A stretch of 64,000 nucleotides of DNA from Gammaproteobacteria bacterium (GTDB lineage Bacteria; Pseudomonadota; Gammaproteobacteria; SZUA-229): positions 124,001 to 188,000 of the forward strand of contig JAOULC010000001.1 of the NCBI GenBank assembly GCA_029882215.1. Reading direction: 5' to 3'. The notes under the pieces are model-generated. The model ran no database searches and was not told the origin of the DNA. It saw nothing but the letters and a program-made list of their open reading frames with translations. Of this stretch, positions 1 to 64,000 are shown in pieces. Within the stretch, counting starts at the first letter, position 1. Each line of letters begins with the position of its first letter. Position numbers and translations under genes: made by a program.

Positions 1-483
1 AACGCGTGCTGTAATGTCTTCTGAACTGCCGTTACCCTGTTCCAGATTAAATCTTTCTTGTGCATGTAGAGGCGTGAGGTTTTCAAAAGCGACTTTGTAT
101 TTAGCGTTTTCTGGCGGCTCATAGTTGATGGTATCAACTTTAAGCATCGCAAAATAACGCTCGCCTTCTTTCGGCGGTCGAATCTTACCGGAAAGCGTGT
201 CGCCGGTTCTTAAGCTAAAGCGGCGAATCTGACTTGGAGAAACATAGATATCATCAGGCCCTGCAAGATAAGAGCAGTCTGCAGAGCGCAGGAAGCCAAA
301 GCCATCCTGCAGGATTTCCAGAACCCCGTCTCCAAAAATATCCTCTCCGCTTTTTGCATGCGCTTTGAGTATTGCAAAAATAATGTCTTGTTTACGTGAA
401 CGAGCGAGATTTTCAAGCCCCATGCCTTGCGCAACATCAATAAGTTCAGAAGGCGATTTTTGTTTTAATTCGGTTAGATTCAT
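1..483 (-). CDS. rho: Transcription termination factor Rho, N-terminal part (truncated by window edge)
   Basis: Reverse-strand translation from ATG at 483: [111 protein letters not shown], the Rho N-terminal and cold-shock RNA-binding domains; next to trxA as expected. Confidence 0.95.
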
Positions 484-674
484 ATTTAAAGGAATATCCA
501 GGATGGGTTTATATGATATTTTGAAAGGTCAGCCTTGAATAAAACTGATTTTTTTAAAATTTATTTATCGCGTACTTTCTATTCGATTATTATTTTCTGT
601 TTGAGAGAACGACGAAATGAATGACGCAGAAATGTAACTAATATCGTAAATGCAAAGACTAGCATGCTTTGTTT

Positions 675-700
675 ATGCCGTCCAGCTCTGGACGGCATAA
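675..700 (-). terminator. Intrinsic terminator downstream of trxA
   Basis: 10-bp perfect inverted repeat ATGCCGTCCA-GCTC-TGGACGGCAT immediately after the trxA stop on the minus strand. Confidence 0.65.
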
Positions 701-709
701 AAGACAGAA

Positions 710-1036
710 TTAAAGATTACTGTCAATGAAAGCCGTTAGCTGTGACTTTGACAATGCACCAACTTTAGTGGCTTCAACATCACCACCTTTGAACATCATC
801 AGCGTTGGAATGCCACGTATACCGTACTTAGGCGGCGTACCAGGGTTGTCATCTATGTTTAACTTTGCGATTTTGAGTTTACCTTCATAGCCTGCACTGA
901 TTTCATCCAGAATAGGTGCAATCATTTTGCATGGGCCACACCACTCAGCCCAGTAATCTACCAATACTGGTAAATCTGACTTTAGTACTTCTTCCTCAAA
1001 ACTATCATCTGTCACATAGACAATTTGATCGCTCAC
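710..1036 (-). CDS. trxA: Thioredoxin 1
   Basis: [13 protein letters not shown] active site; full-length 108 aa; rho neighbour. Confidence 0.97.
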
Positions 1037-1242
1037 AGTGTAAAACCTCCGGTTTTTAAAAATAATCGTCGATGCTGCCGAAACTTTTATTAATTGGATT
1101 AATGTCAGATTGGGAGTTCAGGACGACGGATTTAATGTCATAGATTGTTAATTGTATACGATTTGTTCATTAATGCGAACTTAACGCTTACAATAGCGCC
1201 TTTTATTTATTAAATCTACAGCAGTAAAGTATTTTTTACGCT

Positions 1243-2682
1243 ATGCTACGCGCCATGAATGAAAACACACACTTATCAGCAGTACCCTACAGCCAGTTTA
1301 ACTTACCGGAAAGCCTTATACGTGGCCTCGATGAAGCAGGTTTTGAATACTGCACACCGATCCAGGCAGAAACTTTACCGATTACATTAATGGGAAAAGA
1401 CATTGCCGGAGAAGCCCAGACTGGTACCGGTAAAACGGCCGCATTTTTAGTCGCTTTATTTAATCAGCTTTTGACCCGCCCTGTTTCTGATGATCATAAA
1501 AAGAATCAGATTCGTGCATTTGTCATTGCCCCTACCCGTGAACTAGCCATCCAAATCCACAAAGATGCTAAATTACTCGGTCAGTACACCGGCTTGAAAC
1601 TGGGGCTGGCATATGGTGGCACCGATTATCAAAAGCAGCACGACCAGCTTGAGGCCGGCGTTGATGTCCTTATCGGCACACCTGGCCGTATTATCGACTT
1701 TTTCAAACAAGGTATTTTTAAACTCAATGCCGTTGAAGTGGTGGTAATGGATGAAGCTGACCGCATGTTTGACCTTGGTTTTATTGATGACATCCGCTAT
1801 TTATTGAATGCCTGCCCCAAACCCACTGAACGTTTGAGCATGCTATTCTCAGCAACGCTGTCTCTGCGCATCAGTGAGTTAGCCTATGTTCACATGAATG
1901 AGCCTCAAAGCATTAAAATTGAATCGGAGACACGTACTGCCGATAACATTGATCAGGTTGTTTATTACCCTGCCAATGATGAGAAAATCCCTCTATTGCT
2001 GGGCCTGATTCAGCGCGATGAACCGGTACGCTCTATTGTCTTCATCAACACAAAACGGGTTGCCGATAAAATTTATGCTTTTCTTATTGGTAACAATATA
2101 TCAGCCGCTATCCTATCCGGCGATGTACCGCAGAAAAAACGCGAATCTTTATTAAAGAAATTTCAGGATGGTGAAGCGGCTGTTCTGGTTGCAACCGATG
2201 TGGCAGCACGAGGCTTACATATTCCTGCGGTTAGTCATGTATTTAACTTTGACCTGCCACAAACATCAGAAGACTATGTCCACCGCATTGGTCGTACGGG
2301 TCGGGCTGGCGCCAGTGGTCATGCCGTCAGTTTTGCCTGTGAAGACTACGCTCATTACTTACCGGATATCGAAAGCTACATTGGTCATACCATTAATAAT
2401 GAATCAGTCACCACTGACTTGTTAGTTAAACCAAAACCTGCGGCTAAAATTGACCGTCCTTCTACGGCGAAGCCTGCCAATAAGAAGGAATATGGTGCCA
2501 AACCGGACAGACAGAAAAAACCTGCTGAAAATAAAAAGCCGGCGTCTAAAAAACCTGTCAATAAAGTGGCTGCTATCAAATCTGCTGCGACAACCAGCAC
2601 CGTAGAGCCTGTAGCAAAAACATATAAACCAGCCCGCCAGGAAAATATCTTTATGCGTGTGGTGCGCTACATCTTTTCCTGA
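1243..2682 (+). CDS. rhlB: DEAD-box ATP-dependent RNA helicase, RhlB-like
   Basis: AQTGTGKTAAF, PTRELA, DEADRMFDLGF, SAT, HRIGRTGRAG motifs; Lys/Pro/Ala-rich C-terminal tail; divergent from trxA-rho as in classical rhlB-trxA-rho synteny. Start may be ATG 1255. Confidence 0.88.
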   Translation: MLRAMNENTHLSAVPYSQFNLPESLIRGLDEAGFEYCTPIQAETLPITLMGKDIAGEAQTGTGKTAAFLVALFNQLLTRPVSDDHKKNQIRAFVIAPTRELAIQIHKDAKLLGQYTGLKLGLAYGGTDYQKQHDQLEAGVDVLIGTPGRIIDFFKQGIFKLNAVEVVVMDEADRMFDLGFIDDIRYLLNACPKPTERLSMLFSATLSLRISELAYVHMNEPQSIKIESETRTADNIDQVVYYPANDEKIPLLLGLIQRDEPVRSIVFINTKRVADKIYAFLIGNNISAAILSGDVPQKKRESLLKKFQDGEAAVLVATDVAARGLHIPAVSHVFNFDLPQTSEDYVHRIGRTGRAGASGHAVSFACEDYAHYLPDIESYIGHTINNESVTTDLLVKPKPAAKIDRPSTAKPANKKEYGAKPDRQKKPAENKKPASKKPVNKVAAIKSAATTSTVEPVAKTYKPARQENIFMRVVRYIFS

Positions 2683-2848
2683 TACGGACACAGTCAGCTT
2701 CCAGAAGAGCTTTTTGGAAGCTGATTTAACTTCAATTGTCATCGATCTGTAAAAAAAGACACCCAACCAACCATTCAGCCTTAAATCTCTGGCTTTCCAG
2801 CCTTATTTAGCTAAATTATTTGTTAATCCATAGATTTAGGGCATCGTT

Positions 2849-3046
2849 ATGACTCAAGTTACCGCACAGCAGTTCACCGAAGGCAATCGTGTAAGAATAT
2901 TATCAAGCGGACAGGTAGTGACCATTCAAAAAATCAGCGGCCATGGTGCTGCCATCGTCGAATATGACTTTGGTTATCGCAGTGTCTTAATGCTAAATGA
3001 ACTGGCTTCTGAAAACAGCGCACAAGAAAACCGACACGTCGCTTAA
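2849..3046 (+). CDS. Small conserved hypothetical protein, SH3/KOW-like fold guess; paralogue of 3929..4126
   Basis: 65 aa ORF; aligns with 3929..4126 product (EGNRVRILSSGQVVTIQKISGHGAAIVEYDFGYRSVLMLNEL vs VGEKARVKSTDIEVTISQISEHGFAVVRFECGYERMLLINQL). Confidence 0.7.
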   Translation: MTQVTAQQFTEGNRVRILSSGQVVTIQKISGHGAAIVEYDFGYRSVLMLNELASENSAQENRHVA

Positions 3047-3047
3047 T

Positions 3048-3073
3048 AAAAACGGGGCCAGTGCCCCGTTTTA
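3048..3073 (+). terminator. Intrinsic terminator
   Basis: AACGGGGC-CAGT-GCCCCGTT stem followed by TTTT, right after ORF 2849..3046. Confidence 0.75.
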
Positions 3074-3105
3074 TCACGAACACTAAAGCACTCTTCCCAG
3101 CATTA

Positions 3106-3675
3106 TTAGCTATTGCCTTTTTCGTTAAAGCCTATAAATGATGCCACGCCTGCCACAATTAGCCCCAGCAGAACACAAACAGGGCCTATCCCGGTTTGTA
3201 ATAACGCTTCAGCCCATGCAAACTCAAACACCACCGATAAATACAACATCCCCGAATGCATAATAGTGCCGACTATAAATAGCCAGCTGATCAGTTGCTT
3301 TAACCAAACCGCAACCGTCAGCATACTAATAACCAGACCAACAACAATATTTAATAAAGCTTCAAGATTACCGTGAGCATGAGGCCCACCCTTGATTGTA
3401 TCGATGGGTAACTCTGTATTCATCAGCTGGTTCAGGCTTAAAATACCGGCTGTATTCGCCTTTGCTATCTGTTCTGCGCTTAAAGGTTCAAGACCCTCTT
3501 CAAACTCATTCACTTTCAGCGCCTGTAGACGACCGACAGATTGTTGCTTCTCTACCATCGCCGTACCAAAATCCGCATACATATTCAGCATTAAAGGCCC
3601 AAGAGCCGCGGTGAAAACCAGGTATAAAAAGCCAAAAACAATGTTTTTCTTTCCGATCATGCCGATATTCTCCAT
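3106..3675 (-). CDS. Hypothetical multi-pass membrane protein
   Basis: 189 aa with several hydrophobic segments; opposite-strand ORFs lack protein-like composition. Confidence 0.65.
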   Translation of the reverse strand: MENIGMIGKKNIVFGFLYLVFTAALGPLMLNMYADFGTAMVEKQQSVGRLQALKVNEFEEGLEPLSAEQIAKANTAGILSLNQLMNTELPIDTIKGGPHAHGNLEALLNIVVGLVISMLTVAVWLKQLISWLFIVGTIMHSGMLYLSVVFEFAWAEALLQTGIGPVCVLLGLIVAGVASFIGFNEKGNS

Positions 3676-3928
3676 GCATTAGTGACTAAAATTAGCCATC
3701 AAATCAAAATAGCATAAATAACTCAGCACTCAAAATTCAGCTCAACTTTTATTCATATAATCAATACCTTACCTGATGAGCCCAATAAACAGCGACAGCA
3801 GATCAAGACAGCAAAACCAATAAATACTAGTTAAAACAACAAGATAGTTGACCTTCGTGAGAAACTAATGTAAGTTTAGCCCGTAACATTAAATTGTTCG
3901 CAAAAACAAATACCAAAGGGGATTCAAA

Positions 3929-4126
3929 ATGGCGCAGTCTGATTACAAAGTGGGCGAAAAAGCCCGTGTAAAGAGTACTGATATAGAAGTCACTATCAGC
4001 CAGATTAGTGAACATGGATTTGCCGTCGTTCGATTTGAATGTGGTTATGAACGTATGTTACTCATTAATCAACTAAAGCCCTACTTCTATAAGCCCGCAG
4101 CCGTGCGCGCTATTCAGGCTGCCTGA
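3929..4126 (+). CDS. Small conserved hypothetical protein, paralogue of 2849..3046
   Basis: 65 aa; similarity to the 2849..3046 product across the core. Confidence 0.7.
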   Translation: MAQSDYKVGEKARVKSTDIEVTISQISEHGFAVVRFECGYERMLLINQLKPYFYKPAAVRAIQAA

Positions 4127-4269
4127 TCTTCCCTATATAACGTATCTGGGGATAAACTCGGGATACCCTGTTTTATAATGATTAGGTTAATCCTGCCTGA
4201 TGGTCAGCACCGGATATCACTATCGAAGTGCTATGTTTATTATCAGGTCTTTTGATAGGTGAAAAAGTC

Positions 4270-4545
4270 ATGAGCAAGCCTACTGATGAAGAACTAAAGA
4301 CCGCTTTGCGCAAAGCCATAAACATGAAAGAAAATGATCAGGACCCTGACTTTTTAGCCAAGAGCCTGCTCAATCATCATTACCGTCTGAACTATCTTCT
4401 GGATCTTTTATTCGCTGCTGATCGCTACCTGAACCACGGTATGGCAGACAATGAACACCGGACCCTTCTTATGCTGCTTGAAAAAGCAAAATCCGCTGAA
4501 GAGCAGGTAGCAAAGATAGAACACTATAATTTCGGTCTTGAATAA
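4270..4545 (+). CDS. Hypothetical protein
   Basis: ATG at 4270 in the 4228..4545 ORF: MSKPTDEELKTALRKAINMKENDQDPDFLAKSLLNHHYRLNYLLDLLFAADRYLNHGM. Confidence 0.6.
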   Translation: MSKPTDEELKTALRKAINMKENDQDPDFLAKSLLNHHYRLNYLLDLLFAADRYLNHGMADNEHRTLLMLLEKAKSAEEQVAKIEHYNFGLE

Positions 4546-4576
4546 AATCAGATATTTTTAAATAAGCGCGTTTGGG

Positions 4577-4951
4577 CTAATTCTTCCGCCGGTCCTTGCC
4601 TGTACGCGGTTTAAGTACCACTGTATTGACCGCAAAATCATCAATCGCTTTATGGTAGGCATCACGCCGCTCGTCCTCCCTGCGTTCTTCATGATGCTGA
4701 AAACGGCAATTACATGTTTGTGCGCTGCAGTCTGGAAGAGGAAAAACAGGCACTTCTGCAGACAAAATACGCTGGCCATCCAGTGCCTTGACCGCATCAC
4801 AGGCATCATCTGAAAAATGAACAGTAACGCAGTGATACTTGCTGCGCACAGCTTTCTCTGCCGGTAATTTTTTCTTATTCGATTTTTTTGGCCGAAACAA
4901 AAAAAACCAGACGACTACCAGTAAAAGCAATACAGCAACAACATAACCCAT
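4577..4951 (-). CDS. Membrane-anchored hypothetical protein with C-terminal Cys/His cluster
   Basis: N-terminal TM helix (MGYVVAVLLLLVVVWFFLF), C-terminal DCSAQTCNCRFQHHEERREDERRD. Confidence 0.6.
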   Translation of the reverse strand: MGYVVAVLLLLVVVWFFLFRPKKSNKKKLPAEKAVRSKYHCVTVHFSDDACDAVKALDGQRILSAEVPVFPLPDCSAQTCNCRFQHHEERREDERRDAYHKAIDDFAVNTVVLKPRTGKDRRKN

Positions 4952-5032
4952 TAAACACCCCCAAATTTTTTTTTATAAACTATAACAGCTGTTATAAAAG
5001 AGACAATAAAATTACTATTAAATTTATTTACT

Positions 5033-5732
5033 ATGAAAAAAAACCTGACACATTTCATGAATAGTGCCTGTTCACCGCTTATATTAGTGATTCTATTTAT
5101 TCTTAGCGGACAAGCTGCATATAGCTACACAGAAGAAGATGAACGATGGTTAAACGCTGACAATAAGTCGGACGCCTCACAAGTAAATGAAGGAACACTT
5201 GAATTTATTCTTCTGCCACAATACAAACAAATTTTCCATTCCAACAATACCGTTACTATCAGGGTAAACAGCCTTGAGACTGGCTGGGTTGATTTACAAC
5301 AATGCTATTATCACCTGGATAAAATAGACAAGATTGAAATAGCTTACAAATATCAGTCAATGAAAGAACTGATAATCATATCAAAGAGAAACATTGAATC
5401 AGTCACTGTGTCCGGTTAGAACCTACAGCTAAGAAACATCAGTGAAAATGCTAGCTTATGTGTGAGCTCTGAAATCCGGGTGCTTTATAAGAATAATGAC
5501 TTATCTTATGGTCTGATCAATGGCCCCTACTACCGTCGATTTCTTGATGGGATTTATCCACGCCACATAAGTTTAGTTATCAGCTATCCTGAAAACTTAT
5601 TTTTAATAAAAGAAGTTATGCCTAAACAACAGAGGGGTTTAACATAAACAGACAAACGAACTGCTGATAGACACTTATGTTGAAGGTATTCTCAATACAG
5701 AAATAGTATATACATTAAACAAAAATGATTAA
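5033..5732 (+). pseudogene. Disrupted hypothetical secreted/membrane protein gene
   Basis: ORFs 5033..5419 and 5462..5647 are in the same frame, separated by one TAG (5417-5419) followed by uninterrupted coding-like sequence; a frameshift near 5640 leads into HKQTNELLIDTYVEGILNTEIVYTLNKND* ending at 5732. Confidence 0.6.
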
Positions 5733-5756
5733 AAAATCATCTACCAACACTCAAAA

Positions 5757-7601
5757 CTAAGAGATATAGTCGACCAGCTCACTTTCAGTCAGTGGCTTTG
5801 AGAAATAAAACCCCTGAAAAACATCACAATTACATTCCTTTAAAAATTCAAACTGCTCTGCCGTCTCTACACCTTCAGCCACAACAGAGAGATTAAATTC
5901 TCTGGCTAAATTAAGAATACTACCTACCATAACCCGGTCACTGGCTGTACTGTTTATCTCAGAAACAAAGGAGCGGTCTATTTTAATTTCATCAACAGGT
6001 AACAATTTTAAATAGCTAAGCGAACTATAACCTGTACCAAAATCGTCCATTGAAAGGCGAATACCCAGTGCTTTAATTTGTTCCATAAGACCGATTACTT
6101 TATCTACATCCGCCGCCACAATGCTTTCAGTAACTTCAAAAACAATTTTCTCTCGCATTTTCGGGCTCAGATACTCTTCACACAATAAACGCACATCATC
6201 AACAAAATCGTGATAAAAAAATTGCCGAATACTCACATTGATTGAAAACTGATTAATATTGACTCCCTGCTGCTCCCAAACACTGAGTGTACGAAATGCA
6301 TTTTCCATAATATAGCGACCAAGCTCTATTATAAATCCGGTATGCTCAGCAATCGGTATAAAAACATCAGGAAAGATATCACCCAGCCTTTCATTTTTCC
6401 AGCGTACCAATACCTCCACACCCACCAAATGATTGTTCTTGTTCACCTGTGGCTGATAGAGTAAATAAATCTCATTCATATCCAGTGAGAAATGTAACAT
6501 CCGTTCAATTTCAAGTTTTAACTCAACTCGTTGTGCCATGTCCTCATCAAATATCAGCACACCATTACGGCCATTTGCTTTGGCCTCATACATAGCAATA
6601 TCAGCTTCTTTAATCAATCGATTAGCGTCATTTGCCTGATCAACAACTAAACTTACCCCAATACTTGCACTGATATACAGGTGTTGCAAATCCACAACAT
6701 AACTGTCTTTCAAACTCAATAAAATCCGGTTAGCTAATCGCTCCGCCACCTCGGCTGGCTCATCTTTTGTTGTGTACTCCGGTCCTGCAATAACAAACTC
6801 ATCACCGCCAAGCCTTGCCAGTAAGGCACCATCAAACAGGTTGTCCTGAATTCTGTCTGCAACCTTTTGCAGTAAGGAATCACCTACTTCATGCCCTAAT
6901 GAGTCATTAATGGTTTTGAAATGATCAAGATCGATTAATAACAAAAAGGAATAGGTTTTATACTCATGCAGGGTCAGCATTAATTTTTGTAAATAATTGA
7001 TAAAATAATGCCGATTTTTTAAACCCGTTAGAAAGTCGTGATTTGCCTGAAAGTTTGTCTGCATTAACAATTTATGACTGCTATTTGCAGAGTAGATCAG
7101 GACCCAGGTCAGTGTAGCGGAAAATGCGGACAACACATAACCGTACCACTCATCAAGAAACAGGAAATAAATCACCAAGGGCAGCATCAGCATGATAATG
7201 CTTGGTATAAAAAGTTTTTTATCAGGCACAAGCAGCGTTGAGGCAACAACGGCGGCACCGATTTCTGTAAATATTGCAATATAGTGAAGGTTATATTGTT
7301 TTTCAAAAATAAACAGTACGAATATAACCAGCCAGAGAAAGAAAGTTATATAATAAAAAAGACTGAGCCTCTGGTACCAGGCTTCTAAACGAGGCCCGCT
7401 AAGTTCATCATCCCGGTATTCTTTATAAACACGACTTCCCCAGATTGAAGTAACAACAATAACACCATACCAGCCAACTGCACGAAGCGGGATTCCATGC
7501 ATCCAGCTAAGAAACACATATGCAAAGCCCGGTACCAGGGACAAAATCATCATCACAGGCATTTGCTTATGCAAATATGAGTGAAAATAATTATTATTCA
7601 T
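5757..7601 (-). CDS. GGDEF/EAL bifunctional c-di-GMP signalling protein with N-terminal membrane domain
   Basis: LARLGGDEFVIAG; EAL-domain motifs EVL, SINVS, FEVTES, DDFGTGYSS, IKIDRSF, VAEGVE, FQGF; N-terminal hydrophobic helices. Confidence 0.93.
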   Translation of the reverse strand: MNNNYFHSYLHKQMPVMMILSLVPGFAYVFLSWMHGIPLRAVGWYGVIVVTSIWGSRVYKEYRDDELSGPRLEAWYQRLSLFYYITFFLWLVIFVLFIFEKQYNLHYIAIFTEIGAAVVASTLLVPDKKLFIPSIIMLMLPLVIYFLFLDEWYGYVLSAFSATLTWVLIYSANSSHKLLMQTNFQANHDFLTGLKNRHYFINYLQKLMLTLHEYKTYSFLLLIDLDHFKTINDSLGHEVGDSLLQKVADRIQDNLFDGALLARLGGDEFVIAGPEYTTKDEPAEVAERLANRILLSLKDSYVVDLQHLYISASIGVSLVVDQANDANRLIKEADIAMYEAKANGRNGVLIFDEDMAQRVELKLEIERMLHFSLDMNEIYLLYQPQVNKNNHLVGVEVLVRWKNERLGDIFPDVFIPIAEHTGFIIELGRYIMENAFRTLSVWEQQGVNINQFSINVSIRQFFYHDFVDDVRLLCEEYLSPKMREKIVFEVTESIVAADVDKVIGLMEQIKALGIRLSMDDFGTGYSSLSYLKLLPVDEIKIDRSFVSEINSTASDRVMVGSILNLAREFNLSVVAEGVETAEQFEFLKECNCDVFQGFYFSKPLTESELVDYIS

Positions 7602-7905
7602 ATATTTTTACTCACGAAGGCCAGACCAGTTTACAAATAACAAGACCATATTCAAGAGTTTCCATTCTTTAATTCATAAGCGCCGAATACAGACATGTGA
7701 CTTATATCTTGAACTGTTTATAACTTTTATTTTTTATTAAAGCAGTATCTTCTCATAGCCGCTATCGTTTCACCAATACAATCACTGCTGGCTTCAAATT
7801 ATATTTATGTTGATTAACTTATACTAATATTCAACCTGTAACACAGATTAATTTGTTTGTTTAGATTACCACTAAAGTGAACAATAATAGCTTGCGGGTG
7901 TAATA

Positions 7906-8307
7906 ACGAATACTATATCAGCTATTTTTATATTGACTTTAACCGGCATAAGCACTGCCTTTTTCACTAACACCGACTGCAGCCGGACAACTCAAGCTCA
8001 TAGCGATAAGAAAAAAAACACAGTTCATTACAACATATCCTGTGACTGCTGCAAAAATATGGACAGGCCATTTCGCGCAACCTGACCGGTAACATCCAGC
8101 CTGTTGCAAAGTCATTCATTAACACTCAAAAAGACGGTTTAAAGATGAGTGTACATCATGCCATGCAGCTACTATCAGCTATTGTGTTATTGCAAGTCAT
8201 GTGCCAACATGATGACACAAACCACTGTTAAAAGAGACCTCAGATATTACCGGTTTGTCTGTACCGGCTATGCCTGTTGGCGCACCGGAATGAAAAGAGG
8301 TGATTGA
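7906..8307 (+). pseudogene. Decayed DUF411-family metal-binding protein gene
   Basis: Frame-broken translations in order: signal-like AIFILTLTGISTAFF, NTVHYNISCDCCKNM, SCHAATISYCVIASHVPT, DITGLSVPAMPVGAP(G)MKRGD, matching the DUF411 motif order (VYxSPxCGCC..., SCHTAxxxGYVIEGHVPA, GLxVPGMPxGSPGM). Confidence 0.75.
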
Positions 8308-8427
8308 ACCGGATTTTCACTTTTATAAAAATTATTAATAGCACTTTACAACAGTTTTAATTTTTTGAACTCTTGTGACGCTCCTTCTGCACCCAGACAA
8401 CTAACATGAACATAAATATTACCCTGC

Positions 8428-8460
8428 AAAAAAAAAGCCCGCTAAGCGGGCTTTTTTTTC
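8428..8460. terminator. Bidirectional intrinsic terminator downstream of thiC
   Basis: AAAAAAAAAGCCCGC-TAA-GCGGGCTTTTTTTT. Confidence 0.9.
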
Positions 8461-8465
8461 AAGCT

Positions 8466-10367
<1,902 letters not shown>

Positions 10368-10409
10368 TTAGTTTTACGTGGTGGTGAGCCGAAAGGAGGA
10401 AGTGGCCAC

Positions 10410-10530
10410 CGAAGCTTCCCTTCACCAGACAATCGCAAGGAATGGCTGGATTCGGTTCTAAGAGTATTTCTCAGCACGGTTTACTATCTACATAGATCGC
10501 CGGCACCCCTAGCCTCAAATAAGGGGTTGA
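10410..10530 (-). ncRNA. TPP (THI-box) riboswitch upstream of thiC
   Basis: Minus strand: AGGGGTGCCGGCGATC...GTGCTGAGAAATACTCTTAGAACCGAATCCAGCC...GTCTGGTGAAGGGAAGCTTC, with conserved CTGAGA, ACCC/GAACC and GGGAAGC elements. Confidence 0.88.
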
Positions 10531-10652
10531 TTGTACCGTTTTTAGGCCAGAAACACACCCTATAGCGGTATAAGTTTTACAACTACCCTCATTTTCAATC
10601 TCTGTTGTACAATGCTTTAATAATAAAAACTAGCTGAACTGGAAGACGCCTT

Positions 10653-11306
10653 ATGAACTATGAACAAGCCCGTTTTAATATGGTAGAGCAACAGGTTCGC
10701 CCCTGGGAAGTACTCGATTCAGGTGTTCTAAGCGTGATGTCGCAAGTGCCACGGGAAAATTTTGTACCCGCCGCCTATAAAAACTCGGCTTACTGTGATT
10801 ATGCAGTCCCCATTGGGCACCACCAGGAAATGCTTAAACCGGTTTTAGTTGGTCGTCTACTGCAGTCATTAAACCTCAAAGACGATGAAATCGTGCTTGA
10901 AGTAGGTACTGGCACTGGCTATCTGACGGCTTGTCTGGCTAAACTGGGTTCATATGTTTATAGCGTCGACATCATTCCTGCTTTTCTTGCTCTGGCGCAA
11001 AAAAACCTCACTTCTCTAGGAATCGATAACGTCACGCTAAAAACAGGCGATGCCTCTAAAGGCTGGGCCGACAGAGCGTTATATGATGTGATTGTGATTA
11101 CCGGTTCTATGCCTGACGTCCCGGCCTGTTATAAAAACTCACTGGAAATCGGTGGTCGTTTATTCGTCGTTACAGGCACCTCACCGGTCATGCATGCCAG
11201 ACTCATTACCCGCGTTGCGGAAAATGACTGGTCAGAGGTCAATATACTTGAAACGGACTTACCACCACTGGAAAACACCCGGCCGAAAGAACAGTTTCAC
11301 TTCTAA
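10653..11306 (+). CDS. pcm: Protein-L-isoaspartate O-methyltransferase family protein
   Basis: MVEQQVRPWEVLD, VLEVGTGTGYLTACLA methyltransferase motif I, YDVIVITGS. Confidence 0.85.
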   Translation: MNYEQARFNMVEQQVRPWEVLDSGVLSVMSQVPRENFVPAAYKNSAYCDYAVPIGHHQEMLKPVLVGRLLQSLNLKDDEIVLEVGTGTGYLTACLAKLGSYVYSVDIIPAFLALAQKNLTSLGIDNVTLKTGDASKGWADRALYDVIVITGSMPDVPACYKNSLEIGGRLFVVTGTSPVMHARLITRVAENDWSEVNILETDLPPLENTRPKEQFHF

Positions 11307-11316
11307 CAGAGCCCAT

Positions 11317-11637
11317 ATGCGACACATGACAGCCGCTCAGCTCAGGGATTACCTTGAGCTTGCAACCCCCCCGCCTCTTTTACTCGATGTCAGAGAGAAC
11401 TGGGAATATGAGATTTGCTGCCTCGATAACAGCCTGTTAATACCAATGGGGCAAATTCCTACTAAACTTGAGCTATTAAATCCTGAGCAGGAAATTGTCG
11501 TCATTTGTCATCACGGCATTCGCAGTGCCAATGTCTGCCATTATCTCGAGCATCAGGGTTTTGATAATATGATCAACCTGTCAGGCGGGGTTGATGCCTG
11601 GGCAAGACAGGTTGATATCAACATGGCTGTTTACTAA
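11317..11637 (+). CDS. Rhodanese-like domain protein
   Basis: LLDVRENWEYE; active-site loop VVICHHGIRSANV; ATG at 11317 just after pcm stop. Confidence 0.88.
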   Translation: MRHMTAAQLRDYLELATPPPLLLDVRENWEYEICCLDNSLLIPMGQIPTKLELLNPEQEIVVICHHGIRSANVCHYLEHQGFDNMINLSGGVDAWARQVDINMAVY

Positions 11638-11689
11638 ACTTAAACCACATAGTATATTAGAAAACTCTAATATATATGGAGCGACATTA

Positions 11690-12994
11690 ATGAAGCTTTC
11701 AAATTTCATCGCATCACTACTTTCCACAACTGTTTTGATTAGCACACACAGCAACGCGCTATCGCTTAAAGAAAGCTTTGAACTGGCCCAACAAGGCGAC
11801 CCGCAAATAGCAGCGGCAAAAGCCGAATATAATGCCGCAATCGAACAAATACCTCAGGCCAGATCAGCTTTATTACCCAATATCACCCTGGATTTTTTCA
11901 GCGGTAACAGCGATACCACAACCAATGGCAGCAATACTGATATCGATAATCAGGGCTACCAACTGACTTTAAGCCAGAGCCTGTACAACCATCAGCTTTA
12001 CAAATTGCTCGACCAGGCCAAAGCTGGCGTTGCTCAGGCAGCAATTAATTATTCAGCTCAGCAGCAGGCGTTATTACTCAGAGTAGCCGATCGTTACTTT
12101 AAAGTGTTAGCCGCGGAAGATAACTTAAGCTTTGCCATAGCCGAGAAAAAAGCTGTTTCCAAGCAACTCCAGCAAACCAAAAAACGCTTTGAAGTGGGTT
12201 TAATTGCGATTACCGATGTTAAAGAAGCGCAGGCCCAGCACGATATTACTGCGGCTCAGGAAATTGCTGCGCAAAATCAACTGGCCACCAGCAAAGAAGC
12301 ACTGCAGGTCATTATTAATCAAAATGTTGATCAATTAGCCGCTTTACCGGCTGAAATCCCCTTAAAAGTGCCGGCACCTAATGACATTAATCAATGGACC
12401 CAGACAGCACAGCAACAAAACCTGTCAATTAAAGCCGCCACTTTCGCTTTAGAAGCCGCACAAGCCGGCCGTAACGCCAGCCGTTCTGGCCATTATCCAA
12501 ACCTGAGCCTGCAAGCGACACAATCAAACAGTACGTTTGATCAGACTACCTCAAGCACAGACATTGAAGACACAACCATCAGTATCAATTTAAACATCCC
12601 GCTGTATAGCGGTGGCAGCACTTCATCAAAAAGCCGTCAGGCCGGATACAAACTGCAACAGGCGCAGTCTGATTTATTATTACAGCAGCGGCTGGCAACC
12701 CAGCAAACCCGCAGTGCATTTCTCGGCCTGAATGCTGCAATTGCCAGCGTCAAAGCTTTAAAGCAGGCTCTTATCTCAAGCCAGAGCGCCGTTGAAGCAA
12801 CACAGGCCGGTTTTGAGGTAGGAACAAGAACTTCAGTGGATGTACTGAATGCACTGCGTAATCAGTTCCGTTCAGAAAGAGACTATGCACAGACACGCTA
12901 TGACTACCTGCTCAATTTGCTAAAGTTAAAACAGGCCGCAGGCGTACTTGATAAAAAAGATATCTCGATGATTGATCGCTGGCTCTCTGAATAA
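11690..12994 (+). CDS. tolC: TolC-family outer membrane efflux protein
   Basis: Signal peptide MKLSNFIASLLSTTVLISTHSNALS, repeat architecture, NIPLYSGGSTSSKSRQA; ATG at 11690 within 11591..12994 ORF. Confidence 0.93.
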   Translation: MKLSNFIASLLSTTVLISTHSNALSLKESFELAQQGDPQIAAAKAEYNAAIEQIPQARSALLPNITLDFFSGNSDTTTNGSNTDIDNQGYQLTLSQSLYNHQLYKLLDQAKAGVAQAAINYSAQQQALLLRVADRYFKVLAAEDNLSFAIAEKKAVSKQLQQTKKRFEVGLIAITDVKEAQAQHDITAAQEIAAQNQLATSKEALQVIINQNVDQLAALPAEIPLKVPAPNDINQWTQTAQQQNLSIKAATFALEAAQAGRNASRSGHYPNLSLQATQSNSTFDQTTSSTDIEDTTISINLNIPLYSGGSTSSKSRQAGYKLQQAQSDLLLQQRLATQQTRSAFLGLNAAIASVKALKQALISSQSAVEATQAGFEVGTRTSVDVLNALRNQFRSERDYAQTRYDYLLNLLKLKQAAGVLDKKDISMIDRWLSE

Positions 12995-13132
12995 AAAACC
13001 ACACACACCTTGGTATGGCCGGCAAGCTAATCAAAATAGCTAACTGCTCTCCGGCCATAGCATCGCTATATTACTCCAAATTATTTTCAAGCCTGTTAAA
13101 ATAACGATACCTAACCACTATTAGTTATTGCA

Positions 13133-14056
13133 TTGAAAAATACTCCCTTAAAGAAACTGATATTTAACCCCTTATACTGGCCCACGGCTTTTTTCCTCGC
13201 GGTATTAAGATTACTGGTACTTTTGCCAGTCAGCTGGCTGGAGTATCTGGGCACCGCACTTGGTATGCTCGTATATTACGCGCGACCTTCCCGCGCCCGC
13301 GCTGCCATGGTTAATTTGAAAATTGCATTCCCTGAACACACTGCACAAGAAATCACCCGGCTGTGCAAGACAAATTTCAAGCACCTTGGCACCGGTGTAT
13401 TTGAAGTCGGCCTGGCCTGGTGGCAGCAGAAAAAATTACTAAAAATTTCACGCATTAACGGCCTGCATCACCTCACCGCCGCACTTGAAAAAGGCAGGGG
13501 TGTTATCCTGTTAACATCACATTTCACCTGTCTCGAGATTGGTGCACATATCATCTGCACCAAAGTGCCATTAGAAGCCGTGTACAAACCGGCGAAGAAT
13601 AAATTATTTGATTTCTTCATGGTGAAAAAACGCAATGAGCATTTCAGCAAACTGATCAGTAATGACAGCCCGAGAAAAATCATCGCCGCGCTAAAGCGCA
13701 ATCATGTTATCTGGTACGCACCGGACCAGAATCTGCGTGGTAAAGACGTTGTTTTTGCACCTTTTTTTAACGAGATGGCGACCGCTATTACCGCTCCGTC
13801 ACGACTTGCAACATTAAGCGGCGCAGCCCTGGTACCGTATTATATAAAACGACACCGTGACAAAGCTTCGGGGGAAATCATTTACGAGTTATTTATTCTG
13901 CCCTGTGTCGAGAACTTTCCGACAGATGACATTAATAAAGACGCGGCTCAGATCAACCTTATTAATGAGGACTTAATCCGGCAAAATCCCGAACAGTATC
14001 TGTGGGTTCATAAACGTTACAAAACCCGGCCACCTGGCGAAAAACCGCTTTATTAA
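13133..14056 (+). CDS. lpxL: Lysophospholipid/lipid A acyltransferase (LpxL/HtrB-like)
   Basis: HFTCLEIGAH, WYAPDQNLRGKDVVFAPFF, TTG start; next to waaA. Confidence 0.85.
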   Translation: MKNTPLKKLIFNPLYWPTAFFLAVLRLLVLLPVSWLEYLGTALGMLVYYARPSRARAAMVNLKIAFPEHTAQEITRLCKTNFKHLGTGVFEVGLAWWQQKKLLKISRINGLHHLTAALEKGRGVILLTSHFTCLEIGAHIICTKVPLEAVYKPAKNKLFDFFMVKKRNEHFSKLISNDSPRKIIAALKRNHVIWYAPDQNLRGKDVVFAPFFNEMATAITAPSRLATLSGAALVPYYIKRHRDKASGEIIYELFILPCVENFPTDDINKDAAQINLINEDLIRQNPEQYLWVHKRYKTRPPGEKPLY

Positions 14057-14094
14057 ATCCATATTTCAAATGACACATTTCAGATGGCATTAAA

Positions 14095-15309
14095 ATGATA
14101 ATAAGTTACCAGTTTTTACTACTGTTCCTTGCACCTGTTTTTTTCTGGCTAAGTATCCGCCATGCAGTGAACCATAAAAACACACTATTTCTCTGGCAAC
14201 GGCTGGGGATGAATCTACCTGCAATTGAAAACCCCGTATGGTTTCACTGTGCCTCGGTCGGCGAAGTCATAACAGCAGTTCCGCTTATCACTTTATACCA
14301 TAAGCAATTCCCTGAGCAGAGCATACTGCTAACCACTAACACCATAACCGGTGCCAGTATCTGTAAACAAAAACTGCCGTTTGCAAGCCATAGCTTTTTG
14401 CCACTGGATTACCGGCTCATCACGCGCCTGTTCCTTAACAAAATCAAACCGCAAAAACTCATCATTATGGAAACAGAACTGTGGCCGAACCTGTTACAGC
14501 TATGCCGGCTAAAAAAAATCCCTGTCAATATTATTAATGGCCGGCTTTCACAGCGCAGTCTGAATATCAACTCATGGAGCAAAAGCGTTTATAAAACAAC
14601 ACTTTCTCATGTCGATAAAATCTATTGCCGCTCAGACAGCGATGCAGATGCCTATCAATCACTCGGTGCAACTGACCAGCAGACAGAAACCGTAGGCAAT
14701 CTTAAATTCTCAGCTGAACTGGATTTACCGGCCGCAGATAATCTTATCGGCCGGCCCTATGTTCTTGCTGCCTCGACCCATGCCGGTGAAGAGAAAATAA
14801 TTGTCGAACTGTGGAATAAAACAAATCACGATAACCTTCTACTGGTCATCGCACCACGCCACCCGGAACGCAAAAATGACATACTGACGGATATAGCAGT
14901 TTTAACACGCGACGTTAAAGTCAGGAGCTTGCAGCAGGATATTACTGACGATACCTCTGTCTATCTTGCTGACACACTGGGTGAATTACCGGCTTTATTT
15001 CAGCACGCCGAGTTTATCATTATGGGTGGCTCATTTGTGGCCAAAGGCGGGCATAATATTTTAGAGCCGGCTGCGCTATCGAAAGCAATAACCTATGGCC
15101 CGTCGATGGAAAACTTTGCCGCAGAAGATTTATTATTCCGCAAAAATAATGCTGCCATACAAATCACTGCTGATCAGCAGTCAGTCGAGACGATCAACCG
15201 GGTTATTTCTGATACTGACTTTAGACAAACACTGGCAAAAAATGCACTGAGTGTGATGCAGAGGAACAATAATATAGCTGACATTTATCTGCAAAAAATA
15301 ATGCAATAA
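14095..15309 (+). CDS. waaA: 3-deoxy-D-manno-octulosonic acid transferase
   Basis: WFHCASVGEVITAVPL, METELWPNLL, GGSFVAKGGHNILEPA. Confidence 0.95.
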   Translation: MIISYQFLLLFLAPVFFWLSIRHAVNHKNTLFLWQRLGMNLPAIENPVWFHCASVGEVITAVPLITLYHKQFPEQSILLTTNTITGASICKQKLPFASHSFLPLDYRLITRLFLNKIKPQKLIIMETELWPNLLQLCRLKKIPVNIINGRLSQRSLNINSWSKSVYKTTLSHVDKIYCRSDSDADAYQSLGATDQQTETVGNLKFSAELDLPAADNLIGRPYVLAASTHAGEEKIIVELWNKTNHDNLLLVIAPRHPERKNDILTDIAVLTRDVKVRSLQQDITDDTSVYLADTLGELPALFQHAEFIIMGGSFVAKGGHNILEPAALSKAITYGPSMENFAAEDLLFRKNNAAIQITADQQSVETINRVISDTDFRQTLAKNALSVMQRNNNIADIYLQKIMQ

Positions 15310-15315
15310 CTCCGT

Positions 15316-16029
15316 CTATTTTTCAGTTTCATAAGCCTGCAGCAGGATATCCCAGTCTGTTTCAGAAAAATAAAAAGTCTCACTCTTTGATTTAAGTTTA
15401 TTTAAAGATCTTTTTAATCTGAGCAGGTTGCTTTGTTTCCAGTCATCACCCCGGCGAAAGCCGCACTGGTCAAAATCAATTAAATAGATCTGCTCTTGCT
15501 CACCGATGAGAATGTTTTTTGCATTAAGATCAGAATGAAATACCGAATGATTGTGAAACTGCCTTATCGTCTGACCGACAGTCTGCCAGATCTCATTGCC
15601 TGCTTTTTTGCTGACCAGCATATCTGACAAGGTCAGGGTATTGGGCAGGTATTCTGTTATTAAATCCGCCCGATAAAATACCCCGTTTTTTATCACACTG
15701 GCGGCCACCGGCTTAGGCACCGGTAAACCCAGTGCCCGCATATCGTTTAACAGCTGCCATTCTTTCCAGGCACGGGTGTTTTTTAAGCGCAAGCCGAAAT
15801 ACTGATCACGTAACAAACGGGCTATTAAGCCACCGCGTAAATAATGACGCAATGCCCAGGTTTTTTCACCTGCTGTATAAAAACAGGTTTCACCGCGGCC
15901 ATCGGCTGTACCGGTCACCAGATTACGCATTGCCGCACAGCTAAAATATTCATTCTTGGGTTGTGTCATTAGCTCTGTATCAAACAGCACCCAACGCTGT
16001 CCAAGTTTTTCTATTTTATATTGTTTCAT
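15316..16029 (-). CDS. kdkA: 3-deoxy-D-manno-octulosonic acid kinase
   Basis: GRGETCFYTAGEKTWALRHYLRGGLIARLL, HSDLNAKNILI, YLIDFDQCGFR; ATG at 16029. Confidence 0.92.
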   Translation of the reverse strand: MKQYKIEKLGQRWVLFDTELMTQPKNEYFSCAAMRNLVTGTADGRGETCFYTAGEKTWALRHYLRGGLIARLLRDQYFGLRLKNTRAWKEWQLLNDMRALGLPVPKPVAASVIKNGVFYRADLITEYLPNTLTLSDMLVSKKAGNEIWQTVGQTIRQFHNHSVFHSDLNAKNILIGEQEQIYLIDFDQCGFRRGDDWKQSNLLRLKRSLNKLKSKSETFYFSETDWDILLQAYETEK

Positions 16030-16036
16030 ATTTATT

Positions 16037-17530
16037 TTACTGGCAGACCTGCTGCAGGCGAGTGTTAATTGTAGCTGCCTCAGATTTAATGATTTCAAAC
16101 CGATCCAGCACTTGCGCGTTAGTATCGATAAACCGAGCGACCAGTTTATCATCATCGATATCCAGTATCATCGACCCCAGTATGGCTTTTGAGACCGCCA
16201 TTGCCGGGTGATCAAAACGCCCCTTAACCGCTTTTGCTGAAGAACCTAGCACCGTATAGATCACACCCTGATTGGCGGCTCTGACAGCGGGCTTCGTAAA
16301 CACAGGGCCTTTTTGAACTATCGACTGTGGCTCAAAAGCGGAGATCACACCGTAATGGCAATTCAGCAGGTAGCTGCGCTCATATGAATGACTATGGCCT
16401 GATATCACCAGATCCACACCGGCTTTTTCCAGCACAGGATTAACACGCATCCTCATGTTAAACATTCGGTTACCACTGTCTTTCGGGTCATTAGAATTAT
16501 GATGGCCACGGCTATACGGCGGGTGATGCATAAAGACCACGAGCCATTTCTGCCGGGTTGTTTGCAAATCCTTTTTTAGCCAGCTGATCATGCTGTCATT
16601 GGCTGAAAACCCGCCGTCATTACTGTCCAGAAACACCATATGAAGCGAGCCGTAATCAACAGAATAGTAATGCTCTGTGGCGGATGCTACACCGCCCGCT
16701 TCTGCATTTTTCGGCAAACTAAAAATATTAAAAAAAGACCAGCCTTTTGCTTCGTGATTACCGTAGACCGGCCAGAAGGCGACATTTTTAAACAGCTGCT
16801 GATGAATATCAAAAAGCCCCCGTTGGTATTCTTCATTAGTGCCACTGTAATACGCACTATCACCCGTGCTAACGATTAAATTCAAATCACTCTGGCCGCT
16901 TCTGGGGTGGCTGGATAGCCATTCGGTCATACCAGCCTGAACTGAGCGGATAGCCGTACCAGGTCGACCCGGATCACCCATTAACCAGATACGTACCGGC
17001 GAGACAGAAGCCACCTCAGGAGCCGTTTCAAACCAGTACTCAGCACCCCCTCGAAAAAGCTTATTATCATGATAGAGGCGATAATAATACCGCGTCGCCG
17101 GCCGCAGATTGTTCAGCTGAATTTCATGTGACAGTTTAGCGCGCGGCTCCTCAACAATAATCTCCGTATGCGCCGGTGTTTTACCCGCTTCAACTCTCAC
17201 CTTGGCGGCGTCTTCAGCCTGCCAGCGTATAATCACGCTATTAGTTGTGAGCAATTGAATATAAGGTTCACGTACACCGGTATAAACCGTACCGAGATAG
17301 AGCATAGTCAGACGGATCACCAGCGCTATTGTCAGCAGCAGACCTGCAATAAAGAGCAGCGCAGCCAGCGAGGCATGGTGCTTTTTATCTGGCTTTAATA
17401 CCGACTTAGCCTTACCCCATACCTTATATTTCATCTGTTTATCATTATTTTTTCTGTGAAAATAGCCATCGACATCCTGTGTGGTAATATACATTAAATC
17501 ATTTAAGCCGTGTTGCTTGTAAAAAAGCAT
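16037..17530 (-). CDS. Membrane-anchored metallophosphoesterase with fibronectin-like N-terminal domain (purple acid phosphatase-like)
   Basis: LMGDPGRPG, VSTGDSAYYSG, PVYGNHEAKG, FMHHPPYSRGHHN, ISGHSHSYERS; alternative start ATG 17434 (MKYKVWGK). Confidence 0.85.
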   Translation of the reverse strand: MLFYKQHGLNDLMYITTQDVDGYFHRKNNDKQMKYKVWGKAKSVLKPDKKHHASLAALLFIAGLLLTIALVIRLTMLYLGTVYTGVREPYIQLLTTNSVIIRWQAEDAAKVRVEAGKTPAHTEIIVEEPRAKLSHEIQLNNLRPATRYYYRLYHDNKLFRGGAEYWFETAPEVASVSPVRIWLMGDPGRPGTAIRSVQAGMTEWLSSHPRSGQSDLNLIVSTGDSAYYSGTNEEYQRGLFDIHQQLFKNVAFWPVYGNHEAKGWSFFNIFSLPKNAEAGGVASATEHYYSVDYGSLHMVFLDSNDGGFSANDSMISWLKKDLQTTRQKWLVVFMHHPPYSRGHHNSNDPKDSGNRMFNMRMRVNPVLEKAGVDLVISGHSHSYERSYLLNCHYGVISAFEPQSIVQKGPVFTKPAVRAANQGVIYTVLGSSAKAVKGRFDHPAMAVSKAILGSMILDIDDDKLVARFIDTNAQVLDRFEIIKSEAATINTRLQQVCQ

Positions 17531-17542
17531 TTGAAATAAACT

Positions 17543-18589
17543 ATGTCATTAATATCTACTCCGCCGTCCAGCCTGTGCATACTTCGTCTTTCTGCCATTG
17601 GCGATGTCACCCATGTATTACCAACTCTGAACTGCATTAAGAGACAATGGCCCGGCTGTAAAATCACCTGGATTATCGGCAAATTAGAACACCAGCTCGT
17701 TTATGACATCCCCGGCGTTGAATTTATTATTTATGATAAGTCTCAGGGCAGCAAAGCCAATCAGACACTAAAAGAGATGCTGAAAAACAGGCAGTTCGAT
17801 ATTCTACTACATATGCAAATATCGCTAAGAGCCAGTCTTGCCAGCCGCCATATCCGTGCCAAATATAAAATCGGTTTTGATTTTAAGCGCGCAAGAAATT
17901 TTCAGTGGCTTTTTACAAATAAAAAAATACCTTTTGTAGCACAGCAACATGTACTGGATAGTTTTCTGGAATTCCCAAAACTACTGGGGATTGATACAGA
18001 TACCATTGAATGGAGTATTCCGCTTGCCGACGAAGAAAAATCATTTATTGAAAACGCCGTGACGGTTAAAAATTATGCTGTGATAAACCCAAGCGCCAGT
18101 AATAATGTTCGTAACTGGAGCGTGGATCACTACGCCACTATCATTGATTATCTGCACGAAAAATATCAATTACATACGGTGTTAAGCGGCGGCCCTGCAA
18201 CAGCAGAAATAAAGCTCAGTCAGTCGATTGCCGAGGAAGCTCAAAATAAACCGACAATTTTAACCGGTAAAACCAGCCTCAAACAATTAGCGGCGCTGTT
18301 GCAAAACGCCAGTCTGGTGATCGCACCGGACACCGGTCCGGCCCATATTGCTAATGCACTGGGTGCTAAAGTTATCGGCCTGTATGCTAATTCAAATCCC
18401 TTAAGAACCGGCCCCTATAGCAACCTGAAATATACTGTTAACCGGTATCCGGATGCACTTGAAGCTACCTACGGCAAAACGGTCAATCAGGTTCGCTGGG
18501 GCAGAAGAGTAAGACGTGATGACATTATGGAGTTTATTGGTAAAGACGATGTCATTGAAAAAATCGACAGCGCACTAAAGGCTGATTGA
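17543..18589 (+). CDS. Glycosyltransferase family 9, LPS heptosyltransferase I-like
   Basis: ILRLSAIGDVTHVLPTL, VINPSASNNVRNWSVDHYA, LVIAPDTGPAHIANALGAKVIGLYA. Confidence 0.88.
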   Translation: MSLISTPPSSLCILRLSAIGDVTHVLPTLNCIKRQWPGCKITWIIGKLEHQLVYDIPGVEFIIYDKSQGSKANQTLKEMLKNRQFDILLHMQISLRASLASRHIRAKYKIGFDFKRARNFQWLFTNKKIPFVAQQHVLDSFLEFPKLLGIDTDTIEWSIPLADEEKSFIENAVTVKNYAVINPSASNNVRNWSVDHYATIIDYLHEKYQLHTVLSGGPATAEIKLSQSIAEEAQNKPTILTGKTSLKQLAALLQNASLVIAPDTGPAHIANALGAKVIGLYANSNPLRTGPYSNLKYTVNRYPDALEATYGKTVNQVRWGRRVRRDDIMEFIGKDDVIEKIDSALKAD

Positions 18590-18599
18590 TATCAGCGAT

Positions 18600-20036
18600 T
18601 TAGTGTTTTGTTATCTGCGCCGTTTGAATTATCCGACTGGTTGAACAACCATCTCTTAGTGAGAGTACTTCAACTGTTCCGCCATTATTAATCACACAGT
18701 CAGCACCTGCAATTTCTTCGGCTTTGTAATCCCCGCCTTTTACCAGCAGGTCAGGCAATACCTCACAAATTAAATTTTCTGGTGTGTCTTCTGCAAAAGC
18801 AATCACCCAGTCAACCGATGCCAGTGCTGCGAGCACTTCCATACGCTGATGCAGGTTATTAATCGGACGCGACTCACCTTTTAAGCGCTTAACAGAATCA
18901 TCATCATTCACAGCCACGATCAGTCGATCGCCTCTGGCAACCGCTTCGGATAAATATTGCACATGGCCGGCATGCAAAATATCAAAACAGCCATTCGTCA
19001 TAACAACCCGCTGGCCATTACTCCGGCTAAATGCCACTTCACGTTTGAGTTCTTCAAGGCTGACAATTTTCTGATGAAAGTCGAGCTGAAATGCATCACT
19101 GGTTGCGCGTTTTAATTCATCGGTGTTAACACAGGCCGCGCCCAGACGACCAACCACAATGCCAGCTGCAATATTTGATAATAAAGCGGCCGATTCAAAA
19201 TCAGCACCGGCGGCCAGTGCTGCGGCCAGTACACCAATCACCGTATCACCGGCACCCGTCACATCATAAACTTCACGGGCTTTGGTCGGGAAAGTCACAC
19301 TCGGCAAATTATCCTGCAGTAATGTCATGCCACGCTCACTGCGTGTCACCAGCAGCGCCTGCAGATCTAACTGCTGGCGTAACTGAGCGGCTTTTGTCTC
19401 CAGCTCATCATCTTCACGACAATATCCAACAATGGATTCAAACTCAGACAAATTAGGTGTTAACAAACTGGCGCCACGATACTTTTCAAAATCATGCCCT
19501 TTAGGATCGACCAGCACAATAACACCGGCTTTACGGGCAGCAGATATCAACGACTGCGCCTGAGCTAAACTGCCTTTGTTATAGTCGGACAGGACCAGTA
19601 CATCATAATCACTGATGTGACTGATGACAGAATCCCGAAAAGCATCCGTATCAAGCTGTGCCGAGCTATCTTCAAAATCGAGACGAATTAACTGCTGGTG
19701 ACGGCTCAGCACACGCAATTTAGTAATGGTCTTATAGTCAGTCTGCGAAGAAAATAACTGCTTAATACCTTTTTTATCCAGTAAAGCCGAGAGTATTGAA
19801 GCGGCCTCATCATCACCAACCAGACCGGCAAGTGTGACAGACGCACCTAAAGACGCAATATTAAGCGCCACATTCGCAGCACCACCGGCACGATCAACAC
19901 AGTCACTGACATTCACTACAGGGACCGGGGCTTCGGGTGAAATTCTGCTAGCGCTTCCACTCCAGTAACGATCCAGCATCACGTCACCGGCAACCAGAAC
20001 ACGGGCTTTTGAAAAATCGGGGATCTTGACAGACAT
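18600..20036 (-). CDS. hldE: Bifunctional D-glycero-beta-D-manno-heptose-7-phosphate kinase / 1-phosphate adenylyltransferase
   Basis: VAGDVMLDRYWSGSASRISPEAPVPVV, DVTGAGDTVIG, VMTNGCFDILHAGHVQYL. Confidence 0.97.
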   Translation of the reverse strand: MSVKIPDFSKARVLVAGDVMLDRYWSGSASRISPEAPVPVVNVSDCVDRAGGAANVALNIASLGASVTLAGLVGDDEAASILSALLDKKGIKQLFSSQTDYKTITKLRVLSRHQQLIRLDFEDSSAQLDTDAFRDSVISHISDYDVLVLSDYNKGSLAQAQSLISAARKAGVIVLVDPKGHDFEKYRGASLLTPNLSEFESIVGYCREDDELETKAAQLRQQLDLQALLVTRSERGMTLLQDNLPSVTFPTKAREVYDVTGAGDTVIGVLAAALAAGADFESAALLSNIAAGIVVGRLGAACVNTDELKRATSDAFQLDFHQKIVSLEELKREVAFSRSNGQRVVMTNGCFDILHAGHVQYLSEAVARGDRLIVAVNDDDSVKRLKGESRPINNLHQRMEVLAALASVDWVIAFAEDTPENLICEVLPDLLVKGGDYKAEEIAGADCVINNGGTVEVLSLRDGCSTSRIIQTAQITKH

Positions 20037-20168
20037 TTATTTAACCATTTTTTATTTCGTCATATTTTATCGGTAGTTAAGGCTGGCCACAATGGTATTG
20101 CTCTACATTTATAGTTTATACTGAATTAATGAAATATTTTTTGTACCAATTTTAGTCACAGGTTCTAC

Positions 20169-21227
20169 ATGAAACACTACCTATTATTTGCCAATCAAAT
20201 GTACTGCTACCCGATCCTCCGCCCTCTTCAGGAAGCCATTATCAAAAGAGGTGATAAAGTCGCCTGGTTTATCCACAATATCCCGGACATGCTGACTGAA
20301 GCAGATGGCCCGAGACTAGAAACTATCGAAGCAGTGCAAGAATATAACCCCATTGCTATTTATGTTCCTACCAACTGGATTCCTGATTTTTTTCCCGGCG
20401 TAAAAGTCCACGTATTTCATGGCTTTGATGTGGGTAAAAGAGCAAACACCCGACAGTCAGCTTCACGTATTCGCGGTATGTTTGATTTGTATTGCACACA
20501 GGGTCCCTACACCACCGAACAGTTTGAAGCCAAAGCAAAAAAGCTTGGCTATTTTAAAGTCATCGAAACCGGCTGGACGATGATGGACGGATTATTCAAA
20601 TCCAAAGTTGATTTACGTGAAAAGTTAGCCATAGATAAACCGATTATTTTGTACGGCTCTACATTTAGCCCGACATTTTCATCTGCCCGACAATTGGCAG
20701 ATACCATAGAGCGCTTGTCAAAAACCGGTCGCTGGCACTGGCTTATTAATCTGCACCCTAAAATGGACCAGGATGTAGTAGAGCGCTATAAGAACATGAG
20801 TGGGGAGAACTTAACTTTCTTTGATAATAAGCAAGATACATTTCCTTTGCTAAAGGCAGCCGATGCAATGCTTTGCGATACTTCTTCCATCTTCCTTCAG
20901 TACCTGCTGCTCGATAAGCCCGTAGTAACATTCAAAACAGCGATACCGGGGCCTCATCTGATTGATATTGACAACACGAGTGAAGTTGAAAAATCACTTA
21001 AGTACGCGCTAAGCAGACCCGAACAGCTGATGAAGGCAATAAGAGCATACGGTGACAGTATTCATCCCTATCGCGATGGAAACTCTTCAGAAAGGGTATT
21101 ACAGGCAACCGATGATTTTATTGCTCACGAAGCTGATAAATTAAAACCTAAACCATTAAATATATGGCGTAAATTGCGGATTCGTAAACAATTAAAATAT
21201 TACCGGTTGCGAGGCGTAAAATTTTAA
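20169..21227 (+). CDS. CDP-glycerol:glycerophosphate glycerophosphotransferase-like protein
   Basis: VHVFHGFDVGKRANTRQ, ILYGSTFSPTFSS, LINLHPKMD, DAMLCDTSSIFLQYLLLDKPVV. Confidence 0.78.
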   Translation: MKHYLLFANQMYCYPILRPLQEAIIKRGDKVAWFIHNIPDMLTEADGPRLETIEAVQEYNPIAIYVPTNWIPDFFPGVKVHVFHGFDVGKRANTRQSASRIRGMFDLYCTQGPYTTEQFEAKAKKLGYFKVIETGWTMMDGLFKSKVDLREKLAIDKPIILYGSTFSPTFSSARQLADTIERLSKTGRWHWLINLHPKMDQDVVERYKNMSGENLTFFDNKQDTFPLLKAADAMLCDTSSIFLQYLLLDKPVVTFKTAIPGPHLIDIDNTSEVEKSLKYALSRPEQLMKAIRAYGDSIHPYRDGNSSERVLQATDDFIAHEADKLKPKPLNIWRKLRIRKQLKYYRLRGVKF

Positions 21228-21348
21228 AGCATCAACAATAGTATATGTCATTATTTTGCTTTTGCTATTTACCCTTATCGCTGCGACTGAAGGATACATC
21301 GTATCGGGCCTCATCTAACAAATTTTTTTCGATCCAGACGGTGATAAA

Positions 21349-21561
21349 TTATTTCTTAGTTAATTTATAAACCGTACCACAATAAGGACAGCTGGCTTCG
21401 GTTTTATCATCAAGCGGGATATAAACACGCGGGTGTGAATTCCACAAAGTAGTACCTGGCATCGGGCAATGCACCGGCAAATCAGAAACACTGACTTCAT
21501 ACATTGTTTCTGCGCAGGACTCTTTAAGATTGATCTGCGCGGCGGTATTCGGATTCGGCAT
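21349..21561 (-). CDS. Zinc-finger (zf-CHCC) domain protein
   Basis: VHCPMPGTTLWNSHPRVYIPLDDKTEASCPYCGTVYKL. Confidence 0.85.
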   Translation of the reverse strand: MPNPNTAAQINLKESCAETMYEVSVSDLPVHCPMPGTTLWNSHPRVYIPLDDKTEASCPYCGTVYKLTKK

Positions 21562-21581
21562 TACTTCCCCCTTGCTTCATT

Positions 21582-21615
21582 AAAAAAAGAGCGCTTTTTA
21601 AGGCGCTCTTTTTTA
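21582..21615. terminator. Bidirectional intrinsic terminator
   Basis: AAAAAAAGAGCGC-TTTTTAAG-GCGCTCTTTTTT. Confidence 0.85.
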
Positions 21616-22551
21616 TTATTTAACCGGTGTTAACCAGTCATTGTGTTTTTCAATTCGTCCGTGCACCACATCAAAATACATGGTCTGTAATTTCTCAGTA
21701 ATCGGACCGCGTTTACCTTCGCCAATCAGACGACCATCCAGTTCGCGAATAGGTGTTACTTCTGCTGCCGTACCTGTAAAGAAGGCTTCGTCAGCAATAT
21801 ATACTTCATCACGGGTGATGCGTTTTTCAACAATGGGAATGCCAATTTCTGCCGCTAATGCAAAAATCGTGTTTCGCGTTATGCCGTTCAGAGCAGAGGT
21901 CAGGTCAGGCGTATAGATCACGTTATCGTGTACCAGAAAGAAGTTTTCTCCGCTGCCTTCAGCCACATAGCCTTCATTATCTAACAGCAATGCTTCATCG
22001 CAACCACAAGCCAGCGCTTCTTGCAGGGCAAGCATTGAATTAATGTAGTTACCATTGGCTTTTGCTTTACACATGGTGATATTGACGTGGTGGCGTGTGT
22101 ATGACGATGTACGAATTTTAATGCCTTTTTCCAGTGCATCCGCACCCAGATAAGCCCCCCACTCCCAGGCCGCTATCATCACGTGTGTTTTCAGGTTGTC
22201 AGCACGTAAACCCATGCCTTCTGAGCCATAGAAGACCATCGGCCGAAGATAAGCGGTATCCAGATTATTTTGCGCTACAACATCACACTGTGCCTGATTA
22301 ATCGTTTCTTTATCGAACGTCATTGGCATATTCATAATATGCGCAGAATCAAACAAGCGACGGGTATGCGCTTCAAGGCGGAATATAGCTGCACCCTGAT
22401 TTTCGGTTTGATAGGCTCGTACACCTTCAAAAACACCCATGCCATAATGTAAGGTATGAGTCAGTACATGTACCTTGGCCTCACGCCAGGGAACCATTTC
22501 ACCATCAAACCAGATAACGCCATCGCGATCAGCCATAGTTGGCATAATCAA
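21616..22551 (-). CDS. ilvE: Branched-chain-amino-acid aminotransferase
   Basis: WFDGEMVPWREAKVHVLTHTLHYGMGVFEGVRAY, EGSGENFFLV, FFTGTAAEVTPI. Confidence 0.97.
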   Translation of the reverse strand: MIMPTMADRDGVIWFDGEMVPWREAKVHVLTHTLHYGMGVFEGVRAYQTENQGAAIFRLEAHTRRLFDSAHIMNMPMTFDKETINQAQCDVVAQNNLDTAYLRPMVFYGSEGMGLRADNLKTHVMIAAWEWGAYLGADALEKGIKIRTSSYTRHHVNITMCKAKANGNYINSMLALQEALACGCDEALLLDNEGYVAEGSGENFFLVHDNVIYTPDLTSALNGITRNTIFALAAEIGIPIVEKRITRDEVYIADEAFFTGTAAEVTPIRELDGRLIGEGKRGPITEKLQTMYFDVVHGRIEKHNDWLTPVK

Positions 22552-22604
22552 TACTCCACAGTTTTTTTATAAAACAGTCAGGCCTTGTTTTGACAAGACC
22601 TGAC

Positions 22605-25511
22605 TCACAATTCTTCATTTAGTACTTCAAGCCAGACAGCTTTCACCTTGTCCCGGCATACACTGATTTCTGACTCATCAAATAACAGTGTTTCTTCATC
22701 CAGTGCCCGCTGGTGTGACAGATCGCGGTAATACCGGTAACAGTCGGTCAGCATACGGGCTCTTTCTTCAGTCCAGCATTTCAGCTCAGCTAATAATGAA
22801 ATTAGCTCAATGGTTGAATAACGACTGACCAGTTCAGGCTGTTGCGCTGCATTGGATAATACCGCAAACTGCACAATAAACTCTATATCAACCAGCCCAC
22901 CGGCATCCTGTTTCAGCTGAAATTGTTCAGTATTACTGTCACTTCCAAGGTGGCTGCGCATTTTAGCGCGCATATCCCGCACATCATCGAGTAATTTCAG
23001 CTGATCTCGATCCTGACATAAAACTGATCGTCTAATTCTATCAAATTCATAACTGATTTGGGAATTAGTCACAACAATTCTCGCCCTTAATAAGGCCTGA
23101 TGCTCCCATGTCCAGGCCTGCTTTTGCTGATATTGCTCAAATGCAGATAAACTGCTCACCAATAAACCCTTTGCACCGTCCGGTCTTAGCCGCGTATCGA
23201 CTTCATATAAGCGCCCCGCATTTGTGTAGGAGGATAATATATGAATGACGCGCTGGGTCATTTTGGCAAAAAACACGCTGTTATCGACACTGCGCGTACC
23301 ATCCGTCATTTGATACTGACCAACGCTGTTGTGTAAAAAGACAATATCCAGATCGGAGTTATAACCCAGTTCCTGCCCACCCAGTTTGCCATAAGCAATG
23401 ATAGCCAGCTCCGGGAAATATTTTTTTTCATCTGTCTGACAAACGGGACGACCAAATTTCTCCACCGTATCAATTAAAGCCATCTGATAAACCCGGTGTA
23501 AAATGATTTCTGCCAGCAGTGATAATTGTGAACTGATTGCAAAAGCATCTAAATCACCGGCCACATCCAGAGCTGCTATTCTCAAAATATGACTGTGTTT
23601 AAAGTGGCGCAGCACATCCATTTGTTGTTCCAGATCATTATCATCATAACGGCTGGCTGCAATATCCAGCTCCTGCTCCATTTCTAAATTACCGGGTAAA
23701 TGGTAGAGCTGGGACGGATCCAGCAAATCATCCAGCAGCAGCGGGTATCTGGTTAACAATTTGGTGATTAAAACACTGGCAGCGCATAAGCGAATTAATT
23801 GCGTTAACGCCATCGGGTACTCTATTAACAGCGCCAGATAGACACTGCGCTTTAGTACCGAGTTCACAACTTCCAGTAACCGGCTTAAAACAATTTCCGG
23901 TTTTTGCTGTTGTTCGATAGCAGCCAGGATCATCGGCATCAGTTCATCTAAGCGTTTTCTTGCTGTATCGCCGATGTGATTAATGGTTTTAGAGGTAGAG
24001 AAATCATTCACCTGTTGCCAGACAGACTTTGCCTGATAAAAGCCCCGCTCTGTGAGTTTTTCCAGCGCGGTTTCTTCATCTAACTGACCTACCCAAAGAG
24101 CGTGATAAAAACCCGTCTCACCTGTATCAGTACCATCTGATAACTGTGGTGACTCAAAGACCATCTCGAAATAGCTGTGCACACGTTTTCTGTGAAACCA
24201 GGTCTGTTCCAGCAAGCCTGCCCAGTCGGCAATCTTCATCGTATGACAGATTCTAGCCTGTGAAACTTCATCTTTTGGCAGCAGATGTGTCTGCTCATCA
24301 TTGAGCATTTGCAAACGATTTTCCAGCCGCCGCAAATACTCATAACTTTCCAGCAAGTGCTGCACTGTCTGACCGGGCAAATCATTAAGCTCGGCCAGCA
24401 GCTTTAACACATCAACAATGCCTCTTATTTGTAACTCCGGTTTACGTCCGCCGCGAATAAGCTGAAAAGTCTGGCCAATGAATTCAATTTCACGAATCCC
24501 TCCTTCACCCAGCTTGATATTATGCTGCAAGCCTTTGCTGTTAATCTGGTTATCAATTAACGACTTCATTTTCCTTATCGAAGAAAATGCGCCAAAATCA
24601 AGATAACGGCGAAACACAAACGGCTTTAATATTTGCGTCAGTTCATCAATATCAGCGATATCACCATAGATGGCCCTGCCCTTGATCATGGCATAGCGTT
24701 CCCAGCTTCTGCCCTGAGTCTGATAATAGTTTTCCAGCCCGGCAAAACTCATCACCAAGGGTCCGCTGTCACCAAATGGTCGCAAACGCGTATCCACCCT
24801 GAAGACAAAGCCATCCACCGTGATTTTATTCAGCATGGTAATAAAACGCTGCATTAAACGGGTAAAAAACTCACTGTTATCGAGCGTGCGCTTACCCGCC
24901 GTTTCGCCACGCTCTGAATAGAAAAAGATTAAATCAATATCAGATGAAAAGTTTAATTCGTAGGCACCTAGTTTACCCATACCCACAACCAGCGGACGAA
25001 GCGTTTTCCCAGCGGGATTTTGTGGCACGCCGATTTTTTCACAGCTATCCAGAAATAATGCTTCCAGTGTAACCTTAATACAGGCATCGGCAAGCCAGCT
25101 CAGTTCCTGTAATGTCTGCGTTGTTGCAGCATCACAGACAAGATCGCGCCAGGCGATACGAATCATTTCATATTGACGAAACTGCCGGAGCAATGACATG
25201 AGCTGAAGATCATCCCTGACACCTTTGATTTTTTCACTGAGGATTTGCTGATAATCCATCGCCGTGCGGGATGCATTTAAATCACCGGACTGAATTAAAG
25301 CACGGGCAATCGACGGACTGTGTGTAATATGACGGGCAATGAAGTCACTGCAGCAAAAGATATCAAGCAGCGTATCTGCAGACAGGCAGTCATCAGGCTT
25401 AAAATCATCACGCTGGCAAGCCGCTGACCACTGCGACCAGTAGTTTTTTAATAAGCCATGTAATACAGAGGGGTATTTATCAAGTTGCACTGATATGTCG
25501 GTTATAGACAA
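22605..25511 (-). CDS. glnE: Bifunctional glutamine synthetase adenylyltransferase/deadenylase
   Basis: 968 aa; two nucleotidyltransferase domains (GMGKLGAYELNFSSDIDLIFFY, AYGKLGGQELGYNSDLDIVFLH); GGIREIEFIGQ, GGLVDIEFIVQ. Confidence 0.97.
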   Translation of the reverse strand: MSITDISVQLDKYPSVLHGLLKNYWSQWSAACQRDDFKPDDCLSADTLLDIFCCSDFIARHITHSPSIARALIQSGDLNASRTAMDYQQILSEKIKGVRDDLQLMSLLRQFRQYEMIRIAWRDLVCDAATTQTLQELSWLADACIKVTLEALFLDSCEKIGVPQNPAGKTLRPLVVGMGKLGAYELNFSSDIDLIFFYSERGETAGKRTLDNSEFFTRLMQRFITMLNKITVDGFVFRVDTRLRPFGDSGPLVMSFAGLENYYQTQGRSWERYAMIKGRAIYGDIADIDELTQILKPFVFRRYLDFGAFSSIRKMKSLIDNQINSKGLQHNIKLGEGGIREIEFIGQTFQLIRGGRKPELQIRGIVDVLKLLAELNDLPGQTVQHLLESYEYLRRLENRLQMLNDEQTHLLPKDEVSQARICHTMKIADWAGLLEQTWFHRKRVHSYFEMVFESPQLSDGTDTGETGFYHALWVGQLDEETALEKLTERGFYQAKSVWQQVNDFSTSKTINHIGDTARKRLDELMPMILAAIEQQQKPEIVLSRLLEVVNSVLKRSVYLALLIEYPMALTQLIRLCAASVLITKLLTRYPLLLDDLLDPSQLYHLPGNLEMEQELDIAASRYDDNDLEQQMDVLRHFKHSHILRIAALDVAGDLDAFAISSQLSLLAEIILHRVYQMALIDTVEKFGRPVCQTDEKKYFPELAIIAYGKLGGQELGYNSDLDIVFLHNSVGQYQMTDGTRSVDNSVFFAKMTQRVIHILSSYTNAGRLYEVDTRLRPDGAKGLLVSSLSAFEQYQQKQAWTWEHQALLRARIVVTNSQISYEFDRIRRSVLCQDRDQLKLLDDVRDMRAKMRSHLGSDSNTEQFQLKQDAGGLVDIEFIVQFAVLSNAAQQPELVSRYSTIELISLLAELKCWTEERARMLTDCYRYYRDLSHQRALDEETLLFDESEISVCRDKVKAVWLEVLNEEL

Positions 25512-25550
25512 AGGAAAACCTAGCTCATTAAATTATTTGCTTCAACAGAT

Positions 25551-26135
25551 TTAAAATAACTCTATCTCATCATCAGTACCAGCAGTTTTTTTCTTTTCTG
25601 CTAATTTTCTCAGCGCTTCAATAATAGGCTCACCGGCAAGAATGGCGTCAAACAATTGTTTATCTTCTTCCATCGTATATGAATCTCTGATGACTGCTTG
25701 CAAAGTTTTCCAGGCTTCAACGGAGTGCAAGCTTTCTTCATCACCGATCAGCGCCGTCAGATTACTCATGCTATTACGAATATGGCTCAGCCTTTGAACC
25801 AGTTTGTCGTAAAACTGAAAAGCGATGATCGATTTTTGCATCTCTCCACTGAGTTCAGTGCACTGTTGTTTTACTTCTTTATGTAATAGCGGATCAATAT
25901 CACTGTACGTTGAAAAAGACTCGATCGCTTTAGCGATGCTGCTGATACCTGAGGACATGGAAGTAAAAGACTCAGTCAACACATCAATCGACTCATCACC
26001 ATCGGTCATACTGTATTCGATTTGAGCTGTCGCCAAATTCAGCATAACGATAGTTTCCCGTACCTGACTCCAGTCGGAGCCAGATAACTGTGATGGTATT
26101 TGATTTGCTATCTTCTGGACAGGCCTATCCGTCAT
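25551..26135 (-). CDS. Conserved hypothetical protein (helical, FQFYDKLVQRLSHI motif)
   Basis: 194 aa protein-like ORF between purT and glnE, same strand. Confidence 0.7.
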   Translation of the reverse strand: MTDRPVQKIANQIPSQLSGSDWSQVRETIVMLNLATAQIEYSMTDGDESIDVLTESFTSMSSGISSIAKAIESFSTYSDIDPLLHKEVKQQCTELSGEMQKSIIAFQFYDKLVQRLSHIRNSMSNLTALIGDEESLHSVEAWKTLQAVIRDSYTMEEDKQLFDAILAGEPIIEALRKLAEKKKTAGTDDEIELF

Positions 26136-26199
26136 GCCTCAACCTCTATGGTAATATTTGATTATTACCACGAAGTATAGATGTAAATCTTAGTTTTGC

Positions 26200-27402
26200 T
26201 TATTTAACGGCAACAGTATTAACACTGGCGGCAGCCTTTTTAGCTTTAACACGGGCAGCCTCTGTTGTCTCAGAAACAGCCAGCGCCACACCCATGCGGC
26301 GACGAATAAACGATTCTGGCTTACCAAATAAACGAATTTCAGTCTGTGCTTCTGACAATGCGAGATCCACATTTTCATAAGCAATGCCCTGCTCATCCAT
26401 CCCGCCATAAATCACCGCACTGGCACCCGTATCACGCAAACCGGTATCAACCGGTAAACCCAATATGGCACGGGCATGCAAGGCAAACTCACTTTGCCAC
26501 TGTGTCATCAGTGTCACCAGACCGGTGTCATGTGGACGCGGGCTGACTTCACTAAAATAAACCTCATCGCCTTTAATAAACAACTCAACCCCGAAGATGC
26601 CGCGACCACCCAGACTGGTTGTCACTTTTTCAGCCATCTGCTGGGCTTTTTTAAGCACAGCTTCTGACATCGCCTGAGGTTGCCAGCTCTCAACATAATC
26701 ACCTTTGTCCTGCAGATGCCCAATTGGCTGACAATAACTGGTGATGATGTTTGCCTGATCATTTAAAGAACGCACGGTTAATAAAGTGATTTCATAGTCA
26801 AATTCAACCACCGCTTCTACAATGATACGTCCGCTGTTAATCCGGCCGCCACTCATGGCGTAATCCCAGGCTTTGCTAACATCGCCGGCACTATTAATTC
26901 GGGACTGACCTTTGCCTGATGACGACATGACTGGCTTAATAATACAGGGATAACCGACACCATTTTCAATCGCAGCCTGCAGCTCATCCAGACTGTCAGC
27001 AAACGCATAAGCTGATGTCGCCAGACCCAGTTCTTCTGCAGCCAGCCGGCGAATTCCTTCACGGTTCATGGTTAACTGCGTAGCGCGTGCGGTAGGAATA
27101 ACTTCCGCCAGACCTTCGGCTTCGATTTCGGCCAGCATATCCGTTGCAATGGCTTCAATTTCCGGCACGATCAGATCCGGCTTCACTTCTTCAATCAGCT
27201 GCCTTAAAGCCGTACCATCCGCCATATTAATCGTATAAGCACGATGCGCAACCTGATGACCTGGCGCGTTGTCATAGCGGTCGACCGCGATCACTTCAAC
27301 ACCAAAACGTTGCAGCTCGATAATGACTTCTTTGCCCAGTTCACCACTACCAAGCAGCATCACTTTGGTAGCGCTCGGGCTTAACGGGGTACCTATTCTC
27401 AT
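26200..27402 (-). CDS. purT: Formate-dependent phosphoribosylglycinamide formyltransferase (ATP-grasp)
   Basis: [71 protein letters not shown]. Confidence 0.97.
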
Positions 27403-28668
27403 TTAGCTGAATATCCCTTTTAATACGTAGAAGAAGATAATTGCCAGAATAGCACCGGCCGGTAACGTAATAATCCATGACATAAAGATATTTCGGATTA
27501 CTGTCAGGTTAAGTGCCGCCATACCGCGTGCCAGACCTACACCTAAAACTGCACCAACCAGTGTATGCGTAGTAGAAATCGGCAAGCCCGTACCGGAGGC
27601 TAATACAACAGTGGTCGCCGCAGCCAGTGTTGCTGCAAAGCCACGACTCGGTGTGAGCTCGGTAATATTGTGACCCACTGTTGCCATCACTTTATGACCA
27701 TACATCATCAGACCTGCAACAATACCGGCACCACCAATCAGTAATACCCAGACAGACAGGGCAGATTTTTGGGCGATTTCACCACCACTTTGTACAATAC
27801 CCACAATGGCCGCGACCGGACCAATGGCATTAGCCACATCATTCGAGCCATGAGCAAACGCCATCGCACAGGCCGTCACTACCATCAAAACAGCAAATAC
27901 TTTTTCAACACTGGCATAGTGGAAATCTTTATTCAGCGTTTCATTCATTTTTATTTTACGAATCACCATCACGCCAAGCGCGGTAATAAGCAGTCCGATC
28001 AGCGTGGCGTAGAAATAATTTTCCAGGGTTGATGTATGCAAACCGACATGTTTCAGACCTTTAACCAGGGTTACCAGTGAAATAATAAAACCGACCATAA
28101 AGATATAAAACGGCACATATTTTTTGGCATTATCAAACGGATTTTCCGTATCTAGTATCAGCTTTTGCACACTGCGAAATAAAGCATAAGCAATCACACC
28201 GGCCAGTACCGGAGATACAACCCAGCTGGCAACAATAAAGCCAACCTTGCCCCAGCTCACCGCCTCAATACCAATACCGACCATTGCAAAACCCACAATC
28301 GCGCCGACAATAGAATGTGTGGTTGAAACCGGCCAGCCTTTATGTGAGGCGATTAATAACCAGCAACCGGCAGCCAGCAATGCTGCCAGCATACCGTAAA
28401 CCAGTAACTCCGGCGTTGACTCCAGCACCTTGGCATCGATGATGCCTTTACGAATGGTTTTCGTTACCTGGCCACCGGCTAAGATAGCACCGGCAAATTC
28501 AAATACTGCGGCGATTAATATTGCCTGTTTAATGGTCAGGGCTTTTGAACCAACCGATGTTGCCATTGCATTAGCCACATCATTAGCACCAATACCCCAT
28601 GCCATAAACAGACCAAAAATACCTGCAAGCACCAGAAACAGGGTTGCATTCTCTATAATAATATTCAT
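27403..28668 (-). CDS. PiT-family inorganic phosphate transporter
   Basis: WGIGANDVANAMATSVGSKALT, SHKGWPVSTTHSIVGAIVGF, AFAHGSNDVANAIGPVAAI, GLPISTTHTLVGAVLGVG. Confidence 0.95.
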   Translation of the reverse strand: MNIIIENATLFLVLAGIFGLFMAWGIGANDVANAMATSVGSKALTIKQAILIAAVFEFAGAILAGGQVTKTIRKGIIDAKVLESTPELLVYGMLAALLAAGCWLLIASHKGWPVSTTHSIVGAIVGFAMVGIGIEAVSWGKVGFIVASWVVSPVLAGVIAYALFRSVQKLILDTENPFDNAKKYVPFYIFMVGFIISLVTLVKGLKHVGLHTSTLENYFYATLIGLLITALGVMVIRKIKMNETLNKDFHYASVEKVFAVLMVVTACAMAFAHGSNDVANAIGPVAAIVGIVQSGGEIAQKSALSVWVLLIGGAGIVAGLMMYGHKVMATVGHNITELTPSRGFAATLAAATTVVLASGTGLPISTTHTLVGAVLGVGLARGMAALNLTVIRNIFMSWIITLPAGAILAIIFFYVLKGIFS

Positions 28669-28674
28669 TGCCGC

Positions 28675-29355
28675 CTACCTCGCCAAAAATAATTGTAAAC
28701 GACTTCCAACTCGTTGTGCCTGATCTGCAACATCTCCGGTTGCTTCGATGACTTTATACAAAAACATCGCCTCTAATGGCGGCATATCATTTTCAATCTG
28801 GAATAATTTTCCGCGTATTTTACGTTCCAGCGTATCGGTATTTGATTCGATTTTATCCAGCTTTTTAAGCATGGTCTGAACCAGTTTGACCTCACTGCCG
28901 CGAAAGCCTGTTTCAACCAGTTCATCGAGTTCATTGATTGTAATCTTTGCCTGCTCACTGGCATCAACCACTCGCTGAATAAATTTACTGTAATCAGCGG
29001 CAATCGTTTTCGGTAAAATCATTTTACGACCGAGGATAATCCCTGCCACGTCTTTTGCTTTATTTGCAATCCGATCCTGTGCTGTTAGCACTTCTAACAA
29101 ATCCTGCCGGGAAACCTGCATAAACAAACCCTTAGGCAGATTCATGCGTAATTCTTTTTTCATTACATCCGCTTCATTTTCCAGCCCGGAAATCTGTTTT
29201 TGTAACTTCTCAACAGTTTTCCAGTTTTCAGCAATCAGTGCCTCACAAAAAGGCACTAATAAAGAGACACATTCGTGCACTTTTTCCATATGAACCTGCA
29301 TTGGTTTAACAGGTGATGTGCCGAAAATTCCTGACATGTAATTACTGACAGCCAT
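28675..29355 (-). CDS. DUF47 / PhoU-like protein (TIGR00153 family) paired with PiT
   Basis: 226 aa helical, ENEADVMKKELRMNLPKGLFMQVSRQDLLEVLTAQDRIANKAKDVAGII; immediately upstream of PiT gene. Confidence 0.9.
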   Translation of the reverse strand: MAVSNYMSGIFGTSPVKPMQVHMEKVHECVSLLVPFCEALIAENWKTVEKLQKQISGLENEADVMKKELRMNLPKGLFMQVSRQDLLEVLTAQDRIANKAKDVAGIILGRKMILPKTIAADYSKFIQRVVDASEQAKITINELDELVETGFRGSEVKLVQTMLKKLDKIESNTDTLERKIRGKLFQIENDMPPLEAMFLYKVIEATGDVADQAQRVGSRLQLFLAR

Positions 29356-29397
29356 AAGACCCTCTCAGATTTATAAATTTAATTTTTAAACTCTTAT

Positions 29398-29427
29398 AAA
29401 AAAAGCCCGGATTTTAGCCGGGCTTAG
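29398..29427 (-). terminator. Intrinsic terminator downstream of ilvD
   Basis: AAGCCCGG-ATTTTAG-CCGGGCTT with T-run on minus strand. Confidence 0.8.
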
Positions 29428-29431
29428 TTCT

Positions 29432-31282
29432 TTATTTTTCCAATTGTGATACGTCTCTGACGGCACCACGCGAGGCACTCGTCGACATCGCGGCATAGGC
29501 TTTTAAGGCATTACTGACCACTCTGTCACGGTTAAGCGGTTTCCAGCCGGCAGCACCTTTTGCATCCATTGCATCACGACGCTTTTGCAAATCGTCAGTA
29601 CTGATGGCTAAATCTATAGTGCGCTGTGGAATATCGATTTCAATGATATCGCCTTCTTCGACCAGTCCAATCGCGCCGCCTTCTGCCGCTTCCGGTGAAG
29701 CATGGCCAATTGACAAGCCGGAGGTTCCGCCAGAGAAACGACCATCGGTGATCAGCGCACAGGCTTTACCCAAACCTTTTGATTTCAGGTAAGTGGTTGG
29801 ATACAGCATTTCCTGCATACCCGGCCCGCCACGCGGTCCTTCATAGCGAATAACCACAACATCACCGGCATTAATCTTGTCATCCAGAATCGCTTCAACA
29901 GCCGAGTCCTGGCTTTCAAATATTCTTGCCGGGCCGCTGAATTTTAAAATATGCTCATCTACACCAGCGGTTTTTACCACACAACCATCGAGTGCAATAT
30001 TACCGTATAAAACGGCTAAGCCGCCGTCTTTACTATAAGCGTGTTCAACATCACGAATACAGCCATCATCCACACTCAGGTCAAGACTTGGCCAGCGTTT
30101 GCTCTGGCTGAACGCCGTTTGTGTCGGCACATTACCAGGGCCGGCCATAAAGAAGGTTTTAACTGCTTCGTCTGAAGTACGACGCACGTCATATTTTTCC
30201 AGCGCTTGCATTACGGTGTTGCTGTGAATCATCGGGATATCAGTGTGTAATAAACCACCGCGTTCCAGCTCACCCAGTAAACGCATGACACCACCGGCAC
30301 GGTGCACGTCTTCCATGTGGTATTTCTGCGTCGATGGTGCCACTTTACTTAAATGCGGTACTTTACGTGACAGACGATCAATATCGTCCATAGTGAATTT
30401 AACACCACCTTCTTCAGCTGCCGCCAGTAAATGCAAAATGGTATTGGTTGAACCACCCATAGCAATATCAACACACATGGCATTTTCAAAGGCTTTAAAC
30501 GTGGCGATATTACGCGGCAAAGCCGACTCATCATCCTGCTCATAATAACGGCGCGCCAGATCAACAATGCGGCGACCGGCTTCAAGAAACAGTTGCTCAC
30601 GATCAGCGTGCGTGGCCAGCATAGAACCATTACCCGGCAGTGACAAACCTAGTGCCTCGGTTAAACAGTTCATCGAATTTGCCGTGAACATACCCGAGCA
30701 CGAACCACAGGTCGGACAGGCCGAACGTTCCATGGTCATGACATTTTCGTCGCTGGCATTGGGATCAGCTGCCGAGACCATGGCATCAACTAAATCCAGG
30801 TGTACTTCAATGCCATCAATTACCGATTTGCCGGATTCCATTGGACCACCGGAAACAAAAATAACCGGAATATTCAGTCGCATTGCCGCGTTCAGCATGC
30901 CCGGGGTGATCTTGTCGCAGTTTGAGATACAAACTAATGCATCGGCACAATGAGCGTTCACCATGTATTCCACAGCATCACTGATCAGCTCACGTGATGG
31001 CAGTGAATACAGCATGCCACCGTGCCCCATTGCAATACCGTCATCCACAGCAATGGTATTAAATTCTTTAGCCACACCACCGGCTTTTTCAATCTCGCGC
31101 GCAACTAACTGCCCCATGTCCTTTAAATGCACATGACCCGGTACAAACTGGGTAAATGAATTGGCTATGGCGATAATCGGCTTGTCAAAATCACCGTCTT
31201 TCATACCGGTGGCACGCCATAAGGCGCGGGCTCCGGCCATGTTACGACCATGGGTGGTAGTTCTTGAACGATATTCAGGCAT
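29432..31282 (-). CDS. ilvD: Dihydroxy-acid dehydratase
   Basis: [62 protein letters not shown]. Confidence 0.98.
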
Positions 31283-31475
31283 GTTCTTTCTCTATGACAC
31301 ATTTATTACAGATGCAGTATTGTAAAGTTTACCGCAATAATGACAAACTCTTTCCTGCAATTAATTACTTTAATTACTCACACAAGCCTTTTTTACTATA
31401 CACTTACTCTATTAACTCATTTATATCAATTGAGCTAGTCTATTAGATATTTCACAGATTTAGCAGAACACAAAC

Positions 31476-32417
31476 ATGACATTAACCGAATTACGCTATA
31501 TTGTTGCCGTGGCAAGGGAACGGCATTTTGGCCACGCCGCCAAAAGCTGCTTTGTCACTCAGCCCACCTTAAGCCTGGGTATTAAAAAATTAGAAGAAGA
31601 ACTGGGCAGCATTCTGTTTGAACGCGGTGCAAAAAATGAGGTTCGCACCACAGCCGTCGGTGAACGCGTTATTCACCAGGCACAAAAAGTACTCGAAGAA
31701 GCCGATGCAATAAAGGGTATTGCAGAGTTCAACAGCAACCCGCTTGCCGGTACGATTCGACTGGGCGTTATTTACAGTATCGCGCCTTATCTGTTACCCA
31801 AACTGATTCCCATCATTCACCAGGACGCACCGAAAATGCCTCTGTTGATTGAAGAAAACTACACCTCTGTATTATTAGAACAACTCAAACAAGGCAAGCT
31901 GGATGTCATTGTTATAGCCCTGCCGTTTAACGAGCCGGGCGTTGTCACTCACGCGGTCTACGATGAACCGTTTGTTATCGCTACACCGCGCGTGCATAAA
32001 TGGAATGTAAAAAGTGAAATGCATCCCAGTGAACTGGTTGATGAGAACCTACTATTATTAGGCCCTGGTCACTGTTTCCGTGATCAGGTTTTAAAAATCT
32101 GCCCTCAATGTAACCAGCAGTCCGGCAATAAAATGCAGGACACTTTACAAGGCAGCTCACTGGAAACCATGGCACACATGGTTGCGACTGGTGTTGGCGT
32201 CACGGTGCTACCCTGTTCATCGGCCGCCAGTCATGTGCACGCAGAGCTCCTCAGCATGATCTCTTTTAGCGAGCCACAACCTTATCGACGGGTTGCGCTG
32301 GCATGGCGTAAAACCTACCCAAGACCGCAAGCCATTGAAGCCCTGAGGCAGGCGATACTGCATTCTGAAGTACCTTGCGTTAAGACCTTGCCGGACGAAC
32401 AAAGTCAGGCTTATTAA
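31476..32417 (+). CDS. oxyR: Hydrogen peroxide-inducible regulator OxyR (LysR family)
   Basis: LysR HTH; redox motif GHCFRDQVLKIC (Cys-X8-Cys equivalent to C199/C208 of E. coli OxyR). Confidence 0.92.
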   Translation: MTLTELRYIVAVARERHFGHAAKSCFVTQPTLSLGIKKLEEELGSILFERGAKNEVRTTAVGERVIHQAQKVLEEADAIKGIAEFNSNPLAGTIRLGVIYSIAPYLLPKLIPIIHQDAPKMPLLIEENYTSVLLEQLKQGKLDVIVIALPFNEPGVVTHAVYDEPFVIATPRVHKWNVKSEMHPSELVDENLLLLGPGHCFRDQVLKICPQCNQQSGNKMQDTLQGSSLETMAHMVATGVGVTVLPCSSAASHVHAELLSMISFSEPQPYRRVALAWRKTYPRPQAIEALRQAILHSEVPCVKTLPDEQSQAY

Positions 32418-32548
32418 ACACATTAAAGCCGGCGAGTTAACAACCGGCTTTTCCAAACACATAAATTTCAGTCTGGCACTTAACAGCAAGCCATTCACAG
32501 GGTCTATACTACTCAATATTCTTTCTTACTATTCAGGCTGAAATCTCT

Positions 32549-33943
32549 GTGCAGCAGATTACCGACATACATCAAAAAGCACTGACTATTAATCTGGACA
32601 AAGCTCAGTACGGCACCATTGCTGAGATCGGTGCAGGCCAGGAAACGGCGAACTGGTTTTTCCGTGTCGGGGGTGCTGCGGGTACCATCGCCAAAGCCAT
32701 CTCGGCTTATGACATGAAATTCAGTGATTCCATTTATGGTAAGTCTCCGCGCTATGTCAGCAGGGAGCGCTTAAATGCCATGCTGGAACATGAATACAGT
32801 TTAATCATTGAGCGCCTCGGTGAGAGCAAAGGCCCGCAGAGTACTTTTTTTGCTTTTGCCAATACCGTCGCTTCACGCAGCTTTTCCAGAGATGAGGATG
32901 GTCAGGGCTGGATTGGCGTTAAGTTCCAGTCATCACCCTGTAGTGAACCATCACAAATCGATATTCACGTCCATCTGCAGGGTAAAAAAAGCAGCGAAGA
33001 TCAGCGCACGCTGGGAATCCTCGGGGTAAACCTTATTTACGCGGCACTGAACTACCATCAGAACCCGGAAAAATTACTCAAATCATTAATGGATGAATTG
33101 TCCTATGACTTTCTTGAAATAGACATGATTGATTTTACCGGCCCCGCCTTCAAGCAGGTAGATAATCGTTTGATGGCATTAAAGCTGGTGCAGTTTGGTA
33201 TGACGCATGGCGCCATGTTTAATGCCAGCGGTGAAATTGTTTATCTGGCTGATGTACTTTATAAAAAAGCCGTATTGATTGAACGCAGTCGTTTTAACCC
33301 GCCAACCTTACTCAATATGAATATGCTCGACTGTGCACAAAAGCAGTTTCTTGCAGAACACGATATACCTGAGCAGGACCTTGTCGTTATTTCAGAAATG
33401 ACGACTCATAATTTGCACTCAGGTGATGAGATTGATGCAGAAGACTTTCTGCAACGTGCAGATATTCTTTGCGCACTGGGTAAAAATGTACTGATTTCTA
33501 ATATGGGCGCCTATTACCAGCTGGCCAGTTATATCTTTCGCTCAACCCAGCGACCGACAGGTATAGCGCTTGGCATCCCGACTTTAAAAGAAATCTTTCG
33601 TGAAGATTATTACAGCAATTTACCAGGCGGCATTCTCGAAGCCTTCGGCCGGCTGTTTAAATTTGATCTGCGGCTATATGTTTCACCCTGCCTGAATACA
33701 GACAACGCTGAGCTGATCACAACTGACAGTTTCGAGCCTGAGAAAAATTTAAAACACCTTTACAGGCACCTTCTGGACAATAACCTTATCCGCCCGCTGA
33801 ACACCATTAATAAAGATTACCTGTGTATACACTCTCATCTGGTACTTGAGGAAATAAAGAACGGTAGGCCGGGCTGGGAGAATAAAGTCCCGGAGCAGGT
33901 AAGCCAGGTAATTAAAAGCAAAAAACTCTTTAATTGCACGTAA
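32549..33943 (+). CDS. Conserved uncharacterised protein (~464 aa; AEIGAGQETANWFFRVGGAAGTIAKAISAYDM family)
   Basis: Long protein-like ORF with GTG-type start; sequence motifs resemble a family often inconsistently named in databases (from memory). Confidence 0.85.
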   Translation: MQQITDIHQKALTINLDKAQYGTIAEIGAGQETANWFFRVGGAAGTIAKAISAYDMKFSDSIYGKSPRYVSRERLNAMLEHEYSLIIERLGESKGPQSTFFAFANTVASRSFSRDEDGQGWIGVKFQSSPCSEPSQIDIHVHLQGKKSSEDQRTLGILGVNLIYAALNYHQNPEKLLKSLMDELSYDFLEIDMIDFTGPAFKQVDNRLMALKLVQFGMTHGAMFNASGEIVYLADVLYKKAVLIERSRFNPPTLLNMNMLDCAQKQFLAEHDIPEQDLVVISEMTTHNLHSGDEIDAEDFLQRADILCALGKNVLISNMGAYYQLASYIFRSTQRPTGIALGIPTLKEIFREDYYSNLPGGILEAFGRLFKFDLRLYVSPCLNTDNAELITTDSFEPEKNLKHLYRHLLDNNLIRPLNTINKDYLCIHSHLVLEEIKNGRPGWENKVPEQVSQVIKSKKLFNCT

Positions 33944-34087
33944 CTGTTAAAGCTGACAAAACTAATATTCTGCCGGTGCTTTAATCATATAGTTAATACC
34001 CTTAATATTTTATGTCGCCAACAGCACTGCCAGATCTGTATAAAGTCAGCCAGGTTAAAACGTTGCGTGGCATTAAATCGATCAAGA

Positions 34088-36451
34088 TCAAAACAACTCA
34101 AACTGATCCTGTATAACCGATTCCATCGAACCACCCAGAGCGCCCAGTATGGTATCTGCAATCGGTGTTAGCTGTTTCTCGATATAATGTTCATAATTCA
34201 GTGCCGATGAGCGACACTCCAGTGTCTCCGGTCCGTTAACCGTAATGACATATTCTATCCAGCTGGCATTTTTATAGCGTGATGGCTGACCCGTTTGCTC
34301 AAACACCTGCTCGGCTTTTATTGCCGCTTGTGCATGCGGGGGAATATTTTTCTGGTAATCCTGTAATTTCTGCCGCAGCCGTTTTCGGTATACAAGCTTT
34401 TCATCATAAACACCGGTTTTAAGATCTGCGACCACCTGCCTTATGTATTCATCATAAGCTTCTTCATTAAAAACCCGCTGATACAGATTCATTTGGAAAT
34501 CTTTTGCCAGCTGTGTCCAGTCAGTTCGCACGGTTTCCAGACCTTTAAACTTCAGCTCCCTGTTGCCATCAGCATTTTCCACCATTCCTGCATAACGTTT
34601 TTTACTGCCTTTTTCTGAGCCGCGAATGGTTGGCATAAAAAACTTAACAAAGTGCGTTTCATATTCCATTTCAAGACAGGACTCGATACCATATTCGGCT
34701 TGCAGCGACTGCCGCCAGAACTGATTGACATGCTGAATCAGCTGCTGACCAATTGCATTAGCCCGCTCATTATTAAAGCGTTTACCCAAAGCAACAAATA
34801 CCGAATCGGTGTCACCATAAATTACCGAATAGCCGGCTTCTTCAATCAGGTCGACGGTTTGTAATATCACATCATGACTGCGTTTGGTAATTGAGCTGGT
34901 CAGGCGCGAGTCATGGATACGGCAACCCGGTGTACCCAGTACACCGTAAAAGGAATTCATAATGATTTTTATGGCCTGTGACAGCGCTTTGTTTTTTTCC
35001 CGCTTGGCTTTATCTCTCGCCTGCCAGAGCTGCGCGATAATATCGGGTAAAATATATTCATTTCTTGAAAAACGGGCGCCATCGTAACCGGGGATTGTTT
35101 CACTATCATCTGCGTTAAGCGCAACAATTCGCGCATAAGGGTCAACATTAAAGGTACGAATAATACTCGGATACAGGCTTTTGTAATCGAGTACCAGCAC
35201 GCTGTCGTGCATACCCGGCACCGAATCCATCACATAACCGCCGGGCGCACTTAACCTGCCTTCATAGTCTCCAATATTGGGAGCCACATAGCCTTTGCGA
35301 TGCAATCGGGGTAAATACAGATTATCAAACGCGGCAACCGAGCCGCCAACTCTGTCCATTTCAAGCCCGGTTAAACGCGCGCGTTCAATTGCAAAACTTG
35401 TCAGTTCAGTATGCTCGAATATATCCCAGACCAGCTGGCAATCCTCAAGATTGTAGGCCGCCAGTGTTAACTTTTCTTCTTTAAACTGGCGGCGAATTTC
35501 CTTGGCTTTGTATAAAGGATCATGACTGTCTGCGCCGTGAATCAGCTTGCCTCTGCCCAGCAATTCATTGCCCACCGACTCAAGAGAAAAACTGCTGAAG
35601 GAATAAGTCGCACTTTTTAAAGTATCAATACCGTCTAACACCACCCGCCCCGGTATTAATAAAAAATACCGTTCCGCTTCATTTTGCTGTTGTCGCCAGA
35701 ACGCTTTGGCGCGCAAGCGACCAACGGTTAACGGAATTTTTAGCTGATCGGCTTTTTTCTGCAAAAACCTGAAATCAAAATTAATCACATTCCAGCCGAT
35801 AAAGATGTCGGGATCAATTTTTTCTACCCAGACTAAAAAGCGTTTTAATAAAGCTGCCTGATCGGCCACAAATTCAATCTGTTTTTCTTCATCCGATGCA
35901 GCAGGATCACCCACCATCAAAACTCGTTTGATGTTATTCGTGACAAAAGCAATGGAAAATAATTCATCGGTCTGATAATCGGTTTCAATATCGAATGACA
36001 TCACGGTAAATGCCGGCTGATAATCCGCTACGCTTATTCGCGGGTTCACAATCACCCCAGAAGTTTTTTCTGTGTGAATACACACCGGACCGGTTAAAAA
36101 ACGTTCTGTTAGATAACGTTCCGGTGGTCTGATGTCCGATTCAAGGCAACGAATATTATTTTGCTGGAGCAGATCTCTTGCCCGATAGAACTGTTTCATG
36201 GACTTAAAATAAACACCGGCCACCGGTTCTGCTTGAAAGTTCAGTAACGCCAGCGGTTTAATGTCCGATCTGGCGATATCGTTTAATAAGGCCTGAGCCT
36301 GAGTGGCATCCTGCTGACGAATAAAAAATAATACCGACTGACGCTCAATAATCACTTTGAGGGGACCTGAATCACTGCTGAACCAGAATTCCAGCTGCAC
36401 GCCATCATTGGTATCAAAGGATTGTCGGGTCAGAAGAAAAGCGTTAGTCAC
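34088..36451 (-). CDS. polB: DNA polymerase II (family B)
   Basis: SFDIETD exonuclease motif, LDYKSLYPSIIRTFN, YGDTDSVFV. Confidence 0.97.
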   Translation of the reverse strand: MTNAFLLTRQSFDTNDGVQLEFWFSSDSGPLKVIIERQSVLFFIRQQDATQAQALLNDIARSDIKPLALLNFQAEPVAGVYFKSMKQFYRARDLLQQNNIRCLESDIRPPERYLTERFLTGPVCIHTEKTSGVIVNPRISVADYQPAFTVMSFDIETDYQTDELFSIAFVTNNIKRVLMVGDPAASDEEKQIEFVADQAALLKRFLVWVEKIDPDIFIGWNVINFDFRFLQKKADQLKIPLTVGRLRAKAFWRQQQNEAERYFLLIPGRVVLDGIDTLKSATYSFSSFSLESVGNELLGRGKLIHGADSHDPLYKAKEIRRQFKEEKLTLAAYNLEDCQLVWDIFEHTELTSFAIERARLTGLEMDRVGGSVAAFDNLYLPRLHRKGYVAPNIGDYEGRLSAPGGYVMDSVPGMHDSVLVLDYKSLYPSIIRTFNVDPYARIVALNADDSETIPGYDGARFSRNEYILPDIIAQLWQARDKAKREKNKALSQAIKIIMNSFYGVLGTPGCRIHDSRLTSSITKRSHDVILQTVDLIEEAGYSVIYGDTDSVFVALGKRFNNERANAIGQQLIQHVNQFWRQSLQAEYGIESCLEMEYETHFVKFFMPTIRGSEKGSKKRYAGMVENADGNRELKFKGLETVRTDWTQLAKDFQMNLYQRVFNEEAYDEYIRQVVADLKTGVYDEKLVYRKRLRQKLQDYQKNIPPHAQAAIKAEQVFEQTGQPSRYKNASWIEYVITVNGPETLECRSSALNYEHYIEKQLTPIADTILGALGGSMESVIQDQFELF

Positions 36452-36819
36452 GGATAGTATTCTTTTAGTGAATCAGGTCAGATTGCGGATTTTAGCATTA
36501 ATAAAAGCACCGGGGACGACGGCAGCCGCCTGCGATGTCATACCGAAAGCAATAATATGGCTCTGCGGACAGGCTGCATCAGCATCAAAACACAATAGTT
36601 TCTGCAGCTGACTATGCCTGACTATAGCGGAGCCAGGCTGTAAAAAATAACGAATTTAGGCCATTGTATCGACGATCTTCAGTAATAAGGCATAAATGTG
36701 GGGGAATTAATCACCGCCTCTTTGTGCTTGCGACTTAACCATTTTATTATTTGCTGCTAGTATGGTCACATAATAAAAGTCACGCTCAACAGCATAACTA
36801 ACAATCAAGGGATAAAACC

Positions 36820-37836
36820 ATGAAATTTAAATTTACATTAGCGGCAGTGATTGTTGCCGGTGCAGCCACCTCTCTGACAGTACAGGCAGGCACCCTCGAA
36901 GACGTCAAATCCAAAGATTACCTCAGCTGCGGTGTTAGTACCGGTTTAGCGGGCTTTTCGCAAAAAGATGAAAAGGGAAACTGGAGTGGCCTTGATGTCG
37001 ACGTTTGTCGCGGCGTTGCAGCAGCGGTATTAGGTGATGCATCAAAAGTAAAATACAAACCCTTAACAGCAAAAGAGCGTTTCACCGCGCTACAATCAGG
37101 TGAAATCGATATATTATCACGCAATACCACCTGGACGCAGACTCGTGACACTTCTCTTGGTTTAAACTTTGCCGGTACCATTTATTACGATGGCACAGGC
37201 TTTTTGGTGCGTAAAAAACTCGGTGTAAAAAGCGCCACTGAACTCGACGGTGCAGCCGCATGTATTCAGGCGGGTACTTCAACCGAGCTTGCCATTTCAG
37301 ATTATTTCCGCGATAAAAAAATGTCATTTAAGGTTGTTACCTTCGACACATCTGACCAAACACGCAGCGGTTTTGAGTCCGGTCGCTGTGACTTTCTGAC
37401 ATCAGATCAGTCTCAACTTTACGCACTGCGCATTGGCCTGAAAGACCCTGCCGGTGCCATCGTGCTACCGGAAGTTATTTCTAAAGAGCCGCTCGGCCCT
37501 GTTGTACGGCAGGGTGATGATGCCTGGTTCAACATTGTAAAATGGGTTGTTAATGCATCCATTGAAGGTGAGTTTCAGGGCGTTACATCAGCTAATGCGA
37601 AGACCTTACGCGCATCGGGTAAACCGGGACAAAAGCGTCTGCTTGGCACTGAAGGTGACCTTGGTATGAAACTGGGCTTATCGCCTGACTGGGCTTATAA
37701 CATTATGACCCAGGTAGGCAACTATGCTGAATCGTTCGAACGCAATGTTGGACAAGGCTCACCGCTTAAAATCAAACGTGGTATTAACGCACAATGGAAT
37801 AATGGCGGCATTCTTTATTCGCCCGCTATGCGTTAA
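36820..37836 (+). CDS. aapJ: General L-amino acid ABC transporter, substrate-binding protein (AapJ-like)
   Basis: Signal peptide; LEDVKSKDYLSCGVSTGLAGFSQKDEKGNWSGLDVDVCRGVAAAVLGD. Confidence 0.92.
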   Translation: MKFKFTLAAVIVAGAATSLTVQAGTLEDVKSKDYLSCGVSTGLAGFSQKDEKGNWSGLDVDVCRGVAAAVLGDASKVKYKPLTAKERFTALQSGEIDILSRNTTWTQTRDTSLGLNFAGTIYYDGTGFLVRKKLGVKSATELDGAAACIQAGTSTELAISDYFRDKKMSFKVVTFDTSDQTRSGFESGRCDFLTSDQSQLYALRIGLKDPAGAIVLPEVISKEPLGPVVRQGDDAWFNIVKWVVNASIEGEFQGVTSANAKTLRASGKPGQKRLLGTEGDLGMKLGLSPDWAYNIMTQVGNYAESFERNVGQGSPLKIKRGINAQWNNGGILYSPAMR

Positions 37837-37847
37837 GCATAATTGAT

Positions 37848-37878
37848 GATAAAGGGGTGTATCACCCCTTTATTTTGT
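37848..37878 (+). terminator. Intergenic hairpin / attenuator between aapJ and aapQ
   Basis: Perfect 9-bp inverted repeat AAAGGGGTG-TAT-CACCCCTTT followed by ATTTTGTTT. Confidence 0.7.
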
Positions 37879-37917
37879 TTCAAAACTTTATAATTATTTA
37901 TAATAAGTCTGTTCATT

Positions 37918-39111
37918 ATGAGCGTACCACCGAATTACATACAAACCAGCAAAAGCCGGGGTTCATTTTTTAATAATCCGGCTAACCGGGCCCTGATCTA
38001 CCAGTTTCTTTTGCTGATGGGGCTGGGCTATTTTTTCTATATTATTATCAGTAACACCATGTCTAACATGGAAGCCCGCGGTATTAAAAGCGGTATCAGC
38101 TTTCTCGGCGAAACAGCCGGCTTCGACATATTAATGTCTCTTATTCCATACGACTCGACTCACACCTATGGCAAAACCTTTATCGTCGGCTTACTCAATA
38201 CCCTGCTCGTATCCGTTATCGGTATTTTCCTCGCCACGATTATCGGCTTTATCATGGGCGTGGCGCATTTCTCACGCAACTGGCTGATCAGTAAATCATC
38301 AACTGTATTCATTGAAACATTTCGCAACATCCCATTATTGCTACAGGTATTTTTCTGGTATTTTGCCGTGCTTTCAAGCTTGCCCAGCGCACGGCAAAGC
38401 CTTTCCATAGGCGAGGCTTTTTTTCTTAACGTTCGCGGGCTCTATTTACCTCACCTTGCCGGTGATGAAGGCTCTGTTGTTGTTTATGGCGCCGTGTTTA
38501 TTGCCATCACATCCATTATCGCCTTACACCGCTTTGCAAAAATACAGCAAGAAAAGACCGGTAAACAACTGCCAGTTTTACGCCTTAGTCTGGCGATATT
38601 GATTGTCCTGCCACTGTTTGCGACTCTCATTATGGGTACACCGTTTCACTGGGAGCTGCCGGTTTTAAAAGGTTTTAATTATCAGGGTGGCACCACCATC
38701 ATCCCTGAACTGATTGCTCTGTCACTGGCGCTCAGTATTTATACCGGTGCATTTATCGCTGAAGCTGTGCGAGCAGGCGTGCAATCAGTGCCGCACGGGC
38801 AGACAGAGGCAGCACGCAGCATTGGTATGAATGAAAAACAGATCATGAAATTAATCATCGTTCCGCAGGCAATGCGTGTCATTTCTCCACTGCTAAACAG
38901 TGAGTATCAAAGCCTGGTTAAGAACTCAACGCTGGCCACAGCGATTGGCTACCCCGACTTATTCACCGTATTTGTTGGCACAACCCTGAACCAAACAGGA
39001 CAAGCCATTGAGATTGTTTTCATGACCATGGCCGTCTACTTCGCCATCAATATGTTTATTTCCGTGCTGATGAACTTATTCGATAAGAAAGTTTCCCTGA
39101 TTACCAGATAA
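37918..39111 (+). CDS. aapQ: Amino acid ABC transporter permease (AapQ-like)
   Basis: ETFRNIPLLLQVFFWY, YTGAFIAEAVRAGVQSVPHGQTEAARSIGM. Confidence 0.92.
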   Translation: MSVPPNYIQTSKSRGSFFNNPANRALIYQFLLLMGLGYFFYIIISNTMSNMEARGIKSGISFLGETAGFDILMSLIPYDSTHTYGKTFIVGLLNTLLVSVIGIFLATIIGFIMGVAHFSRNWLISKSSTVFIETFRNIPLLLQVFFWYFAVLSSLPSARQSLSIGEAFFLNVRGLYLPHLAGDEGSVVVYGAVFIAITSIIALHRFAKIQQEKTGKQLPVLRLSLAILIVLPLFATLIMGTPFHWELPVLKGFNYQGGTTIIPELIALSLALSIYTGAFIAEAVRAGVQSVPHGQTEAARSIGMNEKQIMKLIIVPQAMRVISPLLNSEYQSLVKNSTLATAIGYPDLFTVFVGTTLNQTGQAIEIVFMTMAVYFAINMFISVLMNLFDKKVSLITR

Positions 39112-39126
39112 CAACGAAATTACTTT

Positions 39127-40227
39127 ATGCAAACATTCAATCCCTTACCTGATAAGCCCGCCCCCGCACAAACCGTCGGCATAACCGGCTGGCTAAAAAA
39201 CAATTTATTTTCCTCGCCGCTTAATTCACTGGCAACCATAGTCGTCGCAGCGATACTGATAAAAGTTTTACCGGCAATGATCGACTGGTTATTTATTTCT
39301 GCGAACTGGTCCGGTGCAACGCAGGACGACTGCACTAAAGACGGTGCATGCTGGGTTTTTGTCAGTGCATGGTCGCAGCAATTTTTTTATGGCAGTTACC
39401 CTGATGAAGAAATCTGGCGGGTTAACCTCTGTCTCGCCATGCTGGTCGCCATCATCACCGCCTCACTGCGCGTTAAAAAAGAATTAAGAGAAAAAGTTTT
39501 TATTCCCTTGTTTCTGTTATTACCGTTTATCTCTATCGCCATACTGGATGGCAGCTACTTAGGTCTGGTGCAGGTAGATACGGATTACTGGGGCGGCTTT
39601 TCACTCAATGTGCTGCTCGCTGCCGCCAGTATCATTGTCGCCTTTCCACTGGGATTTTTATGGGCTTTAGGGCGCCGTTCACACATGCCTTTAGCACGCA
39701 CCATTAGTATCGGCTTTATCGAGTTTTTCCGTGGCGTTCCTGTGCTGGCTTTATTTTTCATGGGCTCGGTAATGCTGCCGCTGTTTTTCCCTGAAGGCAC
39801 AAACGTTGATAAACTGTTACGCGTCTGGATCGTTCTGGTCTTTTTTATGTCAGGCTATATGGCAGAGGTATACCGGGGCGGTTTTAACGCTATTCCAGCG
39901 GGACAATATGAAGCAGCCGATTCACTGGGCTTGAGTTACTGGCAAAAAACCTTACTCATCATTCTGCCGCAAGTCATTAAAATTTCGATGCCGAATATAT
40001 TAGCAACATTTGTGATGCTGTTTAAAAACACCACCTTCCTGCTCATTATCGGTATTTTTGAAATGCTCAGCACCACTCAGACCGCACTGAGTAATTCACA
40101 CTGGTTAGGCGGCCACGCAGAAGAAGGCTATCTGTTTGTCGCACTCGTTTTCTGGGTCTGCTGTTTTAGTATGTCGATGATGGCAAGTGCAATTGAACGT
40201 AAATTAAATACCGACCATAAAAATTAA
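39127..40227 (+). CDS. aapM: Amino acid ABC transporter permease (AapM-like)
   Basis: IEFFRGVPVLALFFMGSVMLP, YMAEVYRGGFNAIPAGQYEAADSLGL. Confidence 0.92.
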   Translation: MQTFNPLPDKPAPAQTVGITGWLKNNLFSSPLNSLATIVVAAILIKVLPAMIDWLFISANWSGATQDDCTKDGACWVFVSAWSQQFFYGSYPDEEIWRVNLCLAMLVAIITASLRVKKELREKVFIPLFLLLPFISIAILDGSYLGLVQVDTDYWGGFSLNVLLAAASIIVAFPLGFLWALGRRSHMPLARTISIGFIEFFRGVPVLALFFMGSVMLPLFFPEGTNVDKLLRVWIVLVFFMSGYMAEVYRGGFNAIPAGQYEAADSLGLSYWQKTLLIILPQVIKISMPNILATFVMLFKNTTFLLIIGIFEMLSTTQTALSNSHWLGGHAEEGYLFVALVFWVCCFSMSMMASAIERKLNTDHKN

Positions 40228-40233
40228 TATTGG

Positions 40234-41007
40234 ATGACTAATATGACCACACAAACAAACAATACTCCATCTGATGACGTCATCATCATTCAGAACCTGA
40301 ACAAATGGTATGGTAACTTTCACGTACTCAAAGACATCAACCTGACGGTACGTAAAGGTGAAAAAATTGTCGTCTGTGGCCCGTCCGGCTCCGGTAAATC
40401 GACCATGATCCGCTGTATTAACCGGCTTGAAGAATTCCAGCAAGGCTCATTAGTGGTTGATGGCATTGAAATGATCGAGGACGTGAAAAACATAGAAGCC
40501 ATACGTCGTGACGTGGGCATGGTGTTTCAGCATTTCAACCTGTTCCCGCATCTAAGTATTTTAGAGAATCTTTGTCTGGGGCCGATCTGGGTACAGAAAA
40601 AACCGAAAGCCGAAGCGGAAGCCATCGCTATGAAATATCTGGAACGTGTGAAAATACCTGAGCAAGCCAGCAAGTTTCCCGGCCAGCTTTCAGGTGGTCA
40701 GCAACAGCGTGTTGCGATCGCACGCTCGCTGTGCATGAACCCGAATATCATGCTGTTTGATGAGCCCACCTCTGCTCTCGACCCTGAAATGATCAAAGAA
40801 GTGCTCGACGTTATGATTGAACTGGCTGAGGAAGGCATGACCATGATCTGTGTCACTCATGAAATGGGCTTTGCAAAAAAAGTAGCCGATCGCGTTATCT
40901 TTATGGATGCCGGAGAAATTGTTGAAGAAAACACGCCGCATGAATTCTTTGATAACCCACAAGTCGACAGAACACAAAAATTCTTACAGCAAATTCTGAA
41001 TCATTAA
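40234..41007 (+). CDS. aapP: Amino acid ABC transporter ATP-binding protein (AapP-like)
   Basis: GPSGSGKST Walker [30 protein letters not shown]. Confidence 0.95.
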
Positions 41008-41096
41008 AAATGCGTCAGCCTGTTATTATCTGACGCTTACATGCAATCTTTCTTTTGTGATTTTATGTCATCACACTCACAACTATTTCAAAGATA

Positions 41097-41125
41097 TAAA
41101 AAAGCCCCGATATTATCGGGGCTAG
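41097..41125. terminator. Intrinsic terminator
   Basis: AAAAAAGCCCCGAT-ATT-ATCGGGGCT stem; T-run on minus strand. Confidence 0.75.
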
Positions 41126-41213
41126 AAATCCCGATAAGTTAATCCACGCTTTTTTTCTGCCGCAAACAAAGCGCTTTTATACTGACACTAATAAATTCAC
41201 CATGACCATCCTG

Positions 41214-41594
41214 TCAACTTCTCGCCAAAGCAAATACCCAGACCACCCAGCTAAAACTATGTAACCACCCCGCAAGCGTCACAATACTCCAGACAAATAT
41301 TTCTTTTTTATTCTTTTGCCGGCACCGCGGTATTAGCCAGACTAACGGCATCAACATCACAAGCAGCAACAATAACGGTATCAATACCGTACCCATACCC
41401 GGTCCAATCGTCATAACAATAACAACGCTGGTAGTCAGCGTAATAAATAAAAAAAGCAGGAGTCTTGTACGAGTCCAGGAAAAGTTGATAAAAATAAGCA
41501 GCACAAAGCCATAAAACATTACTGCCAAATAAGGCAGATACAAAATACCCCGGATATTCAAAATAGATTCAGGAAAAAGCATCCACAAATTCAT
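41214..41594 (-). CDS. Hypothetical membrane protein
   Basis: 126 aa, four or so hydrophobic segments. Confidence 0.55.
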   Translation of the reverse strand: MNLWMLFPESILNIRGILYLPYLAVMFYGFVLLIFINFSWTRTRLLLFLFITLTTSVVIVMTIGPGMGTVLIPLLLLLVMLMPLVWLIPRCRQKNKKEIFVWSIVTLAGWLHSFSWVVWVFALARS

Positions 41595-41783
41595 CGCGAC
41601 ATCACCTTATGTAATCGTTATTTGAATTAATACTGAGTGTGCCTGTTATGTCTTTGTGGACAGCTAGAGAGGGATCGAGAAAGAACAATAAGATCAACAT
41701 AAACTCTGGATTAATACCGCTTTATCAAGGCTTAATAAAGCGACATCTGATGGTAATGGCAAAGGGATAAGGCTTTTACCCGC

Positions 41784-42620
41784 TCAGCGAAACTGCTCTG
41801 GCATAGGCACTGGTGTTGCCATTGAGGTCTGTTGCTGCTGTTGTTGTTCTACAGCGGCAGGCGCTCCCGCAACGAGTAATGAGTCTTCCTCATGCTTTTC
41901 AAAAACCGGCAAGTTGTCAAAAACATCATTAATGCCTGTATTCCAGGCATCCCGAACAGTAATCAAGTAAGGATCGGATTCTGCAAAAACACAATGACAG
42001 TCCAGTTTCAGGCTATCTTTTGGGTAGATGGCAATCTCAAAAGGAGGCCCTACTGTAATATTAGAGCGTGTTGTCGCATCCAGTGACACCAGCGTCAGAC
42101 GAGCACCCTCATCCAGACTCATGCCGGGATAAGCGATACGATCCAGTGCTGGCTTGCCATACTTACTTTCACCTATTTGTAGATAAGGCGTTTGTGGTGA
42201 TGAGGCAATGTAATTACCCTGTGGATAAATCATCATCAAGCCATGAGGTTTTCCGGCAATCTGCCCTCCCAGCAACATAGTTGTCTCGCCGCTGACGCCA
42301 CTCTGTGCAAAGGCTGCACTGTGATCCAGCTGCACCTGCTGAATGATTTTGCCTATGTATTCAGCGGCCTCAAACAGGTATTTAACATTAGCTAAATTGA
42401 TTCCCCCCGTTGGGTAATCAATATCACGCTGAATATGGTTAATCACTTCCTGTGTAGTGGCAAGATTACCCGCCGACAAGACCACGAACAAACGGTCCGG
42501 TGCCGGGGTAAAAAGATGCATTTTGCTATAGGTGGTCACATAATCCACACCTGCATTGGTGCGTGAATCAGAGGCAAATACCAGACCATCATCAAGACTA
42601 AGGCCGACACAGTAAGTCAT
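41784..42620 (-). CDS. Anbu (proteasome-type peptidase)
   Basis: MTYCVGLSLDDGLVFASDSRTNAGVDYVTTYSKMHLF, typical Anbu N-terminus; clustered with alpha-E and ATP-grasp genes. Confidence 0.92.
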   Translation of the reverse strand: MTYCVGLSLDDGLVFASDSRTNAGVDYVTTYSKMHLFTPAPDRLFVVLSAGNLATTQEVINHIQRDIDYPTGGINLANVKYLFEAAEYIGKIIQQVQLDHSAAFAQSGVSGETTMLLGGQIAGKPHGLMMIYPQGNYIASSPQTPYLQIGESKYGKPALDRIAYPGMSLDEGARLTLVSLDATTRSNITVGPPFEIAIYPKDSLKLDCHCVFAESDPYLITVRDAWNTGINDVFDNLPVFEKHEEDSLLVAGAPAAVEQQQQQQTSMATPVPMPEQFR

Positions 42621-42723
42621 AAGTATTTCTACAAAAAGGGTTATAAGAAACTGAGTCTAGCACGCCCTATTAACGAAAACCAAACAATTCACAGCCGTTA
42701 ATCTGTTCTCAGTTTCCGCCAGG

Positions 42724-43683
42724 TTATTCGGCTTTCTCGGCTAAAGCAACTTCAGGTAAAAAGTACTGTTTTGCAAGTGCTGTGTGAAATTTCCATAGCT
42801 TGATTTGCAGCTCATCGATGTACTGATGCAACACATCTTGTTTCATATTTTCCATTTTTTGAGTGTTTAACTGCCGCACCACGGATCTCAAAGCCTTCAG
42901 TGGTTTAGTATTATGCGCCAGCGTACCGACACTTTCTTCAACAGAATCAAGGCAATAGGATACCGCGCGTGGAAACCGGCTATTATTAAATAAAAATTCC
43001 AGAATAGGCGTTCTGCGAACCTGAACATCGATTTCACGCCGGTAGATAGCATAAGCAGAAAGAGACTTCAGTACACTGATCCATTCAATACTACTAAGAC
43101 CACTGTGGTTAAATAATTCATCCGAATCTGTCAGTAAGTCTGATGACCTTACATCAATAATTCGGGTCGTCATCTCAGCACGCTCAAGGTCTTTACCTAT
43201 ACGCAGAAAATGCCAGGCTTCATCGTGATACATCACTGAAGCCAGCAAGCCATTCAACTGTTGAGACCCTGAAATAATACCCTCCAGGTAATCATCTCTG
43301 CCCTTTTGTGTCAGCCCAGCCTGGACACTTTCTTTCGCAAAAAGGTATAGCTTATTCAGGCTTTGCCAGGCCGTACGCGGGATAATTTCACGCACAGTAC
43401 GGAAGTTTTCCCGGGCAAATGCAAGAGAGCTCAGTATTGAGCTGGGGTTATGAGTATCACCAATCAGGAACTTGACAACATTGCGCTCAGTCGGGTTTTT
43501 ATAATGCTCAGCAAAACTGCCTTCAAGGCCAGTGATTGTGATCAGTGGTTCCCAGCCCAGAGAAACGACCGTTGGCGCATCCAGTACAAGATTGGAATTA
43601 ACCCTTATCAATCGCGCCGTATTTTCTGCCCGTTCAATATAACGGCCAGCCCAGTAAATTTCTTCAGCCACACGTGACAGCAT
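42724..43683 (-). CDS. Alpha-E domain-containing protein
   Basis: MLSRVAEEIYWAGRYIERAENTARLIRVN. Confidence 0.93.
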   Translation of the reverse strand: MLSRVAEEIYWAGRYIERAENTARLIRVNSNLVLDAPTVVSLGWEPLITITGLEGSFAEHYKNPTERNVVKFLIGDTHNPSSILSSLAFARENFRTVREIIPRTAWQSLNKLYLFAKESVQAGLTQKGRDDYLEGIISGSQQLNGLLASVMYHDEAWHFLRIGKDLERAEMTTRIIDVRSSDLLTDSDELFNHSGLSSIEWISVLKSLSAYAIYRREIDVQVRRTPILEFLFNNSRFPRAVSYCLDSVEESVGTLAHNTKPLKALRSVVRQLNTQKMENMKQDVLHQYIDELQIKLWKFHTALAKQYFLPEVALAEKAE

Positions 43684-43685
43684 AT

Positions 43686-45140
43686 TTAATCCTCTCCATC
43701 TGCAACAATCCAGGTATCTTTTGATCCGCCACCCTGTGATGAGTTAACCACCAGCGAGCCCTTACGCAAGGCAACACGCGTTAGCCCGCCAGTTGTCACC
43801 ATCGTTTTCTTGCCGCTCAGGATAAATGGCCGCAAATCAACATGCCGTGGCTCCAGTTTTTTATCGACAATAGTGGCTACTGTAGAAATGCCCAGAGTGG
43901 GTTGTGCAATATAGTTTCTGGGATTACGCTTAATCAACTTGGCAAACTTTTCTCGTTCAGCCTTGGTCGAGACAGGTCCGATCAGCATGCCATAACCGCC
44001 GGATTCATTAGCAGGTTTTACAACCAGCTTATCCAGATTTGCCAGAGCATATTCACGCTCTTCTTTATACATGCAGCGGTAAGTCGGTACATTGGCAATG
44101 ATGGGTTCTTCATGCAGATAATAACGAATGATATCAGGCACAAAGGCATAAACCACTTTATCATCAGCAACACCGGCACCGGGCGCATTAGCCAGTCCCA
44201 CATTACCGGCTTTCCACGCCCGCATCAGTCCCGGCACTCCCAGAGTGGAATCTTTGCGGAATACTTCGGGATCGAGGAATTCATCATCTATTCGGCGATA
44301 GATTACATCCACACGCTGCGGGCCTGCTACGGTACGCATATAGACAATATTTTCTTTATCGACAAACAAATCTCTGCCTTCGACCAGCTCTGCACCCATC
44401 TGGTGAGCCAGATATGCGTGCTCATAATAAGCCGAATTATAAATACCTGGTGTTAATACAACCACCTCCGGGCGCTTTACTTTTCTCGGCGAAACAGAAA
44501 CCAGCATATCATGCAGCCGGGTCGGGTAATCATCCACAGGTAGTGGTGCATAAGTTTCAAACAATTCAGGGAAGACATGCTTTGTCACTTCCCTGTTGGC
44601 GATCATGTAAGAAACGCCCGAAGGAACGCGCAGGTTATCTTCGAGCACATAAACCGTTCCATCTGTGTCCCGCACCAGGTCGGAACCACAGACATGCGCC
44701 CAGATAGCGGAAGGCGGATTCACTCCAACGCACTGCGGCCTGAAATTTTTTGAATCTGCCAGTACTTCCGCAGGAAATACTCCGTCCTTAATGATTTTCT
44801 GTTCATGGTACAGATCATTAATGAATAAATTCAGCGCCTTAACACGCTGGATAAGTCCGGCCTCTATCACATCCCATTCCGATTTTTGAATGATTCGGGG
44901 GAGAATATCAAACGGCCAGTTGCGGTCAATAGCACCGTCTTTTTTTGTGTAAATTCTGAAAGAGATCCCCTTTTCTTTAATCGCCAGCTCGGCAGCCATT
45001 TGCCTGGCCGCCAGATCTTCTTCATCCATTTTACGGAATCGTTTAATCAGTTTTTTACAATAATTACGCGCCCGGTTCTTGCCTGAAAACGTTTCATCAT
45101 AAAAACCCGCAGGATTATACTGAGTAAGATCAATCGCCAT
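43686..45140 (-). CDS. Circularly permuted type 2 ATP-grasp protein
   Basis: RPQCVGVNPPSAIWAHVCGSDLVRDTDGTVYVLEDNLRVPSGVSYMI, VKPANESGGYGMLIGP, HVDLRPF; ATG at 45140. Confidence 0.94.
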   Translation of the reverse strand: MAIDLTQYNPAGFYDETFSGKNRARNYCKKLIKRFRKMDEEDLAARQMAAELAIKEKGISFRIYTKKDGAIDRNWPFDILPRIIQKSEWDVIEAGLIQRVKALNLFINDLYHEQKIIKDGVFPAEVLADSKNFRPQCVGVNPPSAIWAHVCGSDLVRDTDGTVYVLEDNLRVPSGVSYMIANREVTKHVFPELFETYAPLPVDDYPTRLHDMLVSVSPRKVKRPEVVVLTPGIYNSAYYEHAYLAHQMGAELVEGRDLFVDKENIVYMRTVAGPQRVDVIYRRIDDEFLDPEVFRKDSTLGVPGLMRAWKAGNVGLANAPGAGVADDKVVYAFVPDIIRYYLHEEPIIANVPTYRCMYKEEREYALANLDKLVVKPANESGGYGMLIGPVSTKAEREKFAKLIKRNPRNYIAQPTLGISTVATIVDKKLEPRHVDLRPFILSGKKTMVTTGGLTRVALRKGSLVVNSSQGGGSKDTWIVADGED

Positions 45141-45171
45141 GATATTCACCTAAAAGCCAAGTCATTGTCGT

Positions 45172-48100
45172 CTAATTCCTTCCTGTTCTTAAATCCAGCG
45201 TATACGGATGATCCGGATGCGGGTGTTCCATCTTAACTTTAAGATGACCTCCCGTATGACCAGTCTGCGAAAAACGTGCCAACCGGCGTGATTCTGCCTC
45301 ATAAGCATTCACCGGGAATACATCCGGATTACGTCCGCCAGGATGAGCCACATAATAAGTACAACCACCCAGTGATTTCATTGACCAGCGGTCAATCAGA
45401 TCAAACACCAGCGGTGAATCAATCGGCAAGGTTGGGTGCAGCCCGGAAACCGGATCCCATGCCTTGTAGCGCACTCCCGCCACAAACTCGCCCCGCACAC
45501 CGGTACTTCGCAGTGGCAATGCCATGCCATTACAGGCAATCATATGGCGGCCATCCGTCATGCCCCGAACTCTGACCTGTAGCCTTTCTACCGATGAATC
45601 AACGTAACGCGATGTCCCCTGTGCACTGACTTCTTCACCCAGCACATTCCACGGCTCAATCGCAAAGCGCAGTTCGATTTCAATATCATCAATATTAATG
45701 CGGCCATAATGCGGAAACCTGAATTCGGTAAACGGATCGAACCATTCTTTTTCGATCTTGTAACCCCAGCGATTAAGGTCATCCACAACACTGGCTATAT
45801 CACGCTCTATATAATGTGGCAGCATAAAGCGATCATGTAACTCAGTGCCCCAGGGCACCAGTTTTTCTGTGTAAGGCTTTTGCCAGAAACGCGACACCAG
45901 TGTGCGTAATAGCAGGTTCTGCACCAGCGACATGCGCGGATGAGGCGGCATTTCAAAACCACGAAACTCAACGATACCCAACCTTCCAGTCGGTGAGTTC
46001 GGGTTATAAAGTTTATCGATACAGAACTCGGCACGATGGGTATTACCGGTCATATCAACCAGCAGGTTGCGCATGATGCGGTCAACAATCCACGGCGAAG
46101 GCACTTCACCTTTGGGTATCTGCTGCAGCGCAATCTCTAGTTCATACAAGCTGTCATCACGCGCCTCATCAATCCGCGGCGCCTGCGAAGTTGGTCCAAT
46201 AAACATACCTGAAAACAGATAAGACAAAGATGGATGATTCTGCCAGTAGCGGATCAGGCTGCTGAGTAATTCCGGCTTGCGTAACATCGGACTATCAGCA
46301 GGCGAGACGCCACCCAGTGTGACGTGATTACCGCCACCCGTGCCGGTATGACGACCATCCAGCATGAACTTTTCAGTACCCAGTCGTGACTGATGGGCTT
46401 CGTCATATAGAACTTCAGTATTTTCTACCAGCTCTTTCCAGCTGCTGGTCGGATGGATATTAACTTCAATCACACCCGGGTCTGGCGTCACAGAAAAACG
46501 TTTAAGACGGTGATCATGAGGCGCTTCATAGCCCTCCATAATAACCGGCATCGACAACTCTTTTGCTGTGGCTTCAATTTGAGCGATAAGATCCAGCCAG
46601 TGATTCAGATGAGAAATCGGCGGCAAAAATATATGTAAATGGCCGTTCCTGGGTTCAATACACATGGCGGTCCTGACAAAGAAACCGCTACCATGCTCTT
46701 CATCATCAGCCACATCCTGCTGACTGCGCGGATCAATTGCAGTTAACTCCGGTTCAAAACTGGAGTAACGGCCAGCAACACCGCCGGCCAGATGCTCACG
46801 CTGCGCAAACGGATCGGCATCAATGTGTTTATGACGCCGGCTCTCCTGCTCCCACAACAATCCGTCCAGAGGTAAGCGGAAACCCATCGGTGAATCACCC
46901 GGTAGCAAAAACATATGGTCACGAGTAAACGCCCACTTTGAACTGACCCAGCATTCTTTTACCGAGTCCCACGCCAGTGGCAGAGTAAAGCCCACGACAC
47001 TGTCCAGGCCTTGTTCAAAAACGCGACGTAATCGCTCCCGGTCAACTTTGTCAGCCAGTTTATTATCCAGCACGTCCAGATTCTTCGGTAAATTACCTTC
47101 TTTCCACAGGTAATAAAGTGCATCTTCATAACCGGCAACAAGATGACTATCAGAAAGACCCAGTTTATTTGTCAGTAACTTGGAAAAAGCACTGGCATGA
47201 TCCACTGTATATGCACCCTTTTGGGTCGGATCTGCAATAAGTTCGGGCGCCTTCCAAACCGCAACGGCATCTTCTCGCCAGTAACATGACAACGCCCAGC
47301 GCGGTAAAGGTTCACCGGGATACCACTTACCCTGTCCATGATGCAGCACACCGCCAGTACCAAATTTACCCCACAGTTTTCTGAAAATAACTTCCGCACG
47401 CTCTCTCTTATGCGGACCCAGCGCAGCAATATTCCATTCCGCGCCATCCATATCATCAATCGAGACAAAGGTCGGCTCACCACCCATAGTCAGCCGGACA
47501 TCGTTGTCTATCAGTTCTGCTTCAACCTGCTCACCCACTTTCATGACAGATTGCCACTGCTCATCTGAGTATGGTTTGGTCACCCGGGGGTCTTCATGAA
47601 TACGGGTAACGGTGTTTTCGAATTCAAAGCTCACTTCACATTTGTCAATCGCACCGGTAACCGGTGCTGCACTGACAGGGTCAGGCGTGCACGCCAGTGG
47701 AATATGACCTTCTCCTGCAAACAATCCTGAAGTCGGGTCAAGCCCTATCCAGCCAGCACCGGGTATAAATACTTCGGTCCATGCATGCAGGTCAGTGAAG
47801 TCTTCCTCCGGGCCGGATGGTCCGTCCAGCGACTTAACATCAGAGGTTAACTGCACCAGATAGCCTGATACAAAGCGCGCTGCCAGCCCCAGATGCCTTA
47901 ATATCTGCACCAGTAACCAGGCCGTGTCACGACAAGAGCCCTTTACTAAAGTCAGCGTCTCCTCACAGCTCTGAACACCCGGCTCCATGCGAATACCATA
48001 GGCAATATCCTGAGATAGCTGCAGGTTTAGTCCGACCAGAAAATCCTCTATACGTTTTGCTTCACGCGGAACTTTTTTGACCCATTCAAGCAAAAGCGGT

Positions 48101-48471
48101 CCGGACTCAGCAAGTTCAAAATAGGGCGTTAATTCTTTATGTAGCTGCTTTTCATATTTGAAGGGGAAGTCTTTGGCCGACTCTTCGACAAAAAAATCAA
48201 ACGGATTAATGGTGACCATCTCGACCACAATATCCACTTCGATAACCATTTCACGCGTCTTTTCATTAAACACATAACGCCCGATAAAATTACCAAAGGC
48301 ATCCTGCTGCCAGTTGATATAATGATCCGCCGGTTCGACTTTGATGGAATATTGATGAACCGGCGTGCGCGTATGTGGTGCAGGCCTTAAACGTATCTGA
48401 TGTGGAGCAAGTGATACCAGCCGGTCAAACTTATAGACTGTCTTATGATGAATTCCAACACGAATAGTCAT
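45172..48471 (-). CDS. Transglutaminase-like / DUF2126 fusion protein
   Basis: N-terminal transglutaminase (GSCRDTAWLLVQILRHLGLAARFVSGYLVQL, DLHAWTEVFIPGAGWIGLDPTSGL) and long DUF2126 C-terminal part (RLTMGGEPTFVSIDD); ATG at 48471. Confidence 0.94.
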   Translation of the reverse strand: MTIRVGIHHKTVYKFDRLVSLAPHQIRLRPAPHTRTPVHQYSIKVEPADHYINWQQDAFGNFIGRYVFNEKTREMVIEVDIVVEMVTINPFDFFVEESAKDFPFKYEKQLHKELTPYFELAESGPLLLEWVKKVPREAKRIEDFLVGLNLQLSQDIAYGIRMEPGVQSCEETLTLVKGSCRDTAWLLVQILRHLGLAARFVSGYLVQLTSDVKSLDGPSGPEEDFTDLHAWTEVFIPGAGWIGLDPTSGLFAGEGHIPLACTPDPVSAAPVTGAIDKCEVSFEFENTVTRIHEDPRVTKPYSDEQWQSVMKVGEQVEAELIDNDVRLTMGGEPTFVSIDDMDGAEWNIAALGPHKRERAEVIFRKLWGKFGTGGVLHHGQGKWYPGEPLPRWALSCYWREDAVAVWKAPELIADPTQKGAYTVDHASAFSKLLTNKLGLSDSHLVAGYEDALYYLWKEGNLPKNLDVLDNKLADKVDRERLRRVFEQGLDSVVGFTLPLAWDSVKECWVSSKWAFTRDHMFLLPGDSPMGFRLPLDGLLWEQESRRHKHIDADPFAQREHLAGGVAGRYSSFEPELTAIDPRSQQDVADDEEHGSGFFVRTAMCIEPRNGHLHIFLPPISHLNHWLDLIAQIEATAKELSMPVIMEGYEAPHDHRLKRFSVTPDPGVIEVNIHPTSSWKELVENTEVLYDEAHQSRLGTEKFMLDGRHTGTGGGNHVTLGGVSPADSPMLRKPELLSSLIRYWQNHPSLSYLFSGMFIGPTSQAPRIDEARDDSLYELEIALQQIPKGEVPSPWIVDRIMRNLLVDMTGNTHRAEFCIDKLYNPNSPTGRLGIVEFRGFEMPPHPRMSLVQNLLLRTLVSRFWQKPYTEKLVPWGTELHDRFMLPHYIERDIASVVDDLNRWGYKIEKEWFDPFTEFRFPHYGRINIDDIEIELRFAIEPWNVLGEEVSAQGTSRYVDSSVERLQVRVRGMTDGRHMIACNGMALPLRSTGVRGEFVAGVRYKAWDPVSGLHPTLPIDSPLVFDLIDRWSMKSLGGCTYYVAHPGGRNPDVFPVNAYEAESRRLARFSQTGHTGGHLKVKMEHPHPDHPYTLDLRTGRN

Positions 48472-48632
48472 GTTATTTTGCTGCCCCGGGGTTATACGCA
48501 CTGTTAAAATTAGTCAACTTTACAAATATATTACAGCAAATTTCATTCCAAGTAGCTTATTTAATATACGGGCTTGAATTAAATACAACTGAGCCGCTCT
48601 TTATCGATACCCAAACAAACCCAGACAGCCAC

Positions 48633-48955
48633 TCTAAGTATTGCTTCTGGGAAGGTCGTTACAAATGTCAGGCATGACTGGATGAAACCGCTCTTGCCAC
48701 CTGTATGGCAACCACAGAAAAAACATGCCTCAAGGTTTACCGTTTCGTTTAACTGATTATATTGAACTGTTCGGCTGGACAGGTTGTATCATGAATGACG
48801 ATAAGCACGGGTATATAAATAATGAATGATCACCACACCTTGATCGCCTTAACATAGCCCCGAACCACTGGCATTACATGACACAGCACTTTGAAAGTCA
48901 TTTCAAAGGCCTTGTGGGGTCAGCCTACAAACTCAAACAGCACGCCATCAGATAG
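48633..48955 (+). pseudogene. Relic of IS200-like / REP-associated tyrosine transposase (C-terminal portion)
   Basis: Frame-broken but ordered translation: YCFWEGRYKCQA*LDETALATCMA ... GLPFRLTDYIELFGWTGCIMNDDKHGYINNE* ... HLDRLNIAPNHWHYMTQHFESHFKGLVGSAYKLKQHAIR*. Confidence 0.75.
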
Positions 48956-49326
48956 ATTCTGATAAAAGCACTCACCTGTGATTTGAGAGTTACATAAATA
49001 ACAGCAATCAAACTTAATACTAAAAAATCAACATCATTAAACTGGAATCTGATTTGATAGCTATTTTTTTATAACTTTCTTAAAGTGAATAGCAAATGAT
49101 GTTCCAATCAAGCTGCAAGGAAAAATATTTATGACTTTGTTGATGCGGATTAGACCAGACGTTTGTATGCGGCAGAAATTATAACGATTTTACAAAACCT
49201 GTAAAAAAATAGGAGCGGTGACAAACTAAATCATACTGATTGTCACTGCTCAAATTAATTCAAAAAGCAAATCAACCGGTTCCAGAAAATCTAAATGAAA
49301 CCCCACCTTATATATTTTTAGTTCGT

Positions 49327-49659
49327 TTAACCGGTGCTCCATGCTCTGGGGCGCTGCATTCCCGCTATTTTGCATGCCTGTTTAACATAACCATAAGGAA
49401 ACAGCTGGAACAAGTGTTGCTTGGCGGACTTCTTGTCATAGTGTTGTGCACTGACCAGATACTCAACCACGTGTCGTACATCAGGGATTATGTGATGATC
49501 CATCCAGTAGTCACGCATAAACTGTAAAATAGGCCAATATTCCTGCGTCAATTCGAGGCCTTCTTCGGCAGCCATTTGCTTAGCCAGACTGCTATCCCAG
49601 TCATATGGATTGACGATATAACCTTCAATATCTCTCACATAGTGTGCGGCATTCAGCAT
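49327..49659 (-). CDS. DsrC/TusE-like sulfur relay family protein lacking the C-terminal Cys
   Basis: IEGYIVNPYDWDSSLAKQMAAEEGLELTQEYWPILQFMRDYW...LFPYGYVKQACKIAGMQRPRAWSTG*. Confidence 0.85.
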   Translation of the reverse strand: MLNAAHYVRDIEGYIVNPYDWDSSLAKQMAAEEGLELTQEYWPILQFMRDYWMDHHIIPDVRHVVEYLVSAQHYDKKSAKQHLFQLFPYGYVKQACKIAGMQRPRAWSTG

Positions 49660-49735
49660 GACGTTTCTCCTGTATATTAGATAAAACTACTATATGAAGG
49701 CATTTAATATTTGTAAAACGATATTTTTCGGTATC

Positions 49736-49758
49736 TAATATCGTATATTCCGATATTA
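49736..49758. promoter_or_regulatory. Candidate LysR-type regulator operator
   Basis: Perfect 8-bp inverted repeat TAATATCG-TATATTC-CGATATTA in the divergent dsrC-like / lysR intergenic region. Confidence 0.6.
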
Positions 49759-49769
49759 AAGAGATATGT

Positions 49770-50615
49770 ATGGATATTGAGCAGGCGAGAACATTTCTCA
49801 GCATTGCCTCCAATGGCAGTTTTGTTGAAGCCGCTAAACAATTGCACCTGACTCAATCGACTGTGAGCGCACGCATACAACGGCTGGAGCAGGAACTCGA
49901 TGCTAGCCTTTTCATCCGTAACCGTTCAGGGGCTACGCTGACTCATGATGGCCGTCGGTTTATGGATTATGCCAAACGCCTGGTATTAACCGCAGAACAG
50001 GCGCGGCATGACATCGGATTGCCGGAGCGTTTCAGCGATACGATTCGTATCGGTGGGCGCATCGCGCTATGGGAAAACCTGTTGCCACTCTGGGTCGGTC
50101 GCATGCGGCAGACCAGCCCGGGTATTGCTATTCGTAGTGAGATTGGTTTTGAAGAGGACCTGATGCGTAACCTGATTGAAGGCGCACTGGATATTGGCCT
50201 GATGTACACTCCGGGACATAGTCCGGGGCTCATAGTGGAACAACTGTTTGATGAGAACCTGGTACTGGTTAGCAGTCGCCCCGATGACAAACAACCTGGG
50301 GAAGATTATATATATGTTGAATGGGGCCCCGGGTTTTATAACCAACATACACAGAACTATCCACAACTGGAGCGACCTGCACAAACCGTCAATATCGGCT
50401 GGCTGGGCATCCAGTTAATTCTGAGTAACGGTGGTAGCTGTTATTTGCCGGAGCGAATGGCAAAACCATATCTCAATATGGCGCAGCTATTTTATGTAAC
50501 TGGCGCACCGACCTTCAAACACCCGGCATACGCGGTGTATCCACGTGACTCGGAAAGTACGAGCATTCAAGCCGGCTTGCAACAACTGCGTGAAGTCGTT
50601 CGGGATGTCAGCTGA
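49770..50615 (+). CDS. LysR-family transcriptional regulator
   Basis: MDIEQARTFLSIASNGSFVEAAKQLHLTQSTVSARIQRLEQELDASLFIRNRSGATLT. Confidence 0.93.
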   Translation: MDIEQARTFLSIASNGSFVEAAKQLHLTQSTVSARIQRLEQELDASLFIRNRSGATLTHDGRRFMDYAKRLVLTAEQARHDIGLPERFSDTIRIGGRIALWENLLPLWVGRMRQTSPGIAIRSEIGFEEDLMRNLIEGALDIGLMYTPGHSPGLIVEQLFDENLVLVSSRPDDKQPGEDYIYVEWGPGFYNQHTQNYPQLERPAQTVNIGWLGIQLILSNGGSCYLPERMAKPYLNMAQLFYVTGAPTFKHPAYAVYPRDSESTSIQAGLQQLREVVRDVS

Positions 50616-50784
50616 CAGAATGTGCTATGAAGACAGCTATTTCTCTAATATTAGAAATAACTGCATTCTGATCTCACTTTTTTGTGAATATATTTAACGA
50701 TGGCAGTTACACAGAATTATTTACAGACTCTTGTGATTCAATCAAGTATGACCCACTTTTATCATCCACGTATAATTTTTTAAA

Positions 50785-50816
50785 AACTGCTGGGCTTCGT
50801 CTCTCAACCCAACGTA
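50785..50816. repeat. Degenerate REP-like palindromic element
   Basis: TGCTGGGCTTCGTCTCTCAACCCAACGTACTG; reverse complement encodes VRWVERRSPA, the spurious-peptide signature of the common GTAGGTTGGGTTGAGCGAAGCGAAACCCAAC repeat. Confidence 0.5.
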
Positions 50817-51084
50817 CTGATTTAACTGCCCCGTCTCGCTGTTTGCCGTGCAGTGTTTCCACAAAGAGGAAATACGCCAAGGACGGCGTATTAAGTTTGC
50901 ATGGCATGGATACGAACGAAAACAACCCGTTAACGGCGTTCAGTCAATTCAAATAATTTATATATTTAATAAGTTGATTAACAATGCACGGGCACCCGTA
51001 AGCTAAACAGTGTTAGGGCGGTTTTAAAAGATAAGGTGTGCTCTTCGCACAATTAACGTGCATGTCACCGACACACGTAAGTAC

Positions 51085-51114
51085 GGTACTTTTTCAGCTG
51101 TAGGAAAAAGTACC
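51085..51114. repeat. Perfect 11-bp inverted repeat (hairpin)
   Basis: GGTACTTTTTC-N8-GAAAAAGTACC. Confidence 0.8.
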
Positions 51115-51157
51115 TCGCCGGTGGGTGTGATTACCCACGCCTTTGACTTGGACATAA

Positions 51158-51194
51158 AAGAAAAAGACCCCTTTCAACGAAAGAGGCTTTTTCC
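51158..51194. terminator. Bidirectional terminator-like hairpin downstream of the peroxiredoxin-glutaredoxin gene
   Basis: GAAAAAGACCCCTTTC-AAC-GAAAGAGGCTTTTTC. Confidence 0.7.
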
Positions 51195-51264
51195 ACAACA
51201 TAATTTACTGCTGCAAATAAACGTAAACCATACTCATCTGCTTACCTCCTGATAACCTGACTAA

Positions 51265-52020
51265 TTACCCCACTGCAGATTCACCTGCACCGGACTCCAG
51301 CCATTTTTGCAAATCATCCAGCCCGCCGATGCGCACACCGTTTCTGAAGATTTGCGGATAAGTGGCAACGCCGGTTGCAGCGCGTAATGCACGTTCGCCA
51401 ATTTCAACGCCTGCGGTTACTTCCTCGAATGGCATATCATTTTCTTTCAGCAGTTCTTTGGCTTTGTTGCAGTACTCACAACCGGGTTTGCTGAACATCA
51501 TGATGTCAGCCGGAATTTCTGCATCAAAGTCGATGTATTCAAGCATGGTATCGGCATCGGATACTTCAAACGGGTCGCCTTCGCCTTCACGCTCGATAAA
51601 CATTTTTTCAATCACGCCGTCTTTAACCAGCATGGAATAACGCCATGAACGCATGCCGTAGCCTTTATGTCGTTTATCAACCAGCATCCCCATAGCGGCT
51701 GTAAAGTCGGTGTTGCCGTCAGGAATAAAAGTGATGTCTTCTGCCTTTTGATGTTTTTTCCATTCATTCATAACAAAGGTGTCATTCACAGAAATGCAGA
51801 CGATGTCATCGACACCGTGCTTTTTGAATACCGGCGCCAGTTCATTAAAACGCGGTACGTGGCTGGAAGAACAGGTTGGCGTAAAAGCACCCGGCAATGA
51901 AAATACAATGACGGTTTTACCGGCAAAAATATCATCGCTGGTGATATTCACCCACTCATCACCCTGGCGCATTGGAAATATTACTGCTGGTACTTTCTGG
52001 CCTTCACTATTCTTTAACAT
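51265..52020 (-). CDS. Peroxiredoxin 5-glutaredoxin hybrid protein
   Basis: FSLPGAFTPTCSSSHVPRF peroxidatic motif plus C-terminal glutaredoxin GCEYCNKAKELL. Confidence 0.95.
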   Translation of the reverse strand: MLKNSEGQKVPAVIFPMRQGDEWVNITSDDIFAGKTVIVFSLPGAFTPTCSSSHVPRFNELAPVFKKHGVDDIVCISVNDTFVMNEWKKHQKAEDITFIPDGNTDFTAAMGMLVDKRHKGYGMRSWRYSMLVKDGVIEKMFIEREGEGDPFEVSDADTMLEYIDFDAEIPADIMMFSKPGCEYCNKAKELLKENDMPFEEVTAGVEIGERALRAATGVATYPQIFRNGVRIGGLDDLQKWLESGAGESAVG

Positions 52021-52146
52021 GTTTAACCCTCTGTCTCTTATCTTTAAATTTGTTAACTTGAGCTCTCAAGCGTTGCATTCATTGTACGTATTAAGCACTC
52101 ATGGATAACTTAATGGTTTTAGTTATGTCGACACACTATTAAATAA

Positions 52147-53535
52147 CTAGGCAGCCTGTTGCGAAAAGCCATTCATATAGAGTCGAACCGGCTGCTTCAG
52201 CGTGACCAGCTCCTCGGAACTGGTCGGGTGAATGGCCACCACATTATCAAAATCCGCTTTTGTAGCCCCCATTTTGATCGCCACCGAGAAGCCCTGCAGC
52301 ATTTCATCAACCCCGTCACCGATCAGGTGCAGGCCGACCACCTGCTCGTTATCACCGGCACAAATCAGTTTCATCGCGGTAGTGACCGGTTTATCCGACA
52401 GTGCATATCGCATCGGGGTAAACTGCGCCTGGTAGATGCTGACTTGCTTATACTGACTCTGAGCTTCGGCTTCGTTAAGACCAATAGTACCAACAGGCGG
52501 GTGTGAAAACACCACACTGGGAATCCTATTATAGTCGAGCTTACTGTTTGTTTGACCCATGAATAAACGCGCCGCCAGTTTTCGTCCGGCCGCGACAGCA
52601 ACCGGGGTTAATGGTGCTTTTCCGGTGACATCGCCGAGCGCATAAATACCGTCAATATTTGTGTTTTGATAGTCATCAACAGTGATGATGCCATTTGGCT
52701 GTACCTCAACACCTGCCGCCTGTAAATTCAGCTGAGAGGTATTGGCTGAGCGCCCCACAGCCCAGATAACCGCATCAAATCCATGCAGTTTTTCGCCATC
52801 AGCCGAGCATACGGCAATGCCGTTAGCGGTTTGCTCCAGCGCATTAACCTGATAGCCCAGTTGCATTGTAATACCCTGATCCTGCATCGACTGGCCGAGC
52901 ACTTCGCTGATCATGTCATCAAAAACGGGGAGTACTTTATCTTCCATCGCCAGCAACGTGACCTTTGAACCTAAGGCCTTCATCACGCCACTCAACTCGA
53001 CACCAATATAGCCTGCACCGATCACGGCGATGTTTTGTGGCTGCTGCTCAAGCGCGAAAAAGCCATCCGATGTGATACCTAAATCAGCACCGGGAACGGC
53101 TGGCACCATCGGCCGGCCTCCTGTTGCAATGACGATATGTTCCGCTGTGAAGGTAACCCCGTCGACTTCCACGGTATGCTTATCAACAAAATGAGCACTG
53201 CCTTCGATCATCGCAATCGCCGACTCATCCACATATCCATCCCAGTATTGATTAATATCAGCCACGTAGTGCTGACGTGCCTGTACCAGCTCGTTCCAGT
53301 CAAATGATGAGGACGCTACATTGATACCAAAGCCGCCGGCATCGTGTACGGTTTCTGCAATATGTGCTGCCGTCCACATCACCTTTTTAGGCACACAGCC
53401 AACATTGACGCAGGTTCCACCGAGCCGCGATGATTCTATAATGGCAACATGCTTACCGGCTTTTGCCGCTATTTCCGCCACCGCCAGACCACCACTACCA
53501 CCGCCTATTGCGATTAAATCAAAATGCTTTTTCAT
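52147..53535 (-). CDS. gorA: Glutathione-disulfide reductase
   Basis: [28 protein letters not shown] redox motif, [14 protein letters not shown]-terminal; likely ATG 53535. Confidence 0.92.
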
Positions 53536-53737
53536 ATCAATAACCTCTGCCTTCATCATTCGTTAATATCCATCACCTGTTAGCTATATTAGATACCACC
53601 AAACAAATGGTAAAATCAATTATTCCGATTGATTTGATAGAAATTAACAATAATAGTATTATTTGATCTGCCTCATTGGCAATTTTTACTGCAAATAACA
53701 CACTATATTTACACAATGGATAGTGATGTGACTGGCT

Positions 53738-54943
53738 ATGAAAAAGATACTAATAGGGACTTTATTCATCCTGCATTCATTACAGGCCTTGGCGCTTGAT
53801 AATTTTTATGCCATTTCGCGCAGCAATTTCAACATTGAAAATTTTCTTGATATCAACAGTGTTCAGTTTGATGATGCGATGCAAGAGCAATGGCATCAGT
53901 TTGAAAACGGCTGGCGCATGACCGGCCATAGCCTGACCGCCGATCTGTTATACAGCCACATCGATGTAAAACTTAAAAATGAACTCTCGCAACCGGTCAA
54001 CGTTTATCTGCGTTACCAGCAGCAAGATTTTTATTATGACAAGCCCTTATCATCAGCCGAATTCGAGCTCGAAGTGCGGCCATTTAACACAGCCATTGGC
54101 TTCTCGGTTATCAGCACGGTTGACTATCAAAAAGCCCTGGCCGATATTGGCTTTGCGATAACACTGGGGCAGCGTAGCGGCGATTTTCTGCAGTTCAAAA
54201 ACATCGCCATTGACCCGTTGTTTAACCAGAAAAGATCCGGTCCTGAACTTGATCAGGCATCTTATTCTGACACCCAGCACAAGATTAGTATTGAAGCGGC
54301 CTACCAGTGGAGCCCGTCACTAAAGACACACTTTCTTATCAGTGACCTGAGCCCGATGCTGTTTAATTTTAATGATCAGATCAGCACCTTCAGCCATCAG
54401 GGCTATCAGTATGATGCCAGTGTCCGCTATCAGCACAACAACGACCACTACTGGCGCCTGCGTTTTAATGGTTTTAAGGATGACAAAAGCTTAACCAGCA
54501 CTGGCAGCCAGCAACAACAGCAAATCAGCTATCACTCCGTCAACCTGCAGTGGTTATTTCATCAAACCAGGCCATACCAGTACAGCCTCGGTCTGCGCGA
54601 CGATCGCTTTAGTAATGACATCCGTGATGCCCTAATGAACAGTAATAACCTCGATTACCGCTTTAGCACCACGCAAATATACAGCACCATGCAACATTTT
54701 TATCAGCCGGAAACAGCCTGGAATCTGGGTATTTATATCGGACTGGTTCACGAGCCTTTTGATGAGAATGAAACCGATACGGCAGTTTTTGCGCGGCAAT
54801 ATCAGAGCCAGTTAAGGGTTTCCTGGCTGTATCTTGCAAAAAATAAAAAATCACGCTTTAAAATTCATGGCTCACTCAATCTTGATGATATTATTGACGA
54901 CCCAGGTGACGGGCTTGGTCTGACCTGGCAGTCAGTTTTTTGA
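53738..54943 (+). CDS. Putative outer-membrane beta-barrel protein of unknown function
   Basis: Signal peptide MKKILIGTLFILHSLQALA; alternating aromatic/polar strands; C-terminal Phe (LGLTWQSVF). Confidence 0.7.
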   Translation: MKKILIGTLFILHSLQALALDNFYAISRSNFNIENFLDINSVQFDDAMQEQWHQFENGWRMTGHSLTADLLYSHIDVKLKNELSQPVNVYLRYQQQDFYYDKPLSSAEFELEVRPFNTAIGFSVISTVDYQKALADIGFAITLGQRSGDFLQFKNIAIDPLFNQKRSGPELDQASYSDTQHKISIEAAYQWSPSLKTHFLISDLSPMLFNFNDQISTFSHQGYQYDASVRYQHNNDHYWRLRFNGFKDDKSLTSTGSQQQQQISYHSVNLQWLFHQTRPYQYSLGLRDDRFSNDIRDALMNSNNLDYRFSTTQIYSTMQHFYQPETAWNLGIYIGLVHEPFDENETDTAVFARQYQSQLRVSWLYLAKNKKSRFKIHGSLNLDDIIDDPGDGLGLTWQSVF

Positions 54944-54977
54944 ACGACTTTTCATCCTTACGGCAAACAACAAAACC

Positions 54978-56123
54978 ATGACATCGAAACCGGCATTAAT
55001 GCAAATGTTACAACAGCTGATTCAGACACCTTCGGTGAGCTGTGTATCACCTGAGCTCGACATGAGTAATTTGCCAGTGATAGAACTGCTGGCAAACTGG
55101 CTGCAGCCACTGGGTTTCAAAACGGAAATTCAGACGCTTAAAGATTCCAATAAAGCCAATCTGATTGCCACGCTGGGATCAGGCTCGGGCGGGCTTGTTT
55201 TATCGGGTCACACCGATACCGTGCCCTGCGATGAAAAGCTCTGGAACTCCGGCCCTTTCGAGGCCAGCCTGCGTGATGATCGTTTATACGGACTTGGCAG
55301 CGCCGATATGAAATCATTTATCGGGCTGGCCATAGAAGCCGCCAGCGGTTTTGATGGCCGGCTTTTTCAGCAGCCATTAATCATTCTTGCCACAGCCGAT
55401 GAAGAAACCAGCATGGCCGGAGCTAAAGCCATCGCTGAGGCCGGTTACCCGAAAGCCCGTTTTGCGGTGATTGGCGAGCCCACCGGGTTGAAACCGATTC
55501 GCGCTCACAAAGGCATGATGATGGAAGCGATACGGCTAACCGGTCAGTCCGGTCATTCCAGTGATCCCGCGCTCGGGCATAATGCACTGGAGGCCATGCA
55601 CCAGGTCATTACTGGGCTGATGAAATGGCGTGAAGAGCTGCAGGCAAAACATAAAAACCCGTTTTTTGAAATCCCGGTGCCGACCATGAATTTTGGTCAC
55701 ATTCACGGCGGCGACAACCCCAACCGGATATGTGGCAGCTGTGAACTGCACATTGACATCCGGCCGATACCCGGCATGAAGCTGGATGATTTAAGAGCCG
55801 AATTAAAAGCGCGCCTGCAACATTTATTAGCCGAGCAAAAATTTAAGCTCGAAACCTTTCCGTTATTTGATGGCATTGCCGCAGTTGAAACATCTGCTGA
55901 ATCTGAACTGGTTAAAATGTGTGAAAAGCTCACCGGCCACACAGCCGGCTCAGTTGCCTTTGGTACTGAAGCGCCCTTTTATAATCAAATGGGGATGGAC
56001 TCGGTGATTCTTGGGCCGGGCAGCATCAATCAGGCACACCAGCCGGATGAATACATTGAACTGGCTAGTATTAACCCGACCGTTGAGCTGTTAAAACAGC
56101 TGATCAAAAAGTTTTGTTTATAG
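54978..56123 (+). CDS. argE: Acetylornithine deacetylase
   Basis: LSGHTDTVPCDEKLWNSGPFEA, LYGLGSADMKSFIGLAIEAA, FGTEAPFYNQMGMDSVILGPGSINQAHQPDEY. Confidence 0.95.
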   Translation: MTSKPALMQMLQQLIQTPSVSCVSPELDMSNLPVIELLANWLQPLGFKTEIQTLKDSNKANLIATLGSGSGGLVLSGHTDTVPCDEKLWNSGPFEASLRDDRLYGLGSADMKSFIGLAIEAASGFDGRLFQQPLIILATADEETSMAGAKAIAEAGYPKARFAVIGEPTGLKPIRAHKGMMMEAIRLTGQSGHSSDPALGHNALEAMHQVITGLMKWREELQAKHKNPFFEIPVPTMNFGHIHGGDNPNRICGSCELHIDIRPIPGMKLDDLRAELKARLQHLLAEQKFKLETFPLFDGIAAVETSAESELVKMCEKLTGHTAGSVAFGTEAPFYNQMGMDSVILGPGSINQAHQPDEYIELASINPTVELLKQLIKKFCL

Positions 56124-56140
56124 TGAAAAAGACAACACCA

Positions 56141-56172
56141 TCAAAAAAGCCCGCATTAAGCGGGCTTTTTAA
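56141..56172. terminator. Bidirectional intrinsic terminator
   Basis: AAAAAAGCCCGC-ATTAA-GCGGGCTTTTT between convergent argE and PEP-CTERM gene. Confidence 0.85.
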
Positions 56173-56189
56173 AAGCGGTGAATCAGTCA

Positions 56190-56744
56190 CTAAACTTTGC
56201 GACGACTTACTGCAAGAACCAGTAACCCCATACCGAACAACGCAAGCGTAGCGGGTTCCGGAACAGTGGAGAAGACTTCACCCACATGACTGATTCGGCC
56301 TATATTAATATTCGACAGATCTGTGCAAGTGCTGCAGATGTCTGTAAGGTCTAAAACAGCATATGAAAATTCACTATTGTTAGTAAACAAGTAATGAGAA
56401 GACACACCAAGAGGAAGATTTCCAGTGCCAATCTTAATCAGGTAATACTCGGGGTCAGTCGCTAACGCAAAGGCGTAAGTTGAAGGTGTACCATCAACCA
56501 GCGTCCAGTCTGTCGCTACAGTGTCAATTTTCACATTAAACAAAAGGCTATCAGTCGCCAGACCCAGTGTATCTTCAACCCAGTGTAACTCAGTTGTATC
56601 GCCGCTATTTCCAAGATAAGTGTCGGCATAAAGATCGTCCAGTACGCCAACATCAGTCGCTCCAGCATCAATGGTTAAAGCCCACGAGTTGACAGCTATA
56701 CCTGATGCAAGCAAAAGACTAGTCATTTTAAATAGCAATTTCAT
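56190..56744 (-). CDS. PEP-CTERM sorting domain protein
   Basis: Signal peptide plus C-terminal VPEPATLALFGMGLLVLAVSRRKV. Confidence 0.93.
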   Translation of the reverse strand: MKLLFKMTSLLLASGIAVNSWALTIDAGATDVGVLDDLYADTYLGNSGDTTELHWVEDTLGLATDSLLFNVKIDTVATDWTLVDGTPSTYAFALATDPEYYLIKIGTGNLPLGVSSHYLFTNNSEFSYAVLDLTDICSTCTDLSNINIGRISHVGEVFSTVPEPATLALFGMGLLVLAVSRRKV

Positions 56745-57095
56745 ATCCAGGCCTCCAGTGTTTAAGAAACGAAAAAAACTATATAGTTAATTAAAGCAAC
56801 ATACAGACCAACAATATAAGACTCTGATTTTATTACCAATAATTTCTCTTCACTCCAATATGAAGTATCAATATGTAAAACAATCCGTCACACAATTCAG
56901 GCTTTAGAGCGATCAGTTTCACTGCCTCTGTAATCTGCTCAGACTCAAAGTCATGGCAGCTGGCAGCAAACGATTCGTCCTCTTATTTAATTCATACTTA
57001 AGTGACTTTATGATCGACAGGCCAGACTCTTTAAAGCTTGCCTTGCTGAAATATTATTGAAACAATGCAGGCATAAAATATGTAGCCATAAAATT

Positions 57096-58421
57096 ATGAA
57101 TAAAATAACAGATAATAACCAACAACAGTTTATCGACTGGTTCAGGCAGTCATCCCCTTATATTCATAGCCACCGCAAACGCACCTTTGTGATATTTTTT
57201 GGTGGCGATGTTGTTCAGGGTGAAAATTTTGCCCATTTTATCAATGACATTTCACTACTAAACAGTCTGGGTGTTCGGCTGGTGCTGGTTCATGGTGCCA
57301 GACAACAAATTGAAAAGCAGGTCAGTGATCTGGGTTTAAGCTCATCCTATGTCGAAAACTTAAGAATCACCGACAGCTCGACCCTGCCTGCGGTTGAGCA
57401 GGCGGTCGGACAAGTGCGTGTCAATATCGAAGCCAGACTTTCCATGGGGCTGATTAACACCCCCATGTCCGGTGCCAGCCTGCGCGTTGTGTCCGGTAAC
57501 TACGTCACCGCCCGACCTTACGGGGTGCGTAATGGTGTCGATTATTGCCATACCGGGGAAGTGAGAAAAGTAGATACCAATGCCATCCGTTCACAGCTTG
57601 AACTGGGTAATATCACCTTACTCTCTCCTATTGGCTACTCACCCAGCGGTGAAGTGTTTAACCTGCACGCTGAAGAAGTGGCAACCGAAGCGGCGATTGC
57701 ACTGAAAGCCGACAAACTGATTATGATGACCAGTGGCTTCTTGCATGATAAGCAAAATGAATTAATTACCCAGCTCGATATCAATCAGGCTAAAGAATTA
57801 TTATTGAAAGACTGTTTTAACACCGAACTGCAGTCACATTTAAATAATGCCACACAAGCCTGTGAGCGTGGTGTTAAACGTGCGCATTTAATTAACCATC
57901 TGGTTGATGGCTCTTTACTGATTGAATTATACAGCCGTGATGGCTGCGGCACTTTAGTCAGTGCCGAACAATACGAGGGCTTGCGCACAGCTAACATCGA
58001 TGACGTCGGTGGAATTCTAGAAATCATCAAACCAATGGAAGACAAAGGCATACTTGCCCAGCGTACACGCGAGCAACTCGAGCTGGATATCTCACGCTTC
58101 AGTGTGATTGAACGCGACGGCATGATTATCGCCTGTGCCTCGATGTACCCTTATGCAGAAGAAAGCATGGCCGAAGTGGCCTGTCTGGCAGTACACCCGG
58201 ACTACCGTAATGCCGGTCGCGGTGACATGCTGTTACAACAGCTGGAAACTCAGGCCAGAAAACAGAATATGCAGCAACTGTTCCTGCTAACAACGCACAC
58301 AGCACACTGGTTTATTGAACGGGGCTTCATTGAGCAGAACATTGACAATCTGCCGGTGAGCAAAAAATGTTTATATAACTTACAGCGTAATTCAAAAATA
58401 TTTATAAAGAACCTTTATTAA
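57096..58421 (+). CDS. argA: N-acetylglutamate synthase
   Basis: Amino-acid kinase-like N-terminus (FVIFFGGDVV...LVLVHGARQQI) and C-terminal GNAT domain; ATG at 57096 in 57057..58421 ORF. Confidence 0.95.
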   Translation: MNKITDNNQQQFIDWFRQSSPYIHSHRKRTFVIFFGGDVVQGENFAHFINDISLLNSLGVRLVLVHGARQQIEKQVSDLGLSSSYVENLRITDSSTLPAVEQAVGQVRVNIEARLSMGLINTPMSGASLRVVSGNYVTARPYGVRNGVDYCHTGEVRKVDTNAIRSQLELGNITLLSPIGYSPSGEVFNLHAEEVATEAAIALKADKLIMMTSGFLHDKQNELITQLDINQAKELLLKDCFNTELQSHLNNATQACERGVKRAHLINHLVDGSLLIELYSRDGCGTLVSAEQYEGLRTANIDDVGGILEIIKPMEDKGILAQRTREQLELDISRFSVIERDGMIIACASMYPYAEESMAEVACLAVHPDYRNAGRGDMLLQQLETQARKQNMQQLFLLTTHTAHWFIERGFIEQNIDNLPVSKKCLYNLQRNSKIFIKNLY

Positions 58422-58448
58422 GCCGTCGGTATCCGGTGCTTTAACGGA

Positions 58449-59963
58449 TCACTTTTTATTTTTCGAGAGAACGTCAAGGCCTTTATTCAGCAACATCGTC
58501 AGCTGCTGAAAGGCCTTGAAGTCTTCGGTGCTGATATCAGCCTGCGGCTTATCAGCATAGATCACCCCTAATGCTTTGCTGCCATAAAAAATGGCGGCGG
58601 CACAAAAACGATCTACCTGAATATCCGTCTTTGTTTTGCCTGAAATCAGCGCCCAGTATTTTTCATAATTGTTTTTATTCAAACTAAACGCCTGCGGCTT
58701 ATTCATCAGCAAACTAAACAAACTTTGCTTTTTTAGCTCAATCGTCAGCTGACCAAAGCTATCATCTTTTGCATTGGAAGATTTGGTGATCTTTGCTTCG
58801 AGTTTTAATTTATCGGCCGACAAAAGTAAAAAGCTGACCCTGCCAAACTGCAATGTATCATGCAGGCTTAAAATAACATGCTTCAATAGCTCATTCATTT
58901 TCGCCTGTTGTTTCAACAATTTTTTAAACTGCTCAAGATCTCTGCTTAGTAAAAGCGGATCGATCCTTTTTGCAGCCAGCCCTGATGCATCCACATCAGA
59001 CGCCTCCTTAACAACTGGCTTTTGTGGTTTACTTTGCGGTTTATTTTCTGGCTTCTGTTCGGAAGCCAGGTAGTATTCGGGCTCCGGATGTCGCTCAAGG
59101 TTTGACGCCACCAGCAGTGAGGCTACCGGACGATATCCCAGTGCCAATTCATTACCTGCCATATCCAGCGCCTGCTGATGAAGATGTCTGGCCGTTTTGG
59201 CCGCATTTTCACCAAAGTAATGCATGGCTTTTTGTAAGAAAAACGCCATGTCTCTGCCATACCAGCCATGTAAACATAAACGGGACAGTAATGCGGCAAG
59301 TCCTACGGCTGTAGCATTGGTATAACTGTCGTAGCTTGACTCAAAAGCAAAGCAGGCAATTTCTGGCAAACACCATTTTTTTGCCAATGCCGCTCCAATT
59401 TCACGTTTATGACAGCCGAGCACGCGAGACACCACATCATAATAGTTCCTGCATTCATAATATGACTGATGTTCGATTCTAGGCATAACATCCCCGCCAT
59501 AACACCAGAACATCAGTTCGGGTAGGCACTGCAAAATTGCGGCAAGCTGGACCTCTTCCGGCTCCCGTACGTCTCTGTCGCCCACCCATTTCATGACGAA
59601 CTGTTCACAGTACCAGCTTTGCTTTAAACAGCGCTGTATACCCATCTGATTGGCTTCGGCCAGATCCATATCTTGAAGACAGGTCATGGCATGAATTTCA
59701 TCTCGCAGACGAGAAACGCCGAATAAGGAAATAACGCTGCTAATCGTCGTGATTTCTAGCCGGCCTTCCTTTAACCGGCTCCGGTTCATCACTTTCAGCA
59801 AGTTAGCGGCCATGCCGGGGTCAGTTAGAATAATGGCACGGCACTCGGAAGCCGAACGACCTTCATCGTTCAGAATGGCCAGTGTTTGATCCCGTTGCTG
59901 TTTGAGAATTGGTATTTTTTTGTCAGCCAGTTGATCTAACCAGCTGTTTAGCCCTGATATCAT
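58449..59963 (-). CDS. HDOD-domain signalling protein
   Basis: ILTDPGMAANLLKVMNRSRLKEGRLEITTISSVISLFGVSRLRDEI N-terminal HDOD; C-terminal GAF-like region. Confidence 0.85.
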   Translation of the reverse strand: MISGLNSWLDQLADKKIPILKQQRDQTLAILNDEGRSASECRAIILTDPGMAANLLKVMNRSRLKEGRLEITTISSVISLFGVSRLRDEIHAMTCLQDMDLAEANQMGIQRCLKQSWYCEQFVMKWVGDRDVREPEEVQLAAILQCLPELMFWCYGGDVMPRIEHQSYYECRNYYDVVSRVLGCHKREIGAALAKKWCLPEIACFAFESSYDSYTNATAVGLAALLSRLCLHGWYGRDMAFFLQKAMHYFGENAAKTARHLHQQALDMAGNELALGYRPVASLLVASNLERHPEPEYYLASEQKPENKPQSKPQKPVVKEASDVDASGLAAKRIDPLLLSRDLEQFKKLLKQQAKMNELLKHVILSLHDTLQFGRVSFLLLSADKLKLEAKITKSSNAKDDSFGQLTIELKKQSLFSLLMNKPQAFSLNKNNYEKYWALISGKTKTDIQVDRFCAAAIFYGSKALGVIYADKPQADISTEDFKAFQQLTMLLNKGLDVLSKNKK

Positions 59964-60035
59964 ATTGATGAGTATAGTTAAAGAATTCGATTTTGAAGCT
60001 CAAATCCTCAGAATTAACTCTTTATTATTCAGATA

Positions 60036-61064
60036 TTATTTACTGCATTTAGCCAGAATCAGTGAAAAATACTCATTAGCTGGCTCAAAGTGATCCGTTA
60101 TCTCCAGCTCAGCCTGAGCCAGTAAACTCTCTATCCCCTCCAGCGAATACTTGCGGCTGATCTCGGTCAGAATTTTTTCACCATTTTGTAAATATAATGC
60201 TTCATTTATAGCGGGGAAGCTGATCTTCTGATCTGCCAAAGACTGCAGGTACATTTCAATTTGCGATTCTGTTTCATTATAAACAGCCTGGTGATTAAAC
60301 TGATGAAGTTTAAAATTTGCTCCTGCTTCGTTATTTAACACCGACAGAACATTTAAATTAAACTCCGCGGTAACACCCTGACGGTCATTATAAGCGGACT
60401 CCAGCACCGCTTTATCTTTGACCCGGTCGATACCCAGTAACAACGAATCACCCGATATCATATGCTGACTAACTTCTTTAAGAAAGCTCACCGCTTGCTG
60501 CTCAGTAAAGTTGCCAATACTGCTCCCCAGAAAGACATAAAGACTGTGGCCGTGCGGTTTTGGCAGGTGTGATAAACCGGCCGAGTAATCTCCTTCCAGG
60601 GGCTGAACCGTCAGCCAGTCATATTGCAGCATCAGCTCCTCAGCGGTTTGTATCAGCATCGGTTCACATACATCAAACGGCCAGTACTGCGGATATTGAT
60701 TTAACATCTGGCAGGCATCAAATAAATGCCGTGTTTTTCGGCTGCTACCGCTGCCGAGCTCGATAATATGATGAACACTGAGGCGGTCAATAATATGCTG
60801 ACAATAGCGGCTGAGTAATTTTGACTCGGTACGCGTCGGATAATATTCCGGGGTATCGCAGATCTGATCAAAAAGCACTGAACCGCGATGATCATAAAAA
60901 TATTTAGGCGGTAACGAATAGGGTGCTTGTAATAAGTTTTGCCTGATATCCGCAGCCAGATCAGCCACCTCGTTAGCTGCGGGCACGCGGATAGCGGCAA
61001 CCGTTTTTTTTTCAGACCCGTCCACAGCCGGGGTCACATCTCGAACAAGATCATGTAAGATCAT
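60036..61064 (-). CDS. egtD: L-histidine N-alpha-methyltransferase (ergothioneine biosynthesis)
   Basis: SLPPKYFYDHRGSVLFDQICDTPEYYPTRTESKLL, IELGSGSSRKTRHL, YVFLGSSIGNFT; ATG 61064. Confidence 0.95.
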   Translation of the reverse strand: MILHDLVRDVTPAVDGSEKKTVAAIRVPAANEVADLAADIRQNLLQAPYSLPPKYFYDHRGSVLFDQICDTPEYYPTRTESKLLSRYCQHIIDRLSVHHIIELGSGSSRKTRHLFDACQMLNQYPQYWPFDVCEPMLIQTAEELMLQYDWLTVQPLEGDYSAGLSHLPKPHGHSLYVFLGSSIGNFTEQQAVSFLKEVSQHMISGDSLLLGIDRVKDKAVLESAYNDRQGVTAEFNLNVLSVLNNEAGANFKLHQFNHQAVYNETESQIEMYLQSLADQKISFPAINEALYLQNGEKILTEISRKYSLEGIESLLAQAELEITDHFEPANEYFSLILAKCSK

Positions 61065-61100
61065 AGAAAATCCTTCTCTTTTTCTTTGGAAACTGGACAC

Positions 61101-61877
61101 ATGTGCCGACTTGCAGCCTATCTGGGAGCAGAAACCAGCCTGAAACATATTGTCTTTGATACAAACCATAGTCTGGAAAAACAGGCATGGCAACCCAGAG
61201 AACTGCGCGAAGCCAGACTGAATGCCGATGGCTTTGGCTTTGGCTGGTATAACCACGGCGCTCTGGTAGCTCGCTATCGACAGACCATGCCGATCTGGAG
61301 TGACAGCAACCTGGCTGACTTTTGTCAGAGCCTTGAGCGCCCGTTATGGCTTTGCTATGTCCGCAGTGCGACCAGTGATCTGGGGACAAGTATTGAAAAT
61401 ACCCAGCCTTTTTATCATAAGAACTGGCAGTTTCTGCACAACGGATATATCAACTGTTTTAATGATATCGTCAGAAAAGAAATACGCGGCTTATTACCCC
61501 ATGAACTTGAATCCTGTATCCACGGCAGGACCGATTCAGAGTATCTTTTTGCACTGATCCTGCATTTCTATCAGCAATCCAACGACATGATCGGTGCTAT
61601 ACGCGAGTGTTTTAGCCAGTTAAAAAAATGGCTGGGTAACGAACGCGCGTTATTAAATATCCTGCTCAGTGATGGCGTACAAATCATTGCCACCTCACAT
61701 GCCATTAACGGTGAATGCCCGAGCCTGTATTACGGCCATAATATTACAGGGTTCCCGCCGCACAGTCAGTTAGTAGTGTCGGAACCCTTTACTGATGATA
61801 TTAACTGGCAGCCTGTGCAGGCTCATAGCCTGATCAGATTACGCCCGGGTAAAACCATGGAAATCCTTAGTTTATAG
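61101..61877 (+). CDS. egtC: Class II glutamine amidotransferase, EgtC-like
   Basis: MCRLAAYLGAE nucleophile Cys2; RLNADGFGFGWY, NTQPFYHKNWQFLHNGYI, GRTDSEYLFAL; divergent from egtD. Confidence 0.92.
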   Translation: MCRLAAYLGAETSLKHIVFDTNHSLEKQAWQPRELREARLNADGFGFGWYNHGALVARYRQTMPIWSDSNLADFCQSLERPLWLCYVRSATSDLGTSIENTQPFYHKNWQFLHNGYINCFNDIVRKEIRGLLPHELESCIHGRTDSEYLFALILHFYQQSNDMIGAIRECFSQLKKWLGNERALLNILLSDGVQIIATSHAINGECPSLYYGHNITGFPPHSQLVVSEPFTDDINWQPVQAHSLIRLRPGKTMEILSL

Positions 61878-61898
61878 GCCGATGCCAGGGAGGGAGCT

Positions 61899-63068
61899 AT
61901 CACTGACAACACCATCATTCACAGATATGCCGCGGCTCAGCACCGGGTCAGACGTATTATCGAGCAACTGTCTGATCACGATTACCGCGCTCAGTTTCAT
62001 CATGAGCTTAGTGCGCTGGGCTGGCATCTGGGTCATTGCCTGTATATTGAAAATTTCTGGCTGCGTGAGTCACTTTTAAATGATGACTCACTGACAAAAA
62101 ATCTTGACCTGCTTTATATTCCGGAAAAATCATACAAACCGGATCGCGGTGGCAAACTACCGCCATTAGAACAACTCATTGGTACGGCTACGAACTATCA
62201 AAATAGTAATATCAGACTGATCAGTGAATTAAACACAAATGCTGTTCGGCACCATTTGTTAAAAGATAACTACCTGCAAAATTTTATTATTCAGCACTAC
62301 GACCAGCACTACGAATCCATGCAAATGGCACTGCAACAGCGCGCCTTACAAACCTGCTATGCAGACTACAGGGTCAGGCAGCCGCTAAGCCCATGTCTGA
62401 CGAACACTGATACGATTGATATTGAAACAACTGAACAAACAGTCGGTTCAGACAGCCCTGTAAGCTATGACAATGAACGTCCCCGACATCAGCAAACAGT
62501 GAAGCGATTTTCGATTGCCAGTAAGCCAGTTAATAATGCCGAATTCCTCGCTTTTATAGAGGACAACGGCTATCAGAACAAAACACTCTGGTCTGCTGCA
62601 GGCTGGCAATGGTTAGCAGAATATTTTGTTGATAAAAAGCCCATGGCACCTGAACACTGGCGACAGGATGAGAGCAGTCACTGGTATGCTATCAATCACA
62701 ACGGTGCATTCGAACTGCCGCCTGAAGGCACGCTGTATGGCATTAATTATTATGAAGCGTCTGCCTATGCCAGCTGGCGCGGAGCCCGCTTGCCACACGA
62801 ACACGAATGGGAAGTGGCAGCCGCAACCCGGCAACTCAAGCATACAGCTGAGGCATGGGAATGGTGCCATAATCGTTTTTACCCCTATCCCGGCTTTAAA
62901 GCCTTTCCTTATGCCGGTTACTCCGAACCGTGGTTTGAACAGCCCCACTTTGTGCTCAAAGGTGGCAGCCTGCACACTCAGAAAAGTATCCGGCGGCGCA
63001 GTTTTCGTAACTTCTTTGGTCCGGATAAACGCCATATCTTTGCTGGCTGTCGACTGGTTTACTCTTAG
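61899..63068 (+). CDS. egtB: Ergothioneine biosynthesis sulfoxide synthase EgtB; proposed non-canonical ATC start (track ORF begins at TTG 62256)
   Basis: Open frame from the egtC stop: ITDNTIIHRYAAAQHRVRRIIEQLSDHDYRAQFHHELSALGWHLGHCLYIENFWLRESLL... HYDQHYE ... FGE-sulfatase domain ending FAGCRLVYS; GGGAGG Shine-Dalgarno-like sequence 61888-61893. Confidence 0.8.
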   Translation: MTDNTIIHRYAAAQHRVRRIIEQLSDHDYRAQFHHELSALGWHLGHCLYIENFWLRESLLNDDSLTKNLDLLYIPEKSYKPDRGGKLPPLEQLIGTATNYQNSNIRLISELNTNAVRHHLLKDNYLQNFIIQHYDQHYESMQMALQQRALQTCYADYRVRQPLSPCLTNTDTIDIETTEQTVGSDSPVSYDNERPRHQQTVKRFSIASKPVNNAEFLAFIEDNGYQNKTLWSAAGWQWLAEYFVDKKPMAPEHWRQDESSHWYAINHNGAFELPPEGTLYGINYYEASAYASWRGARLPHEHEWEVAAATRQLKHTAEAWEWCHNRFYPYPGFKAFPYAGYSEPWFEQPHFVLKGGSLHTQKSIRRRSFRNFFGPDKRHIFAGCRLVYS

Positions 63069-63158
63069 ACTGCTACTAATCAGAGCGCTATTCAGTTTTG
63101 ATTCAGACCGCACAAACAGGTATTCTTAGCGGCATTTAAAAACATGACACCAGACTGA

Positions 63159-63989
63159 ATGAATATCCCTCAAAGTTATATTGAAAGCTCTGTAGCCAGT
63201 GCCCTGCTGGAAGACATTGGCAGCGGTGATGTCACGGGATTATTAATTCCCGAAGATGACATCAGCATGGCAACCATCATCAGCCGTGATGACGCCACGA
63301 TCTGCGGTGTAGACTGGGTCGAGGAAGTATTTGCCCAGCTGAACAGTGAGGTGCTTATTGAATGGGAAGTGGAAGATGGTGAGGCAGTAGAGGCCGGTCA
63401 GACACTGTGTTCTTTAAGTGGCAATTCACGCGCTTTACTGACGGGTGAACGCACAGCCCTGAATTTTTTACAGACACTTTCAGCCACCGCGACCCTCTCT
63501 AGAACCTATGCCGATGCGGTTAAAGGCACAGACTGCAAAGTACTGGATACCCGAAAAACCCTGCCCGGCTTACGCCTTGCACAAAAATACGCGGTCAGTT
63601 GTGGCGGCTGTGAGAATCACCGTATCGGTTTATTTGATGCCATCCTGATCAAGGAAAATCATATTGCCGCGGCCGGCGGCATTAGTAAGGCGGTAGAAGA
63701 CGCCCGTTTCAGTAACCCTGACTTAAGCATAGAAGTTGAAGTAGAGAACATGGCTGAATTACAGCAGGCACTGGATGCCGGTGCAGACCGCATCATGCTG
63801 GATAATTTTACCCCCGAAAAAATTCAAAATGCCATCACACTCACTAACAAAAAAGCGGAGCTTGAAGCATCCGGTGGTATCACGCTAAAAAACATCCGGC
63901 AATATGCCGAGACCGGTGTCGATTACATTTCAATTGGTGCATTAACTAAAGATATTCAGTCAGTCGATTTATCGATGCGATTTAGCTAG
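63159..63989 (+). CDS. nadC: Nicotinate-nucleotide pyrophosphorylase (quinolinate phosphoribosyltransferase)
   Basis: DTRKTLPGLRLAQKYAVSCGGCENHRIGLFDAILIKENH, RIMLDNF, EASGGITLKNI. Confidence 0.98.
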   Translation: MNIPQSYIESSVASALLEDIGSGDVTGLLIPEDDISMATIISRDDATICGVDWVEEVFAQLNSEVLIEWEVEDGEAVEAGQTLCSLSGNSRALLTGERTALNFLQTLSATATLSRTYADAVKGTDCKVLDTRKTLPGLRLAQKYAVSCGGCENHRIGLFDAILIKENHIAAAGGISKAVEDARFSNPDLSIEVEVENMAELQQALDAGADRIMLDNFTPEKIQNAITLTNKKAELEASGGITLKNIRQYAETGVDYISIGALTKDIQSVDLSMRFS

Positions 63990-64000
63990 CCTGGCAGCAC

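Follow-up and report, generated by a model that had tools for sequence, protein, structure and literature searches.

An egtB gene that very probably starts at an AUC codon in an egtD-egtC-egtB locus of a gammaproteobacterium

The window analysed here is a stretch of 64,000 nucleotides from a gammaproteobacterium of the lineage SZUA-229 (GenBank assembly GCA_029882215.1, contig JAOULC010000001.1, positions 124,001 to 188,000 of the forward strand), near the end of which egtC and egtB are flanked by a divergent egtD and by a nadC-like gene (Table 1). The gene order egtD<-/egtC->/egtB->/nadC-> is common to the source genome (G000) and to two others of its genus, G001 and G002, these being the three egtB-bearing species of the genus, and the egtC orthologues in G001 and G002 show 70-73% identity. 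The genus genomes named here, including a further one (G003), are metagenome assemblies, G000 and G002 having been assembled independently; the egtB locus of G002 lies on contig JAUVDT010000032.1 (locus L003), and G007 is a relative from outside the genus. The egtB frame of the window is open from 61878 to the TAG at 63066-63068, and ATG, GTG and TTG are absent from it before TTG 62256, as a sequence-only reading of this DNA had stated. The same reading had seen AGGGAGG about 5 nt ahead of an ATC, a distance that has been found to be exactly 5 nt.

Table 1. Features of the egtC/egtB locus (window positions) and two further frames with candidate near-cognate starts in the same genome (contig positions)
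Feature	Position	Strand	Remarks
egtD, histidine N-alpha-methyltransferase, divergent neighbour	60036..61064	-	NCBIfam TIGR03438 351 bits, cut-off 290.9
egtC, class II glutamine amidotransferase	61101..61877	+	ATG start, TAG stop 61875-61877; NCBIfam TIGR03442 224.5 bits, cut-off 218.65
Shine-Dalgarno (SD) sequence AGGGAGG	61887..61893	+	5 nt before ATC 61899; pairing energy with the 16S tail of -11.7 kcal/mol
Proposed AUC start of egtB	61899..61901	+	SD-ATC arrangement repeated in G002 (L003:2664, minus strand), without a usable canonical start there
egtB, 389 codons	61899..63068	+	DinB-type 3-His iron domain and FGE-sulfatase-type domain; Pfam DinB_2, FGE-sulfatase; AF2 model
GWHLGH motif, first iron-ligand His at 62034-62036	62019..62036	+	Aligned with EgtB motif KWHLGH of 8qf6; precedes TTG 62256
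First in-frame canonical start, TTG	62256..62258	+	Unlikely true start; a protein made from here would have residue 120 of 389 as its first
nadC-like downstream neighbour, ATG start	63159..63989	+	ORF list and locus comparison
PLP-dependent enzyme, D-cysteine desulfhydrase/ACC deaminase-like, PF00291	G000 C39:60288-61247 (L173:9288-10247), outside the window	+	Relatives L180-L183, L187, L189, L195
TfpB/PilB-type pilus assembly ATPase	G000 C18:4899-6689 (L215)	-	NF053534 921 bits; relatives L221-L223

The egtB product combines a DinB with an FGE-sulfatase domain (Pfam), the architecture by which EgtB is recognised, and its 3-His iron site (WHLxH and HxxxH) has been aligned with that of 8qf6 and is nearly invariant in 43 relatives. 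The AF2 model of the 389 residues read from the ATC has a mean pLDDT of 94.5 and shows a complete EgtB fold with an N-terminal helix at residues 4-22, for which EgtB 4x8b is the best match in the PDB (TM 0.82, E 9.8e-26). The product thus shares fold, DinB 3-His site and FGE-like domain with the sulfoxide and selenoxide synthases of the EgtB/SenA type (4x8b, 6qki, 8qf6; SenA 8ryz), but differs from them in that it remains under both curated equivalog cut-offs, with 259.4 of 360 bits for EgtB (NCBIfam TIGR03440) and 281.7 of 420 bits for the selenoneine synthase SenA (NF041186), and in that its gene adjoins egtC and egtD. By bits, SenA is the closest curated relative, followed by EgtB. The name EgtB is accordingly taken from the operon, where the neighbouring egtC and egtD score above their cut-offs, and from the fold; the protein is a member of the EgtB/SenA superfamily, in which it may form a separate branch together with its relatives.

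The iron-ligand histidines are split by position 62256, with WHLGH encoded before and HYDQH after it, and the alignment bears out the earlier placement of the first ligand upstream (WHLGHC, His at 62034) and of HYDQHYE downstream. The first 119 codons are modelled as the helical first part of the EgtB fold. If translation started at TTG 62256, the first canonical codon in frame (the counterpart in G002 is ATG 2244), a C-terminal EgtB would result, without the first iron ligand and with hardly anything left of the DinB helix bundle, a reading to which we attach a negligible probability, since the upstream codons are also conserved as strongly as the remaining gene. Between G000 and G002, pN is 0.25 and pS 0.83 in the first 119 codons, compared with 23% and 83% in the remainder of egtB, and 57% of third positions differ in the codons before the TTG, as they do in the remaining gene. 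The purifying selection acting on these 119 codons therefore argues that the segment is translated and has been kept.

Within the window, the egtB frame stands out in that 126 codons precede its first canonical start codon, the runner-up among the 50 main frames having 29; stretches of 119 codons free of ATG, GTG and TTG amount to ∼0.9% in the coding frames of the window, a figure which alone proves nothing about the start. RNA folding at the egtC/egtB junction has yielded no structure that beats shuffled sequences (z of +1.2, +0.5, -0.3 and +1.7), and for this reason no structural switch is claimed.

The comparison of egtC/egtB junctions in close relatives, which the sequence-only reading had proposed as a check, has been decisive for the position of the start. 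The EgtB of G002 is 59-60% identical to that of G000, and its frame contains no ATG, GTG or TTG between the preceding stop and the ATG at L003:2244. The egtC/egtB junction is ...CAACTATAAGGAGTTAGTTATCACGGATTCA..., in which the TAA stop of egtC lies inside a perfect SD and is followed after 6 nt by ATC, the aligned position being TAAGGAG-TTAGTT-ATC-ACG-GAT. A near-cognate ATC is thus found at the expected place, with an SD 5-6 nt away, in two species, to which this start is confined: the third egtB-bearing species, G001, has ATG ATC ATT at the junction, with the ATG two codons ahead of the ATT that aligns with the ATC, and homologues outside the genus have their ATG or GTG not in the ATC column itself but one codon before it. 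Of the 80 loci that were kept when 84,980 species genomes were scanned, a set in which the G000 record is absent, the one in G002 stands alone, among those listed with the N-terminal region, in having no canonical start, and every other locus scored for SD energy has a canonical candidate. Locus L048 had been considered as a further start-less egtB and was rejected, as it does have an ATG and its assembly is frameshifted. In a tree built from four linked proteins, G000 groups with G002 (bootstrap 80), a result with which a single origin of the egtB ATC would fit, if not firmly.

The suggestion that start-codon loss or a sequence error explains the frame, so that egtB would have a canonical true start or be a fresh pseudogene, draws on the nature of these genomes as metagenome assemblies and on the egtB genes being only 60% identical, by which each ATC rests on one assembly. 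It would, however, require identical loss in two independently assembled species that share the codon and a nearly identical SD spacing, and in which the frames are intact, purifying selection is seen on both sides of 62256 and the catalytic residues are kept. Because the same arrangement recurs in G000 and G002, error or decay is regarded as very unlikely.

The junctions also bear on the proposal that egtC and egtB form one frame interrupted by a single UAG and are joined by its readthrough into an EgtC-EgtB fusion. The two frames run into each other through one TAG (61875) in G000, but this is no conserved feature: the stop in the shared frame is TAA in G001, which also has the canonical ATG, and G002 closes egtC with a TAA that lies in a frame different from that of egtB, although it retains the ATC behind an SD that is even cleaner. 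Readthrough fusion entails a single frame and a stop conserved in relatives, and with different frames and a TAA in G002, an obligate fusion is excluded as a conserved mechanism. A strong SD placed after the egtC stop also speaks against fusion, as do the homologues, among which no fused one has been seen, and the scanned tRNA loci, among which none has a CTA anticodon. Recoding of UAG has been rejected likewise, TAG being a working stop that ends 9 of the 38 long frames in the window. Taken for G000 itself, the fusion is barely conceivable.

Other initiation points ahead of TTG 62256 are present in the sequence, namely the near-cognate codons ATC 61914 and ATT 61917 and an out-of-frame ATG at 61882 that would have to be combined with frameshifting. 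They are extremely improbable, as SD energies amount to only -3.1 (61914) and -1.1 (61917) and equivalents at matching positions are absent from G002. The SD-anti-SD energies at the ATC are -11.7 kcal/mol in G000 and -8.8 kcal/mol in G002, ranks 1 and 4 of 67 homologues scored, compared with -0.9 in G001 (ATG) and a mean of -3.15 kcal/mol over the 65 homologues whose starts are canonical; this comparison was chosen after the data had been seen, and the homologues are related and not independent. The values fit a strong SD that may compensate for a weak codon.

An ATC start is also used in this lineage by infC, whose start codon across 30 genomes of the family (loci L140-L169) is ATC 29 times and ATT once; the infC ATC stands behind GGAGG-type SDs, and in G000, G001 and G003 it follows GGAGGG. 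Initiation at AUC in the manner of infC and pcnB, the first option of the earlier reading, gains support from the conservation of the SD-ATC pair in G002, where a usable canonical start is absent. Based on the lack of a canonical start, the ATC with its SD in a second species, the selection, the modelled fold and the infC ATC in the lineage, we conclude with high confidence that egtB is an intact gene starting at AUC 61899, its translation being itself inferred.

Near-cognate start codons are rejected by IF3, and AUC is said to have initiated weakly in the E. coli reporters of Hecht in 2017. The initiator tRNA of this genome is ordinary (CAU anticodon, usual GGG/CCC stem), by which an unusual initiator tRNA is ruled out. 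In the proposed mechanism, 30S subunits would bind the strong SD directly, or be handed over in part from the egtC stop, and the ordinary initiator fMet-tRNA(CAU) would be placed on AUC with a third-position mismatch, the strong SD offsetting the weak codon. EgtB would then begin with fMet-Thr-Asp and not with Ile, and its mature N-terminus would probably be Thr after removal of Met (TDNTIIHRY...). Compared with EgtC, EgtB would then probably be made at a lower level that is sensitive to IF3, perhaps with a regulatory purpose, and EgtB output may respond to the IF3 level by analogy with infC and sigR. Between the egtC stop and the egtB start lie 21 nt in G000, compared with 10 nt in G002. In E. 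coli, coupling has been found to drop by 40-80% at 14 nt and to be nearly gone at 38 nt (PMC10666635), which puts the G000 gap at the edge of reinitiation tolerance and has led us to reject strong translational coupling. Reinitiation from egtC is a possible contributor, and because coupling falls steeply with gap length (PMC10666635), the SD is probably the main determinant of egtB initiation.

Known near-cognate starts offer several points of comparison. The infC start is ATT in E. coli and ATC in Streptomyces, and Streptomyces sigR has a GTC start under repression by IF3 (PMC5472188). Both infC and egtB have a near-cognate start behind a strong SD; the infC start, however, serves the autoregulation of IF3, whereas egtB belongs to metabolism and is not known to be linked to translation. 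With sigR, egtB has in common a relation to oxidative stress, a conserved non-canonical start near a strong ribosome-binding site and an operon in which the ratio of products may matter, but sigR is an upstream gene whose GTC has been proven by N-terminal sequencing and mutation (PMC5472188), while egtB is a downstream gene with an inferred ATC start. With a conserved coding region that has no ATG, GTG or TTG at its start, and with an SD and a near-cognate codon kept in a second species, egtB is, on sequence evidence, a new member of the small infC/pcnB/sigR class, which is itself known. A near-cognate start is used by pcnB in E. coli. This housekeeping gene resembles egtB in having such a start in a gammaproteobacterium (E. 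coli, and here G007), and it differs in having ATG in the genus of the window, where it was for that reason rejected as a second positive control. To our knowledge, very few bacterial genes with near-cognate starts are known beyond infC, pcnB and sigR, one reason being that gene finders accept no starts other than ATG, GTG and TTG; standard gene finders would drop the first third of EgtB, including an iron ligand. As the example of egtB illustrates, such starts can be revealed by comparison of related genomes.

Further candidates have been sought as coding-like frames without ATG, GTG or TTG over at least 22 codons in 939 kb of G000 (∼27% of the genome), where egtB, infC and two frames confirmed by relatives were found, the remaining matches looking like chance upstream extensions or a frameshift. 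Among the frames of this genome, a parvulin-like one (L229:2016-3020, contig C1) seems to begin mid-domain right after a stop and is probably a frameshift or pseudogene. The first confirmed frame encodes the PLP-dependent enzyme, whose N-terminal end lacks a nearby ATG, GTG or TTG both throughout the four genomes of the genus and in several other genera; a canonical start is missing in G000, G002 and G003, and G001 has only a late GTG at codon 34. The upstream stop shares bases with an ATA (ATAG or ATAA), or in several other genera with a CTG (CTGA), and from this arrangement AUA is probably the start. The second is the pilus assembly ATPase, in which AAGGA, 7 nt and ATT occur at the same place in 4/4 genus genomes, with no canonical start nearby in G000, G001 and G002 and an in-frame ATG a few codons upstream in G003. 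In G003 (395 kb scanned), infC, the gene of the PLP-dependent enzyme and other frames were recovered, and in the out-of-genus G007 (400 kb) the known cases infC and pcnB (L290, G007:C13:288401-289663, where no canonical start precedes codon 27) along with an integrase-like frame that is truncated. The near-cognate starts found in these scans make AUC initiation at egtB more credible, and they suggest that such starts are not confined here to infC and pcnB, in a sample too small for a rate; to judge from G000, they may be commoner in some lineages than has been thought. One might speculate, with considerable doubt, that the genus uses them beyond infC as a regulatory layer in which the IF3 level tunes a small set for redox metabolism and pili, comprising at least egtB (AUC), the pilus ATPase (AUU) and the PLP-dependent enzyme (AUA). 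These last three offer a concrete set of genes on which control by IF3 can be tested.
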